Shown piece by piece: positions 1-64,000 of a stretch of 64,000 nt of DNA. This DNA comes from Halobacteriales archaeon QH_7_66_36 (GTDB lineage: Archaea; Halobacteriota; Halobacteria; Halobacteriales; Haloarculaceae): the NCBI GenBank assembly GCA_003021175.1, contig PXQV01000017.1, positions 1 through 64,000 on the forward strand. The letters are read 5' to 3'. The notes beneath the pieces are model-generated. The model saw only the letters and a program-made list of their open reading frames with translations. It was not told where the DNA came from and did no database searches. The first letter of the stretch is position 1. Every line of letters begins with the position of its first letter. Made by a program: the position numbers and the translations under genes.

Positions 1-2
1 TG

Positions 3-113
3 TCGGGCGCGTGGACCGACCAGCACTCCGAGGAGATGAAACGCGGCATCTCTATCCGTCTCGGCTACGCCGACGCGACGTTCCGGCAGCGACCGGGCGC
101 GAAGCGCCCGTGA
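3..113 (+). pseudogene. Fragment of translation initiation factor aIF2 gamma, broken at its 3' side
   Basis: The frame enters from the window edge and reads [20 protein letters not shown], then GYADATFRQ. This is the switch I region of the aIF2-gamma GTPase, just after its P-loop. The full protein is about 410 residues. Here the family match stops near base 89, the frame continues as RPGAKRP and ends with TGA. Nothing resembling the rest of the GTPase or the two beta-barrel domains follows; instead hairpin-rich repeat DNA begins exactly where homology ends. Since aIF2-gamma is essential, an intact copy should exist elsewhere unless the junction is an assembly artefact. The upstream half cannot be judged because it lies outside the window. 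The family assignment is strong; whether the fragment is expressed is unknown. Confidence 0.75.
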
Positions 114-410
114 GCAGACGAAGCGAGTCCACGATAAGACGAGCGGGAGGGAACGTCGTGACCGACACGCGAGATGCGTGGCCGACCAACGAGAGGCCAC
201 GACGAAGCGAGCGGGAACGAGCGAAGCGAGTGACACGCGAGACGCGTGGCCGACCAGCGAGGTGGCGAAGCCATCTCGGGCAGTCGGCGCAGAACGCCGA
301 CGACAGCGTAGCGGCCTCGCCGCCACGGGCCGTCCGAACGCCGCCATCCGCACGAACCGGTGGGTCAGCACGCGGGCGAACTGCACAGTCAGATTACAGA
401 AGTGAAGTTC
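90..410. repeat. Hairpin-rich non-coding repeat region
   Basis: No credible gene is seen between the aIF2-gamma fragment and base 450. The stretch is a chain of short inverted repeats with tiny loops: 94-110 (7-bp arms, loop GAA), 234-248 (CACGCG/CGCGTG, loop AGA), 259-277 (8-bp arms, loop GAA, one G-T mismatch) and about 283-301 (GTCGGCG/CGCCGAC). The 259-277 module recurs at 37116-37134 and inside the element at 51883-52300, with compensating changes in the arms. This places the region in the same repeat family as the dispersed elements, although I could not find clear TGTTCAGATAA-type ends here. Confidence 0.6.
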
Positions 411-426
411 GGCTAAGAGTTTAGCC
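411..426. promoter_or_regulatory. Palindrome upstream of the zinc-ribbon HTH gene
   Basis: GGCTAA-GAGT-TTAGCC is a perfect 6-bp inverted repeat with a 4-nt spacer, ending 23 nt before the ATG at 450. In a leaderless haloarchaeal promoter this is the TATA/BRE position, so a protein bound here would block transcription. The gene just downstream encodes a winged-helix regulator, so autoregulation is the simplest reading, but this is inferred from position only. Confidence 0.45.
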
Positions 427-449
427 CGTGGGAGCGTTGATACAGGTGT

Positions 450-1376
450 ATGAGTGATTCACCCGCCGACGACGCCGACTCCATCCTCGCCTGCGAGGAG
501 TGTCTCCCGCCGGCCGAGGCGTTCGCGGTCGTGGGCAACGAGACCCGACTGTCGATCCTGGAGTCGCTGTGGGAACTCGACCGCCCGGCCGCGTTCTCCG
601 ACCTCCGCCGCAGCGTGGGGATGTCCGACTCGGCGCAGTTCAACTACCACCTCTCGAAGCTCCGCGGCCAGTTCGTCCGCAAGACCGACGACGGCTACGA
701 GTTCCGCTCGGCCGGACGGTCGGTCATCGCGGCGGTGCTGTCCGGCACGCTGAATCAAGACCCGCAGCTCCAGCCGTTCGAGGTCGACGGCGAGTGTGTC
801 GACTGCGGCTCGTCGCTGGTCGCCCACTACGAGGACGAACAGGTCCGAATCCGCTGTGCCGACTGCGGCCGCAACCACGGCGGCTACTCCTTCCCGCCCG
901 GCGGATTAGAGGACCGCACCCGCGAGGAGCTGATGGACGCATTCAACCAGCGCGCCCGCCACCTGTCGTGTCTCTCCGCGGACGGCGTCTGTCCCGAGTG
1001 TTCCGGCCGGATGGAGACACACCTGTCCGAGGCGAGCGAGGAGAACGGGTTCGACCTCAACGTTCGGGTCGAACACGAGTGCCAGCGGTGTCACCACACC
1101 ATCTATTCGTCGGTGGGGCTGGTGCTTCTCGACGACGCCGAGGTGGTCTCGTTCTACCGGGACCACGGCGTCGACCTCAACACCGTCCCGTACTGGACGC
1201 TGGAGTGGTGTGTCACCGACGAGTACACGACTGTCGAGCAGGCCGGCGACGAGGACGGCGCGTGGCGCATCACGGTCGTCGTGCCGGTCGACGACGAGGC
1301 GCTCGTCGTCTCGCTGGACGGCGACCTCGACGTGCTCGACGCGGAACGACGGTCACATCAGGCTGTCGGGGGGTGA
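450..1376 (+). CDS. Winged-helix transcriptional regulator with C-terminal zinc ribbons
   Basis: The 308-residue cytoplasmic protein has an ArsR-like winged helix at about residues 20-95 (FAVVGNETRLSILESLWEL, then a recognition helix ending in FNYHLSKL). Next come a C-x2-C...C-x2-C ribbon near 115-140 (CVDCGSS, CADCGRN) and a second ribbon near 180-220 (CPECSGR, CQRCHHT). An acidic tail follows. The architecture is common among haloarchaeal DNA-binding regulators; the metal is presumably zinc held structurally. The start ATG at 450 follows a 16-bp palindrome at TATA distance, suggesting a leaderless transcript under possible self-control. The regulated genes are unknown. The downstream pair at 1453-2571 has its own AT-rich upstream region and is not clearly in the same operon. 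Confidence 0.8.
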   Translation: MSDSPADDADSILACEECLPPAEAFAVVGNETRLSILESLWELDRPAAFSDLRRSVGMSDSAQFNYHLSKLRGQFVRKTDDGYEFRSAGRSVIAAVLSGTLNQDPQLQPFEVDGECVDCGSSLVAHYEDEQVRIRCADCGRNHGGYSFPPGGLEDRTREELMDAFNQRARHLSCLSADGVCPECSGRMETHLSEASEENGFDLNVRVEHECQRCHHTIYSSVGLVLLDDAEVVSFYRDHGVDLNTVPYWTLEWCVTDEYTTVEQAGDEDGAWRITVVVPVDDEALVVSLDGDLDVLDAERRSHQAVGG

Positions 1377-1452
1377 TGACTAAGCGCAGATAGTCGCGTT
1401 AATACAAAAAATAAATCCGTGAGCGTCATACATTATTGTACGACAGATACCG

Positions 1453-1689
1453 ATGAGCTCCGAACTGACATTCGACGACAGTGCTATCGAGTTCGTACTC
1501 GATGCGTTCGATAACGCTGTCGACGAAGAGGGATACATCATCAAGGAGGACACCGGCGAGCGTATCCTCACCCCCGACGGAACCCCTCTCACGCCAGAAG
1601 AACTGGGAGGGATAGCCAAGGGCTCTGAAATCTACGTTGATGATAACTACGTATCCGTTCTGGAGTACCTCAAGTCGCGCTCCGAGTGA
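1453..1689 (+). CDS. Small acidic protein of unknown function, first gene of a two-gene cassette
   Basis: The 78-residue soluble protein is not recognised. It has no signal peptide, membrane segment or cysteine. The N-terminal half is a predicted acidic helix (IEFVLDAFDNAVDEEG), followed by a turn-rich GERILTPDGTPLTPEEL and a C-terminal YLKSRSE. A TATA-like stretch (about 1398-1412, TTAATACAAAAAATA) lies 40-55 nt upstream. The gene ends 6 nt before the next gene, so the two are almost certainly co-transcribed. Base composition is visibly more AT-rich than in neighbouring genes, which suggests recent acquisition. The strict pairing resembles a small-partner/large-effector arrangement, but that is speculation from gene order alone. 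Confidence 0.65.
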   Translation: MSSELTFDDSAIEFVLDAFDNAVDEEGYIIKEDTGERILTPDGTPLTPEELGGIAKGSEIYVDDNYVSVLEYLKSRSE

Positions 1690-1695
1690 ACCGTC

Positions 1696-2571
1696 ATGGG
1701 CTTTCTTGACGTTCTCTCGTCGCTCCTCCCAGACATCGAAATCGGTGACATCATAATCGGCGGTGAGAAGACGGTTGAGGAGACAGAGCAACGAACGGTC
1801 ATAATCGACAGCCGCCAAGCAAACGGTATCGACTCTCACTCCGATGCGACCGTCGTCGACATCGCGGAACTCACCGACGAACAGCGTGAGCTGGCACAGG
1901 AAGCACTTCTTGAAGAATGGGAGTCGGCGGAAGAGCTATTCAAGCAATCGACCGCACGGGATAAGGCGGCGATTAAGACCGGGTTCGGCGACACGGCCAT
2001 TAGAGAGACGCTGGATTACTTCAGACCGATTCTCTCCGAACACTATTTCGGCACGCTGGAGGCGGCGTTGCATATGCACAAGCAAATGTCGATGATGGAC
2101 CCAGCACCCAGCGAGTGGGTTCGAAAGCGCCGGAAGGACATCGCCGAGAAGTACGACGGCGAGACGTATCAGGTAATAAACCTTTGCTCCGCCGGATACT
2201 TCGACGAGGGCCGGTATCTGCGCGAGTTGTACGAAGAGATGTACGCAACCGACGAGTACCGAGAGGGTGACTTCGCCGAAGTGTTCGAACAGATCGTCGA
2301 ACATAGTCCGTTCACCATCTTCGTCTCAGGTGGAGACCATACCTCCGACGTGAAACAGCGGATTTACTCCAAGATTCGGAACCGCGAACGACACGACGTG
2401 CGGGTCGAGTTCATCGATGTTCGGGGAATCGGCAGCGACAACCGAGCGAAAATAGACGAGGCACTGAAGCGAATCGTTTCGGAAGTCGGAGACTTCGAAG
2501 CGGTAGTGAAAAACGAGGAGCCGGAGCGGGTCGTCCGGATTGACCCGGACACCCTCTCACCGCCCGACTGA
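1696..2571 (+). CDS. Protein of unknown function, second gene of the cassette
   Basis: The 291-residue protein is unrecognised. Residues 1-35 are hydrophobic and acidic (MGFLDVLSSLLPDIEIGDII), possibly a membrane-associating amphipathic start rather than a true signal peptide. Residues 55-150 are helical and charged. Residues 200-290 look like an alpha/beta domain, with FTIFVSGGDHTSDVKQRIY as a strand-loop-helix and VRVEFIDVRGIGSDNRAK as a second strand-loop. A nucleotide or small-ligand fold is possible, but no Walker motif or catalytic signature can be named. It starts 6 nt after the small upstream gene, shares its lower GC content, and is followed by a short hairpin. The open frame and codon pattern support a real gene; the function is unknown. 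Confidence 0.7.
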   Translation: MGFLDVLSSLLPDIEIGDIIIGGEKTVEETEQRTVIIDSRQANGIDSHSDATVVDIAELTDEQRELAQEALLEEWESAEELFKQSTARDKAAIKTGFGDTAIRETLDYFRPILSEHYFGTLEAALHMHKQMSMMDPAPSEWVRKRRKDIAEKYDGETYQVINLCSAGYFDEGRYLRELYEEMYATDEYREGDFAEVFEQIVEHSPFTIFVSGGDHTSDVKQRIYSKIRNRERHDVRVEFIDVRGIGSDNRAKIDEALKRIVSEVGDFEAVVKNEEPERVVRIDPDTLSPPD

Positions 2572-2574
2572 TTA

Positions 2575-2590
2575 CCGGTCCTGAGACCGG
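2575..2590 (+). terminator. Short hairpin after the two-gene cassette
   Basis: CCGGTC-CTGA-GACCGG starts 4 nt past the stop codon and is followed by a pyrimidine-rich run (CCCTCTCTGGTCT). The 6-bp stem plus C/T tract could assist termination. Archaeal terminators mainly need a T-run, which is weak here. Confidence 0.3.
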
Positions 2591-2692
2591 GCCCTCTCTG
2601 GTCTATCGTCTTCCTAATCCTGCCGTGTGGTCGCTCGTGCCGCTTGCCACCGACCCGGGGTCCTAAGAGAGTCGAGCGTGTGACCGCGACAC

Positions 2693-3373
2693 ATGTCCTT
2701 CGACGAGGACCGCGTCTCGACGCTCACCTTCGACTCGTACAGCACCATCGTCGACGTCGGGTCTGCGACCGACGCGCTCGACGACTACGTCGACGATCCG
2801 CGACTCATCTCCGAGCGGTGGCGCTCCCACTCGCTGATGTACTCGATGGCGGCCAACGACACGGACTCCTACGAGACGTTCTACGAACTCAACCGCCACG
2901 CGCTCACCTACGCGCTCGAATCCGCCGGCGTCGAGGTCACCGACGAGGTCCGCGAGGAGATCCTCTCCGTCTACATGGACCTGTACGTCTTTGACGACAT
3001 TCCGGAGGGGGTCTCACGGCTCGCAGAGGGGTACGACCTGTGGGTCGTCTCCAACGGCAACCCGGAGATGCTCGACGCGATGTTCGACGTGGCCGACCTC
3101 CACGACGACGTGGAGGGGTACATCAGCGCCGACGAGGTGGAGACGTTCAAGCCGGACCCCGGTATCTACCGACACGCCGCCGCCACGCTCGACGTGCCAA
3201 TCGAGGAGGTCGCCCACGTCACCGCCGGCTGGTTCGACGTCGCCGGCGCGGAGGGTGCCGGCATGCAGGGCGTGTGGGTCAACCGCGACGACGGCCCATA
3301 CCCGAACTTCGGGCACCGCCCCTCCCTCGAAGTGGACTCGTTCACTAGTCTCGCCGACGAACTCGGGCTGTAG
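2693..3373 (+). CDS. Haloacid dehalogenase type II family hydrolase
   Basis: This is a 226-residue HAD-superfamily hydrolase. Motif I is FDSYSTIVD with the nucleophile at Asp14. Motif II is VVSNGNPEM (near 118-126). The motif III lysine is in FKPDPGIY, and the acidic motif IV is replaced by the WFDVAGAEGAGM segment typical of L-2-haloacid dehalogenases. Length and the SYSTIVD/SNGN pattern fit the type II 2-haloacid dehalogenase subfamily. These hydrolyse the C-halogen bond of short 2-haloacids, although many members act on other small phosphorylated substrates. The enzyme is cytosolic and monocistronic, with the ATG about 120 nt after the upstream stop. The substrate cannot be fixed from sequence. 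Confidence 0.85.
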   Translation: MSFDEDRVSTLTFDSYSTIVDVGSATDALDDYVDDPRLISERWRSHSLMYSMAANDTDSYETFYELNRHALTYALESAGVEVTDEVREEILSVYMDLYVFDDIPEGVSRLAEGYDLWVVSNGNPEMLDAMFDVADLHDDVEGYISADEVETFKPDPGIYRHAAATLDVPIEEVAHVTAGWFDVAGAEGAGMQGVWVNRDDGPYPNFGHRPSLEVDSFTSLADELGL

Positions 3374-3419
3374 TCACGGCCCCGAAGTGCTTTTCGGGCG
3401 GCACGGCGTTCTCACTGGC

Positions 3420-4046
3420 ATGAGCGACTTCGACCGCGAAGCCGAGCGCGAACGGCTCCGCGAACAGTTCGAGGAGGACAAGCAGAAGCGCGAGCAGTCA
3501 GAGCGGATGTCGGAGCTCCTGTTGAAGGGCGCGACGATGACGAACGTCCACTGTGACCGCTGTGGCGACCCCATCTTCCGCTGGGACGGACAGGAGTTCT
3601 GCCCCACCTGTCAGGGCGACCCCGGCGGCGAACCGGCGACGACCCCGAGCGGCGACGACCCCGCCGCGAGTGACCAACAGCCGACGCAACCACAGCGAAC
3701 GCCGCAGGCGTCGGACACCCAGCCCGCCTCTGACGACGCCGAATCGACCGTCGAGGTGGAGCCGGAACGGCCCGCCGACCAGACGGCGACTGACTCACCG
3801 GCGGCCGACCAGCCGACCGACGCGGACCGGACGCCCGCACGCGAGCGCCAGCCGCGCCGAGTGCCGGGCGAGACGGCGAGCGAGGCGACCGACGACCCCG
3901 CGGCCGCCCGCGCCTCGCTCGGCCGAACGCTCGCGACGCTCGCCGAGCAGGCAGAGCGTTCGGACGACCTCTCGCGAACCCGCGAGTATCTGACCGCCGC
4001 GAAGGAGGCCGCCGAGGCGCTGGCCGCCGCCGAACAGGTGCGCTAA
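3420..4046 (+). CDS. Zinc-ribbon protein of the Sjogren autoantigen 1 (p27) type
   Basis: The 208-residue soluble protein starts with a charged helix (residues 1-35, EREREQ-rich). A C4 zinc ribbon follows with Cys45, Cys48, Cys61 and Cys64 in CDRCGDPIF and FCPTCQG. A long low-complexity Pro/Thr/Asp linker (about 70-150) and a C-terminal alanine-rich helix (160-208) complete it. The ribbon with a following WDG matches the archaeal proteins related to human SSSCA1/p27, whose function is not established. The start was placed at ATG 3420 because it gives the conserved MSDFD N-terminus and clears the upstream gene. It converges on hef with a 4-bp overlap of 3' ends. Confidence 0.75.
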   Translation: MSDFDREAERERLREQFEEDKQKREQSERMSELLLKGATMTNVHCDRCGDPIFRWDGQEFCPTCQGDPGGEPATTPSGDDPAASDQQPTQPQRTPQASDTQPASDDAESTVEVEPERPADQTATDSPAADQPTDADRTPARERQPRRVPGETASEATDDPAAARASLGRTLATLAEQAERSDDLSRTREYLTAAKEAAEALAAAEQVR

Positions 4047-6535
4047 CCCGCGTAGTCGCTCCCGACGACCTCGCGTATCCGCTCGGCCGTGACCGGGCCG
4101 ACGCCCTCCACGTCCAGCAGTTCCGCCTCGTCGGCCGTCACCACGCGTTCGACGCTGCCGAAGTGCGCGAGCAGCGCGCGGGCCGTCACGGGGCCAACCT
4201 CCGCAATCGAACTGACGACGTACTCCTGCTGTTCGTCCAGCGTCTTGTCCGCCTTCTCGCCGTGGACGCGCACCTCCCGGTCCGACGCCGTCTGTTCGCG
4301 GCCGGCGATAGTCGCCAGTAGCTCCGTGGTGTCGTCCTCGTTGTCGCTGAATAGAACGCTCGCGCCGAAGTCGACCGCGAGCGAGGCGAGCGCGCCGCGG
4401 ATGGCGTTCGGGTGGACGTTGCGCTGACCGTAGAGGTCGTCGCCCTCCACGATGACGACCGGCCGGGCGTAACTCCGGACTGCGTCGCCGACCTGCTCGA
4501 ACATCGAGCGGTCCTCGCCCAGCAGCGTGTCGAGGAAGTCGGCCGTCGTCTTCCGCTCGACGACGACCCGGTCGGAGAGCACGTAGTCGCCGACGGCGAG
4601 CGTTTCGAGCCGCGTCTCGATACCGTCGCGCGTCGAGAGGTCACGCGCGATGGTCGAGTCGAGTTCGCGCTGGTCGGCGACGATCTCGACGGCGTCCTCG
4701 TCCGTGCCCGCGACGGCGGCCACGGCGTCTGCGTCCTCCGTTTCGTCGGCGTCGTCGTCCGCGCCGCCTGTGTCGTCGTCCTTCGCCTCGTCGTCGCTCG
4801 TCTTGTCATCGCTCTCCTCGTCGGCGAACGAGCCGAGACCGGCCTGCCCCTTCTGTTCGGGTTCAGCAGCATCGGTGCTGGCTTCGGCCGCGTTCGCGCC
4901 ATCCGGGTCGGCCTCGTCCTCGTCACTGCTCGCGTCGTCCGCGTCGCCGCCGAACTCGTCGAGCGATCCCTGCGTGAGTTGGGCTTCGACCTCGCCGGCC
5001 ATCCCCTTCAGCTTCCGCAGCTCCTCTTCCATCCGCTTCTCCTCGTTGCGCGACATCCAGAAGAACGCCTCGTCGCGGGTGTCGTCGGCGATGAGCACGA
5101 CGACCTTCCCCTCGCTCGCGCGGCCGGTGCGGCCCTTCCGCTGGATCGAGCGGATCCCCTTCGGGACGGGCTCGTAGAACAGCACCAAGTCCACGTCCGG
5201 CACGTCCAGCCCCTCCTCGGCGACGCTGGTCGAGACCAACACCTCGAACTCGCCGCCGCGGAACGCGTCAAGCCGTTCCGTCTGCTCCTTCTGCGTCATT
5301 CCGTCGGAGCCCTCCTTGTCCCCTTGGCCGACGAACCGGCGCGTGTCGAACGACTCGTTCAGGAACTCCGTGAGCGTCTCCGCGGTGTCGCGGCTCTCGG
5401 TGAAGACGATGGCGCGTGACCCGTCCTCCAGCCCGAACGTCTCCGCGAGCAGGATGCGCGTCTTCCGGAACTTCGGGTGGAGGCCGTCGAACTCCTCGGC
5501 AAGTCGCATCGCCTGCTTCACGCTCGGCTCGGAGACGAACCGCTGGCTCGCCTTCGATGACCCGGAGGAGCGGGCCTGTTCGCGCTGTCGTTCGAAGTAG
5601 CGTCGGAGCGACTCGACGGACTGGGTCTCGACGAGTTCGGTCGCCCGACGGAGCTTCATCACCTCGGCGTGGATGCTCATCCCCTCGTAGCCCGCCGAGT
5701 CGTCGTCGTTGATGAGTCGCTGGAGCCGGCCGCGAGCCGTGTTCAGCTGCTTCTGGCTCATGTTCGGGTCCGTCGAGTTCACGACGCCGAGCTTCTGTAG
5801 CTCCGTCAGCCGGTCGGTGATGACCTCGTTGAGCGCGTCGCGGATCGCGAGCACGTCCTCCGGCAGGTCGACGTGTTGCCAGTCCACCTCCGTCCGGTAG
5901 GTGTGCTCGGCCACGTCGGCGTCCTCCTCGGTCATCACCTCCACCTCCGCGAGTCCGAGGTTCTCACAGACGCGGAGGATCTCCTCCTTGTCGCCGCCGG
6001 GGCTGGCGCTCATCCCGGTGACGAGCGGCGCGTCGGCGTCGGCGTGGTAGCGGTCGGCGATGTAGTTGTACGCGTAGTCGCCGGTCGCGCGGTGACACTC
6101 GTCGAAGGTGAGATGCGTCACGTCGGCCAGCGAGACGCGATTGCCCACGAGGTCGTTCTCGATGACCTGCGGGGTCGCCATCACGATCCGCGCGGACTCC
6201 CACAGGTCGGCCCGGTCGTCCGGGCGCACGTCGCCGGTAAACACGACGATCTCGTCGTCGGGCACGTCGAGCGCGTCGCAGTAGAAGTCGGCGTGCTGTT
6301 TGACCAGCGGCTTCGTCGGCGCGAGCATCAGCGCGGTGCCGCCGCGGTCCGCGAGCCGACTCGCCGTGACGAGACACGACACCGTCGTCTTGCCGAGACC
6401 GGTCGGGAGACAGACGAGGGTGTGCGTCTCGCGTGCCGCGTCCGCGAGCGCCGTCTGATACGACCGGTCTTCGAGGAACCTCGGCGTGATGAGCGGGCCG
6501 TCGAGATAGCCGGCGTTCGCGTCGGAGGCCGCCAT
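4043..6535 (-). CDS. hef: Hef helicase/nuclease
   Basis: The archaeal FANCM/XPF-type enzyme (830 residues) acts on stalled or branched replication forks. The N-terminal SF2 helicase has Walker A TGLGKT (45-50), motif II DECH (145-148), motif III SAS (175-177), and motif VI QRKGRTGR. An acidic, disordered linker (about 529-615) joins it to an ERCC4 nuclease with DQRE (621-624) and the ERKTTAD signature (660-666). A tandem helix-hairpin-helix DNA-binding end follows (778-825). Two QxxLxxF motifs flank or lie in the linker (522-528 and 564-570) and look like PCNA-binding PIP boxes. The start was set at the ATG whose complement is 6533-6535; a longer frame would begin inside a perfect palindrome. 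In haloarchaea Hef supports fork restart together with Hjc. Confidence 0.93.
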   Translation of the reverse strand: MAASDANAGYLDGPLITPRFLEDRSYQTALADAARETHTLVCLPTGLGKTTVSCLVTASRLADRGGTALMLAPTKPLVKQHADFYCDALDVPDDEIVVFTGDVRPDDRADLWESARIVMATPQVIENDLVGNRVSLADVTHLTFDECHRATGDYAYNYIADRYHADADAPLVTGMSASPGGDKEEILRVCENLGLAEVEVMTEEDADVAEHTYRTEVDWQHVDLPEDVLAIRDALNEVITDRLTELQKLGVVNSTDPNMSQKQLNTARGRLQRLINDDDSAGYEGMSIHAEVMKLRRATELVETQSVESLRRYFERQREQARSSGSSKASQRFVSEPSVKQAMRLAEEFDGLHPKFRKTRILLAETFGLEDGSRAIVFTESRDTAETLTEFLNESFDTRRFVGQGDKEGSDGMTQKEQTERLDAFRGGEFEVLVSTSVAEEGLDVPDVDLVLFYEPVPKGIRSIQRKGRTGRASEGKVVVLIADDTRDEAFFWMSRNEEKRMEEELRKLKGMAGEVEAQLTQGSLDEFGGDADDASSDEDEADPDGANAAEASTDAAEPEQKGQAGLGSFADEESDDKTSDDEAKDDDTGGADDDADETEDADAVAAVAGTDEDAVEIVADQRELDSTIARDLSTRDGIETRLETLAVGDYVLSDRVVVERKTTADFLDTLLGEDRSMFEQVGDAVRSYARPVVIVEGDDLYGQRNVHPNAIRGALASLAVDFGASVLFSDNEDDTTELLATIAGREQTASDREVRVHGEKADKTLDEQQEYVVSSIAEVGPVTARALLAHFGSVERVVTADEAELLDVEGVGPVTAERIREVVGSDYAG

Positions 6536-6539
6536 TACT

Positions 6540-6559
6540 CCCGTTAGCCCGCTAACGGG
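6540..6559. promoter_or_regulatory. 20-bp perfect palindrome just upstream of hef
   Basis: CCCGTTAGC-CC-GCTAACGGG has 9-bp perfect arms with a 2-nt centre and lies 4 nt upstream of the hef ATG. Reading toward hef, a TATA-like CCCTTTTG lies immediately on the far side (about 6561-6568). The palindrome therefore sits between TATA and the expected leaderless start, a classical repressor position. It could alternatively be a hairpin in a short 5' leader. No matching regulator can be named. Confidence 0.5.
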
Positions 6560-6604
6560 CAAAAGGGTTCGCGTGGCGCGGTGAAACTAAACCGGCGACG
6601 CCCG

Positions 6605-8005
6605 CTACCTGTCGATAGCTCGGGAGAGGTCATCGACGAGCGGATCGATCGAGTTCGCCACGTCCCACGGCGGCGCGGCGGTTCGAAGCTCCTCGGCGAG
6701 GATGTCGAGTTCCGGCTCGACGAGTTCACGCGTCTCGCTGTCGAGGTCGCTTCGCATCGCGTCGTAGCGCGCGCGAACCCGCCGGAAGAACCCCCGTGCG
6801 TCCCAGTACTCCCCGTACAGTTCGATGGTCTCCCCGTCGGTCACGGCGGCGTCGTACTCGTCTTCGATGCGCCGGAGCAGGGCGACGGTGACGCGCGCCG
6901 AGAAGGCTGTCGACTCGCGCCGGTCGGCCGACAGTACCGTCGCGACTGCCTCGTCGACGACCGGAACCACCTCCTCGGTCACGAACCGTTCGAACTCGCT
7001 CGCGCTCGCGTCGTCGACCCGGTCGTCGAGTGCCAGTAGCCGTTCGTGAAGCCGGGCGGCGAGAGCAGGGTCCTCGGCGTGGACGGGCGGAGCGAGCGCC
7101 AGCACGTAGTCGGCCCCGTGGCCCGCGTGCAGCGCCGCCGCGCCCGCGTCGCCGTACTCCGAGAGTTGCACCGACGCGAGAGCGTGTCCGCGTACCTCGT
7201 CGGCGTTGCGCGCGTACGCGACCGCCGCGTCCACGCCCTCGACCGACGCCGCCGAGAGGTCGGCGTCGGCGGCGACGGCGACCCGAAACCGTAGCGCCGC
7301 GTCCACCACCGCGCCCGGCGGTGCCACGCCCATCATCTCTTGATTGAGCGTTTCGAGCGCCTGTCGGGGAACGGTGCCGAGCGCGCTCTCGATACCGTCG
7401 TGGCGGGCTTCGAGGCGCGTCAGGAAGCCGCGCGCGTCCCAGTACTCGCCCGATAGCTCGATTTCGCCGGCCGGCGTCACCGCTGCGGCGTACTCCTCGG
7501 CGATACGGCCGGCGAGCGCGTTCGCCACCCTTGCGTCGAACGCCGTCGTCTCGCGAACCGCTCCGGAAACGACCATCTCGACGGCCTCGTCGAGCAGCGG
7601 CAGGACTTCCCTCGTCACGAATCGCTCGAACCCGTCCGCGTCCGCCGTTTCTATCCGGTCGCTGACGGTCCCGAGCCGTCCGCGGAGCCGACTCGCAAGC
7701 GACGGGTTCTCGTCGCGAGCCGGGGGCAGAACGGCCGCGAAGTAGTCGCTCCCGTGGCGCGCGTGCAACACCGCGTCCTCGCGGCGACCCTCTGCCAGTA
7801 GCGTCGCTGCCGACGTCAGATGGCCGCGCACCTCCTCGACGTTGCGCACGTACGACACGTCCGAGTCAGCGGTCCCCGCCCCGTGGTCGTGACCGTGTTC
7901 CTCACTCTCCTGCGTGTCGGCTCCCGTGATGCCGCTCGCCGCTCCGGCCGCGAGTGCTGTGCTCAGTGTGGCGATTCCTCCGAGTAAACCGCGTCTGCTC
8001 GGCAT
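6605..8005 (-). CDS. Tat-exported protein with a duplicated ~200-residue domain, possibly iron-linked
   Basis: The 466-residue protein has a twin-arginine signal (MPSRRGLLGG, then a hydrophobic stretch to about 25) and a His-rich patch HGHDHGAG (37-44). Two tandem copies of one domain follow at about 52-210 and 264-420. Each repeats the pattern RN-x3-EVRGH, HA-x-HG-x-DY, PP, FERFVT-x-EV and GEYWDARGF. The duplication is clear by eye, with conserved His, Glu and Asp in both copies. It resembles haloarchaeal DUF5059-type secreted proteins, but I cannot assign a reaction. A DtxR-like palindrome lies 6 nt upstream of the start, so metal-dependent control, most simply by iron, is plausible. That suggests a periplasmic-face metal-binding or uptake role. 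Confidence 0.75.
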   Translation of the reverse strand: MPSRRGLLGGIATLSTALAAGAASGITGADTQESEEHGHDHGAGTADSDVSYVRNVEEVRGHLTSAATLLAEGRREDAVLHARHGSDYFAAVLPPARDENPSLASRLRGRLGTVSDRIETADADGFERFVTREVLPLLDEAVEMVVSGAVRETTAFDARVANALAGRIAEEYAAAVTPAGEIELSGEYWDARGFLTRLEARHDGIESALGTVPRQALETLNQEMMGVAPPGAVVDAALRFRVAVAADADLSAASVEGVDAAVAYARNADEVRGHALASVQLSEYGDAGAAALHAGHGADYVLALAPPVHAEDPALAARLHERLLALDDRVDDASASEFERFVTEEVVPVVDEAVATVLSADRRESTAFSARVTVALLRRIEDEYDAAVTDGETIELYGEYWDARGFFRRVRARYDAMRSDLDSETRELVEPELDILAEELRTAAPPWDVANSIDPLVDDLSRAIDR

Positions 8006-8011
8006 ACTCGT

Positions 8012-8025
8012 TTAGGTGTGCCTAA
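8012..8025. promoter_or_regulatory. DtxR/SirR-like operator upstream of the duplicated-domain gene
   Basis: TTAGGTGTGCCTAA is a near-perfect dyad (TTAGG...CCTAA) matching the style of DtxR/IdeR/SirR metalloregulator boxes. It lies 6 nt before the start at 8005. A second half-site GCCTAA occurs at about 8056-8062. AT-rich AAATATATG immediately beyond it could be the TATA element read toward the minus-strand gene. Binding would block initiation when metal is replete. The assignment is by motif resemblance only. Confidence 0.55.
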
Positions 8026-8160
8026 AATATATGAATCCGTCGAATCTTTTGGCCTGCCTAAATTCCCGCCGACAGATTCCCATGGTGACAATCCTGAACC
8101 TAACTCGCTGCGAACACGCCGAGTGCGTCGTCGAGTCCCGCGTCACTGCGAACGGGTCGG

Positions 8161-8436
8161 TCACTCGCCGGCGAACAGCGCGTAGAAGATGGCGGCGAAG
8201 CCGAGCGCCGTGAACGTGCTCTCCACGACGAACGCGGTCTGTCGCGGCACGGGCGCGAACGTGTCGATGGCCCCGGCGAGGAACGCCCCCATCGTGATGA
8301 TCCCGAACCCGAGCGCGAGCGCGCCGAGTGGCTCCGCGTCCGTCCGCCGATACGCCTTGTAGCTGTAGTACGTGATCACGGCACCCAACGCGAGCGTGAG
8401 CGTCTTGAGCGCCGCGACGACGAGTGGATGTGTCAT
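8161..8436 (-). CDS. Small four-helix membrane protein, last gene of a regulator operon
   Basis: The 91-residue protein starts MTHPLVVAALKTLTLALG and has three to four hydrophobic segments (about 4-22, 37-58, 66-90) ending at FAGE. The start ATG (complement of 8434-8436) overlaps the stop of the upstream winged-helix gene in an ATGA arrangement, so the two are translationally coupled. Small membrane proteins of this size often accompany such HTH genes in haloarchaea. No enzymatic motif is present. The coupling suggests the membrane protein is part of the sensing or signalling unit with the two regulators, which is inference. Confidence 0.75.
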   Translation of the reverse strand: MTHPLVVAALKTLTLALGAVITYYSYKAYRRTDAEPLGALALGFGIITMGAFLAGAIDTFAPVPRQTAFVVESTFTALGFAAIFYALFAGE

Positions 8437-8804
8437 GTCGAATCTCGCACCTCCTGCCACAGTTCTGCGACCCGCTCCTCGGGCGCGCGCCGCGGACGGT
8501 CTATCTCGAGTTCGAACTCGCGGTCGTCGTCGAGCGTGACGTGGACGCCCTCGAAGTCGAGCGCGTACCGCGTCGCGTGGTGGCCGTCCGGGCGAACCTC
8601 CGTCGACTCCTCGACCAGCGACGCCGCCGCGAGCAGGTCGAGCTTCCGGTACACCGTGGACCGCGGGATGTCACACGCCGCCGCGAGTTCGTCCGCCGTC
8701 TGTGGCGCGTCGAGCGCGCTGACGATGCTGCGACACGCCGGGTCGTCGAGCGCATCGAGCACCGCATCCAGCCCCGGGTCGTCCGTCCCGAACAGGTCGG
8801 TCAC
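8433..8804 (-). CDS. ArsR-like winged-helix regulator, middle gene of the operon
   Basis: The 123-residue protein is a single winged-helix domain. LDALDDPACRSIVSALDAPQ begins the fold, TADELAAACDIPRSTVYRKL is the helix-turn-helix (about 38-57), and a beta-wing with ATRYALDFEGVHV follows. The acidic tail ends RAPEERVAELWQEVRDST. No cysteine pair for metal sensing is present. It overlaps both neighbours by 4 bp (bat-type gene upstream, membrane gene downstream), so all three are read as one coupled operon on the minus strand. It most likely acts as a DNA-binding partner of the upstream HTH-10 protein. Targets are unknown. Confidence 0.82.
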   Translation of the reverse strand: MTDLFGTDDPGLDAVLDALDDPACRSIVSALDAPQTADELAAACDIPRSTVYRKLDLLAAASLVEESTEVRPDGHHATRYALDFEGVHVTLDDDREFELEIDRPRRAPEERVAELWQEVRDST

Positions 8805-9439
8805 GGCGTCTCACCGTCCGCGTCGAGGTACTCCGCGAGAAGTCGTCGCTCTGCGCGCCGGAGCGTCTCGCTGACCGTCGACTTCGCGAGGTCGAGTGCG
8901 GTCGCCAACTCGGCGAGCGAGCAGTCGCGGGGGGTCTCGTAGTAGCCTCGTTCGACGGCGACGCGAGTGACGCGCCGCTGGCGGGGCGTGAGCGGGTCGG
9001 CCGCGTCGACGCCCGCGGTCACCGTCTCCACCTCGAACTCGATGCCGGCCTCGTCGAACTCGTCGGCCAGCGCCGAGAGCGCGTCGTTCGACGCGACCAC
9101 CGACCAGCGGGCCGTTCCGGCGACGACGGTGAAGGGGAACTCGGGCGGCGTGCCGGCCGCCACGGCGACGTGGAGCGATTCAGCCGCCTGCGTCGTGACG
9201 CGACACACTGCGCGGTCGCCCTCGCGGTCGAGTACGTCGAAGGCCGTCACCTTCTCGGCGTCGGCCGCGGTCGCGACGACGGCCGGGAGCACGTCGGGCG
9301 CGGCGACGGTCGCGACGAGCGTCGCAGGGTCGCCAAGCGCCGCAGTCCGGATCCGCAGCTGCGCCGACTGGTGTGTCCGGGTGACGCGGCCGAGCCACGA
9401 GTCGCGCGGCAGCGTCACGGTCAGGCGTGCGCGTGGCAT
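8801..9439 (-). CDS. Bacterio-opsin activator (Bat) type HTH-10 regulator
   Basis: The 212-residue protein has an N-terminal sensor-like beta domain (about 1-150) and a C-terminal HTH-10 domain. The latter reads LTPRQRRVTRVAVERGYYET, then CSLAELATALDLAKSTVSE and LRRAERRLLAEYL (about 155-206), the hallmark of Bat-family regulators. It lacks the PAS/GAF modules of full-length Bat, so it is one of the short paralogues abundant in haloarchaea. It is first in a three-gene minus-strand operon. It is divergent from the multicopper oxidase gene across about 160 bp containing a TATA-like TTACTTAAACA near 9506-9516. Control of the copper-protein genes next door is a reasonable guess from position. Confidence 0.85.
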   Translation of the reverse strand: MPRARLTVTLPRDSWLGRVTRTHQSAQLRIRTAALGDPATLVATVAAPDVLPAVVATAADAEKVTAFDVLDREGDRAVCRVTTQAAESLHVAVAAGTPPEFPFTVVAGTARWSVVASNDALSALADEFDEAGIEFEVETVTAGVDAADPLTPRQRRVTRVAVERGYYETPRDCSLAELATALDLAKSTVSETLRRAERRLLAEYLDADGETP

Positions 9440-9598
9440 CGGCTCCGTCCGGTCTCGCTCGCCGAGCTACATTACCCTGCCGAAGGCGGCCCGACGGGCT
9501 GGCCCTTACTTAAACACTCACCCGAACACGTTCACGTTCTCGTCACGCCCTGAGACTCAGCGGCGGGGGCTACAAGGGGCGTGCTCGAAGCGGCTGGT

Positions 9599-10744
9599 AT
9601 GACACGGCGAATCGGTGCACCGGGGGACGGTATCACGCGACGGGAGTTCGTTGCCGCGACCGGAACGGTCGGTGTGACGGCCGTGGCCGGCTGTACGACC
9701 ACGACCGAGCCGACGGTCGAGGAGCGCGGCGCGACCCGCGCGACTGAGGGACAGTCGACGCTGCCGGCCACGAAGCCACCGGAGGTCGTCGACCTGAACG
9801 AGCGAGGCGGGTCGGTGACGCTCCGGACGGTGAAGGCGACACACGCGGCCCATCCCGGCGAGACGATGGGCGGCCCGGTCGAACTGCCGGTCGTGTGGGC
9901 GTGGCAGGCCGACGACGGCGAGCCGTCGGTGCCCGGGCCGGTGTTGCGCGTCACCGAGGGCACGGACTTCGAGGTGACGCTCGACAACAGCGACACGGCG
10001 ATGCCACACACGTTCCACGTCCACGGTCTCCAGAAGACGTGGGAGAACGACGGCGTACCGACGACGACGGGCATCACCGTCGGTCCGGGCGAGACGCACA
10101 CGTACCAGTTCACCGCCAACACGCCCGGCACCCACCTCTACCACTGTCACTACCAGACGCCGCGCCACATGGAGATGGGAATGTACGGCACGCTCCGGGT
10201 CGACCCCGAGGGGTACGAGCCGGCCGACAAGGAGTACTTCATGACGGTGAAAGACTGGGACAGCCGGCTCTCCCGGCAGCTGGCCGGGCAGGACGCGACG
10301 TTCGACGTGACGAACCGCCGGCCCGACGTGTTCACCGTCAACGGGAAGGTGGCACCGCGGACGCTCCATCCGGAGGACGGCTCGCCCGTCGTCGTCGAGC
10401 GGGGTGACACGGTGCGGCTCCACTGGACCAACGCGGGGTTCATGAGCCACCCGCTGCACACCCACAACCACCGGTTCCGGGTGGTCGAGCGCGACGGCTC
10501 GCCGGTGCCCGAGGCGGCTCAGTACGAGCGCGACGTGCAGAACATCGCGCCCGCCGAGCGGTACACCGTCGAGTTCGAGGCGGACGCCGACCCCGGGATA
10601 TACCTCATGCACTGTCACAAGGTGGACCACGTCACCAACGGCGCGTCGTATCCCGGCGGAATGCTCTCGGGCATCGTGTACAAGCAGGCGATGGACACCG
10701 ACATCTTCCGGCGACTGATGGACTACGCCGGCTACGAGGGGTAA
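9599..10744 (+). CDS. Two-domain multicopper oxidase, exported lipoprotein
   Basis: This is a 381-residue cell-surface oxidase. The N-terminus has TRREF followed by a hydrophobic stretch and a lipobox VAGC (Cys32), suggesting Tat export and lipid anchoring. Cupredoxin domain 1 carries HTFHVHG and HLYHCHYQTPRHMEMGM. Domain 2 carries HPLHTHNH and LMHCHKVDH with a later PGGM. Both domains thus hold Cys-His type 1 ligands plus the trinuclear-cluster histidines, the pattern of two-domain multicopper oxidases related to nitrite reductase and small laccases. The start was moved to the ATG at 9599, which gives a normal signal. Two nt separate it from the halocyanin gene, so they form an operon and the halocyanin is a likely electron partner. 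Confidence 0.88.
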   Translation: MTRRIGAPGDGITRREFVAATGTVGVTAVAGCTTTTEPTVEERGATRATEGQSTLPATKPPEVVDLNERGGSVTLRTVKATHAAHPGETMGGPVELPVVWAWQADDGEPSVPGPVLRVTEGTDFEVTLDNSDTAMPHTFHVHGLQKTWENDGVPTTTGITVGPGETHTYQFTANTPGTHLYHCHYQTPRHMEMGMYGTLRVDPEGYEPADKEYFMTVKDWDSRLSRQLAGQDATFDVTNRRPDVFTVNGKVAPRTLHPEDGSPVVVERGDTVRLHWTNAGFMSHPLHTHNHRFRVVERDGSPVPEAAQYERDVQNIAPAERYTVEFEADADPGIYLMHCHKVDHVTNGASYPGGMLSGIVYKQAMDTDIFRRLMDYAGYEG

Positions 10745-10745
10745 C

Positions 10746-11729
10746 ATGCCGACGCGACGCGCCTTCATGACTGCGATGGCCGGCGCGGGGGCGGCGGGCG
10801 TCGCCTCGCGTCCGGTCGCGGCCGCGGGGACGGACCTCACCGAGTGGCTCGCAGAGACCGACGACGCCGGCTCCGTCGTCGACCGCACCGGGAACAGCGA
10901 GGTGACGGTCACGGTCGGCGCGGGCGGCAACGGCGGCGCGTTCGGCTTCGGGCCGCCCGTCGTCCGCGTCGACCCTGGCACGACGGTGACGTGGGAGTGG
11001 ACCGGCAACGGCGGCAGTCACAACGTCGTCGCCGCGGACGGCGCGTTCGAATCGCAGCTACAGGGCTCGCAGGACGCGACGTTCAGCCACACGTTCGAGT
11101 CGACCGGCGTGAGCAAGTACTACTGCGGCCCTCACAAGGCGATGGGAATGCGCGGTGCGGTCGTCGTCGGAGACGAGGCGGTGACACTCCCCGGCGACGG
11201 AACGCCGACGCCCACCCCGGAGTCAGCGTCGGGTGACGAACCACGGTCGTTCGACGGCTGGCTCGCGAACACGAGCAACTACGACGGCGTCGTCGACCGG
11301 ACCGGCGAAGACACGGTGACCGTCGAAGTCGGCGCGCCGGGGAACGGCGGTCAGCTGGCGTTCGCCCCCGCGGCCGTCCACGTCTCGCCCGGGACGACCG
11401 TTCGATGGGAGTGGGTCGGTCCGCGCCGCTACGACGTGGCCGACCCCGAGTTGGGTTACGAGTCAGCACAGGTCGCGGACGAGGGGTACGGCTACGCCGT
11501 CGAGTTCGGCGGCGACGGCGTCTCGAAGTACGAGTGCACGGAGTACGGCGACCGCGGGATGCGCGGGGTCGTCCTCGTCGGCGACGGGCCACGAGAGACG
11601 CTGAGCTGGCGCGGTCTCGGCGCGGCCGGCATCGTCGGCACCGTGCTCGCCGCCCCGCTCGCGCTCGGCGTCCGACTTCACGGCCGAACCGCCACGCGGC
11701 CGGGGAAATCGTTCGGAGACGACGAGTGA
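10746..11729 (+). CDS. Two-domain halocyanin-like blue copper protein, second domain degenerate
   Basis: The 327-residue protein has a Tat-like signal (MPTRRAFMTAMAGAGAAGVA), two plastocyanin-fold domains (about 30-142 and 168-282) and a C-terminal membrane anchor (about 290-312). Domain 1 has a complete type 1 site: His92, Cys127, His130 and Met135. Domain 2 aligns well, but the His positions are Tyr229 and Tyr267, while Cys264 and Met272 remain, so it is unlikely to bind copper normally. A Thr-Pro-Thr-Pro linker joins the domains. It starts 1 nt after the multicopper oxidase stop, implying coupled expression and electron transfer at the outer membrane face. Function of domain 2 is probably structural or docking. 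Confidence 0.88.
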   Translation: MPTRRAFMTAMAGAGAAGVASRPVAAAGTDLTEWLAETDDAGSVVDRTGNSEVTVTVGAGGNGGAFGFGPPVVRVDPGTTVTWEWTGNGGSHNVVAADGAFESQLQGSQDATFSHTFESTGVSKYYCGPHKAMGMRGAVVVGDEAVTLPGDGTPTPTPESASGDEPRSFDGWLANTSNYDGVVDRTGEDTVTVEVGAPGNGGQLAFAPAAVHVSPGTTVRWEWVGPRRYDVADPELGYESAQVADEGYGYAVEFGGDGVSKYECTEYGDRGMRGVVLVGDGPRETLSWRGLGAAGIVGTVLAAPLALGVRLHGRTATRPGKSFGDDE

Positions 11730-11764
11730 CCATCTCTTAGTACCGCCGGCCGCTACCGGATTCC

Positions 11765-12793
11765 GTGTGGGTGGTGTGGGAGGTCCTGCCGACGGTCGCG
11801 TGGCGGATCGCCAAGGTGACGGCGTTCATCGCGCTGGGGGTGAGCCTCGCGAACCTGCTCGTCGCCTTCGGCGTCGCCGAGCGGGTCGCCCGCGTCTCGA
11901 AGTATCTCACTCGTCCCGCCAATCTCCCCGACGCGGTTGGCACGGCCATCGTCACCACCGCGGCCTCGACCACCGCCGGCTACGGGATGTTGGCCGAGTT
12001 CCGCGAGTCCGGCCGGCTCTCCGACCGCGCGACGCTCGTGGCCGTGAGCATCAACACGTTCTTCGGCTTCGTCCAGCACATCTTCACCTTCTACGCGCCC
12101 GTCCTGATACCCATCCTCGGGCTGGAGGTCGGCCTGCTGTACGTCGGGTCGCGCGCCGCTATCGCGCTCGCTATCACGCTGACGGGCGTGGTCGCGGGCG
12201 CGGTGCTGTTGCCGGCGGGGACCGCGACGCCGCGCGCGGTGGAGACCGACGGCGGCGAGACCGAACGCGGCGATGGAGCCGACCCCGACCCCGACGAGCC
12301 AGCGCGGCCGACCGATGTCGGCACGGAGTATCCGGGGACTGTGGGCGGGAAACTCCGCTACGCCGTCCGCGAGGGGTACGCGAAGACGCGCGACATCCTC
12401 CCGCGGTTGGCCGGTATCTACGCGGTCGTCGCCGTCCTCACCGCGAACGTGGACGTGACGCGGGCAACGAGCGCGGCCGAGCCGCTGGTGTCGGTGCTCG
12501 GGCTTCCGGGGGCCGCGGTGCCCGTGGTCGCGGTGTTCACGCTCGACACGACGAACGGCGCGCTGTTCCTCGCCTCCCTGCCGGCGGACACCTTCACGCC
12601 CGAAGGCGCGGTGGCGACGATGCTCGTCGGGGGTATCGTCTCCTTCGCCGTCTCCACGTTCAAGCGCTCCATCCCGTTCCAGTACGGCATCTGGGGCGCG
12701 GAGTTCGGCTCGAAGGTGATCGTCGTGAACACGACGCTGAAGGTCGGATTCATCGCGAGTGCAGTCGGCCTGCTGCTCTACGGCCCCGTCTGA
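11765..12793 (+). CDS. Nucleoside-recognition (Gate) domain membrane protein
   Basis: The 342-residue polytopic membrane protein has about eight hydrophobic segments and a soluble acidic insert near residues 155-195 (ETDGGETERGDGADPDPDEP). The segments around IVTTAASTTAGYGMLAEF and INTFFGFVQHIFTFYAPV resemble Gate-domain (nucleoside recognition) proteins of the spore-maturation/NupC-like group. Substrates are largely undefined. The GTG start at 11765 is chosen because it precedes the first hydrophobic helix directly; translation may initiate at a nearby downstream codon. It follows the halocyanin by 35 bp on the same strand, and co-transcription with the copper genes is possible but unproven. 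Confidence 0.75.
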   Translation: MWVVWEVLPTVAWRIAKVTAFIALGVSLANLLVAFGVAERVARVSKYLTRPANLPDAVGTAIVTTAASTTAGYGMLAEFRESGRLSDRATLVAVSINTFFGFVQHIFTFYAPVLIPILGLEVGLLYVGSRAAIALAITLTGVVAGAVLLPAGTATPRAVETDGGETERGDGADPDPDEPARPTDVGTEYPGTVGGKLRYAVREGYAKTRDILPRLAGIYAVVAVLTANVDVTRATSAAEPLVSVLGLPGAAVPVVAVFTLDTTNGALFLASLPADTFTPEGAVATMLVGGIVSFAVSTFKRSIPFQYGIWGAEFGSKVIVVNTTLKVGFIASAVGLLLYGPV

Positions 12794-12810
12794 CCCGCCG
12801 GATCGTGGCA

Positions 12811-12833
12811 CTTTATACATGGACGACCATGTA
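12811..12833 (+). promoter_or_regulatory. TATA box overlapped by a perfect palindrome
   Basis: CTTTATA (12811-12817) is a good haloarchaeal TATA element. It runs directly into the perfect dyad TACATGG-ACGA-CCATGTA (12816-12833, 7-bp arms). An operator overlapping TATA would exclude TBP/TFB when occupied. The next gene start on this strand is ATG 12956, so any transcript would have a leader of over 100 nt, including a 9-codon ATG frame at 12884. Regulator unknown. Confidence 0.55.
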
Positions 12834-12955
12834 AGAATACGAAGATTCATTACATACCCGTCCATTCGGGCGGATACAGATGCTCGCTGTACGCACGCTT
12901 CGCCGCTAATCCTCCGAGTTCCAGTACAGTCTGTAATCGATCTGCTTCGACCCAC

Positions 12956-13141
12956 ATGAGCACGACCACATCCACGACGCGACCCCGAGCCGGCAGCCGG
13001 ACCGAGACGCGAACCGACGACGCCCGCTGGACCGACGAGCGGCGTCTCACGACCACTACCGCCCCGCGCACGTTCGACTACTGCCGTCCCGAGCGGCTCC
13101 CGAACGCGACCGACGACACCAACGCCTCCGTTCCGCGCTAA
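12956..13141 (+). CDS. Small Thr/Arg-rich protein, hypothetical
   Basis: The 61-residue frame starts MSTTTSTTRPRAG and is dominated by Thr and Arg up to about residue 35. It then has RTFDYCRPERLPNATDD, the only segment that looks like a conserved motif, with its single Cys. The basic composition is unusual for a haloarchaeal protein. Support comes from the strong promoter/operator at 12811-12833 and the absence of any other gene for it. The 3' end overlaps the convergent CBS-MaoC gene by 4 bp. It could equally be a non-coding transcript, so confidence is modest. Confidence 0.45.
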   Translation: MSTTTSTTRPRAGSRTETRTDDARWTDERRLTTTTAPRTFDYCRPERLPNATDDTNASVPR

Positions 13142-14055
13142 GGCTCCTCGTCGACGAGGACGCGCGCTTCGCCGTCGAGCACGACCTCGCCGTCGTCCGT
13201 CCGGACTACCGTCGTCAGCCGGTAGCGGCCCTCGGACCGATTCTCGACGACTTCGAGTTCGGCAGTGACGCGCTCGCCCGGCCGGACGGGCGCGGTGAAC
13301 TCACAGTCCTGTCCGAGATAGATACCCATCCCGGGGAGTCGCGCGACGGCGGCGGAGACGACGCCGGCCGTGAGCATCCCGTGGACGATGCGGCCGCCGA
13401 AGCGCGTCTCTCGGGCGTACTCGTCGTCGAGGTGGAGCGGGTTGGCGTCGCCGGTCGCCTTGGCGAACGCCTCGAGGTCGGCGTCCGAGAGCGTCTTCTC
13501 GAAGGTGAACGTCTCGCCCACCGACAGCGAGAGGTCGCCGGCCTGCGGCCACGGTTCGCTCGTCCGGCCTGCCTCGCGCCGCGTCTCGCTGTCCTCGAAC
13601 CGCCAGTCGACCGCGTCGTACAGGTCGCCAGGGTCGACCGACGGCACCTCGCTCTCGCGGTCGCGCTCCGTGGCGTACGGGAGGACGTACGCCAGATCCG
13701 TCGCCGTCAACACGCCGGCGAGACCGTCGTTCTCGACGACGAGCAGGTGGTGGACGCCGTGGTCGCGCATCGTCGCGGCCGCCTGCGTCGCGGTCGTCCC
13801 CGGTTCGACGGTGACGAGCGACTCGGTCATCACGGCGGCGGCCCGCTCCTCGTCGAGATCGACGCCCTCCGCGACGGCCTGACTCAGGTCTCGCCCGGTG
13901 ACGATACCGACCGGTACGTCCGCCTCGTCGGTCACGACGACGGAGCCGACGCTTGTGCCGTAGAGATACTCGGCGACGGCGCGCATCGGCGCGGCCGGCC
14001 CGACGGTCTCGACATCCGTGCTCATCAGTTCGCGAGCGGACAGCGGCGGTGACAT
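13138..14055 (-). CDS. CBS-pair and MaoC-like hotdog fusion protein
   Basis: The 305-residue cytosolic protein joins two CBS motifs (about 8-60 and 75-130: GSVVVTDEADVPVGIVTGRD and VHHLLVVENDGLAGVLTATD) to a C-terminal MaoC-type hotdog domain (about 165-300). The hotdog carries the hydratase signature, with FAKATGDANPLHLDDEYA and FGGRIVHGMLTAGVVSA containing the Asp/His pair of R-hydratases. CBS pairs bind adenosyl nucleotides, so the enzyme may be an (R)-specific enoyl-CoA hydratase gated by AMP/ATP or another nucleotide. Such regulation is inferred, not known. The gene is monocistronic on the minus strand and divergent from a dispersed repeat element. Confidence 0.85.
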   Translation of the reverse strand: MSPPLSARELMSTDVETVGPAAPMRAVAEYLYGTSVGSVVVTDEADVPVGIVTGRDLSQAVAEGVDLDEERAAAVMTESLVTVEPGTTATQAAATMRDHGVHHLLVVENDGLAGVLTATDLAYVLPYATERDRESEVPSVDPGDLYDAVDWRFEDSETRREAGRTSEPWPQAGDLSLSVGETFTFEKTLSDADLEAFAKATGDANPLHLDDEYARETRFGGRIVHGMLTAGVVSAAVARLPGMGIYLGQDCEFTAPVRPGERVTAELEVVENRSEGRYRLTTVVRTDDGEVVLDGEARVLVDEEP

Positions 14056-14127
14056 GTCGGGGGCGACGTGGGGTGGCTACAAGAACTATCCGGACAGACC
14101 TCGACCGCTGTTCGACGGTGGCGGTAA

Positions 14128-14225
14128 TGTTCACATACGCGGGTCGCCGCTCGACTGCGAAACCGCGCGGGGGCTTTCTACATCACGGTGGTGGCTCATC
14201 CAACTGAATTGCTCTTATCAGAACA
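14128..14225 (+). repeat. Dispersed element, copy A (short, no cargo)
   Basis: The 98-bp copy is bounded by TGTTCACATA (14128-14137) and TTATCAGAACA (14215-14225), which are imperfect inverted ends. It contains GGGTCGCCGCTCGACT after the left end, GGGGGCTTTCTACATC at about 14170-14185, and TGGCTCATCCAACTGAA before the right end. The other internal box (GTGGGACTGAAAGGGGCC) and the hairpin cargo are absent, so it looks like a deletion derivative. Confidence 0.65.
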
Positions 14226-14421
14226 CTACCCTGACGACCCGGACAGGATTTACACCGAGCGAAGCCGCATTTGGTACGTGACCGACGAGTCGGCGGAGCT
14301 GTCGGACGCGGAGATACGGATCCGGCTCCGGTTCCTCCGGATACAGGAGCGGACGGCGAACGTCGAGAACAGGGAAGCCATCGCTCGGAAGATAGCCGAA
14401 CTCGAAGCGCGGCTCGACTAG
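14188..14421 (+). CDS. Small helical protein whose 5' end lies inside a repeat element
   Basis: The 77-residue frame from GTG 14188 reads VAHPTELLLSEHYPDDPDRI, then a charged helix (LSDAEIRIRLRFLRIQ, NREAIARKIAELEARLD) that looks like a genuine coiled-coil protein end. The first 12 or so codons are encoded by dispersed element copy A, whose right end is at 14225. Either the element fused to the gene and supplied its start, or translation begins downstream, for example at GTG 14278. The latter would leave 48 residues. No function is recognised. The 3' end overlaps the convergent small membrane protein by 4 bp. Confidence 0.5.
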   Translation: MVAHPTELLLSEHYPDDPDRIYTERSRIWYVTDESAELSDAEIRIRLRFLRIQERTANVENREAIARKIAELEARLD

Positions 14422-14642
14422 CCGTCGACGAACAGCAGCGTCGCCACTCCGAGCAGGATTGCGGCGACGTACGCCGGCTGCGCGCCCGCGAACGCGAGTA
14501 GCTCCGCGACTGTCGCCTCCGGTCCGACGCCGAGATACGTCGCCGCGGTCCCTCCGACGGCGACGAGGCCGCCGGAGAGTCGAAGCGGGTGATCACTCAG
14601 CCACCGACCGACCGCCGCGACGGGACGCGTGAGGAAACTCAT
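14418..14642 (-). CDS. Small membrane protein, unknown function
   Basis: The 74-residue protein has two hydrophobic segments (about 21-40, SGGLVAVGGTAATYLGV; and 50-72, AFAGAQPAYVAAILLGVAT) after a short basic N-terminus MSFLTRPVAAVGRWLSDHP. The arrangement is an in-out hairpin with little loop. No motif identifies its function. It lies about 70 bp downstream of serB on the same strand, so read-through is possible. The 3' end overlaps the convergent small helical protein. Confidence 0.6.
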   Translation of the reverse strand: MSFLTRPVAAVGRWLSDHPLRLSGGLVAVGGTAATYLGVGPEATVAELLAFAGAQPAYVAAILLGVATLLFVDG

Positions 14643-14713
14643 CTACCCCTCCGTTTCGTGTGGAACGGCAAAAAGTCGCGTACGACGGCCGGACGACGCG
14701 CGTCAGACGCCGG

Positions 14714-15352
14714 TCACTCGGGCGTCACGAGACCCCGCTCCGCGAACAGGTCGAGCAGTGCCGGCATCGACGCGACCACGTCGTCACAGGCCGGTTCGAC
14801 GGCCGGTTTCGGCTCGAAGCCGACGGCGAGTCCCGCGACCGCCAGCATCGGGAGGTCGTTCGCGCCGTCGCCGACGGCGACCGTATCGGCGATCGGAACG
14901 CCGCGGTCGGTCGCCAACCGTTCGAGCGCGTCGTCCTTCGTCCCCTCGACGAGCGGCCCCTCCACCTCGCCGGTGAGTTCGCCGTCGGCGGGGAGTCGGT
15001 TCGCCACGACGGTGTCGACCGTCGTCCCGGCCCGGGCGAGCGCGGCCTCCACGCCCGTCTCGAAGCCGCCGGTCAGGATGGCGACGGTGTGGCCGGCCGC
15101 TCGGAGTGCGTCGATGACGTCGCTCGCGCCGTCTCGGAGCACGACCTGATCCCACGCGGCTGCGGCTTCGTCCTCGGGAAGCCCCTCCAGCAGGACCGCC
15201 CGCTCGCGGAGCGACGTGGCGTAGTCGATCTCGTCGTTCATGGCGCGGTCGGTGATCGCTGCCATCTCGTCGGCGACGCCGCGGCGGTCGCCGAGCAGGA
15301 CGGTCATCTCGGAGTCCGAGAGCGTCCCGTCGAAGTCGAAGGCGACGAGCAT
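14714..15352 (-). CDS. serB: Phosphoserine phosphatase
   Basis: This 212-residue HAD-family enzyme dephosphorylates O-phosphoserine, the last step of serine synthesis. Motif I is FDFDGTLSDSEM with both aspartates near the N-terminus. Motif II is AILTGGF, the Lys is in EGTKDDAL, and motif IV is VGDGANDLPML. The start was set at the ATG complementary to 15350-15352. The extra 44 upstream residues in the longer frame are basic and unlike the family, and the short form begins one residue before the core strand. It is divergent from serA across about 180 bp, so the two serine-pathway genes can be controlled from one intergenic region. The middle enzyme SerC is not in the window. Confidence 0.9.
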   Translation of the reverse strand: MLVAFDFDGTLSDSEMTVLLGDRRGVADEMAAITDRAMNDEIDYATSLRERAVLLEGLPEDEAAAAWDQVVLRDGASDVIDALRAAGHTVAILTGGFETGVEAALARAGTTVDTVVANRLPADGELTGEVEGPLVEGTKDDALERLATDRGVPIADTVAVGDGANDLPMLAVAGLAVGFEPKPAVEPACDDVVASMPALLDLFAERGLVTPE

Positions 15353-15502
15353 GCGCCCGCTCCGCCCGGCGACCGTATGAACGGTGCGGTCCAGCGGCTC
15401 CTCCGCGTTCGAATCTCGCCGACGACCCGACACGGACGAACCGTTACCGCCACTGAACTCAGTCGGCCTCCCTGCCTGCGTCACTCGGTGTCACGGAAGA
15501 AA

Positions 15503-15511
15503 GGGTTAACC
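15503..15511 (+). promoter_or_regulatory. TATA-like element for serA
   Basis: GGGTTAACC lies 24-32 nt before the GTG start of serA, the usual spacing for a leaderless haloarchaeal transcript. It is also a short palindrome. The divergent serB promoter must lie in the remaining 150 bp. Confidence 0.4.
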
Positions 15512-15534
15512 ACGGCAGGCCCGGCCCTCCGCAC

Positions 15535-17133
15535 GTGAAGGTACTCGTCACGGACCCCATCGCGGACGCCGGTATCGCCCGACTCCGCGACGCCGGCCAC
15601 GACGTAGAGACGGGCTACGATCTCGGCGGCGAGCAGTTGCGCAACGCGGTCGCCGACGCGAACGCGCTCGTCGTCCGCTCCGGCACCGAGGTGACACGCG
15701 ACCTGTTCGAGGCGGCCGACGACCTCGTCATCGTGGGCCGCGCCGGCATCGGCGTCGACAACATCGACATCGAGGCGGCGACGGACCACGGCGTCGTCGT
15801 CGCGAACGCGCCGGAGGGGAACGTCCGCGCGGCCGCGGAACACACCGTCGCGATGGCGTTCGCGACCGCTCGCTCGATCCCGCAGGCGCACGTCCGCCTG
15901 AAGAACGGCGAGTGGGCGAAGAGCGACTATCTCGGCACGGAACTCAACGGCAAGACGCTGGGCGTGGTCGGCTTGGGCCGCGTCGGACAGGAAGTCGCCA
16001 AGCGGCTCGGCTCGCTCGGCATGGAGCTGGTCGCCTACGACCCGTACATCTCCGAGGAGCGCGCCGACCAGCTCGGCGCGGAACTCGCGGAACTGGACGA
16101 GACGCTCGACCGCGCGGATTTCCTCACCATCCACACGCCGCTCACGCCGGAGACGGAGAATCTCGTCGGCGAGGAAGAGCTCGCGGCGATGGACGGCGGC
16201 TACGTCGTCAACTGCGCTCGGGGTGGCATCGTCGACGAACCGGCGCTGGCCGCGGCCGTCGAGGACGGCACGCTCGCGGGGGCGGCACTCGACGTGTTCG
16301 GCGAGGAGCCCCTGTCGTCCGACTCGCCGCTGCTCGACGTCGACGACGTGGTCGTCACGCCGCATCTGGGCGCGTCCACCAGCGCGGCACAGGAACACGT
16401 CGCCACATCAATCGCCGAGCAGGTGCTCGCGGCGTTCGCCGGCGAACCGGTGGTGAACGCGCTGAACGCGCCGTCGATGGACGAGGCCGCGTTCCCCCGC
16501 GTCGAACCGTACATCGACATCGCGGCGACGGCCGGCAAGATCGCCGTCCAGCTGCTCGACGACCGCATCGAGGGCGTCGAGGTGACGTACGCGGGCGACA
16601 TCGCCGACGAGGACGTGGATCTGGTCACCGCGAGCGCGCTGAAGGGCGTCTTCGAGCCCTCGCAACTGCAGGTCAACAGCGTCAACGCGGGCCAGATAGC
16701 CGAGGAGCGCGGGATCGACGTCTCCGAGACGAAGCGCCACCAGTCCGAGGACTTCCAGAGTCTTGTCACCGTCTCTGTGCAGGGGACAGACGACGCCGTC
16801 CCCGTCTGTGGCACGCTGTTCGCCGGTGACGACCCGCGTATCGTGCGCGTCGACGGCTACCGCGTCGACGCCGTCCCCGGCGGCCGGATGGTCGTCGCGC
16901 GTAACACGGACGAACCGGGCGTCATCGGCCGGATCGGGAGCGCTATGGGCGAGTACGACATCAACATCGCCGGCATGTTCAACGCCCGCGAGACCATCGG
17001 CGGCGAGGCGATGACCGTCTACAACGTCGATCAGGAGATCCCGGAAGCCGCACGCGAGGGACTGCTCGCCGACGGGCGCATCAGCGACATCACCTACATC
17101 GAACTGAACGGGCGGGACGACGCGGACGAGTAG
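15535..17133 (+). CDS. serA: D-3-phosphoglycerate dehydrogenase
   Basis: This 532-residue NAD-dependent enzyme commits 3-phosphoglycerate to serine. The substrate domain opens KVLVTDPIADAGI. VGRAGIGVDNIDIEAATD and the Rossmann motif LGVVGLGRVGQEVAKRLGS (about 142-160) mark the nucleotide domain. The catalytic Arg, Glu and His lie in NCARGGIVDE, the acidic DVFGEEP, and TPHLGAST. A central ASB domain and a C-terminal ACT domain (about 458-530: MVVARNTDEPGVIGRIGSAM) give the long form with serine feedback. GTG is the start, supported by a TATA-like box about 27 nt upstream. It is divergent from serB, linking the pathway genes. Confidence 0.95.
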   Translation: MKVLVTDPIADAGIARLRDAGHDVETGYDLGGEQLRNAVADANALVVRSGTEVTRDLFEAADDLVIVGRAGIGVDNIDIEAATDHGVVVANAPEGNVRAAAEHTVAMAFATARSIPQAHVRLKNGEWAKSDYLGTELNGKTLGVVGLGRVGQEVAKRLGSLGMELVAYDPYISEERADQLGAELAELDETLDRADFLTIHTPLTPETENLVGEEELAAMDGGYVVNCARGGIVDEPALAAAVEDGTLAGAALDVFGEEPLSSDSPLLDVDDVVVTPHLGASTSAAQEHVATSIAEQVLAAFAGEPVVNALNAPSMDEAAFPRVEPYIDIAATAGKIAVQLLDDRIEGVEVTYAGDIADEDVDLVTASALKGVFEPSQLQVNSVNAGQIAEERGIDVSETKRHQSEDFQSLVTVSVQGTDDAVPVCGTLFAGDDPRIVRVDGYRVDAVPGGRMVVARNTDEPGVIGRIGSAMGEYDINIAGMFNARETIGGEAMTVYNVDQEIPEAAREGLLADGRISDITYIELNGRDDADE

Positions 17134-17146
17134 GGCTTCGCGCCGG

Positions 17147-19054
17147 CTACGACTCCGGATGGCAGAACCGCATCGCCTCCCGGACGCCGTCGCGCTGGCC
17201 GATGAGCGTGATACGGTCGCCGTGCTCCAGTTCCAGGTCGGCCTCGGGAACCTGTGTCTCGCCGTCCCGCGCGACGAGCGCGATGAGCGTCCCCGCGGGG
17301 AGGTCCGGTCCCACGTCGTCGATACTGCGGCCGATGAGCTCGTCGCTCGTCACCTCGATCTCCTGCACGTCGCCCGAGCGGCCGAGTTCGCCCATCCAGT
17401 CGGCGAGCGCGGGCCGCTCGATGGCGTTGTCGAGCGCCTGGGCCGTCGCGAGCGACGAGGAGATGGTGCGGACGCCGAGGTCCTCGAACGCCTCGACGTT
17501 GTCGGGGTTGTTCGCCCGCGCGATGATGGTCTCGGTGTCGAACTTCGAGTCGGCGAGCTGTGCGACCAGCAGGTTCACGTCGTCGTCGCCGGTCGCGGCG
17601 GCGACGATGCGGGCGTTGGCCGCGCCAGCCGCACGTAACACCTCCGTGTCCGTGCCGTCACCGATGTGGACGGTGTGGCCCTCGTTGCGGACCTGCTCGA
17701 CGGTTGCTTCGTCGTGCTCGATGATGACGACGTTCTCTCCCCTATCTTCGAGGCGGTCGGCGAGCGCTCGGCCCACCCGCCCGCCTCCGATGACGAGTAC
17801 GCGCATTGGTATGATGTCGAGGAAGCCGGCGATGTACCGCGCGAGGCCGCCCTCGAATACGACCGTCGCGAGGATGGTGAGGAACACGACCCCCACGAGG
17901 AGGGTCGCGCTCGATTCGAGTTGTGCCGCCTGTGCCGCCTCACCGGCGGTTCGTAGCTCCGCCGCTCGGGTCTGGAGTTGGATAGCGAACAGCGTCGCGA
18001 CCGACGCCGGGATGATGCCGCGCGGGCCGACGAAGCTCATGAACAGCTTCTCGCCGCGCGTGAACCGGTCGCCGACCGTCGAGAGGAAGACGAGCGCCGG
18101 GCGGATGACGAGCGCGACGGCCGCGACGACCGCCAGTCCCGGAAGCCCCAACCCGATGAGGTCCTCGAACCGAAGCAGCGCCGCCAGCGCGATGAAGACG
18201 AAGGAGAGGACGACCAGCGTGATGTCACCCTTGAACTCGGCGATGTCCTCCTCGTACGGGACGCCGAGGTTACCGAGAATGACGCCCGCCGTGGCGACGG
18301 CCGCCACGCCGGCCTCCGCGAACACGGTGTCGGCGATAGCGTACGCGACCAGCGCCCCCGCGAGCACGAGCAGGCGAGCGTTCTGCGGGGCGTTCCCCGG
18401 CGAGAGGTCGATGTATCGCAGCAGATACCAGACGACGAGCGCGACGACGACACCGACCAACAGCCCCACGCCCAGTCGCTCGGCAAACAGCGTGAGGAAA
18501 TCCAGCGGTGAGGTGCTCGTCGTGACGATGACCTCGAAGACGACGACGGCGATGATAGCCGCCGTCACGTCGTTGACGATCCCCTCCGTCTCCAGTGCGG
18601 TTTCGACGTGGTCGCGGGCGGGCACCACTTCGAGTATGGGCGTGATGACCGTCGGCCCGGTCGCGACCAGCAGCGCCCCGATCAGAAACGAGATGTCCCA
18701 CGGGGCGTCGAAGGCGAACTTCGTGACGGCGGCGGTTCCGACCAGCGCCATGAGCGCGCCCACGGTGACGAGTCGCGTGTTCTCCGCAGGGGCCTCGCGG
18801 AGCTTCTCGATCCGCAGGTGGAACGCCCCCTCGAAGACGATGATCGCAACGGAGAGGCCGACGATGGCCGGCAGTGCATCACCGAACGACGACCGAGTGA
18901 TCACACCCAACCCTTCGGGGCCGAGCGCGATGCCGGCCGCGATGAGGAAGACGATGCTCGGCACCTCGAACCGGTCGGCGAGGATCTGTGCCCCGACGCC
19001 GAGGCCGATGATGGCCGCAACACTGGGAATGAGCAGACTCGATCCGCCAGCCAT
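17147..19054 (-). CDS. Cation:proton antiporter (CPA family) with C-terminal RCK domains
   Basis: This 635-residue protein has a membrane domain of about 12 segments (1-420). Conserved helix pairs include ALLVATGPTVITPILEVV and TEGIVNDVTAAIIAVVVFEV, the latter with the Asn-Asp pair of Na+/H+ exchangers. A TrkA-N domain follows (VLVIGGGRVGRALADRLE, near 425-445) and then a TrkA-C domain (about 545-630: GRSIDDVGPDLPAGTLIALV, EHGDRITLIGQ). RCK domains usually bind NAD(H) or other nucleotides and gate transport. In a halophile the likely role is Na+ or K+ extrusion for ion and pH balance. The ATG at 19054 removes a non-conserved N-terminal extension. It sits downstream of the Trk potassium cluster. 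Confidence 0.88.
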   Translation of the reverse strand: MAGGSSLLIPSVAAIIGLGVGAQILADRFEVPSIVFLIAAGIALGPEGLGVITRSSFGDALPAIVGLSVAIIVFEGAFHLRIEKLREAPAENTRLVTVGALMALVGTAAVTKFAFDAPWDISFLIGALLVATGPTVITPILEVVPARDHVETALETEGIVNDVTAAIIAVVVFEVIVTTSTSPLDFLTLFAERLGVGLLVGVVVALVVWYLLRYIDLSPGNAPQNARLLVLAGALVAYAIADTVFAEAGVAAVATAGVILGNLGVPYEEDIAEFKGDITLVVLSFVFIALAALLRFEDLIGLGLPGLAVVAAVALVIRPALVFLSTVGDRFTRGEKLFMSFVGPRGIIPASVATLFAIQLQTRAAELRTAGEAAQAAQLESSATLLVGVVFLTILATVVFEGGLARYIAGFLDIIPMRVLVIGGGRVGRALADRLEDRGENVVIIEHDEATVEQVRNEGHTVHIGDGTDTEVLRAAGAANARIVAAATGDDDVNLLVAQLADSKFDTETIIARANNPDNVEAFEDLGVRTISSSLATAQALDNAIERPALADWMGELGRSGDVQEIEVTSDELIGRSIDDVGPDLPAGTLIALVARDGETQVPEADLELEHGDRITLIGQRDGVREAMRFCHPES

Positions 19055-19120
19055 CAGACACCCTCCATCGTCATCGATTTTGCCGTCGGCGCTAATAAAC
19101 GTCCGTATCCCGACAGAGGT

Positions 19121-19245
19121 GGTGCCCAGATGCGCGGGGCGTCGCTCGGTCAAGAACCCGTGTCGGGTGGGATCAAAAGAGCCGATCGAGCGACCGGGCG
19201 CTTTCTACCCCCCGCTGTCCGGCTGATCTCCGAACTCACGTATCC
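19121..19245 (+). repeat. Dispersed element, copy B (decayed)
   Basis: Recognisable parts in order are GTGCCCAGATG (left end), GGGGCGTCGCTCGG, GGTGGGATCAAAAGAGCC (variant of the first box), GATCGAGCGACCGGGCGCTTTCTACC (second arm and second box, cargo deleted), and GGCTGATCTCCGAACTCACG, which matches copy C. The right terminus is not recognisable and may have been absorbed into the 3' end of the Usp gene. Confidence 0.5.
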
Positions 19246-20351
19246 GAGTTTTCCATCGCTCGCGTGTATCTGTAGTAGAGCGAGCGCATCGTCCGGTCGG
19301 TATCACGTCCCATCAGGACGGTAACGTTCTTTTCTCCGACCAACGTCTCCTGCACCGGCTCGAACAGTAGGTCGCGCAGTCCGAACTTCCGCTCCGGCGA
19401 GCCAATCGACGTGAAGTCGTGATTCTGCGCCTCTTCGATGATAACAGCAGTCGGGTCCGTGGCCTCACGGAGCTCAGTTTCGAGCTCTACCTCCGAGCCG
19501 AGGACGTGCTCTGTGAACGTCAGCAGGCCTCTCGCATCACTCCGCTCCTCCGCGGACGCGTCCGGGGAAACGACGTGCAGTACCGTAACCGATGCATCGA
19601 ACGCGCGAGCGACCGCCCGAGCGGCCTCCGAAGCGAGCGCAGCGTGCGGCCCTGTCCCCACCGGCAGGAGTATCGACTCGACCGGCTTTGCGGTCGATTC
19701 GGCCAACGAGGCGACGGTATGGCCTTCGACGTCCGGGACGTACAGCGCACCTGTCCCCGCTCGGCCGCCGATGTTCTCCACGAACACGTCACACTCGGCC
19801 TCGTCGACTACTGTATCAATCGTGTTTTTGCCCAGCAACCGGCTCTCCTCGAATCCGGCCCCTCGGAGGAGAAGGACAGCCGTCCCGTTACTGCCGAGCG
19901 CGGCGAGGATCCCTTGTGTCGTGTCGGTCACGACTCGTACCAGCGCGCGCACCGATACCGCTGGGTCGATATCCTCCGCGACGTTCACTATCTGCGCCAA
20001 CTGCGTCTGTCGCTCGGTGACGGTTTCGGGGATAGATCGCTCGTCTCTGTCTCCGTCATCAGACCGCGTGTACTCTCGCACCCGTTCGGTCGTGGTCTCG
20101 TCAGCGACCTCCGTAATCCCAAGCAGGAGCACCCGTCCGTCGTTGTCATTGGCTAGCGCTATCGCCGTCTGAAGGAACCGGCGAGCGTTGATCCCGGTAT
20201 CGCCGTCGAACAGGTCACTGACGACTGGCACTACGACGGTGTAATCCGGCCGACGGATGACCCCTCCACCGTATCCGTGCGAATCCGCCTCGGATTCAGC
20301 TGACACCGCCGGAACGGTAATCGGAACAGTGGCCTCGCTGTTGTCTGACAT
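19236..20351 (-). CDS. Double UspA-domain protein, last gene of the Trk cluster
   Basis: The 371-residue soluble protein has two universal-stress-protein domains (about 36-190 and 208-355). PDYTVVVPVVSD and ESILLPVGTGPHAALASEAA open the two alpha/beta folds. The second keeps a partial G-x2-G style phosphate-binding end (IGSPERKFG, LVGEKNVTVLMG). It begins 2 bp after the trkA stop, so it belongs to the potassium-uptake operon. Usp domains that bind ATP or c-di-AMP accompany several archaeal transporters. A regulatory subunit for TrkH is the natural reading, but no direct evidence is in the sequence. The extreme C-terminus abuts the decayed repeat element. Confidence 0.82.
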   Translation of the reverse strand: MSDNSEATVPITVPAVSAESEADSHGYGGGVIRRPDYTVVVPVVSDLFDGDTGINARRFLQTAIALANDNDGRVLLLGITEVADETTTERVREYTRSDDGDRDERSIPETVTERQTQLAQIVNVAEDIDPAVSVRALVRVVTDTTQGILAALGSNGTAVLLLRGAGFEESRLLGKNTIDTVVDEAECDVFVENIGGRAGTGALYVPDVEGHTVASLAESTAKPVESILLPVGTGPHAALASEAARAVARAFDASVTVLHVVSPDASAEERSDARGLLTFTEHVLGSEVELETELREATDPTAVIIEEAQNHDFTSIGSPERKFGLRDLLFEPVQETLVGEKNVTVLMGRDTDRTMRSLYYRYTRAMENSDT

Positions 20352-20353
20352 AC

Positions 20354-21019
20354 TCAGCCCTTCGTGAACGCATCCGTGATACGGTCGCTGGCCCCGCCCT
20401 TTGCGAATATCGTCACCGTATCGCCCGCCTGAATGTCGGACTCCCCGCGCGGGATGTGCAGTTCGTCGTCACGGACGATTGCCACGATCACTGTCTCCTC
20501 CGGGAGAAGGCCGTTGGCATCGGCGTCGACCAGAGTGAGTCCGGCGATTGGAGCTCCCTCGTCCACCGTCAGTTCGAAGATCTCTCCTCCGGCCCCGACC
20601 TGCATGGAATCCTGAATCGCTGGTCGCTGCACGGCACGGTAGAGATACTGCCCGTTGAGTTCGTGTGGGCTTTCGACGACGTTCACGCCGAGGTTCCCGA
20701 ACAGCTCCATGTGTTGCGGCTCGTTTATCGAACTCACGAGCGTCTCGACGTCGTACTGTTTCCCGAGCATCTGAATCATGAGGTTCACGGAGTCGTTTTC
20801 CGTCGTGGAGATCAACGCATCGGACTCCTGTACCCCTGCTTCGAGCATGATCTCCTCGGAGGCCGCGTCCGCGTTAATGACCATGCAGTCGTAGGTCGCG
20901 CTCGCCGCCTCGGCGAGTTCCTGGTCCCGTTCGACGACGACGACCTCGTGTTCGTCCTGGGTTGCGAGTTCGATGACTTTGCTTCCGGTGCGGCCTGCGC
21001 CGACGACGATGATGTACAT
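20354..21019 (-). CDS. trkA: TrkA potassium-uptake regulatory subunit (copy 1)
   Basis: The 221-residue protein is a single RCK unit. The TrkA-N Rossmann domain starts YIIVVGAGRTGSKVIELAT with GxGxxG and an acidic end of strand 2 (VVVERD). The TrkA-C domain covers about 140-218 (IFELTVDEGAPIAGLTLVDA, IQAGDTVTIFAKG). Such subunits form an octameric ring under TrkH and gate it in response to ATP/ADP, NAD(H) or c-di-AMP. It lies 119 bp after trkH and 2 bp before the Usp gene. The paired copy at 22769-23461 suggests a hetero-ring or two gating states. Confidence 0.9.
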   Translation of the reverse strand: MYIIVVGAGRTGSKVIELATQDEHEVVVVERDQELAEAASATYDCMVINADAASEEIMLEAGVQESDALISTTENDSVNLMIQMLGKQYDVETLVSSINEPQHMELFGNLGVNVVESPHELNGQYLYRAVQRPAIQDSMQVGAGGEIFELTVDEGAPIAGLTLVDADANGLLPEETVIVAIVRDDELHIPRGESDIQAGDTVTIFAKGGASDRITDAFTKG

Positions 21020-21138
21020 GTGTGCGTGTGAGATGTCTGCTGGTTAGCTGGCGATGCGCTCGATCGGACCAGAACGGCGGGGTGGTCCGGGAACGTCGAG
21101 CACGGGCGTATCAGAAACGGTCGACTCGTGCATACAGG

Positions 21139-22764
21139 TCACCGCCTGAGGATGCTGTTCAGCAGCACCAACACGGGAATGATCTCGAGTCGTCCCACCC
21201 ACATCTGGAAGATGAACAGGACCTCCGCGATAACCGGCATTTCCGGTCCAGTGATGCCGGAGGAAAGCCCGACAGTCCCCTGTGCGGTCGCCACCTCGAA
21301 GATCGCGTCCGCGAGCGTGAAGTCCGACGGTAAGACCGCCAAGAGCAGGAACAACGAGAGCCCCAACAGGAGGAGGTAGGTGAACGCGAAGGTCGCCGCG
21401 GCGCGTATCTCGTCGTTCGCCTCGTCGGCCTTGGATATCTCCTCCCCGATTCGGAGGTCGTCGACGGCGTGCTCCGGGAGGAACACGCGAGTCACCTCCC
21501 AACTGATCCCGCGGGCGATGACGTAGCCCCGAATGATCTTGATCCCGCCGACGGTCGCGCCGGCGGCCCCGCCGAGGAGCATCGCGCCGAAGACGATGAA
21601 GATGACAGCCCCGTTGTTCCAGTCACCGATGGCCGACGTCTGCCAGCCGGTCGTCGTCTGTGCGCTGATGAACTGGAACAGTCCGTCCCGGAACGCCTGA
21701 CTCGTCGCCACTCGCCCGAGATACCCGACCGGATCACCGCTGTACGGGACGCCGACCCATCGTGCGAGAAACGCCGTCAAGCCTACCACACCGACGACGA
21801 ACAGGCCGAACAGCACCCTGACCTGCGAATCTCGCGTGAACTCACGGATGTCACGCTCGGAGACGACTCCGTAGTAGACCGGAATCGAGATCGCGCCGGT
21901 GATCATCGCCGGGATGTGGACGATCTCCATCGCGTAGGAGTCGTAGCCGGCGATGGAATCGTCCAGCGTACTGAAGCCGCCGGTGGACTGCCCGGTCATC
22001 GCGTGGTTGATCGCGTCGAACAGCGTGTTCTCGATACCGTATCCGGGTTGCACGAGGAACGTTGCGGCTGCGAGATAGACGGCGACCAGCGCAGTGACGC
22101 CGATGTATATCTTCCAGATCGCACGGGCAGTCCCCGCGATACTCGGCCGTAACTGCTCGCTTCGCGCCTCTGACTGGTACAGCGAGAGCCCTGCCGTGCC
22201 ACGCGGCTGTCGGAGGATCGCGAGCGAGAGAACGATCATCCCCGCCCCACCGATCCACTGCATCTGGGAGCGATACCAGAGGAAGCCGTGCCCGACGGAC
22301 GGCTCGTGGACGCTCATCGTCAGGCCGGTGGTCGTGTATCCGCTCATGCTCTCGAAGAAAGCGTGGAGCGGGTTCCGGAAGTTGAGGAGACTCGACTGAT
22401 AGTTCGCACCCACGGGAACGAAGGATTCGAGCACCGCCGGCGGCGTGATATACGCCGCGATGACGAACGGGAGGGCCCCGAATGCCGCCGTGGCGAACCA
22501 CCCGAGCGCGGCGACGATCATCGCGTGATGGCGCTTTGGTTCCGGGGCGTCCTCACACAGCTTGTAGGCGGCCCCGCCAGCGAGTGCCGTAACCCCCGCC
22601 GCAATCAGGAACGACAGCGCACTGTACCACTCCTGATAGAGCAGGGAGACGAGCAGCGGTACCAGCATCAGCCCGCCGATAAGCACCTGAAGCGCACCGA
22701 TGTCCCTCACGACTGTCTTCGTAGCTGCCACAGCACCGAATCGACCGGCTGACGAAGCAGACAT
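21139..22764 (-). CDS. trkH: TrkH-type potassium channel/transporter
   Basis: The 541-residue membrane subunit takes up K+. The four half-channel repeats each show a selectivity-filter loop: SMSGYTTTGLT, AMTGQSTGGFST, SAQTTTGWQTS and TAQGTVGLSSG. These alternate with hydrophobic helices, giving the expected 8 membrane-spanning plus 4 pore helices after an N-terminal pair. It starts 4 bp after the upstream trkA stop, so the two are coupled. Haloarchaea accumulate molar K+, and Trk with RCK subunits is a main low-affinity route. No unusual residue was noticed in the filters. Confidence 0.93.
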   Translation of the reverse strand: MSASSAGRFGAVAATKTVVRDIGALQVLIGGLMLVPLLVSLLYQEWYSALSFLIAAGVTALAGGAAYKLCEDAPEPKRHHAMIVAALGWFATAAFGALPFVIAAYITPPAVLESFVPVGANYQSSLLNFRNPLHAFFESMSGYTTTGLTMSVHEPSVGHGFLWYRSQMQWIGGAGMIVLSLAILRQPRGTAGLSLYQSEARSEQLRPSIAGTARAIWKIYIGVTALVAVYLAAATFLVQPGYGIENTLFDAINHAMTGQSTGGFSTLDDSIAGYDSYAMEIVHIPAMITGAISIPVYYGVVSERDIREFTRDSQVRVLFGLFVVGVVGLTAFLARWVGVPYSGDPVGYLGRVATSQAFRDGLFQFISAQTTTGWQTSAIGDWNNGAVIFIVFGAMLLGGAAGATVGGIKIIRGYVIARGISWEVTRVFLPEHAVDDLRIGEEISKADEANDEIRAAATFAFTYLLLLGLSLFLLLAVLPSDFTLADAIFEVATAQGTVGLSSGITGPEMPVIAEVLFIFQMWVGRLEIIPVLVLLNSILRR

Positions 22765-22768
22765 GGTA

Positions 22769-23461
22769 TTATCGTTCCACCGTCTGGTCTTCGTAATGAC
22801 CGAAAACGTCCGTGAGCTCCGGTTTCGCTCCCTTCGATGAGTAGACGGTCAACAGGTCACTCGCCTCGATCCGGGTGTCGCCTCGGGGTGTCAGCGGTCT
22901 GTCTCGGCCCTCCCGCTCGATGGCAACGATCAGCGCGTCCCCCGGCAGAAGATTCGCGTTGTCAGCTTCTGTGAGCGTCTTTCCCGCGATTGGGGCGTCC
23001 TCCGTCACCGCGATTTCGAAGACTTCTGCCTCGTCGCCTATCTGCATGTAGTCGACGATCGCGGGTCTAACGACCGCTCGGTAGAGGTAGCCCGCGATGA
23101 GCTGTTGCGGGTTTTCGATCGTGTTCACGCCGATCTGACGGAAGAGGCTCATGTGCTCTGCAGTGTGAACGACCGACGTAATCCTCGGAACGTCCGACCC
23201 CTTTGCGAGCAGACAGACCATGACGTTCGTGGCGTCCTGATTGGTCGTCGAAATGATCGCATCAGCCTGCGCGGCACCGGCATCGGCCAGCGTCTCCTTC
23301 GCGGTCGCGTCCGCGTTGAGCACCATGCAGTCGTACTCGCCCGCTACTGAGTCGGCTCTCCGTGTGTCCCGTTCGATGACAGCCACTTCGTTTCCGGAGC
23401 GGGTCGCGATGTCGATCAGTGGGGTGCCGATGTTGCCCGCCCCGACGATGATGATGTACAT
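22769..23461 (-). CDS. trkA: TrkA potassium-uptake regulatory subunit (copy 2)
   Basis: The 230-residue RCK protein is homologous to the copy at 20354-21019. YIIIVGAGNIGTPLIDIATR carries GxGxxG, with an acidic strand-2 end (AVIERD). The TrkA-C domain is about 140-222 (VFEIAVTEDAPIAGKTLTEA, IEASDLLTVYSSKG). It is the first gene of the operon trkA-trkH-trkA-usp. Its upstream region is an unusually AT-rich 350-bp stretch shared with the divergent Lrp/RCK_C regulator gene, pointing to joint control of the cluster. Confidence 0.9.
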   Translation of the reverse strand: MYIIIVGAGNIGTPLIDIATRSGNEVAVIERDTRRADSVAGEYDCMVLNADATAKETLADAGAAQADAIISTTNQDATNVMVCLLAKGSDVPRITSVVHTAEHMSLFRQIGVNTIENPQQLIAGYLYRAVVRPAIVDYMQIGDEAEVFEIAVTEDAPIAGKTLTEADNANLLPGDALIVAIEREGRDRPLTPRGDTRIEASDLLTVYSSKGAKPELTDVFGHYEDQTVER

Positions 23462-23790
23462 GTGCGATCTTTATTGCATAACCGTATCCCGGATCCAGAT
23501 GCCCGTCGAGACCGCTGTGGAGCACCCAAGATCCGATCACGGAGTCTGTCTATCCCACCGTGAGTTCTCCTCTAACAATAAGGATTGGCTTTCTGTTTCG
23601 TCAAAAGAAAATTTTGTCCCTCAAATTTTGCTAAAGCGAAATAATATCAAGCGGTCAAAATAATCGGTCGCAAATCGACCCCCGCATAGATCCGACACGA
23701 TTGACCTCCGTTACCAGAACGTTGCGCGGGCAGGAAATGTTGAGTCGGGATAGTTACAATCGCTGTGATCACACGAGCGACAGGAAAGAC
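23462..23790. other. AT-rich intergenic control region of the Trk cluster
   Basis: No credible gene is present. From about 23565 to 23690 the sequence is strikingly AT-rich for this genome, with CAAAAGAAAATTTTGTCCC, AAATTTTGCTAAAGCGAAAT and AATATCAAG in series. AAAATTTTG and CAAATTTTG repeat, giving possible TATA elements on both strands and potential regulator sites. The minus-strand trkA probably also uses the TTGCAATAAAGATCGC region next to its ATG (complement of about 23462-23480) as a promoter-proximal segment. Confidence 0.5.
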
Positions 23791-23800
23791 ACTTTATACC
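23791..23800 (+). promoter_or_regulatory. TATA box of the Lrp/RCK_C regulator
   Basis: ACTTTATACC centres about 24 nt upstream of ATG 23819. This spacing decides in favour of that ATG over the earlier in-frame start at 23765, and predicts a leaderless mRNA. Confidence 0.6.
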
Positions 23801-23818
23801 GCGAATCGTAGCTACTCT

Positions 23819-24559
23819 ATGGCACAGCGCATCGACGAGATCGATAAACGCATCCTCTATTATTTATCCGTAGATGCCCGGAATACGACGACATCTGATA
23901 TCGCCGAAGAGACCGAAGTCACCCCGGCGACGATCCGGAATCGGATCGAACAGCTCGAAGAGCACGGAATTCTCCGAGGCTACTCTGCCGACATCGATTA
24001 CAAGGCCATCGACTCGTACGTGAAGTATCAGTTTAGATGTACGGCCGCTATTCCGGATCGTAAGCGACTCGCTCAGTCTGCGCTGGAGATTCGCGGGGTA
24101 CTGACGGCCAGAGAGCTGATGGCAGGCTCTTCGAACTTATCGATTACCGCCGTCGGAGCCGACACTAACGAGATCACGCGAATCGCTCACAAGCTCTCCG
24201 ATCTCGGGGTAGCAATCGACGACGAAAGCGTGGTCGAAGACGAATACCACACGTCGTACAGTCCGTTCGGACCGGAAGACGTGCCGAAGGAACCATCCTT
24301 GACGGACTTCATGAGCCTCGCCGGAGACGCAGAAGTCGTCGAGTTCACCGTCTCTGAGGGGGCCAAAATCGCGAATTCGAGTATCGAACAGGCTGTCAGT
24401 AACGGTCTCTTGGCCGATGAGGTCCTCGTCGTCGGCATTGAACGGGACGGCGACGTGCTCACACCCAGAGGAGAAACCGTCATTCAACCGGGGGACGTCG
24501 TCTCCCTGTTCTCGAAATCCTCGCTGGAAAAGGACTCTCTGGAAGTGTTTGGCATGTAA
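23819..24559 (+). CDS. Lrp/AsnC-type regulator with C-terminal RCK_C (TrkA-C) domain
   Basis: The 246-residue protein combines three parts. An Lrp-type HTH comes first (about 3-60: DEIDKRILYYLSVDARNTTT, EVTPATIRNRIEQLEEHGIL). A middle RAM-like alpha/beta domain follows (about 65-140). A TrkA-C ligand-binding domain ends it (about 175-246: VVEFTVSEGAKIANSSIEQA, GDVLTPRGETVIQPGDVVSL). The last part closely mirrors the C-terminal domains of the two TrkA proteins next door, so regulator and channel subunits may read the same small ligand. The gene is divergent from the trk operon. Transcriptional control of K+ uptake by a shared ligand (c-di-AMP, nucleotide or K+ itself) is inferred from architecture and position. 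Confidence 0.88.
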   Translation: MAQRIDEIDKRILYYLSVDARNTTTSDIAEETEVTPATIRNRIEQLEEHGILRGYSADIDYKAIDSYVKYQFRCTAAIPDRKRLAQSALEIRGVLTARELMAGSSNLSITAVGADTNEITRIAHKLSDLGVAIDDESVVEDEYHTSYSPFGPEDVPKEPSLTDFMSLAGDAEVVEFTVSEGAKIANSSIEQAVSNGLLADEVLVVGIERDGDVLTPRGETVIQPGDVVSLFSKSSLEKDSLEVFGM

Positions 24560-24664
24560 GCCCGATGCTGTTGGGAATAAGCCCGGAAGAGCCGACGCAG
24601 CCAGCGGCTTGACTCCCACGAGCGGCGACGGCGGTCTGTGCGCGGCACAGTACGGTCGCCCGGA

Positions 24665-25570
24665 TTACTCGGCGTCGAGATACCGGAGGACGCCGCGGAC
24701 GTTCATCGCTGCCTCCGTGCGGACCTTCCGCTCGCTCCACGGCTCGATGGCCGCCATCCCCTCGGCGACCGTCTCGACGACTTCCTCGTCGCTGTCCAGT
24801 CGGTCGCGGGCCGCCTCGATGTCTTGCACCCAGTCTGTCAACACCGACTCGTAGATATCGAGTTTCTCGCCCGTCTCCGTCGGGCCGTAGTGCGCGTACA
24901 GGAGGACGGCGGGGTCGAGTTCACGTAAGGTGTCGATGTCGCTGAGACAGCCTTCGAGGTCGAACGTCGGCGGCGGCGAGGTGGGACGCACCTCGCCGTG
25001 TCGCTGGGCGTAGATGCCTGCGGCGTCGGCGACGAAGACGGCGTCGTCGGCCGGACTGTGAAACACCGCCTGATGCGGGGCGTGACCGGGGGCGTCGTAC
25101 ACGTCGAGCGTGCGGTCGCCGAGTGGTATCTCGTCGCCGCCGCGGGTCTCGGTGATGCGCGCGGCGGGGATTGGCTTCGGCTCGCGGTACAGCTCGAACT
25201 GCTCGCCGACCGCTCGCTTCGTGCCCTCCCACAGCCGCGCCGGGTCGACGAGATGCGACGCCCCGGCCTCGTGACAGAGCACCGTCGCGTTCTCACAGGC
25301 TTCGGCGAGATGGCCCGCGCCCCCCGCGTGGTCTAGGTGGACGTGTGTCGGAATGATGTACGACAGCTCGTCGCGGTCGATACCCACCTCGGCCAGCGAC
25401 GCGAGCGTGTTGTCGACGTTTCCGCCGATGCCCGTGTCGATGATCGCAGGGTCGGGGGTGTCGAGCACGTACAGCGCGCCGTACTCCGCGGTCTCGTACA
25501 TCCCCGTGTCGAGGTAGTACACGTCCGAGACGGACGGGTAGTCCACCTCGTAGAGGTCGCCGATTGCCAT
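24665..25570 (-). CDS. MBL-fold metallo-hydrolase
   Basis: The 301-residue cytosolic enzyme has the HxHxDH signature THVHLDHAGG (His76, His78, Asp80, His81). Further metal ligands are around CHEAGASHL, VYDAPGHAPHQ and LYAHYGPTETG, giving a di-zinc beta-lactamase fold. The C-terminal helical region (about 225-300) ends VLRYLDAE. The closest general group is glyoxalase II-like or lactonase-like hydrolases, and the substrate cannot be named. It is monocistronic on the minus strand and divergent from serS across about 120 bp. Confidence 0.85.
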   Translation of the reverse strand: MAIGDLYEVDYPSVSDVYYLDTGMYETAEYGALYVLDTPDPAIIDTGIGGNVDNTLASLAEVGIDRDELSYIIPTHVHLDHAGGAGHLAEACENATVLCHEAGASHLVDPARLWEGTKRAVGEQFELYREPKPIPAARITETRGGDEIPLGDRTLDVYDAPGHAPHQAVFHSPADDAVFVADAAGIYAQRHGEVRPTSPPPTFDLEGCLSDIDTLRELDPAVLLYAHYGPTETGEKLDIYESVLTDWVQDIEAARDRLDSDEEVVETVAEGMAAIEPWSERKVRTEAAMNVRGVLRYLDAE

Positions 25571-25688
25571 ACTCGGTTTCGTGGTCTCGGGGCGCTAAAG
25601 CGTGTCCCCGGCGCTCCGGTCGCGCCCGGTGTGTGGCGGTGTCGTGCCACCGACACCCCTTTGACCGGTAGCCGAGAACGGTGGACAA

Positions 25689-27065
25689 ATGCTGTCCCGA
25701 CAGTTCGTCCGCGAGAACCCCGACGAGGTTCGGCGGGCACTCGACACGAAGGGCGTCGACGTGGATCTCGGCCGCGTCCTCGAAACCGACGAGGAGTGGC
25801 GCGCGCTCAAATCCGAGGGCGACGACCTCAGACAGGAGCGCAACCGGATCTCCTCGCGCATCGGCGAACTGAAGGCGGCGGGCGAAGACGAGGACGCCCA
25901 AGAGGCCATCGAGCGGTCGAGCGACCTGAAGGCGGACATCGAGGAGGTGGAGCGGCGCGCCGACGAACTCGAGGCCGAACTGGAGCGGGCGCTGTTGCGC
26001 ATCCCGAACGTCCCGCACGAGGACGCCCCGGTCGGCGACGACGAGAGCGACAACGTCGAACTCCGCCGCGAGGGGTTCGACGACCTACGTGACCTGCCAG
26101 AGGAGGTCGTCCCGCACTACGATCTGGGCGAGGACCTCGACATCCTCGACTTCGAGCGTGGCGCGAAGGTATCCGGCGGCGGCTTCTACTTCACGAAGGG
26201 TGCCGGCGCGCGACTGGAGCACGCGCTGATCCAGTTCATGCTCGAACTTCACCGCGAGCAGGGGTACGAGGACGTGTTCCCGCCGCTGCCGGTCAACTCG
26301 CGGTCGATGGAGGGGACCGGCCAGTTCCCGAAGTTCGTCGAGGACGCCTACCGCATCGGGGGCGCGAACGACGAATCGTACGACGAGGACGACCTGTGGC
26401 TCCTGCCGACGGCGGAGGTGCCGGTGACGAACATGTACCGCGACGAGATCCTGCTCAACGACGACCTCCCGCTGAAACATCAGGCGTACTCGCCGAACTT
26501 CCGGCGCGAGGCGGGCGAACACGGCACCGAGACGCGGGGTATCGTCCGCGTCCACCAGTTCAACAAGGTGGAACTCGTCAACTTCGTCCGCCCCGAGGAG
26601 AGCGCCGAGCGGTTCGACGGCCTCGTGAGCGAGGCGACGGCAGTTCTTGAGGAACTTGGTTTGCCCTATCGTGTGCTGGAGATGTGTACCGGCGACATGG
26701 GGTTCACGCAGGCGAAGAAGTACGACATCGAGGTGTGGGCCCCCGGCAACGACGACCCCGCCGGTCCCGAAGCGGGCGGTCGGTGGCTGGAGGTCTCGTC
26801 GGTGTCGAACTTCGAGGCGTTTCAGGCCCGGCGCGCCGGCATCCAGTACCGGCCGGAGCGCCACGAGTCGGCCGAACACGTCCACACGCTGAACGGCTCC
26901 GGGCTCGCGGTGCCGCGCACGCTCGTCGCTATCCTCGAATACTACCAGAATCCGGACGGCACCGTCGACGTGCCCGAACCGCTCCAGCCGTACATGGGTA
27001 GCGAGGTCATCGAGGGATCGGAGCCGGTCGGCGAGTCGGCCGTCGGCGCGGGCGAGCGGGAGTAG
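25689..27065 (+). CDS. serS: Seryl-tRNA synthetase
   Basis: The 458-residue class II synthetase charges tRNA-Ser. The N-terminal antiparallel coiled-coil arm (about 30-105) has charged heptads ([20 protein letters not shown]). Motif 2 is [20 protein letters not shown] (near 270-289) and motif 3 is [20 protein letters not shown] (near 403-422). It is the common bacterial-type SerRS, not the rare methanogenic form. The start ATG is well placed after a short leader. The gene stands alone; serine-pathway genes serA/serB lie 10 kb upstream but are not linked. Confidence 0.96.
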
Positions 27066-27098
27066 CCGCGCCCGCGTCGGCGCGAGTGCGACCGTGTG

Positions 27099-29111
27099 CT
27101 ACTGGAGGTCCGACGGCGTGTAGACGTACAGGCCGTCGTTGGGGTACGAGCGGCCGAGCTGGTCGGCGTCCTCACACAGTAGCACGCGACCGTCGTTGGG
27201 GATGACGTACGTGTTATCGACATTCAGCGGCGTCTTGTCCGCGACGGACGCCGGGTCCGCAGCGTTCGGCCCGACGACGGCGGGTTCGAGCCGCGTCACG
27301 TCGTAGTCGTCGGTGACCGTCGCACGATACACCATTCCGCCGTCGACCTGTTCGTGACGCAGGTCGTCCTCAGTATCGGCCATGCCGGCGTTGACCTCCG
27401 CGAGACCGATGTACATATTATCGCCCGGCTGTGCGCCCTGCCGGTTGCCGTCGGTGTCGATGCCCTCCGACTTGCGGAACTCGACGGTGCCGTCCAGCTC
27501 TCTGGCCGCGGCGCGCGTCTCGAGGAACGGGACGCGACGAAGCCGCTCGTCGACCCCATCCGGACCGTTCTGCTCGTGCTGTCTGGCCCACTCGACGATG
27601 TCCTCGTCGGCGATGTAGTCCTTGTTCCCGTTCTCGGCCACCTCGCGGTCGGCCTCGGCCAGTGCCTGCTCGTAGTCGACCGCCCACGGGGTGTCCGCGT
27701 GCTGGAGGTAGTCGAACTGGTCGATGTTGTCGTACTCGGCGATCCACGACTCCACCTCGCCGTTGGTCGCCGTGCCGAGCGGTATCCATTCGAGTTCGAT
27801 GACGGCGTCCTTCGCCGCCTCCGGCTCGTCCGGGACGTTCGTCCGCTTCGGCGCGTACAGCGTGCCACGGATGTCAGCCGGGTCGTCGTACTCCGGAATC
27901 GGCTCCTCGGCCTCGAACTTGTAGAAGCCGCCCTTGTCCTGTCCGTCGCTCGTTCCGAACACCGTCTGCATATCGTCGGCGACCTCCGGGAGTTCCCACG
28001 AGGCACGTCCCATCACGTAGTACTTCATCGGCTTCGGCTCCTCGCCCGTCGGGTTGCGGATGTCGAGCAGGTAGCCGTGGCGGTACTTGTTGGGGAACTT
28101 TCCGTCGCCGCCGATGGCCATCTGCGTGTTGCCCGTCTGCTGCTGGTCGAGCGGGTACGCGCCCAGATAATACGCCAGCAGTTCGACGCCGGACAGCGCC
28201 CAGTACCCCTGCACGTACCACGCATCGTCGCCGTAGAGTTCCCCGACGGCGTCCTGAATCCCGGCCGGGTTCGGTCGGTTGAAGAAGTGTCCGGCACCGC
28301 GGAGACCGACGCCCGTCTCCGCCTCGATCATGTCGCTCACGCTCGCCGTCCCGGTCGTGAGTGCGTGCGAGTACTCCTCCTCGGCCGGTATCGGCGTCCC
28401 CCACGGACTCAGGTCGCCACCGCAGTCGATGCGGGTCCCGTCCATCTCGCGGAACGCGTCGAGACTCGAGAGGTTGATCGCGTTCTCTAAGTCTGCCTCC
28501 CAGCCGTCCTCGCCGCGACTGAGCGGGATGCGACTGATTTCGCCGGGACCCTGCTCGAAGTTCGTGAACAGGTAGCCCTCGGTCCCGTCGTCGTTCGTCG
28601 CGACGAACTGGTTCATATCCGGGTTGTGGCCCAGATCGGAGTAGCGCGAGCCGTCGAAGCTGTCGACGCGCTCCCCGGACGGGGTGCGCGGGACGCCGAG
28701 TGCGCCGTCGCCGCCGTCGATCTCGTCGCCCTCCCGTGCGAGGATGTTGTAGTCGCCGGCGGCCGTGCGGAGCCGTCCCTGCTCGGCCTTGGTCGTCGGG
28801 ACGGACAGTTCCTCGAAATCCTCGTCCGTGGTGTAGTTCTCGACGACGCCGATAGCGCCCTTGTCGTACGGTGCTGGGTTGTCGGTCGACGGGTGCTGGA
28901 GGCTGAACAGCAGTTCGTCCGTCTCGAACACGAACGGGCCCGTCACCTCCGCGCCGAGTGCCGTCGTGGCGAACAGCTCGACATCGCCGTCGATGTACGG
29001 AGCGTTCGCGTCGGCGTCGGAATCGGCAGCGACGGAAGGGATCCCGCCGAGGCTGGCTGCGGCAGCGGCGGCTGTACTCGATAACAACGTCCGTCTGGTG
29101 AACTCCGGCAT
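27099..29111 (-). CDS. PhoX-like (DUF839) secreted phosphatase
   Basis: The 670-residue exported protein has a Tat signal (FTRRTLLSSTAAAAAASLG). Its repeating beta-rich body fits the DUF839/PhoX family of Ca/Fe-dependent alkaline phosphatases. GHNPDMNQFVATNDDGTEGY, CGGDLSPWGTPIPAEEEYSH and YVMGRASWELPEVADDMQTV are family-like segments carrying acidic and Glu metal ligands. Such enzymes release phosphate from organic esters outside the cell. A TATA-like CGATTAAACCC lies 25-35 nt before the start, reading on the minus strand. It converges on serS with about 30 bp between stops. Whether it responds to phosphate starvation cannot be read from the sequence. Confidence 0.8.
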   Translation of the reverse strand: MPEFTRRTLLSSTAAAAAASLGGIPSVAADSDADANAPYIDGDVELFATTALGAEVTGPFVFETDELLFSLQHPSTDNPAPYDKGAIGVVENYTTDEDFEELSVPTTKAEQGRLRTAAGDYNILAREGDEIDGGDGALGVPRTPSGERVDSFDGSRYSDLGHNPDMNQFVATNDDGTEGYLFTNFEQGPGEISRIPLSRGEDGWEADLENAINLSSLDAFREMDGTRIDCGGDLSPWGTPIPAEEEYSHALTTGTASVSDMIEAETGVGLRGAGHFFNRPNPAGIQDAVGELYGDDAWYVQGYWALSGVELLAYYLGAYPLDQQQTGNTQMAIGGDGKFPNKYRHGYLLDIRNPTGEEPKPMKYYVMGRASWELPEVADDMQTVFGTSDGQDKGGFYKFEAEEPIPEYDDPADIRGTLYAPKRTNVPDEPEAAKDAVIELEWIPLGTATNGEVESWIAEYDNIDQFDYLQHADTPWAVDYEQALAEADREVAENGNKDYIADEDIVEWARQHEQNGPDGVDERLRRVPFLETRAAARELDGTVEFRKSEGIDTDGNRQGAQPGDNMYIGLAEVNAGMADTEDDLRHEQVDGGMVYRATVTDDYDVTRLEPAVVGPNAADPASVADKTPLNVDNTYVIPNDGRVLLCEDADQLGRSYPNDGLYVYTPSDLQ

Positions 29112-29219
29112 ACAGGTATCGAACCGTCGCGAACGGGTTTAATCGATTGTATGAGCGATGTATTCAACTCCGTTCCACACATACGAAGCTGTACGGATAT
29201 AGTCGAGTCAATAGACGGA

Positions 29220-29606
29220 TCACTCGGCCGCCTGCGCCCTGACCTCCGTGGCCTGCTCGCGGACGCGAGCGAGGAACCGCTCGATTCGTTGCGGCTCCGA
29301 GCCATAAAACGAGGCGACCCAGTCGACGGAGGTCTGCACGGCGAGGTACGCCGCGAGCGCGTGTTTGCCGGCCTGTACGACCTCGGGTGGCACCCCCCGG
29401 TCGCCCGTGTCGGCCTCGACGAACCCGTTGACCGCGAAGTACACGTCGGCGTACAGGCGTGCCGTCTCCGGATCGGTGAAGCTCCTGCCGACGTGTTCGG
29501 GTGCCTCGAAGCGATACGTGCTCTCGGTCGTCTCGACGATGCGTACGTCGAGCGGGTACGATTCAAGCGGCGATGGCTCACCGTTCGCAGATCGACTTCG
29601 GAACAT
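29220..29606 (-). CDS. Conserved small soluble protein, unknown function
   Basis: The 128-residue protein starts MFRSRSANGEPSPLESYPLD and has no signal or membrane segment. VRIVETTESTYRFEAPEHVG suggests a beta-rich N-terminus. The second half is helical, with TARLYADVYFAVNGFVEADT, GKHALAAYLAVQTSVDWVAS and a charged RFLARVREQATEVRAQAAE end. The ATG complementary to 29604-29606 is chosen because a TTAAAC TATA-like element lies about 30 nt upstream, which would make the longer N-terminal form untranscribed. No function is recognised. Confidence 0.7.
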   Translation of the reverse strand: MFRSRSANGEPSPLESYPLDVRIVETTESTYRFEAPEHVGRSFTDPETARLYADVYFAVNGFVEADTGDRGVPPEVVQAGKHALAAYLAVQTSVDWVASFYGSEPQRIERFLARVREQATEVRAQAAE

Positions 29607-29699
29607 CAGTGGCGGGAGGACAGTTCTCTGTGTGTTTAATTGGTCGTATGACTCGTCCGGACCGATATATACCGGTACGTTCCACACCCGAGACGCCGC

Positions 29700-30026
29700 T
29701 CAGTGGGTGTACGTCCGCAGGAGCGCGACGCGGCCGTCCTCGACTCGAAACACGTCGACGAACCGGAACCAGACGGAGCCGTCGGCCCGCCGGAGCACCC
29801 CCTCGACTGCCACCCCGTCGCTCGACCCGTACACCGCCTCGACGGCGTGGGAGGTGTCGGTTTCGGGCCGTTCCTCGCGCATGAACCGCACGAATGCGTC
29901 GACCCCGTCGAGGGTCATGTCGCCACGTTCCTGCCGGAAGTCGTCGGCCAACAGCCCGCGCAGCCGTTCGTACTCGTCGGCGTCGATGGCCTCGTAGTAC
30001 GCGCGGGCGAGTTCGCGGCGATCCAT
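29700..30026 (-). CDS. SnoaL-like / NTF2-fold protein
   Basis: The 108-residue protein has the compact cone fold of the SnoaL/NTF2 superfamily. An N-terminal helix [20 protein letters not shown] is followed by [20 protein letters not shown]. Alternating beta strands then end [20 protein letters not shown]. These small proteins act as polyketide cyclases, isomerases or binding domains. No catalytic Asp/His pair can be confidently assigned, so the activity is open. It is divergent from tsr3 with about 50 bp between starts. Confidence 0.8.
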
Positions 30027-30077
30027 ATCCTGAACGCGCGCCGAGCGGCTTTAGTCCCGTCGCCAGCTATCCCGGTC

Positions 30078-30578
30078 GTGGACCTGCACGTCCGCTACGA
30101 GGGGGACGACGACCCCGAGAAGTGTACGGCCCGGAAGCTCGCCCGCTTCGACCTCGCCGAGCTACACCGGTCGCCGCGGTCGGTTCCGCGCGGCATCGTC
30201 CTCGACCCGCACGCGGAGCAGGCGCTCTCGCCGGCCGACGACGCCGACCTGCCGCTGGTCGCGCTCGACTGCTCGTGGGAGACGGCCGAGGCGGAGGCGT
30301 TCCGACTCGACGGTCCCCACCGCGCGCTCCCCTTCCTCGTGGCTGGCAACCCCGTGAGCCACGGGCGACCCTTCCGGCTCAATACCGCCGAGGCGTTCGC
30401 CGCCGGCTGTTACGTCCTCGGCGACGAGACGCAGGCGGAACAGCTTATGTCGAAGTTCCGGTGGGGTCACACGTTCCTCGAACTCAACGAGGAGCCGCTG
30501 GCGCGCTACGCTGACTGTGACGACTCCGAAGATGTCGTCGCCGTCCAGCAGGAGTATCTGGACATGGCCGAGGATTAG
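30078..30578 (+). CDS. 16S rRNA aminocarboxypropyltransferase Tsr3 homologue
   Basis: The 166-residue enzyme belongs to the DUF367/Tsr3 family. It adds the aminocarboxypropyl group of S-adenosylmethionine to a methylated pseudouridine in the small-subunit rRNA decoding region. Family segments are [67 protein letters not shown] and [13 protein letters not shown]. The GTG at 30078 gives the usual short N-terminus before [16 protein letters not shown]; longer readings run antisense to the neighbouring gene. It overlaps the convergent enolase-like gene by 4 bp. Confidence 0.9.
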
Positions 30579-31594
30579 CGGCGACCGAAGCCGACCGGTG
30601 GGTCGAGCGGGCCTCTCGGGAGTCGTCCGTCGGGTTCGGGATCGTTGTACACACTCGGCGCGATGTCGTTCGGGCCGTCCGGATACGCGAGGGCCGCGAG
30701 CGCCTGTACCTGCTCGCGACCGACGCCCAACTCGAACTGGCCGCCGCCGTACAACTGCAGGTCGAGCCGGTCAGCGTAATCCAGCGTGTCGAACAGCGAC
30801 TCGACGCTCCCGAACCGCGAGGGCTTGACGTTGAGCACCGCAGGGTCGAAGGGGAGCGCCTGCACCGACGGGACGCCGGTGATCGGGTAGTCCCACGCGA
30901 TTCGGTCGCGCTCCCGTTCGATCAGATCCATCGTCTCGCCGGTCACGCCGGGGTCTTCGATGATCGCGTCGGGAAACGCATCGAGCACGCGCCGGTAAAA
31001 GTCGGCGTCGGCGGGAACGTCCACGTCCGTTCCCTCGTAGAGGCCCTTCAGGTCGAGCACCCGGACGCGGTCGGTGTCCGCCAGTCGGTCGAGTAGCGCG
31101 TCGGACCAGTCGGGCGTCGGATCGAGTTTGAACTCCGCCTCGGGGTTGGCGACGAGCAGTTCCTCGATGCGCTCGAAGCCGTCCAGTCGGGTGGAGACGA
31201 CGAACCGAGCCGGCTCCGGCTCCGTGTCGAGCGCCTCGGCGAGGGTCATGTCGGCCTGCTTCAACGCGAGGTCCAGCGCGGCCGACTCGACGGCCCACCG
31301 GCGGAACGCGGGCGCGTGGTCGGCCGACGGCTCCTCGGGCCACAGGTCGGCGTCGGCAACCGCGTCGGAGAAGCCGTCGACCGTGTACTCGCCGCCGAGG
31401 TCCGGTCGCGGATACGGCTCGTGGGCGGCCGGCTCGTAGCAGACATCTTCGCCCCGCCCGACGACGCCGCCGCCGGACAGCTCGACGGTCGTCGTCACCC
31501 GCGTGAAGCCGCTGGAGACGTCCCGCTCGCGCCGCGACAGCGATAGCCCGTCGACGATGACCGGGAAGTCCCGCACCATATCGTACCGTCGCAT
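30575..31594 (-). CDS. Enolase-superfamily-like protein, function uncertain
   Basis: The 339-residue protein has an N-terminal capping domain (about 1-110) and a C-terminal barrel-like domain with enolase-type strand ends: [11 protein letters not shown] (single Lys where KxK is usual), [11 protein letters not shown] (Asp) and [10 protein letters not shown] (Glu), then [12 protein letters not shown]. The third metal ligand and second-base lysine are not obvious, so it may be a non-catalytic or divergent member (MenC/racemase-like at best). A short interval containing an intergenic element separates it from a canonical mandelate-racemase family gene upstream on the same strand. The two are therefore not a tight operon. 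Confidence 0.7.
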
Positions 31595-31647
31595 ACCGGG
31601 CGAACGGGGCGTAGCGGCATAAACGCCGGCTCAGGCGGTAGGGTAAT

Positions 31648-31855
31648 GTTCAGATAACCGGGTCGTCGCTCGACTGACGGCCGCGGTGGGTGGGACTGAA
31701 AGGGGCCGGTCGGTCGCCGACGCCCGCCGACGCAAGGACCGCAGGAGGGAGCGACGCGACCGACGAGGACCGCAGCGAGGCGCGCGAGTCGAGCGACCTG
31801 GGGCTTTCTACACCTCAGTTGCCGACTAGTCTCCGAACTCACCCTCATCAGAACA
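31648..31855 (+). repeat. Dispersed element, copy C
   Basis: The 208-bp copy runs from TGTTCAGATAA (31648-31658) to TCATCAGAACA (31845-31855). It contains GGGTCGTCGCTCGACTG, the first box GTGGGACTGAAAGGGGCC (about 31689-31706), an intermediate-length cargo rich in GACG/CGCAAGGACCGCAGG, then GTCGAGCGACCTGGGGCTTTCTACACC and a right segment that also occurs in copy B. The inner arms pair only partly here. It fills the gap between two minus-strand enolase-family genes and ends 3 bp from the stop of the one at 31859. Confidence 0.75.
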
Positions 31856-31858
31856 CCA

Positions 31859-32995
31859 CTAGTCCACCCGGAACTCCGCGAGGATGTCCTCATCGACCTC
31901 AATACCGATGCCGGGGCGGTCGGGAATCGGCACGCGGTCCCGGTCGTTGGTGATCGGCTCGACAGCGAGATCTTCACGGATCGGGTTCGGCGTGCGGTCG
32001 AACTCCAACAGTGGCTCGCCCGGCAGCGTCGCGAGCACCTGCAGGCTCGCCGCCAGCGCGACCGCACTCCCGAAGACGTGCGGGAACGCCTGCAGGTTCG
32101 CCGACCGCGCCAGCGACGCCACCCGGTCGGTCGAGGTGATGCCGCCGGCGCTGGTCACGTCCGGCTGGAGGTAGTCGACAGCGCCGGCCTCGACGGCACG
32201 GCGGAACTCACCCTCGAACGCCCAACACTCCCCCGCGGCGAGCGACACGTCGAGCGCGTCGTTCAGGCGGGCGTACTGGTCTATCCCCTCGGGTGGAATC
32301 GGCTCCTCGAAGAAGCGCACGTCGAGGTCGGCGAGGCGGCGGCCCACCCACCGCGCGTCGGCGGCGTCGTACGCGTGGTTCGCGTCCGTCAGCAGCGTCA
32401 CGTCGTCACCGACGGCCTCGCGGATGGCCCGGACGAGTTCGATGTCTTCCTCACGGCCCCACGGCGTGTGGCGTGCGAGTCCGATCTTGTTCTTCAGCGC
32501 CGTGAAGCCGGCCTTGACGTGGCCGCGCGCCTCCTCAACGACCGCCGCCCGGAGCGCGTCGAAGGAATCCACGTCGCGGAAGAAGTGGCCGGTGGCGTAG
32601 GCTCGGACGCTGTCGCGGCGGCGACCGCCGAGCAGCGAGGCCACCGACTCGCCGCGTAGCTTCCCGCGGAGGTCCCACAGCGCGATGTCGACGCCCCCGA
32701 CGACGCTCGCGGGCACGTAGGAGTGGTACGAAGACCGCAGTTCGAAGACGAGGTCGTCGTGGATCTGTTCGACGTTCGTGGGGTCGCGGCCGCGGAGCCG
32801 CGGCGCGACGTACTCCTCGACGAGTTCGCGGTTGCCGGCGACGGGGCCCCAACACTCGCCCCAGCCGGTCTGTTCGCCCGCCTTGACCCGGACCAGACAG
32901 TACTCGCGGCTATCTATCCACTTCTGTGCGTTCGCGAACCGCTCGTCCAGCTCGCGGCGGAGCGGAATCGCGGTCACGTCGTCGATGGTTGGCAC
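31859..32995 (-). CDS. Mandelate racemase / muconate lactonizing enzyme family protein
   Basis: The 378-residue enolase-superfamily enzyme has intact catalytic features. The base motif KNK sits in FTALKNKIGL, with metal ligands in LLTDANHAYD, FFEEPIPPEG and YLQPDVTSAGGI, and a late His in FPHVFGSAVALA. This is the arrangement of sugar-acid dehydratases and muconate cycloisomerases, so abstraction of an alpha-carboxylate proton is secure while the substrate is not. The start is taken at the GTG complementary to 32993-32995 (VPTIDDVTAIPL); a longer version would use TTG. It is divergent from the crotonase gene, whose start lies about 60 bp away. Confidence 0.85.
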   Translation of the reverse strand: MPTIDDVTAIPLRRELDERFANAQKWIDSREYCLVRVKAGEQTGWGECWGPVAGNRELVEEYVAPRLRGRDPTNVEQIHDDLVFELRSSYHSYVPASVVGGVDIALWDLRGKLRGESVASLLGGRRRDSVRAYATGHFFRDVDSFDALRAAVVEEARGHVKAGFTALKNKIGLARHTPWGREEDIELVRAIREAVGDDVTLLTDANHAYDAADARWVGRRLADLDVRFFEEPIPPEGIDQYARLNDALDVSLAAGECWAFEGEFRRAVEAGAVDYLQPDVTSAGGITSTDRVASLARSANLQAFPHVFGSAVALAASLQVLATLPGEPLLEFDRTPNPIREDLAVEPITNDRDRVPIPDRPGIGIEVDEDILAEFRVD

Positions 32996-33054
32996 ATCCT
33001 GCCGTGTGCCACCGCCTTCCAAAATCCTTTGTGAGAGGGGGGTAACCCCCGGAC

Positions 33055-33840
33055 ATGGCTGATTACGGCCCGTACGAACACATCACCGTCGAGGTCGCGG
33101 ACGGCGTCGCCGAGGTGACGTTCGGCCGCCCGGAGAAGTACAACGCGCTCGACACGGCGACGATGCTGGACCTCCAGCGCGCCTTCTCCGAGTTCCGGCT
33201 CGACCGCTCCATCGACGTCATCGTCGTCACCGGGGAGGGGGAGGACGCCTTCTCCGCCGGCGCGGACATCCAGCAGTACGCCGGTCCGAGCGACGACCAC
33301 GACCCGATGCAGACGGAACGACAGGACCTCTTCTTCGACGTGTACGCCGCCGCGAAGAACGTCCACGCGCCGGTCATCGCGAAGATCAACGGCTACTGCG
33401 TCGGCGGCGGCCTCATCTTCGCGATGTACTGTGACCTGCGGATCGCGGTCGACGAGGCGAAGTTCGGGGTCCCCGTCACCGACATCGGGCAGATACCGAC
33501 CGGCGGCTCCACCTACCGCGCGGCCCAGCTCGTCGGCGAGGCGAAGGCGAAGGAACTCGTCTACACCGCCGGCATGATCGACGCCGAAGAGGCCCACCGC
33601 ATCGGACTGGTGAACGACACCGTCCCCCGCGAGGAACTGGACGAGACGGTCGCCGAACTCGTCGCCGCCATTCAGGATACGGGCCGGCTCGCGGTGAAGA
33701 ACTCCAAGCGCGCTATCGACGCGGCGATGGCGAGCCCCGACCTCGAAACCGCCCGCGAGCGGGAGGCCGAACTCTGGTGGGAGCAGTTCGCCACCGACGA
33801 GCGCCGGCGACTGGTCGACGAGTTCAACGAGGAAGCATGA
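33055..33840 (+). CDS. Enoyl-CoA hydratase/isomerase (crotonase) family protein lacking both catalytic Glu
   Basis: The 261-residue crotonase-fold protein keeps the oxyanion-hole elements FSAGADIQQY (66-75) and NGYCVGGGLIFAMYCD (112-127). The two glutamates of classical enoyl-CoA hydratase are replaced: the GGG-x-E position is Ile121 and the FGxPE position is Val141. Asp143 lies close by in VPVTDIGQIP, as in some isomerases, dehalogenases and decarboxylases of the fold. It is therefore a CoA-ester enzyme but probably not a simple hydratase. Its last codons overlap the ATG of the CaiB-type CoA transferase (ATGA), so the two are translationally coupled and likely act on the same acyl-CoA. Confidence 0.85.
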   Translation: MADYGPYEHITVEVADGVAEVTFGRPEKYNALDTATMLDLQRAFSEFRLDRSIDVIVVTGEGEDAFSAGADIQQYAGPSDDHDPMQTERQDLFFDVYAAAKNVHAPVIAKINGYCVGGGLIFAMYCDLRIAVDEAKFGVPVTDIGQIPTGGSTYRAAQLVGEAKAKELVYTAGMIDAEEAHRIGLVNDTVPREELDETVAELVAAIQDTGRLAVKNSKRAIDAAMASPDLETAREREAELWWEQFATDERRRLVDEFNEEA

Positions 33841-35036
33841 CGGGACCGCTCGCCGATCTGACCGTCGTCGAACTGACCGTGCACCGCGCGGGCCCCTTCG
33901 CCGGGTCGCTGCTGTCCGACCTCGGCGCAGAGGTCATCAAGATAGAGCGGCCAAACGTCGGCGACCCGGCCCGGTCGCAGGGCCCCGGTCCCGAGTTGAA
34001 GTCCGGCTACTTCATCGCCAACAACCGCAACAAGCAGTCCGTCGAACTGGACCTGAAGACGGACGCGGGGACGGAGGCGGCGCTGGAACTGCTCGCCGAC
34101 GCGGACGCCTTCGTCGAGAACTTCGGCTACGGCGTCGCGGAGAAGCTGGGCCTCGGCTACGACGCCGTCCGCGAGGTGAACGAGGACATTGTCTACGCGA
34201 GCGTGAAGGGGTACGGCGAGACCGGCCCGCTCCGCGAGAAGAAGGGGCTCGACCTCATCCTGCAGGCGGAGGCGGGGATCATGTCCGTCACCGGTCCCGA
34301 GGGCGGCGACCCGGTGAAGGTTGGACAGGCCATCGGCGACCTCACGGCGGGCATGTTCGCGACCATCGCGCTGCTGGCGCGGCTCCACGAGCGCGAACAG
34401 GTTGACGAGGCCGATGCCGAGGCGTTCACCGGCAAGTTCGACGTGGGGCTGTTCGACGCCATCGCGAGCGTGATGAACGAGTACGTCACCTTCCACTCGA
34501 TGACCGGCGAGGTGCCCGGCCCGCAGGGGACGACCCACCAGTCGATCTGTCCGTACGGCCTGTTCGAGGCCGCGGACGGCCACTTCGTGACCGGCGTCCC
34601 CAGCGACGAGCGGTGGGGCGACCTCGTCGACCTGCTCGGCCGCGAGGAGCTCCGCGAGTACGACACCAACGACGAGCGGATGGCCGAGCGCGAGCGGGTC
34701 CGCGAGATACTCCACGAGGAGTTTCGCGAGGAGCCGGTCGACCACTGGCTGGAGGCGCTGACCGACGCCGGCTTCCCGAACGGCCCGCTCAACGACCTCA
34801 CGGACGTGGTCGACCACGAGCAGACCGCCGCGCGCGGGCTCGCCGTCGACCACGAGGACCCCGACGCCGGCGAGATCACGCTGCCGGGCCACCCGGTCAA
34901 CTTCCCCGACTTCGAGCCGTCGATCCGGTCGCCCGCTCCGCGTCTCGGCGAACACACCGAGGAGGTGTTCGCGGACGTGGCCGGCGACCAGACCACGCTC
35001 GACGAGTGGGCCGACGCGGGCGCGTTCGGCGACTGA
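33837..35036 (+). CDS. Family III (CaiB/BaiF) CoA transferase
   Basis: The 399-residue enzyme transfers CoA between carboxylic acids. Residues 1-60 (LADLTVVELTVHRAGPFAGS, LGAEVIKIERPNVGDPAR) form the CoA-binding Rossmann part. The expected catalytic Asp is Asp168 in VGQAIGDLTAGM. C-terminal segments NGPLNDLTDVVDHEQTAARG and LPGHPVNFPDF are family features. Its ATG overlaps the crotonase stop by 4 nt. Typical partners are carnitine, bile acid, formate/oxalate or mesaconate pathways, and the present sequence does not decide among them. A second, only distantly similar family member lies at 38707-39969. Confidence 0.9.
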   Translation: MTGPLADLTVVELTVHRAGPFAGSLLSDLGAEVIKIERPNVGDPARSQGPGPELKSGYFIANNRNKQSVELDLKTDAGTEAALELLADADAFVENFGYGVAEKLGLGYDAVREVNEDIVYASVKGYGETGPLREKKGLDLILQAEAGIMSVTGPEGGDPVKVGQAIGDLTAGMFATIALLARLHEREQVDEADAEAFTGKFDVGLFDAIASVMNEYVTFHSMTGEVPGPQGTTHQSICPYGLFEAADGHFVTGVPSDERWGDLVDLLGREELREYDTNDERMAERERVREILHEEFREEPVDHWLEALTDAGFPNGPLNDLTDVVDHEQTAARGLAVDHEDPDAGEITLPGHPVNFPDFEPSIRSPAPRLGEHTEEVFADVAGDQTTLDEWADAGAFGD

Positions 35037-35145
35037 GCGGGCGCGTTCGGGGACGCGGTCACGCCGTGGCTCCCGTGCCGTCCACCCCCCGAGGGACCGT
35101 CCGGATGCCGTCGGATACTTGACTCCGAGCCGACTACGACGGCCA

Positions 35146-37062
35146 ATGAGTGAGGACCACGGGGGGTTCGAGGATGTCCGCGACAACGTCGTGGGCCACC
35201 CGATGGTGAGTCTGCTGTCGTACGCGCGCACCTACTGGCTTCGGCTGACGGTCGGCGTCGTCGCGTCGTTCCTGACGCGGTTCGCCCGACTCGTCCCGCC
35301 CATCATCGTCGCGGCGGCCATCGACCGCGTCATCCGCACCTCCGGCGAGACGGGGCTGTTGACACGCGTCGGCCTGTTGCCGCCCGGCGAGATAACCGGG
35401 CAGGCGGCCCGCCTCGCGCTGTTGGAACAGCTCGTCGTCATCGCCGTGCTCGCGTACGCCGTCCGGTCGATCACCAGATTCACCTCTCGGTATCTCCTGC
35501 AGGCGACCGCCCAGAAGGTGCAGCGCGACCTCCGGGACGACACCTACGACCACCTCCAGCACCTCTCGATGGACTTCTTCGTCGACCACCAGACCGGCGG
35601 GATGATGTCCATCCTCAACAGCGACATCAACCGGCTGGAGCAGTTCCTCAACACGGAGTTTCGCCAGTTCATCCGCGTGGTCGCGACCGTCGGCGGTATC
35701 GCCGTCATCCTGTGGTTCTACTCGCCGAAGCTGGCGCTGATCGCGCTCGCACCCGTCCCGGTCATCGGGCTGGCGAGCGGGCGCTTCCTCACGTGGATCG
35801 AGCCACGCTACAAGTCGATCCGGGAGACGGTCGCGCGGCTGAACACGCGCTTGGAGAACAACCTCGGCGGCGCGGCCGTGATCAAGACGTTCGACCGGTA
35901 CGACTTCGAGCGGGCCCGCGTCGCCGAGCAGAGCGACCGCTACCACGACGAGAAGGTCGCCGCCCTCCGTATCCGGCGCGGATTCTTCTCCGGTCTGCGA
36001 CTGCTGACCGGCATCGTCTTCGTGCTCGCGCTGTACGTCGGCGGGACGGACATCATCACGGCCCCGGAGAGCATCGCGCTGTCGACCGGTGGCTTCGCGC
36101 TGTTCTTCCTCCTGCTCCGTCGGCTCTACTCGCCGATGCGCCGCGTCGGCAAGTCGGCCAACAAGTACCAGCTCGCCAAGTCGAGCGCCGAGCGGGTGTT
36201 CGGCCTGCTCGGCCGCGAGCCGACCGTCACCTCGCCTGCGGACCCTCACCGCCCCGAGTCGGTCGACGGCGGTGTCACCTTTGAAGACGTGACCTTCGCG
36301 TACGGCGACCGCGACCCCGTCCTCCACGACGTGTCGCTCTCAGTGCCCGCCGGCGCGACCGTCGGCCTCGCGGGCGCGACCGGTGCCGGCAAGTCGACGC
36401 TGTTGAAACTTCTCGCCCGGTTCCACGACGTGAACGAAGGAGAGGTCCGGGTGGACGGCGTCGACGTTCGCGACTACGACCTGCAGGCGCTGCGCGACGA
36501 AATCGCCATCGTGGAGCAGAACCCGTATCTGTTTTCGGGGACGGTCGCGGAGAACATCGCCTACGGCGACCGCGACGTGCTCGACGCCGAGTGGTACGGC
36601 CGAGCCGACGAACGCGAGGCGACGGCGGCCCGCGAGCGGGTGCGTGCGGTCGCGGAGGCCGCAGAAGCCCACGAGTTCATCACCGACCTGCCGGACGGCT
36701 ACGACACCCGCGTCGGCGAGCGCGGTGTCAAGCTCTCGGGCGGCCAGCGCCAGCGGCTCGCCATCGCCCGCGCACTTCTGAATGACCCGGCGATCATCAT
36801 CTTCGACGAGGCGACCAGCGACGTGGACACGGAGACGGAGGAGCTGATACAGGAGAGCCTCGACCGACTGGTCGAGGAGCGCACCGCGTTCGTCATCGCC
36901 CACCGCCTCTCGACGATTCAGGACGCCGACGAGATCGTCGTGATGGACGACGGCCGCATCGTCGAACAGGGGAGCCACGACGCCCTGCTCGCGCGCGGCG
37001 GCGAGTACGCCGATCTCTGGACCGCGCAGGCGGATGCGGGACCAGCACCGGCGGACGACTGA
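35146..37062 (+). CDS. ABC exporter half-transporter (permease fused to ATPase)
   Basis: The 638-residue protein has six membrane helices in residues about 20-320, then a nucleotide-binding domain. Walker A is GATGAGKST, the Q-loop is in [20 protein letters not shown], the signature is LSGGQRQR, Walker B is [12 protein letters not shown], and the switch His is in IAHRLS. It must act as a homodimer or pair with another half. An insert between Q-loop and signature (about residues 478-505, [20 protein letters not shown]) is longer than usual. The start ATG 35146 gives [20 protein letters not shown]. Substrate (lipid, drug or peptide) is not predictable. The gene stands alone on the plus strand. 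Confidence 0.9.
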
Positions 37063-37253
37063 TCGGGGCGACTGCCGAACGGCCGGACCGGACGACTGAC
37101 AGGCGGCCGACCAGCGAGGTGCCAACGGCACCTCGGGCAGCCGGCGCGAAGCGCCGACGACAGCGGGAGGCCGCCGAACGGCTCTCGGCCGTGAGCCGGA
37201 ACGACTACCTGACGACCATCTTCGTTGCGCTACAATCTCGGAGCGTCGGACCG
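37063..37253. repeat. Hairpin modules next to dispersed element copy D
   Basis: No gene is seen. Perfect hairpins include GAGGTGCC-AAC-GGCACCTC (37116-37134) and CGGCGC-GAA-GCGCCG (about 37141-37157). The flanking words GCCGACCAGC and GACGACAGCG match the repeat region at 240-310. The module therefore recurs as a unit outside the element ends. Confidence 0.55.
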
Positions 37254-37567
37254 TGTTCAGATACGTGGGTCGTCGCTCGACCGACAACTGCGGTGGGTGG
37301 GACTGAGAGGGGCCGTTATCGGCGGCTGCGCCGCCGATTGCTCGGGAGAGCGCCGCTCTCCCGGTGGACGCTACGGGAAGCCCGGCGTTCGGAAGACGCG
37401 GAGCGTCTTCCGCAGCCCAGCAGCAATCTGCGATTTCTGCGGGTGACGCAAGCCGCGAGGCGACGCCGTCGCCTCGGCCCGCTCGCGCGGGGCAACCGCG
37501 CGAGGACACCCCAGCGAACGCAGTGAGCGAGGCTGGCTCATCCAGCTGAATCGCCCTTATTTGAACA
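37254..37567 (+). repeat. Dispersed element, copy D, with a five-hairpin cargo
   Basis: The 314-bp copy runs from TGTTCAGATAC to TTATTTGAACA (37557-37567). After GGGTCGTCGCTCGACCG and the first box (GTGGGACTGAGAGGGGCC), the cargo contains successive perfect hairpins: 37343-37363 (9-bp arms, loop GCC), 37390-37412 (10-bp, loop GGA), 37456-37476 (9-bp, loop GCC) and 37484-37502 (7-bp, loop GGCAA), plus GGCGGC-TGC-GCCGCC near 37321. The second box is missing. Bases 37383-37530 reappear inverted and nearly identical at 52074-52221. Confidence 0.8.
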
Positions 37568-37619
37568 CCACCCCTTTGTTCACCCGAACGGCTTTGTTCC
37601 GACCCACACAGGAGCGGAC

Positions 37620-38723
37620 GTGACGCGAACTGTCGTCTGTCTGGACGGGCTGGACCCGACGTATCTCGACGCGGTGGAGACCCCGGCGTGGGACACCTTG
37701 GCCGAGCGGGGCCGTCAGGGCACCTGTAAGGCCGTCGTTCCGACGCTGACGAACGTGAACAACGCCGCCATCACGACCGCGAGGCCGCCGACGGACCACG
37801 GCATCCCCGGCAACACGCTGTTCGACCCGGACACCGGCGAGCGGGAGTACGTTCGCTCGGCCGAGCACCGACAAGCGGACACGTGGCTCGGCGACGTGGT
37901 CGCAGACGGGGGCTCGGCCGCAGCCGTTGTCGTGAAGGAGAAGCTCCGCGACCTGCTGTTCGGCGAGAGCGTCGACGCCGCCAGCGCCGAGGAGCCGCCG
38001 GCGCGGCTGGAGGAGGCGGTCGGTGAGGCACCGGGGGTTTACTCCGGCGAGGCGAGCGCGTGGGCGCTCGCGGCGGCCGCACACGTCCGCGAGACGCGGG
38101 AGCCGGACGTGCTGTACGTCTCCACGACGGACGTGATACCGCACAAGCACGAACCGGGGACGGCCCCGGCCGCCGACTGGGTGCAGGCGCTCGACGAGGG
38201 ACTGGCCGCGCTCGCGCGGCCCGGCGACGAACTCGTCGTCACCGCCGACCACGGGATGTCCGCCAAGTCGCTGTGCGTCGACCTGCCGACCGTGCTCGCA
38301 AACGCAGGGTACGACGCCGAGGTAGTCCGGTGTATCCGCGACGCCCACACCTACCACCACCGGAATCTCGGCGGGGCGGCCTACGTCCACCTCGACGGCG
38401 CGGGCGAGGGAGCACTCGACCTGTTGGCCGACGTGGAGGGCGTCGACGCGGTGCTCGACCGCGAGGCGGCCGCCGACAAGTACCGACTGCCGGCCGACCG
38501 CATCGGCGACGCGCTGGTGCTCGGCACGAAAGAGAGCGTCTTCGGGCCCATCGGCGGCGACGCGGAGACGGCCGTCGACGGCGACCCCGACGCGACGCAC
38601 GCGACCGTCGGCCTCCGGTCGCACGGCTCGGCCCACGAGCGGACGGTGCCGTACGTGACGACGACCGGCGCGGCGCTCGACTCGACGGTCGACGCGTGGC
38701 GGGCCGTCAGCGGTCGGGAATAG
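37620..38723 (+). CDS. Alkaline-phosphatase-superfamily hydrolase, phosphonoacetate hydrolase-like
   Basis: The 367-residue cytosolic metal hydrolase has its first metal ligand in VVCLDGLDPTYL and a nucleophile threonine in PTLTNVNNAAITT. The segment GIPGNTLFDPDTGEREY follows, then VSTTDVIPHKHEPG and VTADHGMSAKS with His/Asp ligands, and a last His in RSHGSAHERTVPY. The TN-x-NN and GNT-x-FDP elements are those I associate with phosphonoacetate hydrolase (PhnA), which cleaves a C-P bond to acetate and phosphate. Other phosphodiesterases of the superfamily share the metal core, so the substrate is a hypothesis. GTG start. Its 3' end overlaps the convergent CoA transferase by 17 bp. Confidence 0.75.
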   Translation: MTRTVVCLDGLDPTYLDAVETPAWDTLAERGRQGTCKAVVPTLTNVNNAAITTARPPTDHGIPGNTLFDPDTGEREYVRSAEHRQADTWLGDVVADGGSAAAVVVKEKLRDLLFGESVDAASAEEPPARLEEAVGEAPGVYSGEASAWALAAAAHVRETREPDVLYVSTTDVIPHKHEPGTAPAADWVQALDEGLAALARPGDELVVTADHGMSAKSLCVDLPTVLANAGYDAEVVRCIRDAHTYHHRNLGGAAYVHLDGAGEGALDLLADVEGVDAVLDREAAADKYRLPADRIGDALVLGTKESVFGPIGGDAETAVDGDPDATHATVGLRSHGSAHERTVPYVTTTGAALDSTVDAWRAVSGRE

Positions 38724-39969
38724 CGCCGGCCGCCCGGAGCTGGTCGAGTTCGTCCGCGCCGTAGCCGAGTTCGCGCAACACGGCCTCGGTGTCCTCTCCC
38801 AACAGCGGCGGGCCGTCCTCGAAGCCAGCCTCGCCGTTCTCGTAGTTCAGCGGGTGTTCGAGCGCGTCGATCTCGCCGACCGAGGGGTGTTCGAGCGTCG
38901 TGACGACGCCCCGCGCCCGCGTCTGCTCGTTGTCGAGCGCCGTCGGCACGTCGTACACCGGGCCGACGGGGAGACCGGCATCCTCGGCGAGATCCTCCAC
39001 CCACGCCTCCGTGGGCCGTTGTTTGAAGGTGGCCGACAGTTCGACCTCCAGTTCGTCCATGTGTTCGACGCGGTCGGCGTTCGTCTCGAAGCGCGGGTCG
39101 TCGGCCAGCTCGGGTCGGTCGATGGCCTCACACAGCCCGCGCCACAGTTTCTGATTCGCACAGCCGACGTTGAGATAGCCGTCGGCGGTCGGATACGCCT
39201 GATACGGCGCGAGGACGGGGTCTTTCGTCCCCATGCGCGTCGGCTGCTCGCCGACGAACGCCTTGGCGGCCTGCTTCGTGAGCCACGGGAGCGCGGCGTC
39301 GTGCATCGCCAGTTCCACCCGGTCGCCCTCGCCGGTGAGTTCGCGCCGGAACAGCGCGCCCAAGATGCCGAACGCGGCCCACATCGCCGTGATGAGATCT
39401 GTCTCGGGCATTCCAACCTTGGCCGGGTCGCCGTCCTCCGAGCCGGTGACGGACATGATGCCGCTGGTCCCTTGGACGAGCAGGTCGTAGCCCGGCCGCT
39501 CGCGCCACGGCCCGCTGTCGCCGAACGCGGAGATGGAACAGTAGACGATGGCATCGTTCACCTCGCGGATGTCGTCGTAGCCGACGCCGATGCGGTCGGC
39601 CGTTCCCGGCCGGAAGTTCTCGACGAACACGTCCGCCTCGCGCGCGAGGTCGTACAGCGCGGCCAACCCCTCGTCCGTCTTCAGGTCGAGTTCGACGCTC
39701 CGCTTGTCGTAGTTGACCGTCCAGAAGTACGGCGACTCGCCCTTCGCGGGCGTCGTTCCCGGGCCGTCGTGCTCGCCGGGATCGACGAACGGCGGCCCGG
39801 AGTGGCGGGAGTCGTCGCCGGCCTCCGGCCGTTCCACCTTGATCACCTCTGCTCCCTGATTGGCGAGCATCGTCGTCGCGAACCCGCCGGTGACGAACGT
39901 CGAGAGGTCGACGACCGTCACTCCGTCGAGCACGCGCGTCCGCGTCTCGTCGCCATCGTTCGATGACAT
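38707..39969 (-). CDS. Family III (CaiB/BaiF) CoA transferase, second copy
   Basis: The 420-residue protein is distantly related to the one at 33837-35036. The N-terminal CoA site reads LDGVTVVDLSTFVTGGFATT and GAEVIKVERPEAGDDSR. The expected catalytic residue is Asp191 in VGMPETDLITAM. C-terminal elements are GPVYDVPTALDNEQTRARGV and EIDALEHPLNYENG. It differs from the first in an insert near 55-80 and therefore probably in substrate. It is on the minus strand as a single gene, divergent from the MFS carrier, with its 3' end inside the phosphonoacetate-hydrolase-like gene by 17 bp. Confidence 0.9.
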   Translation of the reverse strand: MSSNDGDETRTRVLDGVTVVDLSTFVTGGFATTMLANQGAEVIKVERPEAGDDSRHSGPPFVDPGEHDGPGTTPAKGESPYFWTVNYDKRSVELDLKTDEGLAALYDLAREADVFVENFRPGTADRIGVGYDDIREVNDAIVYCSISAFGDSGPWRERPGYDLLVQGTSGIMSVTGSEDGDPAKVGMPETDLITAMWAAFGILGALFRRELTGEGDRVELAMHDAALPWLTKQAAKAFVGEQPTRMGTKDPVLAPYQAYPTADGYLNVGCANQKLWRGLCEAIDRPELADDPRFETNADRVEHMDELEVELSATFKQRPTEAWVEDLAEDAGLPVGPVYDVPTALDNEQTRARGVVTTLEHPSVGEIDALEHPLNYENGEAGFEDGPPLLGEDTEAVLRELGYGADELDQLRAAGAIPDR

Positions 39970-40161
39970 ACGCCCCCATTCGCGAAGGGGTCACATGGAG
40001 GTTACGCGAACAGGTCGCCACGCTCTCGCGGGCGGGAATCCGACGGTCAGGCCGAGTGCCGTCGCCGACGAGAGCGGCCGTGCCGCGCGACGACGGTCGA
40101 GAGACGGAGTTCTGACCTGCACTGTGGGAACCTTTTTCCACCGGGAAACGCCAGCCGGGAT

Positions 40162-41376
40162 ATGAACCCGAACGACCGTCGCATCGTGAGCTTCACGATG
40201 CTCGGTCACGCGCTGTTTCACACCTACGAGCTGTCGATTCCGGTGTTCGTCGTCGCGTGGCTCGACGCCTTCTCGACGACGCCGGCCACCCTCGGGCTGG
40301 CGGTCGGACTCGGCTACGGGCTGGTCGGGCTCGGCGCGCTCCCTGCGGGCATCCTCGCCGACACCCGAGAATCGCGCGAGCTCATCGTGGTCTCGCTGCT
40401 CGGTATGGGCGTCGGGTTCGGCCTGCTCGCGGCCGCGCCGGGCGTTGTCGGTATCGCACTCGCGCTCGCGGTGTGGGGCGTGGCCGCCAGCCTCTATCAC
40501 CCGGCCGGGCTGGCGCTGTTGAGCCGCGGGACGACCGAGCGCGGGGCCGGCTTCGCCTACCACGGCGCGGCCGGCAACGTCGGCACCGCCCTCGGCCCGT
40601 TCGTCGCGGCGCTGCTGTTGGTCTTCCTCGACTGGCGACTCGTCGCGCTCGCGTTCGTCGTGCCGGCGATCGTCGGCGCCGTCGTCGCCGCCCGCGTCTC
40701 CTTCGACGAGACGGCCGCCGTCGAGAGCGAGGAGACGGCGATGACCGACGGCGGGCCAGCGACCCTGCGCGACTTGCTCGGCGACTCGCGACGGCTGTTC
40801 ACCGGCGGGTTCGTCCTCGTGTTCGGCGTCGTGATGCTGTACGGCCTCTACTACCGTGGCGTGCTCACGTTCCTGCCGGACCTGCTCGCCGACACGTCGT
40901 TCCTCGCGCCGATGACCGTCGGCGTGACGACGTTCGAGCCGAGCCGGTTCGTCTACGCGGGACTGCTCGTGCTCGGCGTGTTCGGCCAGTACGCCGGCGG
41001 TCGTCTCACCGATAGATTCGAGACCGATCGCCTGCTCGCGGGCGTCCTCGCGGGGCTCGTCGCCATCGCGCTGCTGTTCGTGCCGGCGCTGGAGGCGGGC
41101 ATCGTGCCGTTGCTCGGCATCTGTGCCGTCCTCGGCTTCGCCGTCTACGCGACCGCACCCATCTATCAGGCCACCATCGCCGACCACGTGACGGCGGACG
41201 CGCGTGGCCTCTCGTACGGCTACACGTATCTCGGGATGTTCGGCATCGGCGCGCTCGGAGCCACGCTTGCCGGCGGCTTACTCACCTACACCGGGACGAC
41301 GACGCTGTTCGTCGTCCTCGCCGGGTTGGCGGCCGGAGCGCTCCTGCTGTGTCTCCGCGTCGTCACCGCACATTAG
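40162..41376 (+). CDS. Major facilitator superfamily transporter
   Basis: The 404-residue membrane protein has about 12 hydrophobic helices and the two-fold MFS layout. ALPAGILADTRESRELIVVS holds the cytoplasmic loop 2-3 motif. AVWGVAASLYHPAGLALLSR and AGFAYHGAAGNVGTALGPFV form the helix 4-5 signature of the fosmidomycin-resistance/sugar-type group. A central loop lies near 190-205. The ATG follows a short leader with AACCTTTTTCC at about 40128-40138 as a TATA-like box. Substrate unknown. It overlaps the 3' end of the frameshifted gene at 41373 by 4 bp. Confidence 0.85.
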   Translation: MNPNDRRIVSFTMLGHALFHTYELSIPVFVVAWLDAFSTTPATLGLAVGLGYGLVGLGALPAGILADTRESRELIVVSLLGMGVGFGLLAAAPGVVGIALALAVWGVAASLYHPAGLALLSRGTTERGAGFAYHGAAGNVGTALGPFVAALLLVFLDWRLVALAFVVPAIVGAVVAARVSFDETAAVESEETAMTDGGPATLRDLLGDSRRLFTGGFVLVFGVVMLYGLYYRGVLTFLPDLLADTSFLAPMTVGVTTFEPSRFVYAGLLVLGVFGQYAGGRLTDRFETDRLLAGVLAGLVAIALLFVPALEAGIVPLLGICAVLGFAVYATAPIYQATIADHVTADARGLSYGYTYLGMFGIGALGATLAGGLLTYTGTTTLFVVLAGLAAGALLLCLRVVTAH

Positions 41377-42028
41377 CTACGCTCGCGCGTGACGACGGTG
41401 CCGTCGTCGACATCGACGCGGGCGTCGAACAGTGAGGTGATGGCGGCGACCGTCTCCTCGTCGTGGGCGTCGGGGTTGAGATGGAAGTGGGCGTGTACGT
41501 CCGCGTCCCACAGATGGTCGAGCAGCGAGTTCAGTAGGTGTAGGTGCGTGACGTCCCGACGTACTGTAACATCGCCGTAATCGAGTCGAAGCAGACGTGG
41601 ACGCCGTCGGTGTCTCGGAGCTGTTCCGCGATGGCGATCCCGAGACCCGTCAGGTCGTTCGGCTCCGCGACCGATATCTCGCCGTCTGTCGGCGTCGCCG
41701 CGGTGCCGGCCGCGGCCGCGCGCGTCCCGCCGCCGATGTCGACGACCGTCTTTCGGTCGTCGGGCACGGACGGAAGCCGGTCGAGACAGTCCTCCGGCGG
41801 CCGGGTGTAGCTCACCCACAGCACCGACTCGTCGCTCTCCGGCCTGAGTGCGGCCTCGCAGGCGTCTGCGTTGCCGGCCATCGACACATCACACGGCAGC
41901 GTCCCCCGGGTCGCTCCAGCGGCACCAGCCGCTGCCCACCGTCGACGCTCACGTCCGCCACCTGCGCGTTCGGTTCCCAGAGACGTGATCCATATCTTTC
42001 CTGTTGATGCCTTCGTACTAACATTCAT
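41373..42028 (-). pseudogene. DUF7504-type (KaiC/RecA-like) protein gene with a frameshift
   Basis: The first frame (start complement 42026-42028) reads MNVSTKASTGKIWITSLG, then SDESVLWVSYTRPPEDCLDR and VHVCFDSITAMLQYVGTSRT before stopping at about 41531-41533. The adjoining frame resumes exactly there with LNSLLDHLWDADVHAHFHLN and DAHDEETVAAITSLFDARVD, ending at 41373. Together they match the haloarchaeal DUF7504 family over its full length, which suggests one missing nucleotide near 41537. The family is thought to be RecA/KaiC-like but without a defined role. The break may be a true mutation or a sequencing error. The next gene upstream is a small protein adjoining mcm. Confidence 0.75.
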
Positions 42029-42035
42029 ATCCTTA

Positions 42036-42311
42036 TTACAGATCGACTAGCTCTACGTCGAAGGTCGAATCCGTGGTGACCAGCTCCTCGATTCGCTCGC
42101 GTGCCGCCCCCGGCGATGGAGCGAGCACCACCGTCCCGTCGGCCGGACCGTCACCGACTGCCCGGTATGCGCGCAGGTCTCCGTCGAGGTCGGTCGCGTA
42201 CGTCCGGAGCGTCCCGCGCACCCGCCGCTCCAAGCCGGCGAGGTCGGTCTCGCCGGCCTCGAAGTCGGCCAGCGCCTCCTCGACGTTCCGGAGTGCGGAG
42301 ATGCGGTCCAT
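42036..42311 (-). CDS. Small conserved protein coupled to mcm
   Basis: The 91-residue acidic protein reads MDRISALRNVEEALADFEAG, then ETDLAGLERRVRGTLRTYAT and AYRAVGDGPADGTVVLAPSP, with no Cys and no membrane segment. It looks like a helical N-half with a small beta C-half. Its start codon shares one base with the mcm stop (42311), so it is translated as the second gene of the mcm operon. A replication-related role is suggested only by this coupling. The frameshifted DUF7504 gene follows 8 bp downstream. Confidence 0.75.
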   Translation of the reverse strand: MDRISALRNVEEALADFEAGETDLAGLERRVRGTLRTYATDLDGDLRAYRAVGDGPADGTVVLAPSPGAARERIEELVTTDSTFDVELVDL

Positions 42312-45300
42312 CAGACGGTCCGGAGGTGGTCGGTCGTCGGTTCGTAGATGTCACCCTGTCGGCGGAGCTTCTCGATTTCGTGTTCCGCCTTGTCGCGGTC
42401 CATCCCCGCCTTCTCCGCCCGGTCGTACACTTCGTCGATCGGCGCGCCGTCTTGGTACTCCGCTTCGAGTTCGTCGATGATCCCCTTGATGTTCCTGATG
42501 CGGTCGCGCTGGCTCTTCGACTGGCCGGATTCGATGATGTCCGCGTCGAGTTCGCCCGTCTCCGGGTCGATACCCACGTCTTCGAGCGACGAGCGGACGA
42601 TCTCGATGACGCGCTCGGCGTCCTCCTCCTCGACGGTGTCGGACAGTCGCACCCGCGCGCTCGCCTCCGCGAGCCGAACCAGCGCCTCCAGTTTCCGTGC
42701 GGTGACGGGAATCGGATTGTTCTCCCCCTGCCCCTGCAGGCGGAGTTCGACGTAGAAGTCGCGGATCGCGTCCTTCGCCGCCGCGGTCATCGTCGGGAAG
42801 CAGTTCCGCTTCGCGTACGCGACGTACTTCCGGAGCAGTTCGGTCTCGATGGTCGGCTCGACGTCCTCGCCGACGCTGTTCACCTCCTCCTCGCTGACGT
42901 TCGAGGTCGCCACGCTCTCGCGGTGGGTGAACAGCTCACCCGCGTAGTTGGTCTCGATGATGTGCTCCGCGAGCGCGCGGTCCTCCTCCTCGTCCGGCTT
43001 GTCGGTCACCGTGAAGATGAGGTCGAACCGCGAGATGAGCGGCGGGTCCAGATCGATCTGCTCGGCCATCGGCTCGTACTCGTCGAACCGGCCGTGAACG
43101 GGGTTGGCCGCGCCCAGCAGCGAACACCGCGACTTCAGCGTCGCGTTGATACCGGCCTTAGAAATCGAAATCTCTTGCTGTTCCAGCGCCTGGTGCATGG
43201 CCGACTGGTCCTCGGAGTTGTGAACGACCATCCCGTTCGCGATGAAGTTGTGTGTTCCCTCGACCGTGAGGTCGTACACCTTGGGTGTTCGCGCCGCGTC
43301 GATCGCGTCGACGCGGTGAGCGAGTTCGGCTCGGACTTCGGCTATCCGTCCCTCCGCGACGGTGCGGACATCCTCGAAGCGGTCGGTTTCGACGACGCCA
43401 GCGAACCAGCGGGAGACGGTCGAGCCGGCGACCCCGAGGTCGGCCGCGATATCGGTAAAGGAGACGTTGTGCCGACGAATCTCGTCGCGGATCGAGTCCC
43501 AAGAATCCAGTGTCGGCCCGGTAGCCAGCACGGTTCGCGCTCGCTCGATGGCGTCGTTCGGAGTCACAGCGAGGATATCAGCGACCTCCTCTCGGATGAC
43601 CGGGACGCGGTCCGTGACCGTCGTCGATGAAACGCTCCGTACGGTATCGACCCGTCGCCACTTCACCCCCCCGCGGACCAGTTCGCGGAGTTCGGAGAGA
43701 TCGGTCTCGGCGACATCGGACACGATAGCCTCAAGTCGACGGTGGACGGCCATCCGGAGTTGGGGGTCACTCCCCCATCGCGCTGATATCCCTTGTTGGT
43801 GGTACTCCGTGGTTTCGGCGAGTTCCGTCTGCGATACGTGATACCGTTCCTTTATTGCCTCCAGTTCCTCCCAAGAGAGGGGTTCAATGGTGTCCGAATC
43901 CCCGGCCAGCGTCGCGAGGTCCTCGGTCGCCTGCCGTCGCCGCCGTCGGAACGCGTCGAGCACGCGCTCGCCGCGGTGCAGCGAGAGGTTCGCCTCTCCG
44001 TTCTCGAAGGAGCAGTACGTGCCACTCGGGAGTCCGCACTCGCTCTGATACAGGCGAAGCTGGTCACGGCAGTTCGACAGGAGGCCCCCGACCTGCGGGA
44101 TCACGTCGAGTATCGTCCGGTCGCCCGAGGCGTCTTCGACCACCGTCTCCAGCGACCGGCGCTTGCGGTCGAGCGTGAATCCAACACGCCGGGCGAACGC
44201 TTCGAGCGAACTCGCATTCGTTATCGCGAGTATGTAGAGATCACGCCCGTCCGCTCGCTCCTGAAGCTGTATCTGTCCCGTAACGTCGAACTCGAGCAAG
44301 AGCTCCTTCGCACCAAGCAATAGCTCGTAGCTCGCGGAGAAGATTCGGACGTTGCCGGTCGCCGTATCGACGGTTCCCTCGCTGTCAGCGAGTGCTCGCA
44401 GGAACGCCGCCTTCGTCGCACGGGGCCCCGTCGAGACGGCCGCCGGGAACGCTTTCCCGTCATACGTCTCGAGGTTCATTCCGGCTTCGAGAACGGCCTT
44501 GGCGACCGCCTTGCCGAACACGTGGACCGTCTCGACCCCGTCATCGCGCTGCTCACTGGGTGGGCGTGTCGGCTCGGCCTCGAACACCTGCTCGCACGCC
44601 GCCTCGAAGTCCCGTAGCAGCTCCTCCTCGGCGTTCGTGAACCGGATGCCGTGACCGCACTCCGTCCGTCCGGAATACACGTTCCCGTCACCGGAGAGAT
44701 ACCCCAGCACCGCACCGAACGCCGGCGTCGGTCCGTCGACGTGCTCCAGTGGCGATACCTCGGCATCTTGGACCTGCGTCTCGGTGCCACCGTCGCACGC
44801 TTCCGTCGGAATCGACCGAGGGACGTACACCCAGTCGTCGGCTGCGAGGTCGGCCGCCGCTCGTTCGATGCGCTCCCCGTCTTCCCGTACGAAGAACGGA
44901 TGATCGTCGGTCGTCGTGAGCCGCTCGCCGGTTGCGAGGGTCACCTCGGTCAACCCCGATGGGGCCTCGTACTCGTGGATCGCGGTGACCGGTCGCTTAA
45001 CTATCCGTCCATCGTCCGCCATCGTCCACACGTCTAGGTCCACGCTACGGATCGTGCGACCGTTCGAATGGCTCTCGATACTCCCGTCCGTCGCTGCCTC
45101 GGCTGCCACCGAACGAATCCGACGAACCCCCCCGTCGCCGAGATGCACCAGCGTATCTCCCGTGACACAGCGCATCTTGTCCAACTCGTCGACAGCGGCG
45201 ATACCTTGGTCCGCGAGCACCAGCGCACCCGCCTCCAGCGTCCACTGCTGGCCCTCGCCGAAGTCGTCGCGGACCGCGGCGGCCGTGTTGTGGGTGACCA

Positions 45301-47929
45301 CGCCGTTACCGACGAAGTTGTGCGTCTCCGGCACGGTGAGGTCGAACAGTTCCTTCTTTCCGGTGTCGACGGCGGCGACGACCTCGTCCCAGCGCAGGTC
45401 GGCCTCGACGGCCTCCGCGACGACCGGACCGACATCGCCGAGGTTTCGGTCCGCCAGAATCGACTCGGCGCGCCCCCGGCCGGGGTTGTCACCGCGGTTG
45501 AAGTTCTGGTAGTACTGGCCCGAAGGGCCGTCGACGGTCGCGAGTGCTGGCGCGACGGGGATCGTCTCCTCGCGTCGAACCGCGTCCCCAGTGATGGTCT
45601 CCAGTGCGGCTTGTTTCTCGGAGAGACCGAAGCCGATGGCGTCGGCGTACCGCTCGATATCAACGCCGTAGAGTTCGACGAAGTGCTGTGTGTGCTTCGA
45701 CTCGATGACGTGACCGTCTTCGAGTTCGTACTCGCCACGGCGGTCGCGCTCCCGCGTCCGTGCCCGCATGCCGTACGTCTCCAGCATCAACTGCAACTGC
45801 TCGGCGAGCCGCTCGCTGATCGTCGATAACAGCACGCTCGACCCACCGTTTTCCCGTGCTGACACCGCGCCGTCGGCGTCCATCAGCCCGCGAACGAACG
45901 CGTCCGCGCCTTCGGCAGTCGTTAGTTTCGGGTGCAGCGCCAACTCCGCTTTCGGCGTCCGCATCCCGGCGTTCGCGAACAGTCGCGCAATCGTTGCACT
46001 GTAGACACGGATGCAGGGGACCCTATCGGCTTGGCGTTCGATCTCCGGTCGCTTGTCGAACTTCTCCGCGAAGATGTCGGCCGCACGGCGGAGGAGCACT
46101 TCGTTGCTGTTCGATATGCGGACACATCCCCGGTTCCCGTCCCGACGGTCGAGACTGATGTCCCCGTCGCCGAACACGAGCCCAAGGAGGTACATCAGGT
46201 CCTCGTCGAAGGTTCCGGGAACCGTGATGCTGTCACCGTGACGGAGCATCAGCCGCTCGAAGGCGATGTCCCCGCGAGTCGCGTCGATGCCGTCCAGTAT
46301 CCGGTCGAGTTTCCCCAGTAGGACGTGGCGGTTCTTCAGCGAGTCGTAGATGAAGTCCTCAGAGAGGTCGAGCGCGGCGGCAGCGCCCCGGAGGTGACCG
46401 TACTCGGCGGTCAACCGCTCGCGGAGGAACGCCACGGATTCCTCGTCGAGTTTGACCTTCTCCTCGGTGAGCTCGAGGAACTCCCGCACCGGAACTGCCG
46501 ACCGGTCGATGTCCTCGTAGCGCGGGACTGCGACGTGGTCGCCGGCTTCGACATCGGAGATTTCCGTCCACTCGATGCCGTTCTCGCCGCAGGTGAGCAC
46601 CGGCGTGTTCACTGACGCTTCCAGTTCCTTGCCGTGGCTGGTCTCGATGCGCCGACACGGTTTCTCGGGCATCCGCCAGACGTGCGAAGACGACTGCTGT
46701 ATCACCTCGCCAGCGTCGCGGTCGAAGGTGCTGACGCCGACCTCCCGTTCCGCTGCGGTCTCGGTGTCGACCGGGTCCGGCAGGTCGGACGTGACGATAT
46801 CCCGGATTGCCCGGAATCCGTCCGCGGTGTGTATTTTCGTCTCTCCGGTGACACAGAGTCCCGCCGAGGAGGAACCTTTCCCCGAGGTGTACACCGAACG
46901 GGGGGAGAGCTTCTTGACGTATTGTAAAATTTTCGATTTTCCGGTTCCGGGGTCTCCTATTAGAAGGATGTGCAAATCTCCCCGTATTCTTGAACCATCT
47001 GGGAGGTTCTTTCGGACACCGGAGAACAATTGCAAGATAATTGCTTTCTTCTGTTTCTCGTAGCCGTAGATCGAGGGGGCCATCGACTCGACCATCTGCT
47101 CGTAGATGTTCGGGTCGTTCGACAGCTCGATGATGCGCTTCTTGTCCTCCTCGGTGATGTCCATCTCCTCGAACTGCTCGTCCTCGATGGCGACGGTCAT
47201 CCCGTCCATGTAGAAGTCGAACACGGGGGACTTCTCCTGCTCGGAGCCCTGCTGTTCGAGTCGGAGGATGCCGGTGACGGTGACGTGGTCGCCGGCGGTG
47301 ACGTGACCGGTGATGTCGTCCTCGATGTTCACGTCGATTGCTTGGGGCGTCTCGCCGCCGCGCAGCCCCTCGGGCGACTCTTGGACCCGTATCTTCTGTG
47401 AGTCGACGAACTCCGACTGGTCGAAGTTGATCTGGAAGGGGCCCTGTCGCTCACAGCCCTGACACTCGTGTGGCTCCTGAAAGTCGCCGTCCGACTGCGG
47501 GATGCGGGTCATCGTCCCGCAGCGCTGACACTCGAAGGCGGCCTGCTGCATCTTCGGGCGCACGTCCGTCGCCTTCCGGACGATGCCCTGCACGGAGACG
47601 AGATTGCCGACGTGATCGGCACGGATGTCGCGGATGCCGGTCCGGTCGGAGAGACTCTGGACGCGGACGTGCGCGGAGCCGAGTTTGACGTCGACCGGCA
47701 GGTCGTACAGGCGGAGCGCCTCCTCGGCGTACTCCTGCATCTGTGCCGGTTGGGCGATGAAGTCGTCTGCCATATCCGAGTCGAACCGGTAGATGTCGCT
47801 CCAGTCGACGTACAGCGACTTCTGTTCGTTCGGGTACCGCTGGGCGAGTTCGCCGATCTCGTTCCGGTAGTACGTGCGGTAGAACTCCTCGAACCGGTCG
47901 ATTATCTCGGCGTTCTCCGCGCGGGCCAT
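42311..47929 (-). CDS. mcm: Replicative helicase MCM with two inteins
   Basis: The precursor is 1872 residues; removing two inteins leaves a 698-residue MCM, the normal archaeal length. The N-terminal domain (1-250) has a zinc ribbon with CQRC (134-137) and CQGC (156-159). The AAA+ core has Walker A GDPGTGKS (325-332) and Walker B DELDKM (914-919). A C-terminal winged helix ends the protein (about 1800-1872). Intein 1 interrupts just after Walker A (SSSAGL / TAAAV) and intein 2 directly after Walker B (DELDKMR / SEDQS). Both sites are invariant, so splicing is required for function. MCM unwinds DNA as a hexamer at origins. The downstream small gene overlaps by one base. Confidence 0.96.
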   Translation of the reverse strand: MARAENAEIIDRFEEFYRTYYRNEIGELAQRYPNEQKSLYVDWSDIYRFDSDMADDFIAQPAQMQEYAEEALRLYDLPVDVKLGSAHVRVQSLSDRTGIRDIRADHVGNLVSVQGIVRKATDVRPKMQQAAFECQRCGTMTRIPQSDGDFQEPHECQGCERQGPFQINFDQSEFVDSQKIRVQESPEGLRGGETPQAIDVNIEDDITGHVTAGDHVTVTGILRLEQQGSEQEKSPVFDFYMDGMTVAIEDEQFEEMDITEEDKKRIIELSNDPNIYEQMVESMAPSIYGYEKQKKAIILQLFSGVRKNLPDGSRIRGDLHILLIGDPGTGKSKILQYVKKLSPRSVYTSGKGSSSAGLCVTGETKIHTADGFRAIRDIVTSDLPDPVDTETAAEREVGVSTFDRDAGEVIQQSSSHVWRMPEKPCRRIETSHGKELEASVNTPVLTCGENGIEWTEISDVEAGDHVAVPRYEDIDRSAVPVREFLELTEEKVKLDEESVAFLRERLTAEYGHLRGAAAALDLSEDFIYDSLKNRHVLLGKLDRILDGIDATRGDIAFERLMLRHGDSITVPGTFDEDLMYLLGLVFGDGDISLDRRDGNRGCVRISNSNEVLLRRAADIFAEKFDKRPEIERQADRVPCIRVYSATIARLFANAGMRTPKAELALHPKLTTAEGADAFVRGLMDADGAVSARENGGSSVLLSTISERLAEQLQLMLETYGMRARTRERDRRGEYELEDGHVIESKHTQHFVELYGVDIERYADAIGFGLSEKQAALETITGDAVRREETIPVAPALATVDGPSGQYYQNFNRGDNPGRGRAESILADRNLGDVGPVVAEAVEADLRWDEVVAAVDTGKKELFDLTVPETHNFVGNGVVTHNTAAAVRDDFGEGQQWTLEAGALVLADQGIAAVDELDKMRCVTGDTLVHLGDGGVRRIRSVAAEAATDGSIESHSNGRTIRSVDLDVWTMADDGRIVKRPVTAIHEYEAPSGLTEVTLATGERLTTTDDHPFFVREDGERIERAAADLAADDWVYVPRSIPTEACDGGTETQVQDAEVSPLEHVDGPTPAFGAVLGYLSGDGNVYSGRTECGHGIRFTNAEEELLRDFEAACEQVFEAEPTRPPSEQRDDGVETVHVFGKAVAKAVLEAGMNLETYDGKAFPAAVSTGPRATKAAFLRALADSEGTVDTATGNVRIFSASYELLLGAKELLLEFDVTGQIQLQERADGRDLYILAITNASSLEAFARRVGFTLDRKRRSLETVVEDASGDRTILDVIPQVGGLLSNCRDQLRLYQSECGLPSGTYCSFENGEANLSLHRGERVLDAFRRRRRQATEDLATLAGDSDTIEPLSWEELEAIKERYHVSQTELAETTEYHQQGISARWGSDPQLRMAVHRRLEAIVSDVAETDLSELRELVRGGVKWRRVDTVRSVSSTTVTDRVPVIREEVADILAVTPNDAIERARTVLATGPTLDSWDSIRDEIRRHNVSFTDIAADLGVAGSTVSRWFAGVVETDRFEDVRTVAEGRIAEVRAELAHRVDAIDAARTPKVYDLTVEGTHNFIANGMVVHNSEDQSAMHQALEQQEISISKAGINATLKSRCSLLGAANPVHGRFDEYEPMAEQIDLDPPLISRFDLIFTVTDKPDEEEDRALAEHIIETNYAGELFTHRESVATSNVSEEEVNSVGEDVEPTIETELLRKYVAYAKRNCFPTMTAAAKDAIRDFYVELRLQGQGENNPIPVTARKLEALVRLAEASARVRLSDTVEEEDAERVIEIVRSSLEDVGIDPETGELDADIIESGQSKSQRDRIRNIKGIIDELEAEYQDGAPIDEVYDRAEKAGMDRDKAEHEIEKLRRQGDIYEPTTDHLRTV
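43217..45169 (-). mobile_element. MCM intein 2 (651 residues) with homing endonuclease and extra HTH segments
   Basis: It occupies precursor residues 921-1571, starting CVTGDTLVHLGDGG and ending THNFIANGMVVHN before Ser. Cys1, the block B TTTDDHPFF, and the terminal His-Asn are present, so splicing looks competent. LAGLIDADG-type motifs are VLGYLSGDGNVYS and FLRALADSEGTVD; both keep an acidic residue. About 300 residues between the endonuclease and the C-terminal splicing block are extra. They include two HTH-like segments (about 1366-1386, SQTELAETTEYHQQGISARW; and 1493-1509, DIAADLGVAGSTVSRWF). These may give longer DNA recognition. Confidence 0.93.
45287..46855 (-). mobile_element. MCM intein 1 (523 residues) with homing endonuclease
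   Basis: It occupies precursor residues 359-881, starting CVTGETKIHTADGF and ending ETHNFVGNGVVTHN before Thr. Splicing residues (Cys1, the block B SVNTPVLT, final His-Asn, +1 Thr) are present. DOD endonuclease motifs are LLGLVFGDGDISLD and FVRGLMDADGAVS, both with the catalytic aspartates, so homing activity may persist. It is inserted two dozen residues after Walker A. The region 490-550 is a charged helical insert before the first endonuclease motif. Confidence 0.94.
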
Positions 47930-48070
47930 CGGTTAGGCTCTCTTGTGCGTCCCCGGATAAGAACGTTCGCAAGCGACGGCTGTCTCGTCGGTACGGCCGT
48001 CGACAGGTTCTGACGACACGCGAGAGGACCGACGCGTTGCATTTTCGACGCCGGAGACCGTACTGTCGGT

Positions 48071-48811
48071 GTGCTCGATTCGGTGCTCGCGGATCTGCGC
48101 GCTCGTGGCTGCGAGGTCGACCGGCCGACGGACGCTGGCGAACCGCCGGCGCTCGCGATTGGCGACGACGGGATCCCGCTCGACGGGCCGGTGGCGGTCG
48201 AACCCGTCGTCGGCGACCCGACGGAACTGGTCGAGCGGGCGGCCCACGCCGCGCGCCACGACCGCGCGACGCTCTACGTCGTCGAGGCAGACGACGCGGC
48301 CGGGGTCCGAGAGATGCTCGCCGAACCGCGGTTCGTCGCCGCCGAGCGCGACGGCCTCCGGACGTTCTACCACGTCCCCGACCGCATCCGGCTGTCTGAC
48401 GGCAGTTACGCCGCGGTGAAGGCCGCACAGCCGACGCCGCGCCGCGGTGAACTGGCCCGCGAGAGCGCCGACCGCGTGCTCACGTGGCGCGAGGAACCCG
48501 CCACCGAGTCGCCCACGCTCGTTCTCGAAGTGAACCGACGGCCGACGGCGACGCTCGACTCCGTGGACGCGCTCACCTGTCCCGGGCCGGGAGCCGTGTT
48601 CCCGTACCGCTACGCGCGCCGCGAAGGGTCGTTTCGCGTGTTCGACGCCGACCGCGAGGTCGGCCGCTTCGGCGGCGTCGCGGCGATGCGGACGAGCGGC
48701 TACCAGCCGGTGCCGATGCCGCTCGTCCCGGAGCATCACCTGCGCTGGGGGACGCCGGCCATGGGCGTGGCCGTCGTGGACGGCGGCAGCGTGACGTACG
48801 ACGCGGTGTAG
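48071..48811 (+). CDS. Conserved haloarchaeal protein, unknown function
   Basis: The 246-residue soluble protein has two recognisable halves. The N-half (1-110) is alpha/beta, with LDSVLADLRARGCEVDRPTD and RATLYVVEADDAAGVREMLA resembling small ligand-binding folds. The C-half (about 110-246) is beta-rich, with RLSDGSYAAVKAAQPTPRRG, LVLEVNRRPTATLDSVDALT and VFPYRYARREGSFRVFDADR. No catalytic motif was found. The GTG start at 48071 gives MLDSVLADLRARG. It is divergent from mcm across about 140 bp and followed by the tRNA-Pro region. A conserved haloarchaeal gene family is likely, but no role can be stated. Confidence 0.75.
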   Translation: MLDSVLADLRARGCEVDRPTDAGEPPALAIGDDGIPLDGPVAVEPVVGDPTELVERAAHAARHDRATLYVVEADDAAGVREMLAEPRFVAAERDGLRTFYHVPDRIRLSDGSYAAVKAAQPTPRRGELARESADRVLTWREEPATESPTLVLEVNRRPTATLDSVDALTCPGPGAVFPYRYARREGSFRVFDADREVGRFGGVAAMRTSGYQPVPMPLVPEHHLRWGTPAMGVAVVDGGSVTYDAV

Positions 48812-48835
48812 TCACTTTTCGAGTGGAGCCGAAGG

Positions 48836-48861
48836 AGTGGGACCGCCCGGAATCGAACCGG
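48836..48861 (-). repeat. 26-bp copy of the tRNA-Pro 3' end (att-like)
   Basis: AGTGGGACCGCCCGGAATCG and the following six bases AACCGG are identical to 48952-48977, which is the T-arm and acceptor 3' strand of tRNA-Pro. Nothing resembling the rest of a tRNA follows (only a CGCTCGCTCCGCTCGCTCG-type repeat). A direct repeat of a tRNA 3' end is the usual footprint of an integrase attachment site. Here the two copies are 116 bp apart, so any element is gone. Confidence 0.7.
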
Positions 48862-48953
48862 AACCACGGCGCTCGCTCCGCTCGCTCGTGGTAGGGCTCG
48901 ATCCCGGGAGCCGTTTTGACAGTCGCTCACGTTCGTTCGCGACACGCCAGCAG

Positions 48954-49024
48954 TGGGACCGCCCGGAATCGAACCGGGATTACGGCGTCCCAAACGCCGA
49001 AGGATACCATTACCCCACGGTCCC
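48954..49024 (-). tRNA. tRNA-Pro (anticodon UGG)
   Basis: Read on the minus strand: acceptor GGGACCG pairing with CGGTCCC, D-arm GGG-TAATGGTA-TCC, anticodon stem CGGCG / CGCCG with loop TTTGGGA (anticodon TGG), a short variable loop, T-arm CCCGG-TTCGATT-CCGGG, and discriminator A. CCA is not encoded. Every stem is fully paired and the length of 71 nt is normal. No intron is seen. A duplicate of its 3' 26 bp lies 116 bp downstream in the direction of transcription. Confidence 0.93.
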
Positions 49025-49120
49025 GCACCCCTATTACCCCGAGGAGGTGTGAAAGGGTTTCGTTAGCGTTCGTGACTCGTCTCGCATCGACGGGCGACGG
49101 ATGAAAATCCGCCCACCGTG

Positions 49121-51202
49121 CTACTCCTCGTCCATCAGTTCGAGGTCGGCGACGATGTCGTACGGGTCCTTCTCCTTCCGGAGGCCGTCCAGCATCGTGA
49201 ACGCCCCGTCGGGCGCGAGGAAGTGCCGGCAGACGACCCGGCCGAGTCGCGTCGGCTCCAGTCCGTCGATGAAGCCGAACTCCAGTAGCTTTCCGAGCGC
49301 GTGTTTCGTCGGCACTTCGCCGACCATTCGGTCGGTGAGCCGCTTGGCCTCGCTGCCCGCGACGACGAGATTCGCGAGCGTCTCCTCGACTGCCGCGGAC
49401 TCGTCGTAGACGGTCCTGACTGATTCCATCTCGCCTTTCAGCAGTTTGAACGCCACCTCGTCTTCGGTCATCTCCTGTGAGCCGTGGTACGAGCCGTCCG
49501 GTTCGACGAGCAGGTAGACGGTCCCCTCGTCGTGGTAATCCGGCCGTCCCGCGCGGCCGAGCATCTGCTCGAACTCCTGGACGGAGAGCCACTCGATACC
49601 CATCGCCAGCGAGTCGAAGATCACCTGCGAGGCGGGGAAATCGACGCCGGCGGCCAGCGCCGCGGTGGTGACGACCGCGGCCAGTTCCTGATCGCCGAAC
49701 TTCCGCTCGACGGTCTTGCGGCGGCCGTAGTCGAGGCCGGCGTGGTAGGGCGCGGCGTCGTACTCCAGCTTGCGGGCGATCTCGTGACACCGCCTGCGGG
49801 AGTTGGTGAAGATGATCGTCTGCCCGCGATACCCCTTGCTGGACCTCGAGTCGAACGCCCGCCGCACGAGCCGATTCTCGATGCGAGGCTTCTCTTGGCC
49901 GTTCGCGAAGGTGACGTGGCGCTCGATGGGAACCGGTCGCTCCTCGAACTCGACGAGGCGCGCGCCCAGCTGCCCCGCGAGTTCTTCCGGGTTGCCGACG
50001 GTCGCGGAGAGATACACCCACTGCGTGTCCTGATTCCGCGATTCGGTGTAGTGTTTCATGCGGGCGACGAGGCCGTCAAGTCGGTGGCCGCGCGACTGCT
50101 CGCCGAGCGTGTGGACCTCGTCGATGACGACGGTGCCGACCTCGCCGAGGTCTTTCCCCGTCCGGAGCGCGTGGTCGATCCCCTCGTAGGTGCCGACGAT
50201 AATGTCGGCGTCGGGGTCGAAGCGGGTGCCGTCGTCGTTGATTCGGGAGGCACCGACCCGGATGGTGACGTTCGCGATGTCGCCGTAGCGGTCCTGAAAC
50301 TGCTCGTACTTCTGGTTGGCGAGCGCGACCAGCGGGACGAGAAACAGCATCGTCCCTTCACCCGAGAGCACGCGGTCGAGACCGGCCATCTCGCCGACGA
50401 GCGTCTTCCCGGTCGCCGTCGCGCTCACGACGAGTTGGTCCTCGCCGTCGACCGCGCCGTTGTCGACCGCGAGACTCTGGACGGGCAACAGCGTGTCGAA
50501 TCGGGCTTCGAGGTTCGACTGAATGCCGGGGTGGAGGTTCAGCGACGACGTTTCGACGAGGTCGATCTCGTCGGTCGTCGCAGAGACGGTGTCGAACCGC
50601 GTCACGTCCGGGTCGAGGTTCCCCGAGAGCAGGTCCGTGATCCGTTCGAGGTCGCCCACGTCGAGCAGGAGTTCTTCCAGCCGCTCGCGTGCGCCCGACC
50701 GGAGCCCTCGGAAGTTCGCCTCGCGGTCAAGTTCGCGCATGGCGCAGTCGGGACAGATGAACTCCTCGCTCGCGCGGATGGCCGTCTCCTCGGTGAGCGG
50801 CGAGTAGCGACCGTCGTTCGCGCAGTGACGACAGGTTCTGACGGCCTTCACCTTCTCGTCGAGTTGGTAGCCGGCGAACATCGCGCGCAGTCGGTCGCGG
50901 TCGGCACGGCCCGTCTGCTGTGAGATGCGGATACGCGTCGCTCGCCGCGCGATTTCGACGAACTGGTCCGGCGGGCGCGGCACCTCGTCGGAGCCGTCCT
51001 GCACCCGCAGGCGTGCGGGCCGCGGGCCGGCGTCCGTCTGCTTCAGTTCGAGCCGGCCGTGAAGGACGCGCGTCCCCTTCGAGGTGCCGCGGCCCTGCTC
51101 CGGTGCGCGGTCGCTCCCGGACTGCTCGACTGCGACGGTGAAATCGCCGTCCGACCGCCCGTGGAGGAACAGCGTCTCGACGGCGGCGACCTGCTGAGAC
51201 AC
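49121..51202 (-). CDS. SF2 DEAD/DEAH-box helicase with a zinc ribbon
   Basis: The 693-residue helicase-family protein has an N-terminal region (1-115) unlike standard helicases, rich in ARLRVQDGSDEVPRPPDQFV. A C4 ribbon comes next (CRHCANDG, CPDCAMRE, about 122-155). The RecA domains follow: Walker A ATATGKT, DEVH in VVIDEVHTLG, motif III SAT, and motif VI QMLGRAGRPDYHDEGT, resembling Ski2/Hel308-like enzymes. The zinc region suggests nucleic-acid or protein targeting. DNA versus RNA unwinding cannot be decided. It is on the minus strand downstream of a small membrane protein (42 bp gap), possibly co-transcribed. Confidence 0.88.
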   Translation of the reverse strand: MSQQVAAVETLFLHGRSDGDFTVAVEQSGSDRAPEQGRGTSKGTRVLHGRLELKQTDAGPRPARLRVQDGSDEVPRPPDQFVEIARRATRIRISQQTGRADRDRLRAMFAGYQLDEKVKAVRTCRHCANDGRYSPLTEETAIRASEEFICPDCAMRELDREANFRGLRSGARERLEELLLDVGDLERITDLLSGNLDPDVTRFDTVSATTDEIDLVETSSLNLHPGIQSNLEARFDTLLPVQSLAVDNGAVDGEDQLVVSATATGKTLVGEMAGLDRVLSGEGTMLFLVPLVALANQKYEQFQDRYGDIANVTIRVGASRINDDGTRFDPDADIIVGTYEGIDHALRTGKDLGEVGTVVIDEVHTLGEQSRGHRLDGLVARMKHYTESRNQDTQWVYLSATVGNPEELAGQLGARLVEFEERPVPIERHVTFANGQEKPRIENRLVRRAFDSRSSKGYRGQTIIFTNSRRRCHEIARKLEYDAAPYHAGLDYGRRKTVERKFGDQELAAVVTTAALAAGVDFPASQVIFDSLAMGIEWLSVQEFEQMLGRAGRPDYHDEGTVYLLVEPDGSYHGSQEMTEDEVAFKLLKGEMESVRTVYDESAAVEETLANLVVAGSEAKRLTDRMVGEVPTKHALGKLLEFGFIDGLEPTRLGRVVCRHFLAPDGAFTMLDGLRKEKDPYDIVADLELMDEE

Positions 51203-51244
51203 GCCTGTACGTGGGAGATGCGCCCTAAAAACGCCTCCGGGTTC

Positions 51245-51826
51245 TCAGTCCGGGCCGCGCCCGTCGGTCGCAACGCCGTCGGCGCGCTCGCCGTGTAGCG
51301 CTTCGTCGCCGCCACCCATCTTGTTGCGGGCGACGATGCCGCCACGTGCCAGCGCGCCCACGGCGATGACGAACAACACACCGCCGGAGACGACGACGCC
51401 CCGAGAGAACGCGAAGTAGCCGCCGGCGACCGCCGCGACCGCCGCGATGACGATCAGCGCCCCCGCTCGGACCCGCTCGCCGCCGAGTGCAGTGGCGAGC
51501 AGGCCGGCACCGACCGCGATGGCGAGTGCGCCCGCGGCGGTGTAGCCGTCCGTTGGGCCCGTGGCGACGGCGAGCCCACCGAGTACGATCAGCGACACCG
51601 CGGCACCCGGATACAGTCGCCGCTCGACCGTCCGCGGGTCGACGGTTTCCATGCTCATCGCGACGGTCACCACGAACAGCAGCGCGCCGGCCACGACGTA
51701 CAGCAGGTTCGAGGCGACCGTCGTGAGCCACGCCACGAGGGCCCCGACGACGGGGACTGCGAACGCTTGGGGGGTTCGGATGCCTTCCCGGAACTTCTGA
51801 ATCGGCTCTCGCTCGTCGGTGCTCAT
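51245..51826 (-). CDS. Multi-pass membrane protein, unknown function
   Basis: The 193-residue protein has about six hydrophobic segments between residues 20 and 165 (AFAVPVVGALVAWLTTVASN, LLYVVAGALLFVVTVAMSM, AAVSLIVLGGLAVATG and others). A short charged N-terminus STDEREPIQKFREGI and an acidic, glycine-rich C-terminus lie outside the membrane. No transporter or enzyme signature was found. It precedes the SF2 helicase gene on the same strand by 42 bp. Its 5' side abuts dispersed element copy E. Confidence 0.75.
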   Translation of the reverse strand: MSTDEREPIQKFREGIRTPQAFAVPVVGALVAWLTTVASNLLYVVAGALLFVVTVAMSMETVDPRTVERRLYPGAAVSLIVLGGLAVATGPTDGYTAAGALAIAVGAGLLATALGGERVRAGALIVIAAVAAVAGGYFAFSRGVVVSGGVLFVIAVGALARGGIVARNKMGGGDEALHGERADGVATDGRGPD

Positions 51827-51882
51827 GGGCGCTAATTCGACAGTATCGATAATAAAAGCAGATGGGGATATTAAGCGAGTAG

Positions 51883-52300
51883 TGTTCAGCTAAGAGCGAC
51901 TCTGGAAAATAGTCGGCCACCGAGGTGTAGAAAGCCCCCGGTCGCTCGACCGTCTGCTCGCGGCTTCGCCGCTCGCACGGCCCGTGGAGCGCCGCTCCAC
52001 GCTGTCGTCGGCGCATCGCGTCGACTGTCCGAGGTGGCTCCGCCACCTCGCTGTCTGCGGCTCGCTGCGCTTCTCGCTCACTGCGTTCGCTGGGGTGTCC
52101 TCGCGCGGTTGCCCCGCGCGAGCGGGCCGAGGCGACGCAGTCGCCTCGCGGCTTGCGTCACCCGCAGAAATCGCAGATTGCTGCTGGGCTGTGGAAGACG
52201 CTCCGCGTCTTCCGAACGCCGGGGCCGAATCGAGCGACTGGCCCCTTTCGGTCCACCCCGTACGGGTTCTCGGCCAAGCGACGACCCGCTTGTCTGAACA
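51883..52300 (-). repeat. Dispersed element, copy E (longest), reversed
   Basis: The 418-bp copy has ends TGTTCAGCTAA (51883-51893) and TTGTCTGAACA (52290-52300). Read in reverse it has the first box as GGGGTGGACCGAAAGGGGCC, the inner arms 51938-51949 and 52230-52241 (12 bp, one G-T pair), and the second box GGGGGCTTTCTACACC. The cargo carries hairpins, including 52031-52049 (GAGGTGGC-TCC-GCCACCTC), and the 148-bp block 52074-52221 that is the inverse of 37383-37530. The gap from 51827 to 52456 (630 bp) holds this element and no credible gene. Confidence 0.8.
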
Positions 52301-52456
52301 CTGCCTTCGCCCCGACCCCGGATCATTAGTCCCTACGAGCCACGCACTCGGTATGCACCATACTAGTTTTGTGACCGACTGCGCGACCCAGCGCGCCGGC
52401 AGACGGGTCGACGAGAGCTTGCCGACCTGTGATGACCTGTCGGCGGAGCGGCGACC

Positions 52457-52900
52457 GTGACCCTCTACTTCGACGACCTTGACCCGGGATGGAGTGAGAC
52501 GTACGGCCCGCGCCGAGTCGAGCGCGAGGAGATGCTCGCGTTCGCCGAGCAGTTCGACCCACAGCCGATGCATCTCGACCCCGAGGCCGCCCGCGAGAAG
52601 GGATACGACGACGTGTTCGCGAGCGGCCTCCACACCGTCGGCGTCGGAATCCGCCTGCTCGTAGAGCACTTCCTCAACGACTCCTCGAATCTCGGCGGGC
52701 TTGGGATCGAGGAGCTGTCGTGGCACGCCCCCGTCTATCCGGGCGACGAACTCGCCGTGCGTCACGAGGTGGTGTCGACGCGCGTCTCGGAGTCGAATCC
52801 AGACCGGGGCGTCGTCGTCCGCGACATCGAGATGTTCCGGGCGGACGACGAGACGGTCGTCTGCTCGTGGACCGTCGCGATACTGATGGCGCGCCGGTGA
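52457..52900 (+). CDS. MaoC-like hotdog dehydratase
   Basis: The 147-residue enzyme is of the (R)-hydratase/MaoC type. LYFDDLDPGWSETYGPRRVE opens the hotdog fold. FAEQFDPQPMHLDPEAAREK carries the catalytic-type Asp/His segment and VFASGLHTVGVGIRLLVEHF follows. It probably adds or removes water across a short enoyl-CoA. The start is GTG 52457, preceded by a TATA-like element some distance upstream that overlaps the repeat region. It is convergent with the small membrane protein at 52905 (5-bp gap). A third MaoC-type domain in the window is fused to CBS at 13138-14055. Confidence 0.85.
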   Translation: MTLYFDDLDPGWSETYGPRRVEREEMLAFAEQFDPQPMHLDPEAAREKGYDDVFASGLHTVGVGIRLLVEHFLNDSSNLGGLGIEELSWHAPVYPGDELAVRHEVVSTRVSESNPDRGVVVRDIEMFRADDETVVCSWTVAILMARR

Positions 52901-52904
52901 CACC

Positions 52905-53228
52905 TCAGGGTCGCGTGGCCGCCCACACCGCCAGCGCGCCGAGGCCGAGCGCCGGCAGCAACGGCAGGACGAGAAACGCGTCGCGGTAGCCGAGGCCGAG
53001 CGACTTCGTGAACGCGCCGGCCCGCGGGATGTAGAACAGGATCGTCGGCACGACGATCAGAGAGACGAACAGCCACGCGACGAGGACCCATCCCCGCCAG
53101 CCGAACTCGCGGTCGTCGGCCTGCGGGTCGTCCGTTGCCGCCCCGTCGGGCGTGTGAACGTACGCCGGAGGTGTGTCCCGCCGGTCGGCGTCGTCCGGCC
53201 CCCCGGCTCCGGACTCGCCGTCGGGCAT
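52905..53228 (-). CDS. Small two-helix membrane protein coupled to the oxidoreductase
   Basis: The 107-residue protein has an acidic soluble N-half (DGESGAGGPDDADRRDTPPA to about 40) and two membrane helices (about 46-65, GWVLVAWLFVSLIVVPTILF; and 84-104, LVLPLLPALGLGALAVWAA). Its ATG overlaps the TAA of the upstream quinone oxidoreductase-like gene by one base, so the two are co-translated. No motif gives a role. It could anchor or tune the oxidoreductase at the membrane, which is inference. Confidence 0.75.
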   Translation of the reverse strand: MPDGESGAGGPDDADRRDTPPAYVHTPDGAATDDPQADDREFGWRGWVLVAWLFVSLIVVPTILFYIPRAGAFTKSLGLGYRDAFLVLPLLPALGLGALAVWAATRP

Positions 53229-54265
53229 TACAGTTCGCTGTCGGGAACGACGACGACCTTGCCGAACCCTTCCCGGTCCTCCAGCATCTCGTGGGCACGG
53301 GCGGCCTCGCTCATCGGGAGCACGTCGCGGATCTGCGGTTCGAGCGTGCCCTCCCAGACGAGTTCGAGCACCTCGTCGATGTCGTGGTTCGCGCCCATCG
53401 TCGAGCCGAGGATGTCGTACTGGTTCCAGAACAGGTCGGCGACGTTCACCTCCACCTGCGGGCCGTCGGTCGCGCCGCAGGTGACGAGCCGGCCGCCCTT
53501 GGCGAGCGACGTCATCGAGGACTCCCACGTCGCGCCGCCGATGTGGTCGACCACCACGTCGACGCCACGGCCGTCGGTGTGCTCTTCGACGAACTCGTCA
53601 AACGGCTCTTCCTCGTAGTTGACGACGTGGTCCGCGCCGAGGGCCTTCGCGGCCTCCAGTTTCGCCTCCGTCGAGCCGGTAGCGTACACCTCACAGCCAG
53701 CGTGGTCGGCAATCTGAACTGCGGCGTGGCCGACGCCGCCGGAGGCCCCGAGCACGAGCACGGACTCGCCGGCCTCTATCTCTGCCCGACTGTGGAGCAT
53801 CCGCCACGCGGTCTGGAACACGAGCGGCGCGGCCGCCGCCGTCTCCCAGTCAACGTGGTCGGGCACCGCCACGAGATTCTCCTCCGGAAGCGCCGTGTAC
53901 TCGGAGTGGACGCCGGTGCTGTGTTCGCCGGTGATGGTGTAGCTGACACACTGGGAGTGCTCGCCCGCCCGGCAGTGCTCGCAGTCGCCACAAAAGGACC
54001 CTGCGGCGACCGCGACGTGGTCCCCCTCCTCGAAACGGGTCACGTCTGGACCGACTTCGACGGCGACGCCGGCGGCGTCCGACCCGGGGATGTGCGGGAA
54101 CTCGCCCGGCGAGGGCATCCCCTTGCGCGTCCACACGTCGAGGTGGTTGAGCGCGCCGGCCTTCACGTCCACCAGCACCTCGTCGCGACCGACCTCCGGG
54201 TCCGGGAGGTCGCCGTACTGTAACACGTCGGTGTCACCGTGTTCCTCGTAGAACACACCTTGCAT
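53228..54265 (-). CDS. Zinc-type alcohol dehydrogenase / quinone oxidoreductase family protein
   Basis: The 345-residue medium-chain dehydrogenase starts MQGVFYEEHGDTDVLQYGDL. GSDAAGVAVEVGPDVTRFEE is the catalytic-domain signature. The structural-zinc cysteines CGDCEHCRAGEHSQC are present, and LVLGASGGVGHAAVQIADHA is the Rossmann GxxGxxG. The catalytic-zinc cysteine position is occupied by Asn in ALNHLDVWTR, so it resembles quinone oxidoreductases that keep only the structural zinc. The likely cofactor is NADPH. The ATG complementary to 54263-54265 is used; upstream residues fit poorly. It overlaps the small membrane gene by one base. Confidence 0.88.
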   Translation of the reverse strand: MQGVFYEEHGDTDVLQYGDLPDPEVGRDEVLVDVKAGALNHLDVWTRKGMPSPGEFPHIPGSDAAGVAVEVGPDVTRFEEGDHVAVAAGSFCGDCEHCRAGEHSQCVSYTITGEHSTGVHSEYTALPEENLVAVPDHVDWETAAAAPLVFQTAWRMLHSRAEIEAGESVLVLGASGGVGHAAVQIADHAGCEVYATGSTEAKLEAAKALGADHVVNYEEEPFDEFVEEHTDGRGVDVVVDHIGGATWESSMTSLAKGGRLVTCGATDGPQVEVNVADLFWNQYDILGSTMGANHDIDEVLELVWEGTLEPQIRDVLPMSEAARAHEMLEDREGFGKVVVVPDSEL

Positions 54266-54319
54266 AACCGGGGCTGTGGGGTGCTGGCACAAAGTCGTGC
54301 CGGTCGCCCATGGTGATAG

Positions 54320-54521
54320 TGTTCAGGTAAAAGTGCCTCCTGAGAGCAGGAGGACAACAGGGTGTAGAAAGCCCCCAGTCGCTCGACCGGCCGCGGCTCG
54401 CTGCGCGCCTCGCTCACCGCGTTCGCTGCGGTGCTTTCGTTGCCGGGGACGAATCGAGCGACTGGCCCCTTTCAGTCCCACCCGCCCACACCTGCTCGGT
54501 CAGCCACCTCCCATCTGAACA
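54320..54521 (-). repeat. Dispersed element, copy F, reversed, with perfect inner arms
   Basis: The 202-bp copy has ends TGTTCAGGTAA (54320-54330) and ATCTGAACA (54513-54521). Reverse reading gives GGGTGGGACTGAAAGGGGCC, then arms CCAGTCGCTCGA (54375-54386) and TCGAGCGACTGG (54454-54465), which pair perfectly over 12 bp, and GGGGGCTTTCTACACC. The cargo of about 67 bp is rich in GCGCG/CGAGC words (GCTCGCTGCGCGCCTCGCTC). It sits between divergent genes. Confidence 0.8.
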
Positions 54522-54601
54522 TCGCCTCTATAGTCGAACGGAGCCGCGAGCGGCCGCTCCGGAGCGAAACCGCCTTCCGCGCGGGACCGAACCTTCCGGT
54601 C

Positions 54602-55042
54602 GTGACGCGGGGCGTAACGCGCTGGACGTATCTCGGACTCGTGATCCTCCTCGTGGGGTTCACCACCGCCGGTGCCGGCGCGGCGACACACCTCGACGAG
54701 CGGAGTTGCGCGTCCGTCGGCGTCGTCCGGGTCGTCCCCACCGACGGCGTGAACGCCTCGCTCGACGGCTACCAGCGGGTCGACTACGCCGACCTGACGG
54801 CGACCGAACAGCGCGTCTTCCGGAGCGTCCGCGAGGCCGGCGGGCAGGCGCTCGTCGACCGCGATGCGATCCGTGAGGCCGTCGTCGCGTACGAAAACGA
54901 GACGTATCTCGTCGTGACCGCCACCGAGCGCGGCGACTGCACGCCGTGGGACCGCGAGCGCGTCGTCGCGCCGCTCGGGTTCGGGGCCGGACTGGTGTTC
55001 GTCGGCGGCGTGCTCGTCCGCGGGCGCGACCACGACGCCTGA
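54602..55042 (+). CDS. Exported or membrane-anchored small protein, unknown function
   Basis: The 146-residue protein has an N-terminal hydrophobic segment (about 9-28, YLGLVILLVGFTTAGAGAAT) and a C-terminal one (about 122-140, PLGFGAGLVFVGGVLVRG). An extracellular domain between them has a Cys pair, SCASVGVVRVVPTDGVNA and RGDCTPWDRE. VDYADLTATEQRVFRSVREA resembles haloarchaeal membrane proteins of the DUF7979 type, whose function is unknown. The start is GTG 54602 (VTRGVTRWTYLGL), because upstream in-frame sequence lies in the dispersed element. moaB follows at 40 bp. Confidence 0.75.
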   Translation: MTRGVTRWTYLGLVILLVGFTTAGAGAATHLDERSCASVGVVRVVPTDGVNASLDGYQRVDYADLTATEQRVFRSVREAGGQALVDRDAIREAVVAYENETYLVVTATERGDCTPWDRERVVAPLGFGAGLVFVGGVLVRGRDHDA

Positions 55043-55082
55043 CGGCGGCGGACTTTTCGGCCTCGAAAGCGGGAGTTCGGAC

Positions 55083-55634
55083 GTGAGCCACGATCACGAA
55101 GACGAGCACGAACACGGTCACCAGCACGACCACCACCGGCACGACCTCGACGCGCTCGGCGCGAGCGTCGTGACGGTGTCGTCTACCCGGTCGCTGGACG
55201 ATGACCCAGCTGGCGACGCCATCGCCGCGGCGTTCGAGCGGGCCGGCCACGAGGTCGTCCACCGCGAACTCGTCGACGACGACTTCGACGGCGTACAGGG
55301 GGCGGTGAAGCAACTTGTCGGCCGACAGGACACGGACGTCGTCGTCACGACCGGCGGCACGGGCGTCACTCCGGACGACGTGACCGTCGAGGCGGTCGGC
55401 CCGCTGTTCGACAAGGGACTCCCCGGCTTCGGCGAACTGTTCCGCGACCTCTCGTACGACGAAATCGGGACGAAGGTCGTCGGAACGCGCGCAGTCGCCG
55501 GCGTTTCGGACGGCGTGCCGGTGTTCTGTCTGCCGGGGTCGGAGAACGCCGCGACGCTCGGGACCGAGGAGATCATCGTCGAGGAGGCGGGCCATCTCGC
55601 CGGCCTCGCGCGACGGGACGACGAGGAGGAGTAG
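55083..55634 (+). CDS. moaB: Molybdenum cofactor biosynthesis protein MoaB
   Basis: The 183-residue protein of the MoaB/Mog family acts in molybdopterin adenylylation or binding. After a His-rich N-terminal tail (SHDHEDEHEHGHQHDHHRHD, unusual and probably metal-chelating) the fold begins VVTVSSTRSLDDDPAGDAIA. The family signature TDVVVTTGGTGVTPDDVTVE follows, and FRDLSYDEIGTKVVGTRAVA and VFCLPGSENAATLGTEEIIV complete it. The GTG start is accepted because the tail is continuous with the fold. It lies 40 bp downstream of the membrane protein gene. No other molybdenum cofactor genes are in the window. Confidence 0.9.
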   Translation: MSHDHEDEHEHGHQHDHHRHDLDALGASVVTVSSTRSLDDDPAGDAIAAAFERAGHEVVHRELVDDDFDGVQGAVKQLVGRQDTDVVVTTGGTGVTPDDVTVEAVGPLFDKGLPGFGELFRDLSYDEIGTKVVGTRAVAGVSDGVPVFCLPGSENAATLGTEEIIVEEAGHLAGLARRDDEEE

Positions 55635-55686
55635 CGCTACCGACGCGACGGCGACTCGCTGGTCCGTCGATCTCCCCTGTCGGGTA

Positions 55687-56004
55687 TCAGTCGCTTCCGG
55701 GGAGCGGACACAGCGACGCCGTGAGGATCGCCGGCTCGTCGGTGTCGTTGCGCGCGCCGTGTGCCGCCCCCCGTTCGTGGAGCACGACGCCGGGGGCCTC
55801 GACCGTCTCCTCAGTGCCGTCCTGTATGACGGTGACCGTCCCCTCCGTGACGTGGAACACGTTCGTCGCGCCGGGGTGGTCGTGCGGCTCCATCTCCGCG
55901 CTGGGGCCGAGCGCGAACGCTTTCACCAGCACGTCGTCCGTGACCACCAGTTCTCCGGTGAGCAGTTCGCCCGCGTCCGGGTCGAGGTCCGGATATCGGT
56001 CCAT
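55687..56004 (-). CDS. Cupin-domain protein
   Basis: The 105-residue single cupin has motif 1 in ALGPSAEMEPHDHPGATNVF (H-x-H and further His) and motif 2 in PGVVLHERGAAHGARNDTDE. It is probably a small metal-binding beta-barrel. The ATG complementary to 56002-56004 gives MDRYPDLDPDAGELLTGELV; other upstream starts are unlikely. It converges on moaB with about 50 bp between stops. Function is unspecified: a sugar isomerase, dioxygenase or sensor module could all have this shape. Confidence 0.8.
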   Translation of the reverse strand: MDRYPDLDPDAGELLTGELVVTDDVLVKAFALGPSAEMEPHDHPGATNVFHVTEGTVTVIQDGTEETVEAPGVVLHERGAAHGARNDTDEPAILTASLCPLPGSD

Positions 56005-56093
56005 ATCATCCACTCGTCCGCCGCCGTCAAGTCGCTTGCCATCGACTCGTACGGCGGGGGTAACGCTTAGTCGACCCGCCGCGACTCTCGGGC

Positions 56094-56685
56094 GTGTCCT
56101 CGGCCACCCTGTCGACGAAGCGGCTCCGCTTCGAACGGCTCTGCCGCGAGAACGTCCCGCTCGCGGAGTATTACGAGCTCGTCGGCGCAGAGCCGAATCC
56201 GACGGCGGAAGCGGAACTGCGCTATATCCCCCGCGAACCGGTCGAAACGATGGGCGGCGCGGCCGACCGACTCGACGAGTTCGAGGAGCAGTGGGAGGCC
56301 CGCGAGCGCGCGGAGTACGCGCTCCGTCCCCGCGAAGGCGAGGACGGGGCCGGCGAACTGGCGGGAACTGCGGGACTCGTCCTCGCGTGGGACCGCTCGC
56401 TCGCGAAGCTCGCTGTCCGACTCCGCAAGCGGTTCTGGGGCCGGCTACTCGGGCGAGCGCGCCGACGCGCTGCTGGCGCTCGCGTTCGACCGACTCGGTC
56501 TCGATTGCGTCGCCGTCCCGGTCCACGCGGACAACGACCGCTCGAAGCGCGCCGTCGAGAAGTACGTTGACCGGTGGAGCGGCCGCTACGAGGGGTGCTT
56601 CCGCAACGACGGCAGGCGGGCCGAGGGTCCCGTCGACCGCCACCGGTTCTCAATCACGCGGTCGGCGTACGAAGACGCGAAGTAG
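56094..56685 (+). pseudogene. GNAT acetyltransferase gene interrupted by a frameshift
   Basis: The first frame (GTG 56094) reads STKRLRFERLCRENVPLAEY and AGELAGTAGLVLAWDRSLAK, typical of RimJ-like GNAT proteins, to RKRFWG at about 56440. In that frame the rest is arginine-rich nonsense. A different frame continues immediately as GYSGERADALLALAFDRLGL, VAVPVHADNDRSKRAVEKYV and SITRSAYEDAK, then TAG at 56683-56685. WG-RGYSGERA is the normal acetyl-CoA loop, so about two bases (GG) are missing near 56443. It could be a true mutation or a sequencing error. Confidence 0.8.
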
Positions 56686-56705
56686 CGTCGGGCCGAGACG
56701 CCGGT

Positions 56706-57317
56706 ATGAGCGAGCGCGTGCTGGTCCCCGGCGGGCGTGACGTCCGCGCCACGCTGGATTCGCCGGGGGCGGACGCCTGCGTCGTCGCCTGCCCGCCGCA
56801 TCCGCAGATGGGTGGCAAGCGAACCGACCGCCGGTTACAGGCCGTGAGCGACGCGATCGCGCCCGAAGTGTCGACCCTCCGGTTCGACTACGGCGCGTGG
56901 GACGAAGGGTACGGCGAGGTGGCCGACGCGCGCAACGCCCTCGGATGGGCGCGCGACAGGTACGACACCGTCGGGCTGTTCGGCTACTCGTTCGGCGGGT
57001 GTGTCGCGTTGCTCGCGGCGGCCGCGGAGAGCGACGAGGACGTTCCGCCGGCGGCAGTCGCCGCGCTCGCCCCGGCCTCGCGGCTGGTCGATGACCTCGA
57101 CGCGACCGCGCGACTGACTGTGATCGACGCGCCGGGCTACGTGTGCTACGGCGAGCGCGACACCACCGCCGACTGGGAACCAGTCGTCGAGCAGGCACGC
57201 GACTGCGACTGGACAGTCGAGTCGCTGAGTGCCGACCACCACTTCGTCGGTCAGACGGAGCGTGTCGGCGAGTCGTGTGGCGAATTTCTGCGGTCGGCAC
57301 TCGATGGGCCGGTGTGA
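56706..57317 (+). CDS. Alpha/beta hydrolase
   Basis: The 203-residue cytosolic hydrolase has nucleophile elbow GYSFGG (Ser, in LFGYSFGGCVALLAAAAESD), an oxyanion turn near PPHPQMGG, and a late His in LSADHHFVGQTERVGE. It belongs to the small dienelactone-hydrolase-like group (VVACPPHPQMGGKRTDRRLQ is characteristic). The start ATG 56706 follows the frameshifted GNAT gene by 20 bp on the same strand. The substrate is unknown. The following CTP synthase gene begins about 120 bp later, so this gene is probably transcribed separately. Confidence 0.82.
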   Translation: MSERVLVPGGRDVRATLDSPGADACVVACPPHPQMGGKRTDRRLQAVSDAIAPEVSTLRFDYGAWDEGYGEVADARNALGWARDRYDTVGLFGYSFGGCVALLAAAAESDEDVPPAAVAALAPASRLVDDLDATARLTVIDAPGYVCYGERDTTADWEPVVEQARDCDWTVESLSADHHFVGQTERVGESCGEFLRSALDGPV

Positions 57318-59074
<1,757 letters not shown>

Positions 59075-59075
<1 letters not shown>

Positions 59076-59992
59076 TGGTCGACGTGGAGCCGTTCATCGA
59101 CGAGGCGAAGGCCGAGATCCGCGAGGCGGTCGGCGACGAGGAGGCCATTATCGCGCTGTCGGGCGGCGTCGACTCGTCGGTGGCCGCGGCGCTCACCCAC
59201 GAGGCCATCGGCGAACACCTCACCGCCGTCTACGTCGACACCGGCCTGATGCGGAAAGGCGAGACAGCGGGGATCCGCGAGACGTTCGAGTTCATGGACG
59301 GGCTGAAGATCGTGGAGGCACAGGACCGCTTCCTCGACGCGCTGGCGGGCGTCACGGACCCCGAGGAGAAGCGCCACGTCATCGGCGAGCAGTTCATCCG
59401 CGAGTTCGAGCGCGAGGCCCGCGAGGCCGACGCGCGCTATCTCGTCCAAGGGACCATCTACCCCGACCGCGTCGAGTCGGAGGGGAACATCAAGTCCCAC
59501 CATAACGTCGGCGGGCTTCCGGAGGTCGTCGACTTCGACGGCATCGTCGAACCCGTGCGTGACCTCTACAAGGACGAGGTGCGCGAGGTGGCTCGCGCAC
59601 TCGATCTGGAATCCGTCATCTCCGAGCGGATGCCGTTCCCCGGCCCCGGACTCGCGGTCCGCGTCATCGGCGAGGTGACCCGCGAGAAGGTCGAGGTGGC
59701 GCGGGAGGCGTGTCACGTCGTCGAAGAGGAGACCGCCGACCACGAGCCGTGGCAGGCGTTCGCCGCCGTCATCGGGAAGGCGACGGGCGTGAAGGGCGAC
59801 AACCGCGTCCACGGCTGGGTGGTCTCCGTCCGCTCCGTCGAGAGCCGCGACGGGATGACCGCCCGCGCCCAGCAGCTCGACTGGGACACCCTCCAGCGCA
59901 TCCAGTCGCGCATAACCGGCACGCTCGACAACGTCTCGCGGGTGGTGTACGACGTGACCCACAAGCCGCCGGCGACCATCGAGTACGAGTAA
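59075..59992 (+). CDS. guaAb: GMP synthase subunit B (ATP pyrophosphatase)
   Basis: This is a 305-residue archaeal split GMP synthase subunit. The PP-loop is [19 protein letters not shown] (near residue 25). [48 protein letters not shown] and [20 protein letters not shown] are family signatures, and the C-terminus supplies the dimerisation domain. In archaea a separate glutaminase subunit (GuaAa) supplies ammonia and must be encoded elsewhere. It is the second gene after pyrG with a TGATG overlap. The start at 59075 is exact for this family. Confidence 0.95.
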
Positions 59993-60028
59993 TTGATAAA
60001 AGATAGAGAATCCCCCGTCGATCAGCGG

Positions 60029-60234
60029 TGCTCAGATAAGACTGGACGAACCGCTGTTGATAGTGTGACGAGCTTGGAAGCCCCCGCCGGCTCGACTCCC
60101 GGGCCTCGCTGCGGTCCTCGTCGGTCGCTCCGCTCCCTCCTGTGGTCCTTACGTCGGCCGGGTTCGCCGAGCCGGCGGCCCCTTCCAGTCCTACCCGACC
60201 GCACTTGTTCGGTCAGCCATCGCTCATCTGACAC
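60029..60234 (-). repeat. Dispersed element, copy G, reversed, with covaried inner arms
   Basis: The 206-bp copy has ends TGCTCAGATAA (60029-60039) and about TCATCTGACAC (60224-60234). The inner arms are GCCGGCTCG (60086-60094) and CGAGCCGGC (60168-60176), a perfect 9-bp stem. These are different bases from copy F's arms but the same pairing, and this is compensatory change. The boxes are variants (GTAGGACTGGAAGGGGCC; GGGGGCTTCCAAGC). The cargo words (GGACCACAGGAGGGAGCG) resemble copy C. Confidence 0.75.
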
Positions 60235-60254
60235 CGCCCGCCGGTCCGTGACAA

Positions 60255-60263
60255 TTCTTATAC
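60255..60263 (+). promoter_or_regulatory. TATA box for the DUF7126-like gene
   Basis: TTCTTATAC lies 23-31 nt before ATG 60286, as expected for a leaderless promoter. Confidence 0.5.
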
Positions 60264-60285
60264 TCGCCCCCGAGAACAGGGAGAC

Positions 60286-60618
60286 ATGACGCGCGCAGTG
60301 ATCGCGGGGAGCGACGGTGACGGACTCGGTGACGCCCTCGCCGCCGAGGGGGTCGACGTGTCGCAGGCGCGCGGAACCGCCGACCGCTCCGCACTGGAGG
60401 ACGCTGGCATCCTCGATGCCGACGTGCTCGTCCTGACCGAGATGGGACTGGCGACGAGCATCGCGGTGGCGAAGGATCTCAACCCGGACGTGCGAGTCGT
60501 GGTCTACGCTCACGGCTCGCTGCCGGAGTTCGCGAAAGGGCAGGCCGGCCACATCCTCGACCCGGGGCTGCTCGACCCGTCAGTCGTCGCCGAGGAGGTC
60601 GCCGGGACGGCCGCTTAG
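60286..60618 (+). CDS. DUF7126-type small protein next to pyrG-guaAb
   Basis: The 110-residue protein is a compact Rossmann-like alpha/beta fold: RAVIAGSDGDGLGDALAAEG with a nucleotide-style loop, then ADVLVLTEMGLATSIAVAKD and VRVVVYAHGSLPEFAKGQAG. Haloarchaeal homologues are often found by pyrG and have been mislabelled CTP synthetase. It lacks the P-loop and Cys glutaminase of that enzyme. A role in nucleotide homeostasis is suggested only by neighbourhood. Copy G of the dispersed element and its own TATA box lie immediately upstream. Confidence 0.75.
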   Translation: MTRAVIAGSDGDGLGDALAAEGVDVSQARGTADRSALEDAGILDADVLVLTEMGLATSIAVAKDLNPDVRVVVYAHGSLPEFAKGQAGHILDPGLLDPSVVAEEVAGTAA

Positions 60619-60986
60619 CCGTCGCGTCGACGGATAGCCGGCTCACAGCAGTCCGTGAGCAGCCCCGTCAGCGTCCGGCCGCCCTCCCGGACCTCGCGGT
60701 AGCCGGCCATGAACGACTCCGCGAGCGACAGCGCCGCCGGCCGGTCGTCGAGGTTGGTCCGGATCGGCTCGCTCCCCTCGAAGTTCTCGCCGCCGCCGTG
60801 GACGACGCCGACCCGCCACCGGTCGTCGCGCCTGCGGACGTGCTGTGTCTCCGGTAGGACGTGTACCGCGATGAGGTCGGGACCGTGTTCGAACAGCGTC
60901 GGTTCGCGCGGGTCGTACTTCGCGACGATTGCCGGCGGAGACTCTATCTCCGTCCAGCCGACCGGAGCCGGATGGATCTGACCCAT
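60615..60986 (-). CDS. Conserved haloarchaeal protein, unknown function
   Basis: The 123-residue soluble protein has no Cys cluster (two adjacent Cys near the end, TDCCEPAIRRRDG). MGQIHPAPVGWTEIESPPAI and LIAVHVLPETQHVRRRDDRW give alternating strands, and ALSLAESFMAGYREVREGGR is a helix. The fold may be a small beta barrel. Its stop overlaps the convergent DUF7126-like gene by 4 bp. No function or partner can be stated. Confidence 0.65.
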   Translation of the reverse strand: MGQIHPAPVGWTEIESPPAIVAKYDPREPTLFEHGPDLIAVHVLPETQHVRRRDDRWRVGVVHGGGENFEGSEPIRTNLDDRPAALSLAESFMAGYREVREGGRTLTGLLTDCCEPAIRRRDG

Positions 60987-61058
60987 GTTGCTGGCTACGA
61001 AACGCTGTGGGAAAACCCGCCTGCCGAACGCCCGGGGTCGTCGCAGTCGATGCTCAAA

Positions 61059-61880
61059 CTACACCGGGAGTCGCCCGCGGATGAACCCGCCGAGCGCGCG
61101 TGTCTTCGACGGCCGGCGAATGGCCTCCATCTCCTCGTCGGTCAGCTCGAAGTCGAAGATATCGAAGTTCGCCGCCAGATGCTCGCGGGACGTCGCCTTC
61201 GGCACCGTGGCGACACCCTGCTGGACGAGCCAGCGAAGCGCGACCTGTGCCGCGGACTTGTCGTAGCGGTCGCCGATCTCCGCGAGCAGATCGTCGTCGA
61301 GGGCGGCCCCGTGCGCCAGCGGCGAGTAGGCGGTCACGAGCACGTCGTGGATGTCACAGTAGTCGAGCAGTTCGCCCTGCGGCCAGTAGGGGTTGTACTG
61401 CACCTGATCGGTGAAGATTGGGGCGTCGGAGAGCCGGCGGGCGCGGTCAAGCAAGTCGATGTCGAAGTTCGAGACGCCGACGTGGCGCACCTTGTCGCGG
61501 TCGACGAGTTCGTTCATCGCGTCGAGCGTCTCGCCGAGCGGCGTCCGCTGGGCGCGGTTGTGGATGAGCAGGAGGTCGACGTAGCCCGTGGCGAGCCGTG
61601 CGAGCGACTCCTCCGTCGACCGGATCACGTCGTCGTGCGCGCGGTTACCGACGTTGAGTTTCGTCGTCAGGAAGACGTCCTCCCGGTCGACACCGCTGTC
61701 GCGGATCGCGTCGCCGACCCGGCGCTCGTTGCCGTACGCTTGGGCCGTGTCGATGTGCCGGTAGCCCAGTTCGAGGGCGGTCGTGACGGCGTCGTAGCAG
61801 TCGTCGCCGGTCAGCCGCCACGTGCCGAGACCGAGCGCGGGCACCTCGGTGCCCCGGACGGTGAGGAACTTCTGTGTCAT
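61059..61880 (-). CDS. Aldo/keto reductase
   Basis: The 273-residue NADPH-type reductase of the TIM-barrel AKR family has the catalytic tetrad. Asp is in GYRHIDTAQAYGNERRVG with Tyr following, Lys is in VFLTTKLNVGN, and His is in LLLIHNRAQRT. GVSNFDIDLLDRARRL and FTDQVQYNPYWPQGELLDYC are family signatures. C-terminal nucleotide contacts are in ATVPKATSREHLAANF. The ATG complementary to 61878-61880 gives MTQKFLTVRGTEVPALGLGT. Likely substrates are small aldehydes or ketones. The gene is monocistronic on the minus strand. Confidence 0.92.
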   Translation of the reverse strand: MTQKFLTVRGTEVPALGLGTWRLTGDDCYDAVTTALELGYRHIDTAQAYGNERRVGDAIRDSGVDREDVFLTTKLNVGNRAHDDVIRSTEESLARLATGYVDLLLIHNRAQRTPLGETLDAMNELVDRDKVRHVGVSNFDIDLLDRARRLSDAPIFTDQVQYNPYWPQGELLDYCDIHDVLVTAYSPLAHGAALDDDLLAEIGDRYDKSAAQVALRWLVQQGVATVPKATSREHLAANFDIFDFELTDEEMEAIRRPSKTRALGGFIRGRLPV

Positions 61881-61932
61881 GCTCCGGCGTACGTGCCGCG
61901 GGTGAATATGTGTGCCGCCCGCAGTCCGGTGG

Positions 61933-62355
61933 TCACTCGACGGAGAGCGCGTACCCCGTCGGGAGGTCGTACACCTGCCGACAGCAGTCCTCGATGAAGT
62001 CAGCGAGATGTTTCGGGTCCGCGACGGCGGAGACGTACACCGTTCCGTCCTCGGACTTCCGCGTCGCCGGCGCGTCGAGTTTGAACACGGGATACTCGTC
62101 GAGCAACTCGTCGAGACGGTCACGTTCCGTCGCGTCGGGAAACAGCGTCAGCTGTCGGTCGCCGTAGCGGATCCGTCGCTCGTCTCTACTCTCTACTGGG
62201 TCGCTCGCCCGGCTCTCGGCTTCGCCGCTCGCATTATTTGCGGGCTCACTCCGCTCGCCCGCATGGACCACCAGTTCGTCGCGCTGACCGCGGCGCTCCA
62301 TCAGGCGCCGAACGAGCAGCGTCCGGCGGCTCCCCGGGTCCGCGGCGTCGGTCAT
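61933..62355 (-). CDS. Small conserved protein with a repeat-like insert
   Basis: The 140-residue protein is conserved at both ends, LVRRLMERRGQRDELVVHAG and IRYGDRQLTLFPDATERDRL, then VYVSAVADPKHLADFIEDCC. The stretch between (about 35-60, RSEPANNASGEAESRASDPV) comes from DNA with short hairpin words (GCGGGCTCACTCCGCTCGCC) like the dispersed cargo. This suggests a small repeat was tolerated in frame. Function is unknown and no membrane segment was noted. Confidence 0.7.
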   Translation of the reverse strand: MTDAADPGSRRTLLVRRLMERRGQRDELVVHAGERSEPANNASGEAESRASDPVESRDERRIRYGDRQLTLFPDATERDRLDELLDEYPVFKLDAPATRKSEDGTVYVSAVADPKHLADFIEDCCRQVYDLPTGYALSVE

Positions 62356-62526
62356 ACCCCGTCTGGTGGTGTCGAGGGGTTAAACTCCACCCTTCGGACA
62401 CCGCGGCGGAGAGGGTAGCGACGTAACCGCTGGAACACGCCGACGTGAACCGGACCAAGCGAGCGTGTCGTCGCGTGCCGGACTCGTTTCTTCAAAGCTT
62501 TAGGGCCACACCGAGAAGCGCGGCGT

Positions 62527-63177
62527 ATGAGTTCGCCACACGTGCTGCTGCTGGGCGCGCCGGGGGCCGGAAAGGGAACACAGAGCAAACGCATCGCCGA
62601 CCGGTTCGGCGTGGATCACATCACGACCGGGGACGCGCTCCGGAACAACAAGGAGATGGACATCTCCGAGCTCGGATTCGAGTACGACACGCCTGGCGGC
62701 TTCATGGACGCCGGCGAACTCGTCCCCGACGAGGTCGTCAACGAGATCGTCGTGACGGCACTCGGCAACGCGGACGGCTTCGTGCTGGACGGTTACCCAC
62801 GCAACATCGAGCAGGCGGAGTTCCTCGACGACCGGACGGCCCTCGACGCCGTGGTCCGACTGGGCGTGAGCGACGACAAGCTGATCGACCGGCTCACCGG
62901 CCGTCGCGTCTGTCCGAGCTGTGGCGTGAACTACCACGTCGAGTTCGACCAGCCCGAAGAGACCGGCATCTGTGACGAGTGTGGCACCGACCTCGAACAG
63001 CGCGAGGACGACACCGAGGAGACGGTCCGCGAGCGGCTCCGCGTCTTCGCCGAGAACACCGAGCCGGTCATCGAGTACTACCGCGACTCGGACGCCTACG
63101 TCGAGATCGACGGCGAGGGGTCGCCCGACGAGGTGTGGGAGCAGGTCGAGGCCGCAATCGAGGCCCGCAACCCCTGA
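62527..63177 (+). CDS. adk: Adenylate kinase with zinc LID
   Basis: The 216-residue enzyme interconverts ATP + AMP and 2 ADP. The P-loop is [16 protein letters not shown] (7-22) and [13 protein letters not shown] follows. The AMP-binding [14 protein letters not shown] comes next. The LID domain carries a four-cysteine zinc site: CPSCG (at 132) and CDECG (at 155). Acidic surface residues suit high salt. The start ATG is the first in a well-conserved [17 protein letters not shown]. An isolated gene on the plus strand. Confidence 0.96.
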
Positions 63178-63294
63178 GCGGGGCCGGACGGACCCTCGCG
63201 ATCCTGTCGGCGTGTCGCTCCCGCGTCGTGTTCACACGACGCGAACGGCGCGGCGACCCGTGGGCTCTTACGTCCCGACGGGTGAGTTCGGGTT

Positions 63295-63534
63295 ATGCAC
63301 GACACTGACGCCGGTCGCCGCGACGACGAAGCGCCGGGCGACGACGTACTGCAGATGATCGAGCGGAGCGACGGCGTGCGCGTCCGTGGCGTCGCCGGCG
63401 CGCTCGGCATCGGTACGGAGGAGGCGAAGGAACGACTGCAGCGACTGCAGGCCAGCGGCGAGATCGAACGGAACGCCGACGGTGAGTGGGTGGTGCCGGA
63501 ACGAGCGGGCGCGGACGACCCGTACGTCTTCTGA
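63295..63534 (+). CDS. Small HTH-like protein
   Basis: The 79-residue acidic protein is mostly a winged-helix-like core: DDVLQMIERSDGVRVRGVAG, LGIGTEEAKERLQRLQASGE, then a short wing IERNADGEWVVPERAG. It could be a transcription or recombination-directing factor, but it lacks any effector domain. It lies 117 bp after adk on the same strand. Confidence 0.7.
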   Translation: MHDTDAGRRDDEAPGDDVLQMIERSDGVRVRGVAGALGIGTEEAKERLQRLQASGEIERNADGEWVVPERAGADDPYVF

Positions 63535-63579
63535 GGCCGCGTCAGCACGTTCTTGTCTCGCGGGGCGACACCCCGTAGC

Positions 63580-64000
63580 ATGGATATCGAGGTCGGCGAC
63601 GTGGCGACGGCCGAGCGGACGTTCACCCCCGAGGACGTGCGGGCGTTCACCGAACTGAGCGGCGACCGCGGCGACCACCATCTCGAACCGGACGAGGACG
63701 GACGACTGCTCGTTCACGGACTGCTGACGGCGACGCTGGCGACCGAGATCGGCGGTCGCTTCACCGTGCTCGCGCGGACGATGGAGTACGAGTTTCGCCG
63801 TCCCGTCTACACCGGCCAGCGGATACGCTGTACGGCGGAGTTCACGACCGTCGCCGAGCGCGAGGACGGCCGCACCGAAGTCGCGGCGGAGTTGACCTTC
63901 GAGCGGATTAGCGACGGTTCCCGGCGACGGCAGTCGGGAACGGACACCGACGACTCCCGGCAACGGCAGTCGGGAACGGACATCGACGGCTCCCGAACAC
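63580..64000 (+). CDS. MaoC-like hotdog protein, 3' end outside the window
   Basis: The open frame starts MDIEVGDVATAERTFTPEDV and runs past the window edge. FTELSGDRGDHHLEPDEDGR and LLVHGLLTATLATEIGGRFT carry a MaoC/R-hydratase-type pattern in which Gly-Asp and His positions are kept. FRRPVYTGQRIRCTAEFTTV is the closing strand region. From residue 112 the frame is a tandem 12-residue repeat (DGSRRRQSGTDT, DDSRQRQSGTDI, DGSRT), an atypical tail for this family. It is the fourth MaoC/hotdog-related entry in the window by function class. The stop codon is not seen. Confidence 0.75.
   Translation, partial: MDIEVGDVATAERTFTPEDVRAFTELSGDRGDHHLEPDEDGRLLVHGLLTATLATEIGGRFTVLARTMEYEFRRPVYTGQRIRCTAEFTTVAEREDGRTEVAAELTFERISDGSRRRQSGTDTDDSRQRQSGTDIDGSRT
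63913..64000 (+). repeat. 36-bp in-frame tandem repeat
   Basis: Units are 63913-63948, 63949-63984 and a partial third from 63985. Each carries GACGGTTCCCGG-type start and CAGTCGGGAACGGACA. Each unit also contains the inverted pair TTCCCG...CGGGAA. Being a multiple of three, changes in copy number preserve the reading frame. Confidence 0.85.

Follow-up and report, generated by a model that had tools for sequence, protein, structure and literature searches.

The short perfect hairpins at 37343-37502 of the window, the 64,000-nt stretch of DNA analyzed here, belong to a MITE with IS6-type ends, whose core of ~115 nt covaries across the class Halobacteria and is predicted to fold as one long irregular hairpin. 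The core reads GAAAG-GGG-C-[12-bp P1]-GAA-[P2]-GAYGYAAGSACC...-[P1']-GGGG-CTTTC, and the fold consists, in order, of P0 (GAAAG/CTTTC), a GGG/GGG internal loop, a 12-bp P1 of free sequence, P2, a 7x7 internal loop, P3 and a variable tip. The short hairpins themselves lie in ~50-bp cassettes, mostly of two hairpins each, inserted at fixed points of this core. The explanation that we favor, by somewhat more than an even chance, is that an IS6-family transposase would move the MITE in trans via its terminal inverted repeats, that selection would maintain the core fold on a single strand, a transcript being the likeliest form, and that the cassettes would be secondary insertions, confined to a small number of fixed positions in the 5' half of the core that the fold can accommodate. 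The broader proposition, a class-wide structured-RNA family, often multicopy, spread by IS6-type transposition, with folded RNA rather than a gene as payload and two-hairpin cassettes inserting at fixed points, is in our estimate evenly poised.

The host genome is haloarchaeal (2.6 Mb in 18 contigs, 96.7% complete), and the window has 67% GC. An initial annotation had described perfect inverted repeats clustered in one copy (copy D), with the same words in a second copy (copy E) and elsewhere. All of the named hairpins near copy D are present, some with a small coordinate shift, and the words shared with copy E were found there on the opposite strand:

37318-37338: hairpin, arms 9, loop 3 (the fifth hairpin, first placed near 37321)
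37343-37363: hairpin, arms 9, loop 3
37390-37412: hairpin, arms 10, loop 3
37456-37476: hairpin, arms 9, loop 3
37482-37504: hairpin, arms 9, loop 5 (first given as 37484-37502)
37115-37135: hairpin, arms 9, loop 3 (first given as 37116-37134)
52030-52050, 52100-52122, 52128-52148 and 52193-52213: hairpin words of copy E, on the other strand relative to copy D

The segment 37343-37502 holds four hairpins against a mean of 0.139 expected from 2,000 dinucleotide shuffles (shuffle maximum, 4), two is the most seen in any of 756 160-bp windows lying outside the elements, and hairpin density within elements is 13.5 times that outside. The objection that random sequence might be equally rich in hairpins is thus answered by both comparisons: the hairpins are real, far above chance and, in this window, mark one element class. 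The co-varying module, GAGGTGCC/GGCACCTC in one place and GAGGTGGC/GCCACCTC in another, had been quoted correctly as a paired change. The region at 94-301 makes a weaker case: of the hairpins reported there, only those at 94-110 and 283-301 are perfect, and GAGGTGGC-GAA-GCCATCTC carries one G-T. A genome-wide search for the hairpin words found that they recur across the genome and also in other genera.

The idea that the hairpins are cargo of an element was borne out, as they sit within a repeated unit. With 37060-37620 as the query, 71 matches were obtained in the genome, and models of both ends, run on ~240 kb of it, recovered at least 55 complete paired copies of 108-503 bp each, a minimum because the copies were drawn from the search matches. 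The two conserved ends are GTGTTCAGATAA...GGGACTGAAAGGGGCC on the left and GACCGGGGGCTTTC...TTATCTGAACAC on the right, with true tips on both sides of the form GG[CT][AG]GTGTTCAGATAA. Adjacent 8-mers match at six or more of eight positions in 45% of the 55 copies compared to 1.2% with exchanged flanks, and the duplication signal appears at length 8 only, as is characteristic of transposition that duplicates 8 bp of target. At 108-503 bp, the element is too short for a transposase and has no ORF. It accounts for a good share of the GC-rich repeats found between genes in this genome. The copies, fragments and parts in the window are as follows:

94..345, plus strand: cassette-like fragment with no recognized ends
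14123..14230, plus strand: shortest copy, with both ends and the core mostly missing
19118..19257, plus strand: decayed copy without most of the core
31642..31860, plus strand: cassette-free MITE, core 31691-31808 (96.7 bits, covariance model)
37098..37170, plus strand: cassette-4-like fragment with no recognized ends, containing hairpin 37115-37135
37249..37572, plus strand: copy D, IS6-type MITE with three cassettes and the 3' part of the core (P1' and GGGGCTTTC) deleted, judged from end motifs, copy comparison and the absence of GGGGCTTTC
37249..37264, plus strand: copy D left terminal inverted repeat GACCGTGTTCAGATAC, compared with IS6 ends
37300..37314, plus strand: copy D core 5' box GGACTGAGAGGGGCC
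37315..37365, plus strand: copy D cassette 1, 51 bp, with hairpins 37318-37338 and 37343-37363
37366..37376, plus strand: copy D 5' arm of P1, displaced by cassette 1, its partner deleted
37387..37444, plus strand: copy D cassette 2, 58 bp, with hairpin 37390-37412
37454..37507, plus strand: copy D cassette 3, 54 bp, with hairpins 37456-37476 and 37482-37504
37557..37572, plus strand: copy D right terminal inverted repeat TTATTTGAACACCACC, read from the sequence
51878..52305, minus strand: copy E, with both MITE ends, the 5' box, cassettes 2, 3 and 4, and GGGGGCTTTC
54315..54526, minus strand: cassette-free MITE, core 54367-54480 (106.7 bits, covariance model)
60024..60238, minus strand: MITE with decayed left end, core 60076-60193 (92.8 bits), P0 GGAAG/CTTCC replacing GAAAG/CTTTC

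Because copy D has lost P1' and GGGGCTTTC, the core fold is probably impossible in it, and no intact 8-bp duplication was found around it. Copies D and E have 151 bp in common at 98% identity, spanning cassettes 2 and 3, yet their left parts differ, from which it follows that the copies are mosaics.

The likely driver is indicated by the ends. At PF13610 loci of related haloarchaea, the same end pair, GGCGGTGTTCAGATAA and GGTAGTGTTCAGATAA, lies ~697 bp apart, and several of these ~697-bp IS6 elements are flanked by perfect 8-bp duplications. The IS6 family is characterized by 8-bp repeats, GG tips and a TGTT motif, its archaeal members measure 700-750 bp, and a review of the family mentions two MITEs of 227 and 336 bp (PMC7986276). 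As the ends are shared with IS6 elements, we infer that an IS6 transposase drove the MITE. No match to PF13610 or to the IS6 protein of a relative was found in this 96.7% complete genome, and one genome of the same genus contains broken IS6 transposase copies. The element is an IS6-type MITE, apparently orphaned in this genome; a transposase in the same genome is not strictly required of a MITE. The IS1595 family, which also has an 8-bp duplication and a GG tip, was considered and rejected, being absent from the genome and represented in relatives by copies without such ends. Around class-wide cores, IS6-type ends (three or fewer mismatches) were recognized on the right in 28 of 151 (control, 0) and on the left in 19 of 151 (control, 1); with recognizable ends at only about one-fifth of them, some cores may spread or persist otherwise. 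The proposal that the hairpins are recombinase recognition sites finds no support. Mobility is already explained by IS6-type terminal repeats and 8-bp duplications, the marks of a DDE system, for which hairpins are not required.

Evidence for the core as a folded unit comes mainly from covariation. The two core boxes flank a 12-bp stem of free sequence, P1, and GGGGCTTTC, although absent from the query, lies within 700 bp downstream in 75 of 86 cores. Among 156 distinct P1 stems, 132 reach a threshold of 8/12 Watson–Crick pairs; these have 92% Watson–Crick pairs compared to 46% with partners exchanged, the 92% being inflated by the threshold, which treats G-U and A-C equally. P1 mismatches counted without a model are G-U in 46 cases and A-C in 11. 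Alignment of 60 core sequences gave 22 pairs, 20 of them with double changes, and the covariance model built from it, applied to 100 loci, gave double changes in all 22, a covariation of 0.719 (0.172 ± 0.008 when shuffled) and 66 G-U against 20 A-C. Because the 100-locus alignment is fitted to the model, the model-free P1 count serves as independent evidence. P0 also covaries, with GAAAG/CTTTC swapped for CAAAG/CTTTG, GGAAG/CTTCC or GAGAG/CTCTC.

The 7x7 internal loop, with its near-invariant bases GAYGYAA/GCAGCGA, retains a tandem of G-A/A-G together with an A-A that is invariant, and column 46 pairs with column 103 as C-G, U-G or U-A in 58 of 60 sequences. A kink-turn was rejected for this loop: the tandem is present but the 3-nt bulge is not, as columns 45-104 and 46-103 pair and leave one bulged base. 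Single-sequence folding of the three window cores against shuffles gave z values of −1.7, −0.3 and −4.4, moderate support in which two of the three cores are not more stable by a wide margin. The G tracts could possibly form a G-quadruplex, and the GGG/GGG segment may be no more than an internal loop separating P0 from P1. Rfam gave no match for the core in the window, where its sole match is a tRNA gene at 48954-49024 on the minus strand, and among nine core-bearing loci it gave only two unrelated weak matches (E 0.8 and 0.93), neither meaningful.

Several arrangements of the core were also observed. Two cores stand head-to-head with a spacer of ~22 bp at more than five loci, and an inverted core box lies within 60 bp upstream in 47 of 151 copies. 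At eight loci, further copies of the 3' half (P1' plus GGGGCTTTC) follow downstream of the core, recurring every 45-75 bp, so that a single 5' arm would have several possible 3' partners; these repeats are few and local, and CRISPR-like arrays were rejected for them. The word CGGCTGGGGAGG or a close variant occurs upstream of several cores (six loci) and may extend the motif.

The covariance model matches in 245 of 292 Halobacteria genomes (84%) and 65 of 77 genera, with copy numbers per genome as lower bounds because at most 12 candidates were scored in each. In a phylum-wide sample, all 29 positive genomes belong to the class Halobacteria, and no core was found outside it among the sampled genomes. 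An exact scan of GTDB genomes agrees, organism-named loci among the matches listed being haloarchaea, and the core part GGGTGGGACTGAAAGGGGC is present in other haloarchaeal families. Culturable species with cores free of cassettes include Haloarcula japonica, H. vallismortis and H. amylolytica. Haloarchaeal plasmids carry the core; a phage collection searched with it gave no match, and a phage origin was set aside. At seven plasmid loci, several of them on plasmids typed MPF_T, the core lies ~500 bp upstream of an OB-fold DNA-binding gene, a conserved site at which the core is kept and the downstream flank diverges. About 91% of 94 cores are intergenic according to a simple gene finder, and their orientation relative to genes is unbiased (>M> 28, <M< 20, >M< 20, <M> 18).

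The cassettes behave differently from the core in their pairing statistics. Where cassettes are absent, the inner length of copies in this genome is close to 91 nt; the 51 bp of cassette 1 are inserted right after GGGGCC and move the P1 arm, otherwise at position 1, to position 52. The P1 match is alike with cassettes (9.1/11) and without (8.9/11), although placing the arm by its best match somewhat favors long inserts; judged by these matches, P1 can still pair in most cassette copies. In other genera, cassette 1 occupies the same or a second fixed core point and has a different first stem that is still paired (ATCGGCGGC, TCACGGCGGC, CCGCGGCGC, GCCGGCGC and others). Its second hairpin is also found alone elsewhere. 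The pattern CTCGGGAGAGC-NNN-GCTCTCCCGGTG occurs in 28 of 292 genomes (the reversed pattern in none); many genera also have it away from the core, in some cases with T runs after it. Stand-alone hairpins of this pattern with T-rich sequence after them look terminator-like at five loci. Cassette stems have 22 G-U against 13 A-C (P = 0.18), hence no strand bias, and cassette loops in copies of this genome vary more than the stems, with reverse-complement pairs (GGA/TCC, GGC/GCC and TGC/GCA) as if inverted. Stable-DNA GNA triloops were rejected, as the loops are too varied. The suggestion that structure is conserved through compensatory change thus stands insofar as paired changes keep the hairpins, but the strongest conservation lies in the core rather than in the cassettes.

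The wobble asymmetry of the core indicates that a single strand is under selection in folded form, either as RNA or as ssDNA, and the bias does not separate these two. A cruciform of both strands, one of the conserved forms suggested earlier, agrees poorly with it, as such strand specificity is expected of RNA or ssDNA. Between these two molecules we lean modestly toward RNA; the folded strand would then be the GACTGAAAGGGG strand of the core. The core might instead work as ssDNA: a hairpin extruded from one strand in replication, conjugation or repair would be a nick or assembly site to which a nuclease, a recombinase or an ssDNA-binding protein binds. We regard this as possible but rather unlikely. 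G-T is the most tolerated mismatch in DNA too, and ssDNA would account for the wobble bias of one strand no less well than RNA. Cores have no preferred orientation relative to genes, which speaks against a simple role in flanking mRNAs and leaves room for the ssDNA reading; the conserved plasmid site upstream of the OB-fold gene can be added in favor of that reading. attC sites work as hairpins of variable sequence and fixed shape, a combination that the core shares. However, IS6 ends and 8-bp duplications already account for movement, the near-invariant internal loop is more typical of RNA, and the ssDNA reading names no partner enzyme.

A process without selection on the fold, in which replication template switching corrects one palindrome arm from the other, is a fair alternative for the cassettes because their stems, near-perfect, are unbiased between strands and their hypervariable loops include reverse-complement pairs. 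As an account of the whole it is improbable: it predicts no excess of G-U over A-C, yet the P1 ratio is 46:11, and it would not keep an asymmetric internal loop and bulges across 65 genera. Least probable of all, in our judgment, is that the hairpin words are REP-like palindromic units and the substrate of a RAYT-type transposase; the occurrence of CTCGGGAGAGC-NNN-GCTCTCCCGGTG outside the core, with no genome matching the reversed pattern, is what such units might produce, but the words examined in this genome lie in elements with IS6-type ends and duplications, and entry at fixed core positions is unlike REP. Under the preferred reading, an IS6-driven MITE with a selected core fold, our guess is that the RNA would act locally on the transcripts that receive copies, through folding, processing or insulation, and that such local action could let copies persist between genes.

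A covarying fold of ~115 nt in 84% of sampled Halobacteria would rank among the most widespread unexplained structured elements of archaea. Its union with a MITE raises the direct question of whether selection can act on an RNA as the payload of a transposon, and, as P1 varies between copies while the fold is constant, the copies provide ready-made compensatory variants for tests.

Like IS6 insertion sequences and their MITEs (PMC7986276), the element has GG-tipped terminal repeats with TGTT and 8-bp duplications and, like the MITEs, no ORF; it differs in carrying a conserved structured core and hairpin cassettes. The MITEs, PATEs and SMRs of Haloquadratum walsbyi are likewise short, transposase-free, intergenic mobile repeats of haloarchaea, sometimes with palindromes, and the available part of their description (PMC3119063) reports no conserved fold for them. 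According to the same part of that source, PATEs lack terminal inverted repeats and duplication, and SMRs lack a duplication and have terminal repeats with no known related transposon (PMC3119063); on this basis the present element, with its IS6-related terminal inverted repeats and 8-bp duplications, was assigned to neither. Bacterial REP/BIME sequences are also GC-rich intergenic palindromes, often paired, whereas the hairpin pairs here are inserts in a larger transposon. Mitochondrial DNA has mobile double-hairpin elements, short units of two adjacent hairpins, which differ from the cassettes in host, context and insertion points. With structured RNA motifs from comparative genomics, the core shares strong covariation, a conserved internal loop, and variable stems and tip; it differs in sitting in a transposon, in many copies, without an Rfam match in the window or the nine loci. 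No published description of the core was found in the open-access literature. The parts have known kin in IS6 MITEs, haloarchaeal short repeats and REP-like palindromes, and the core appears to be an RNA-like element, so far undescribed, that a transposon carries.
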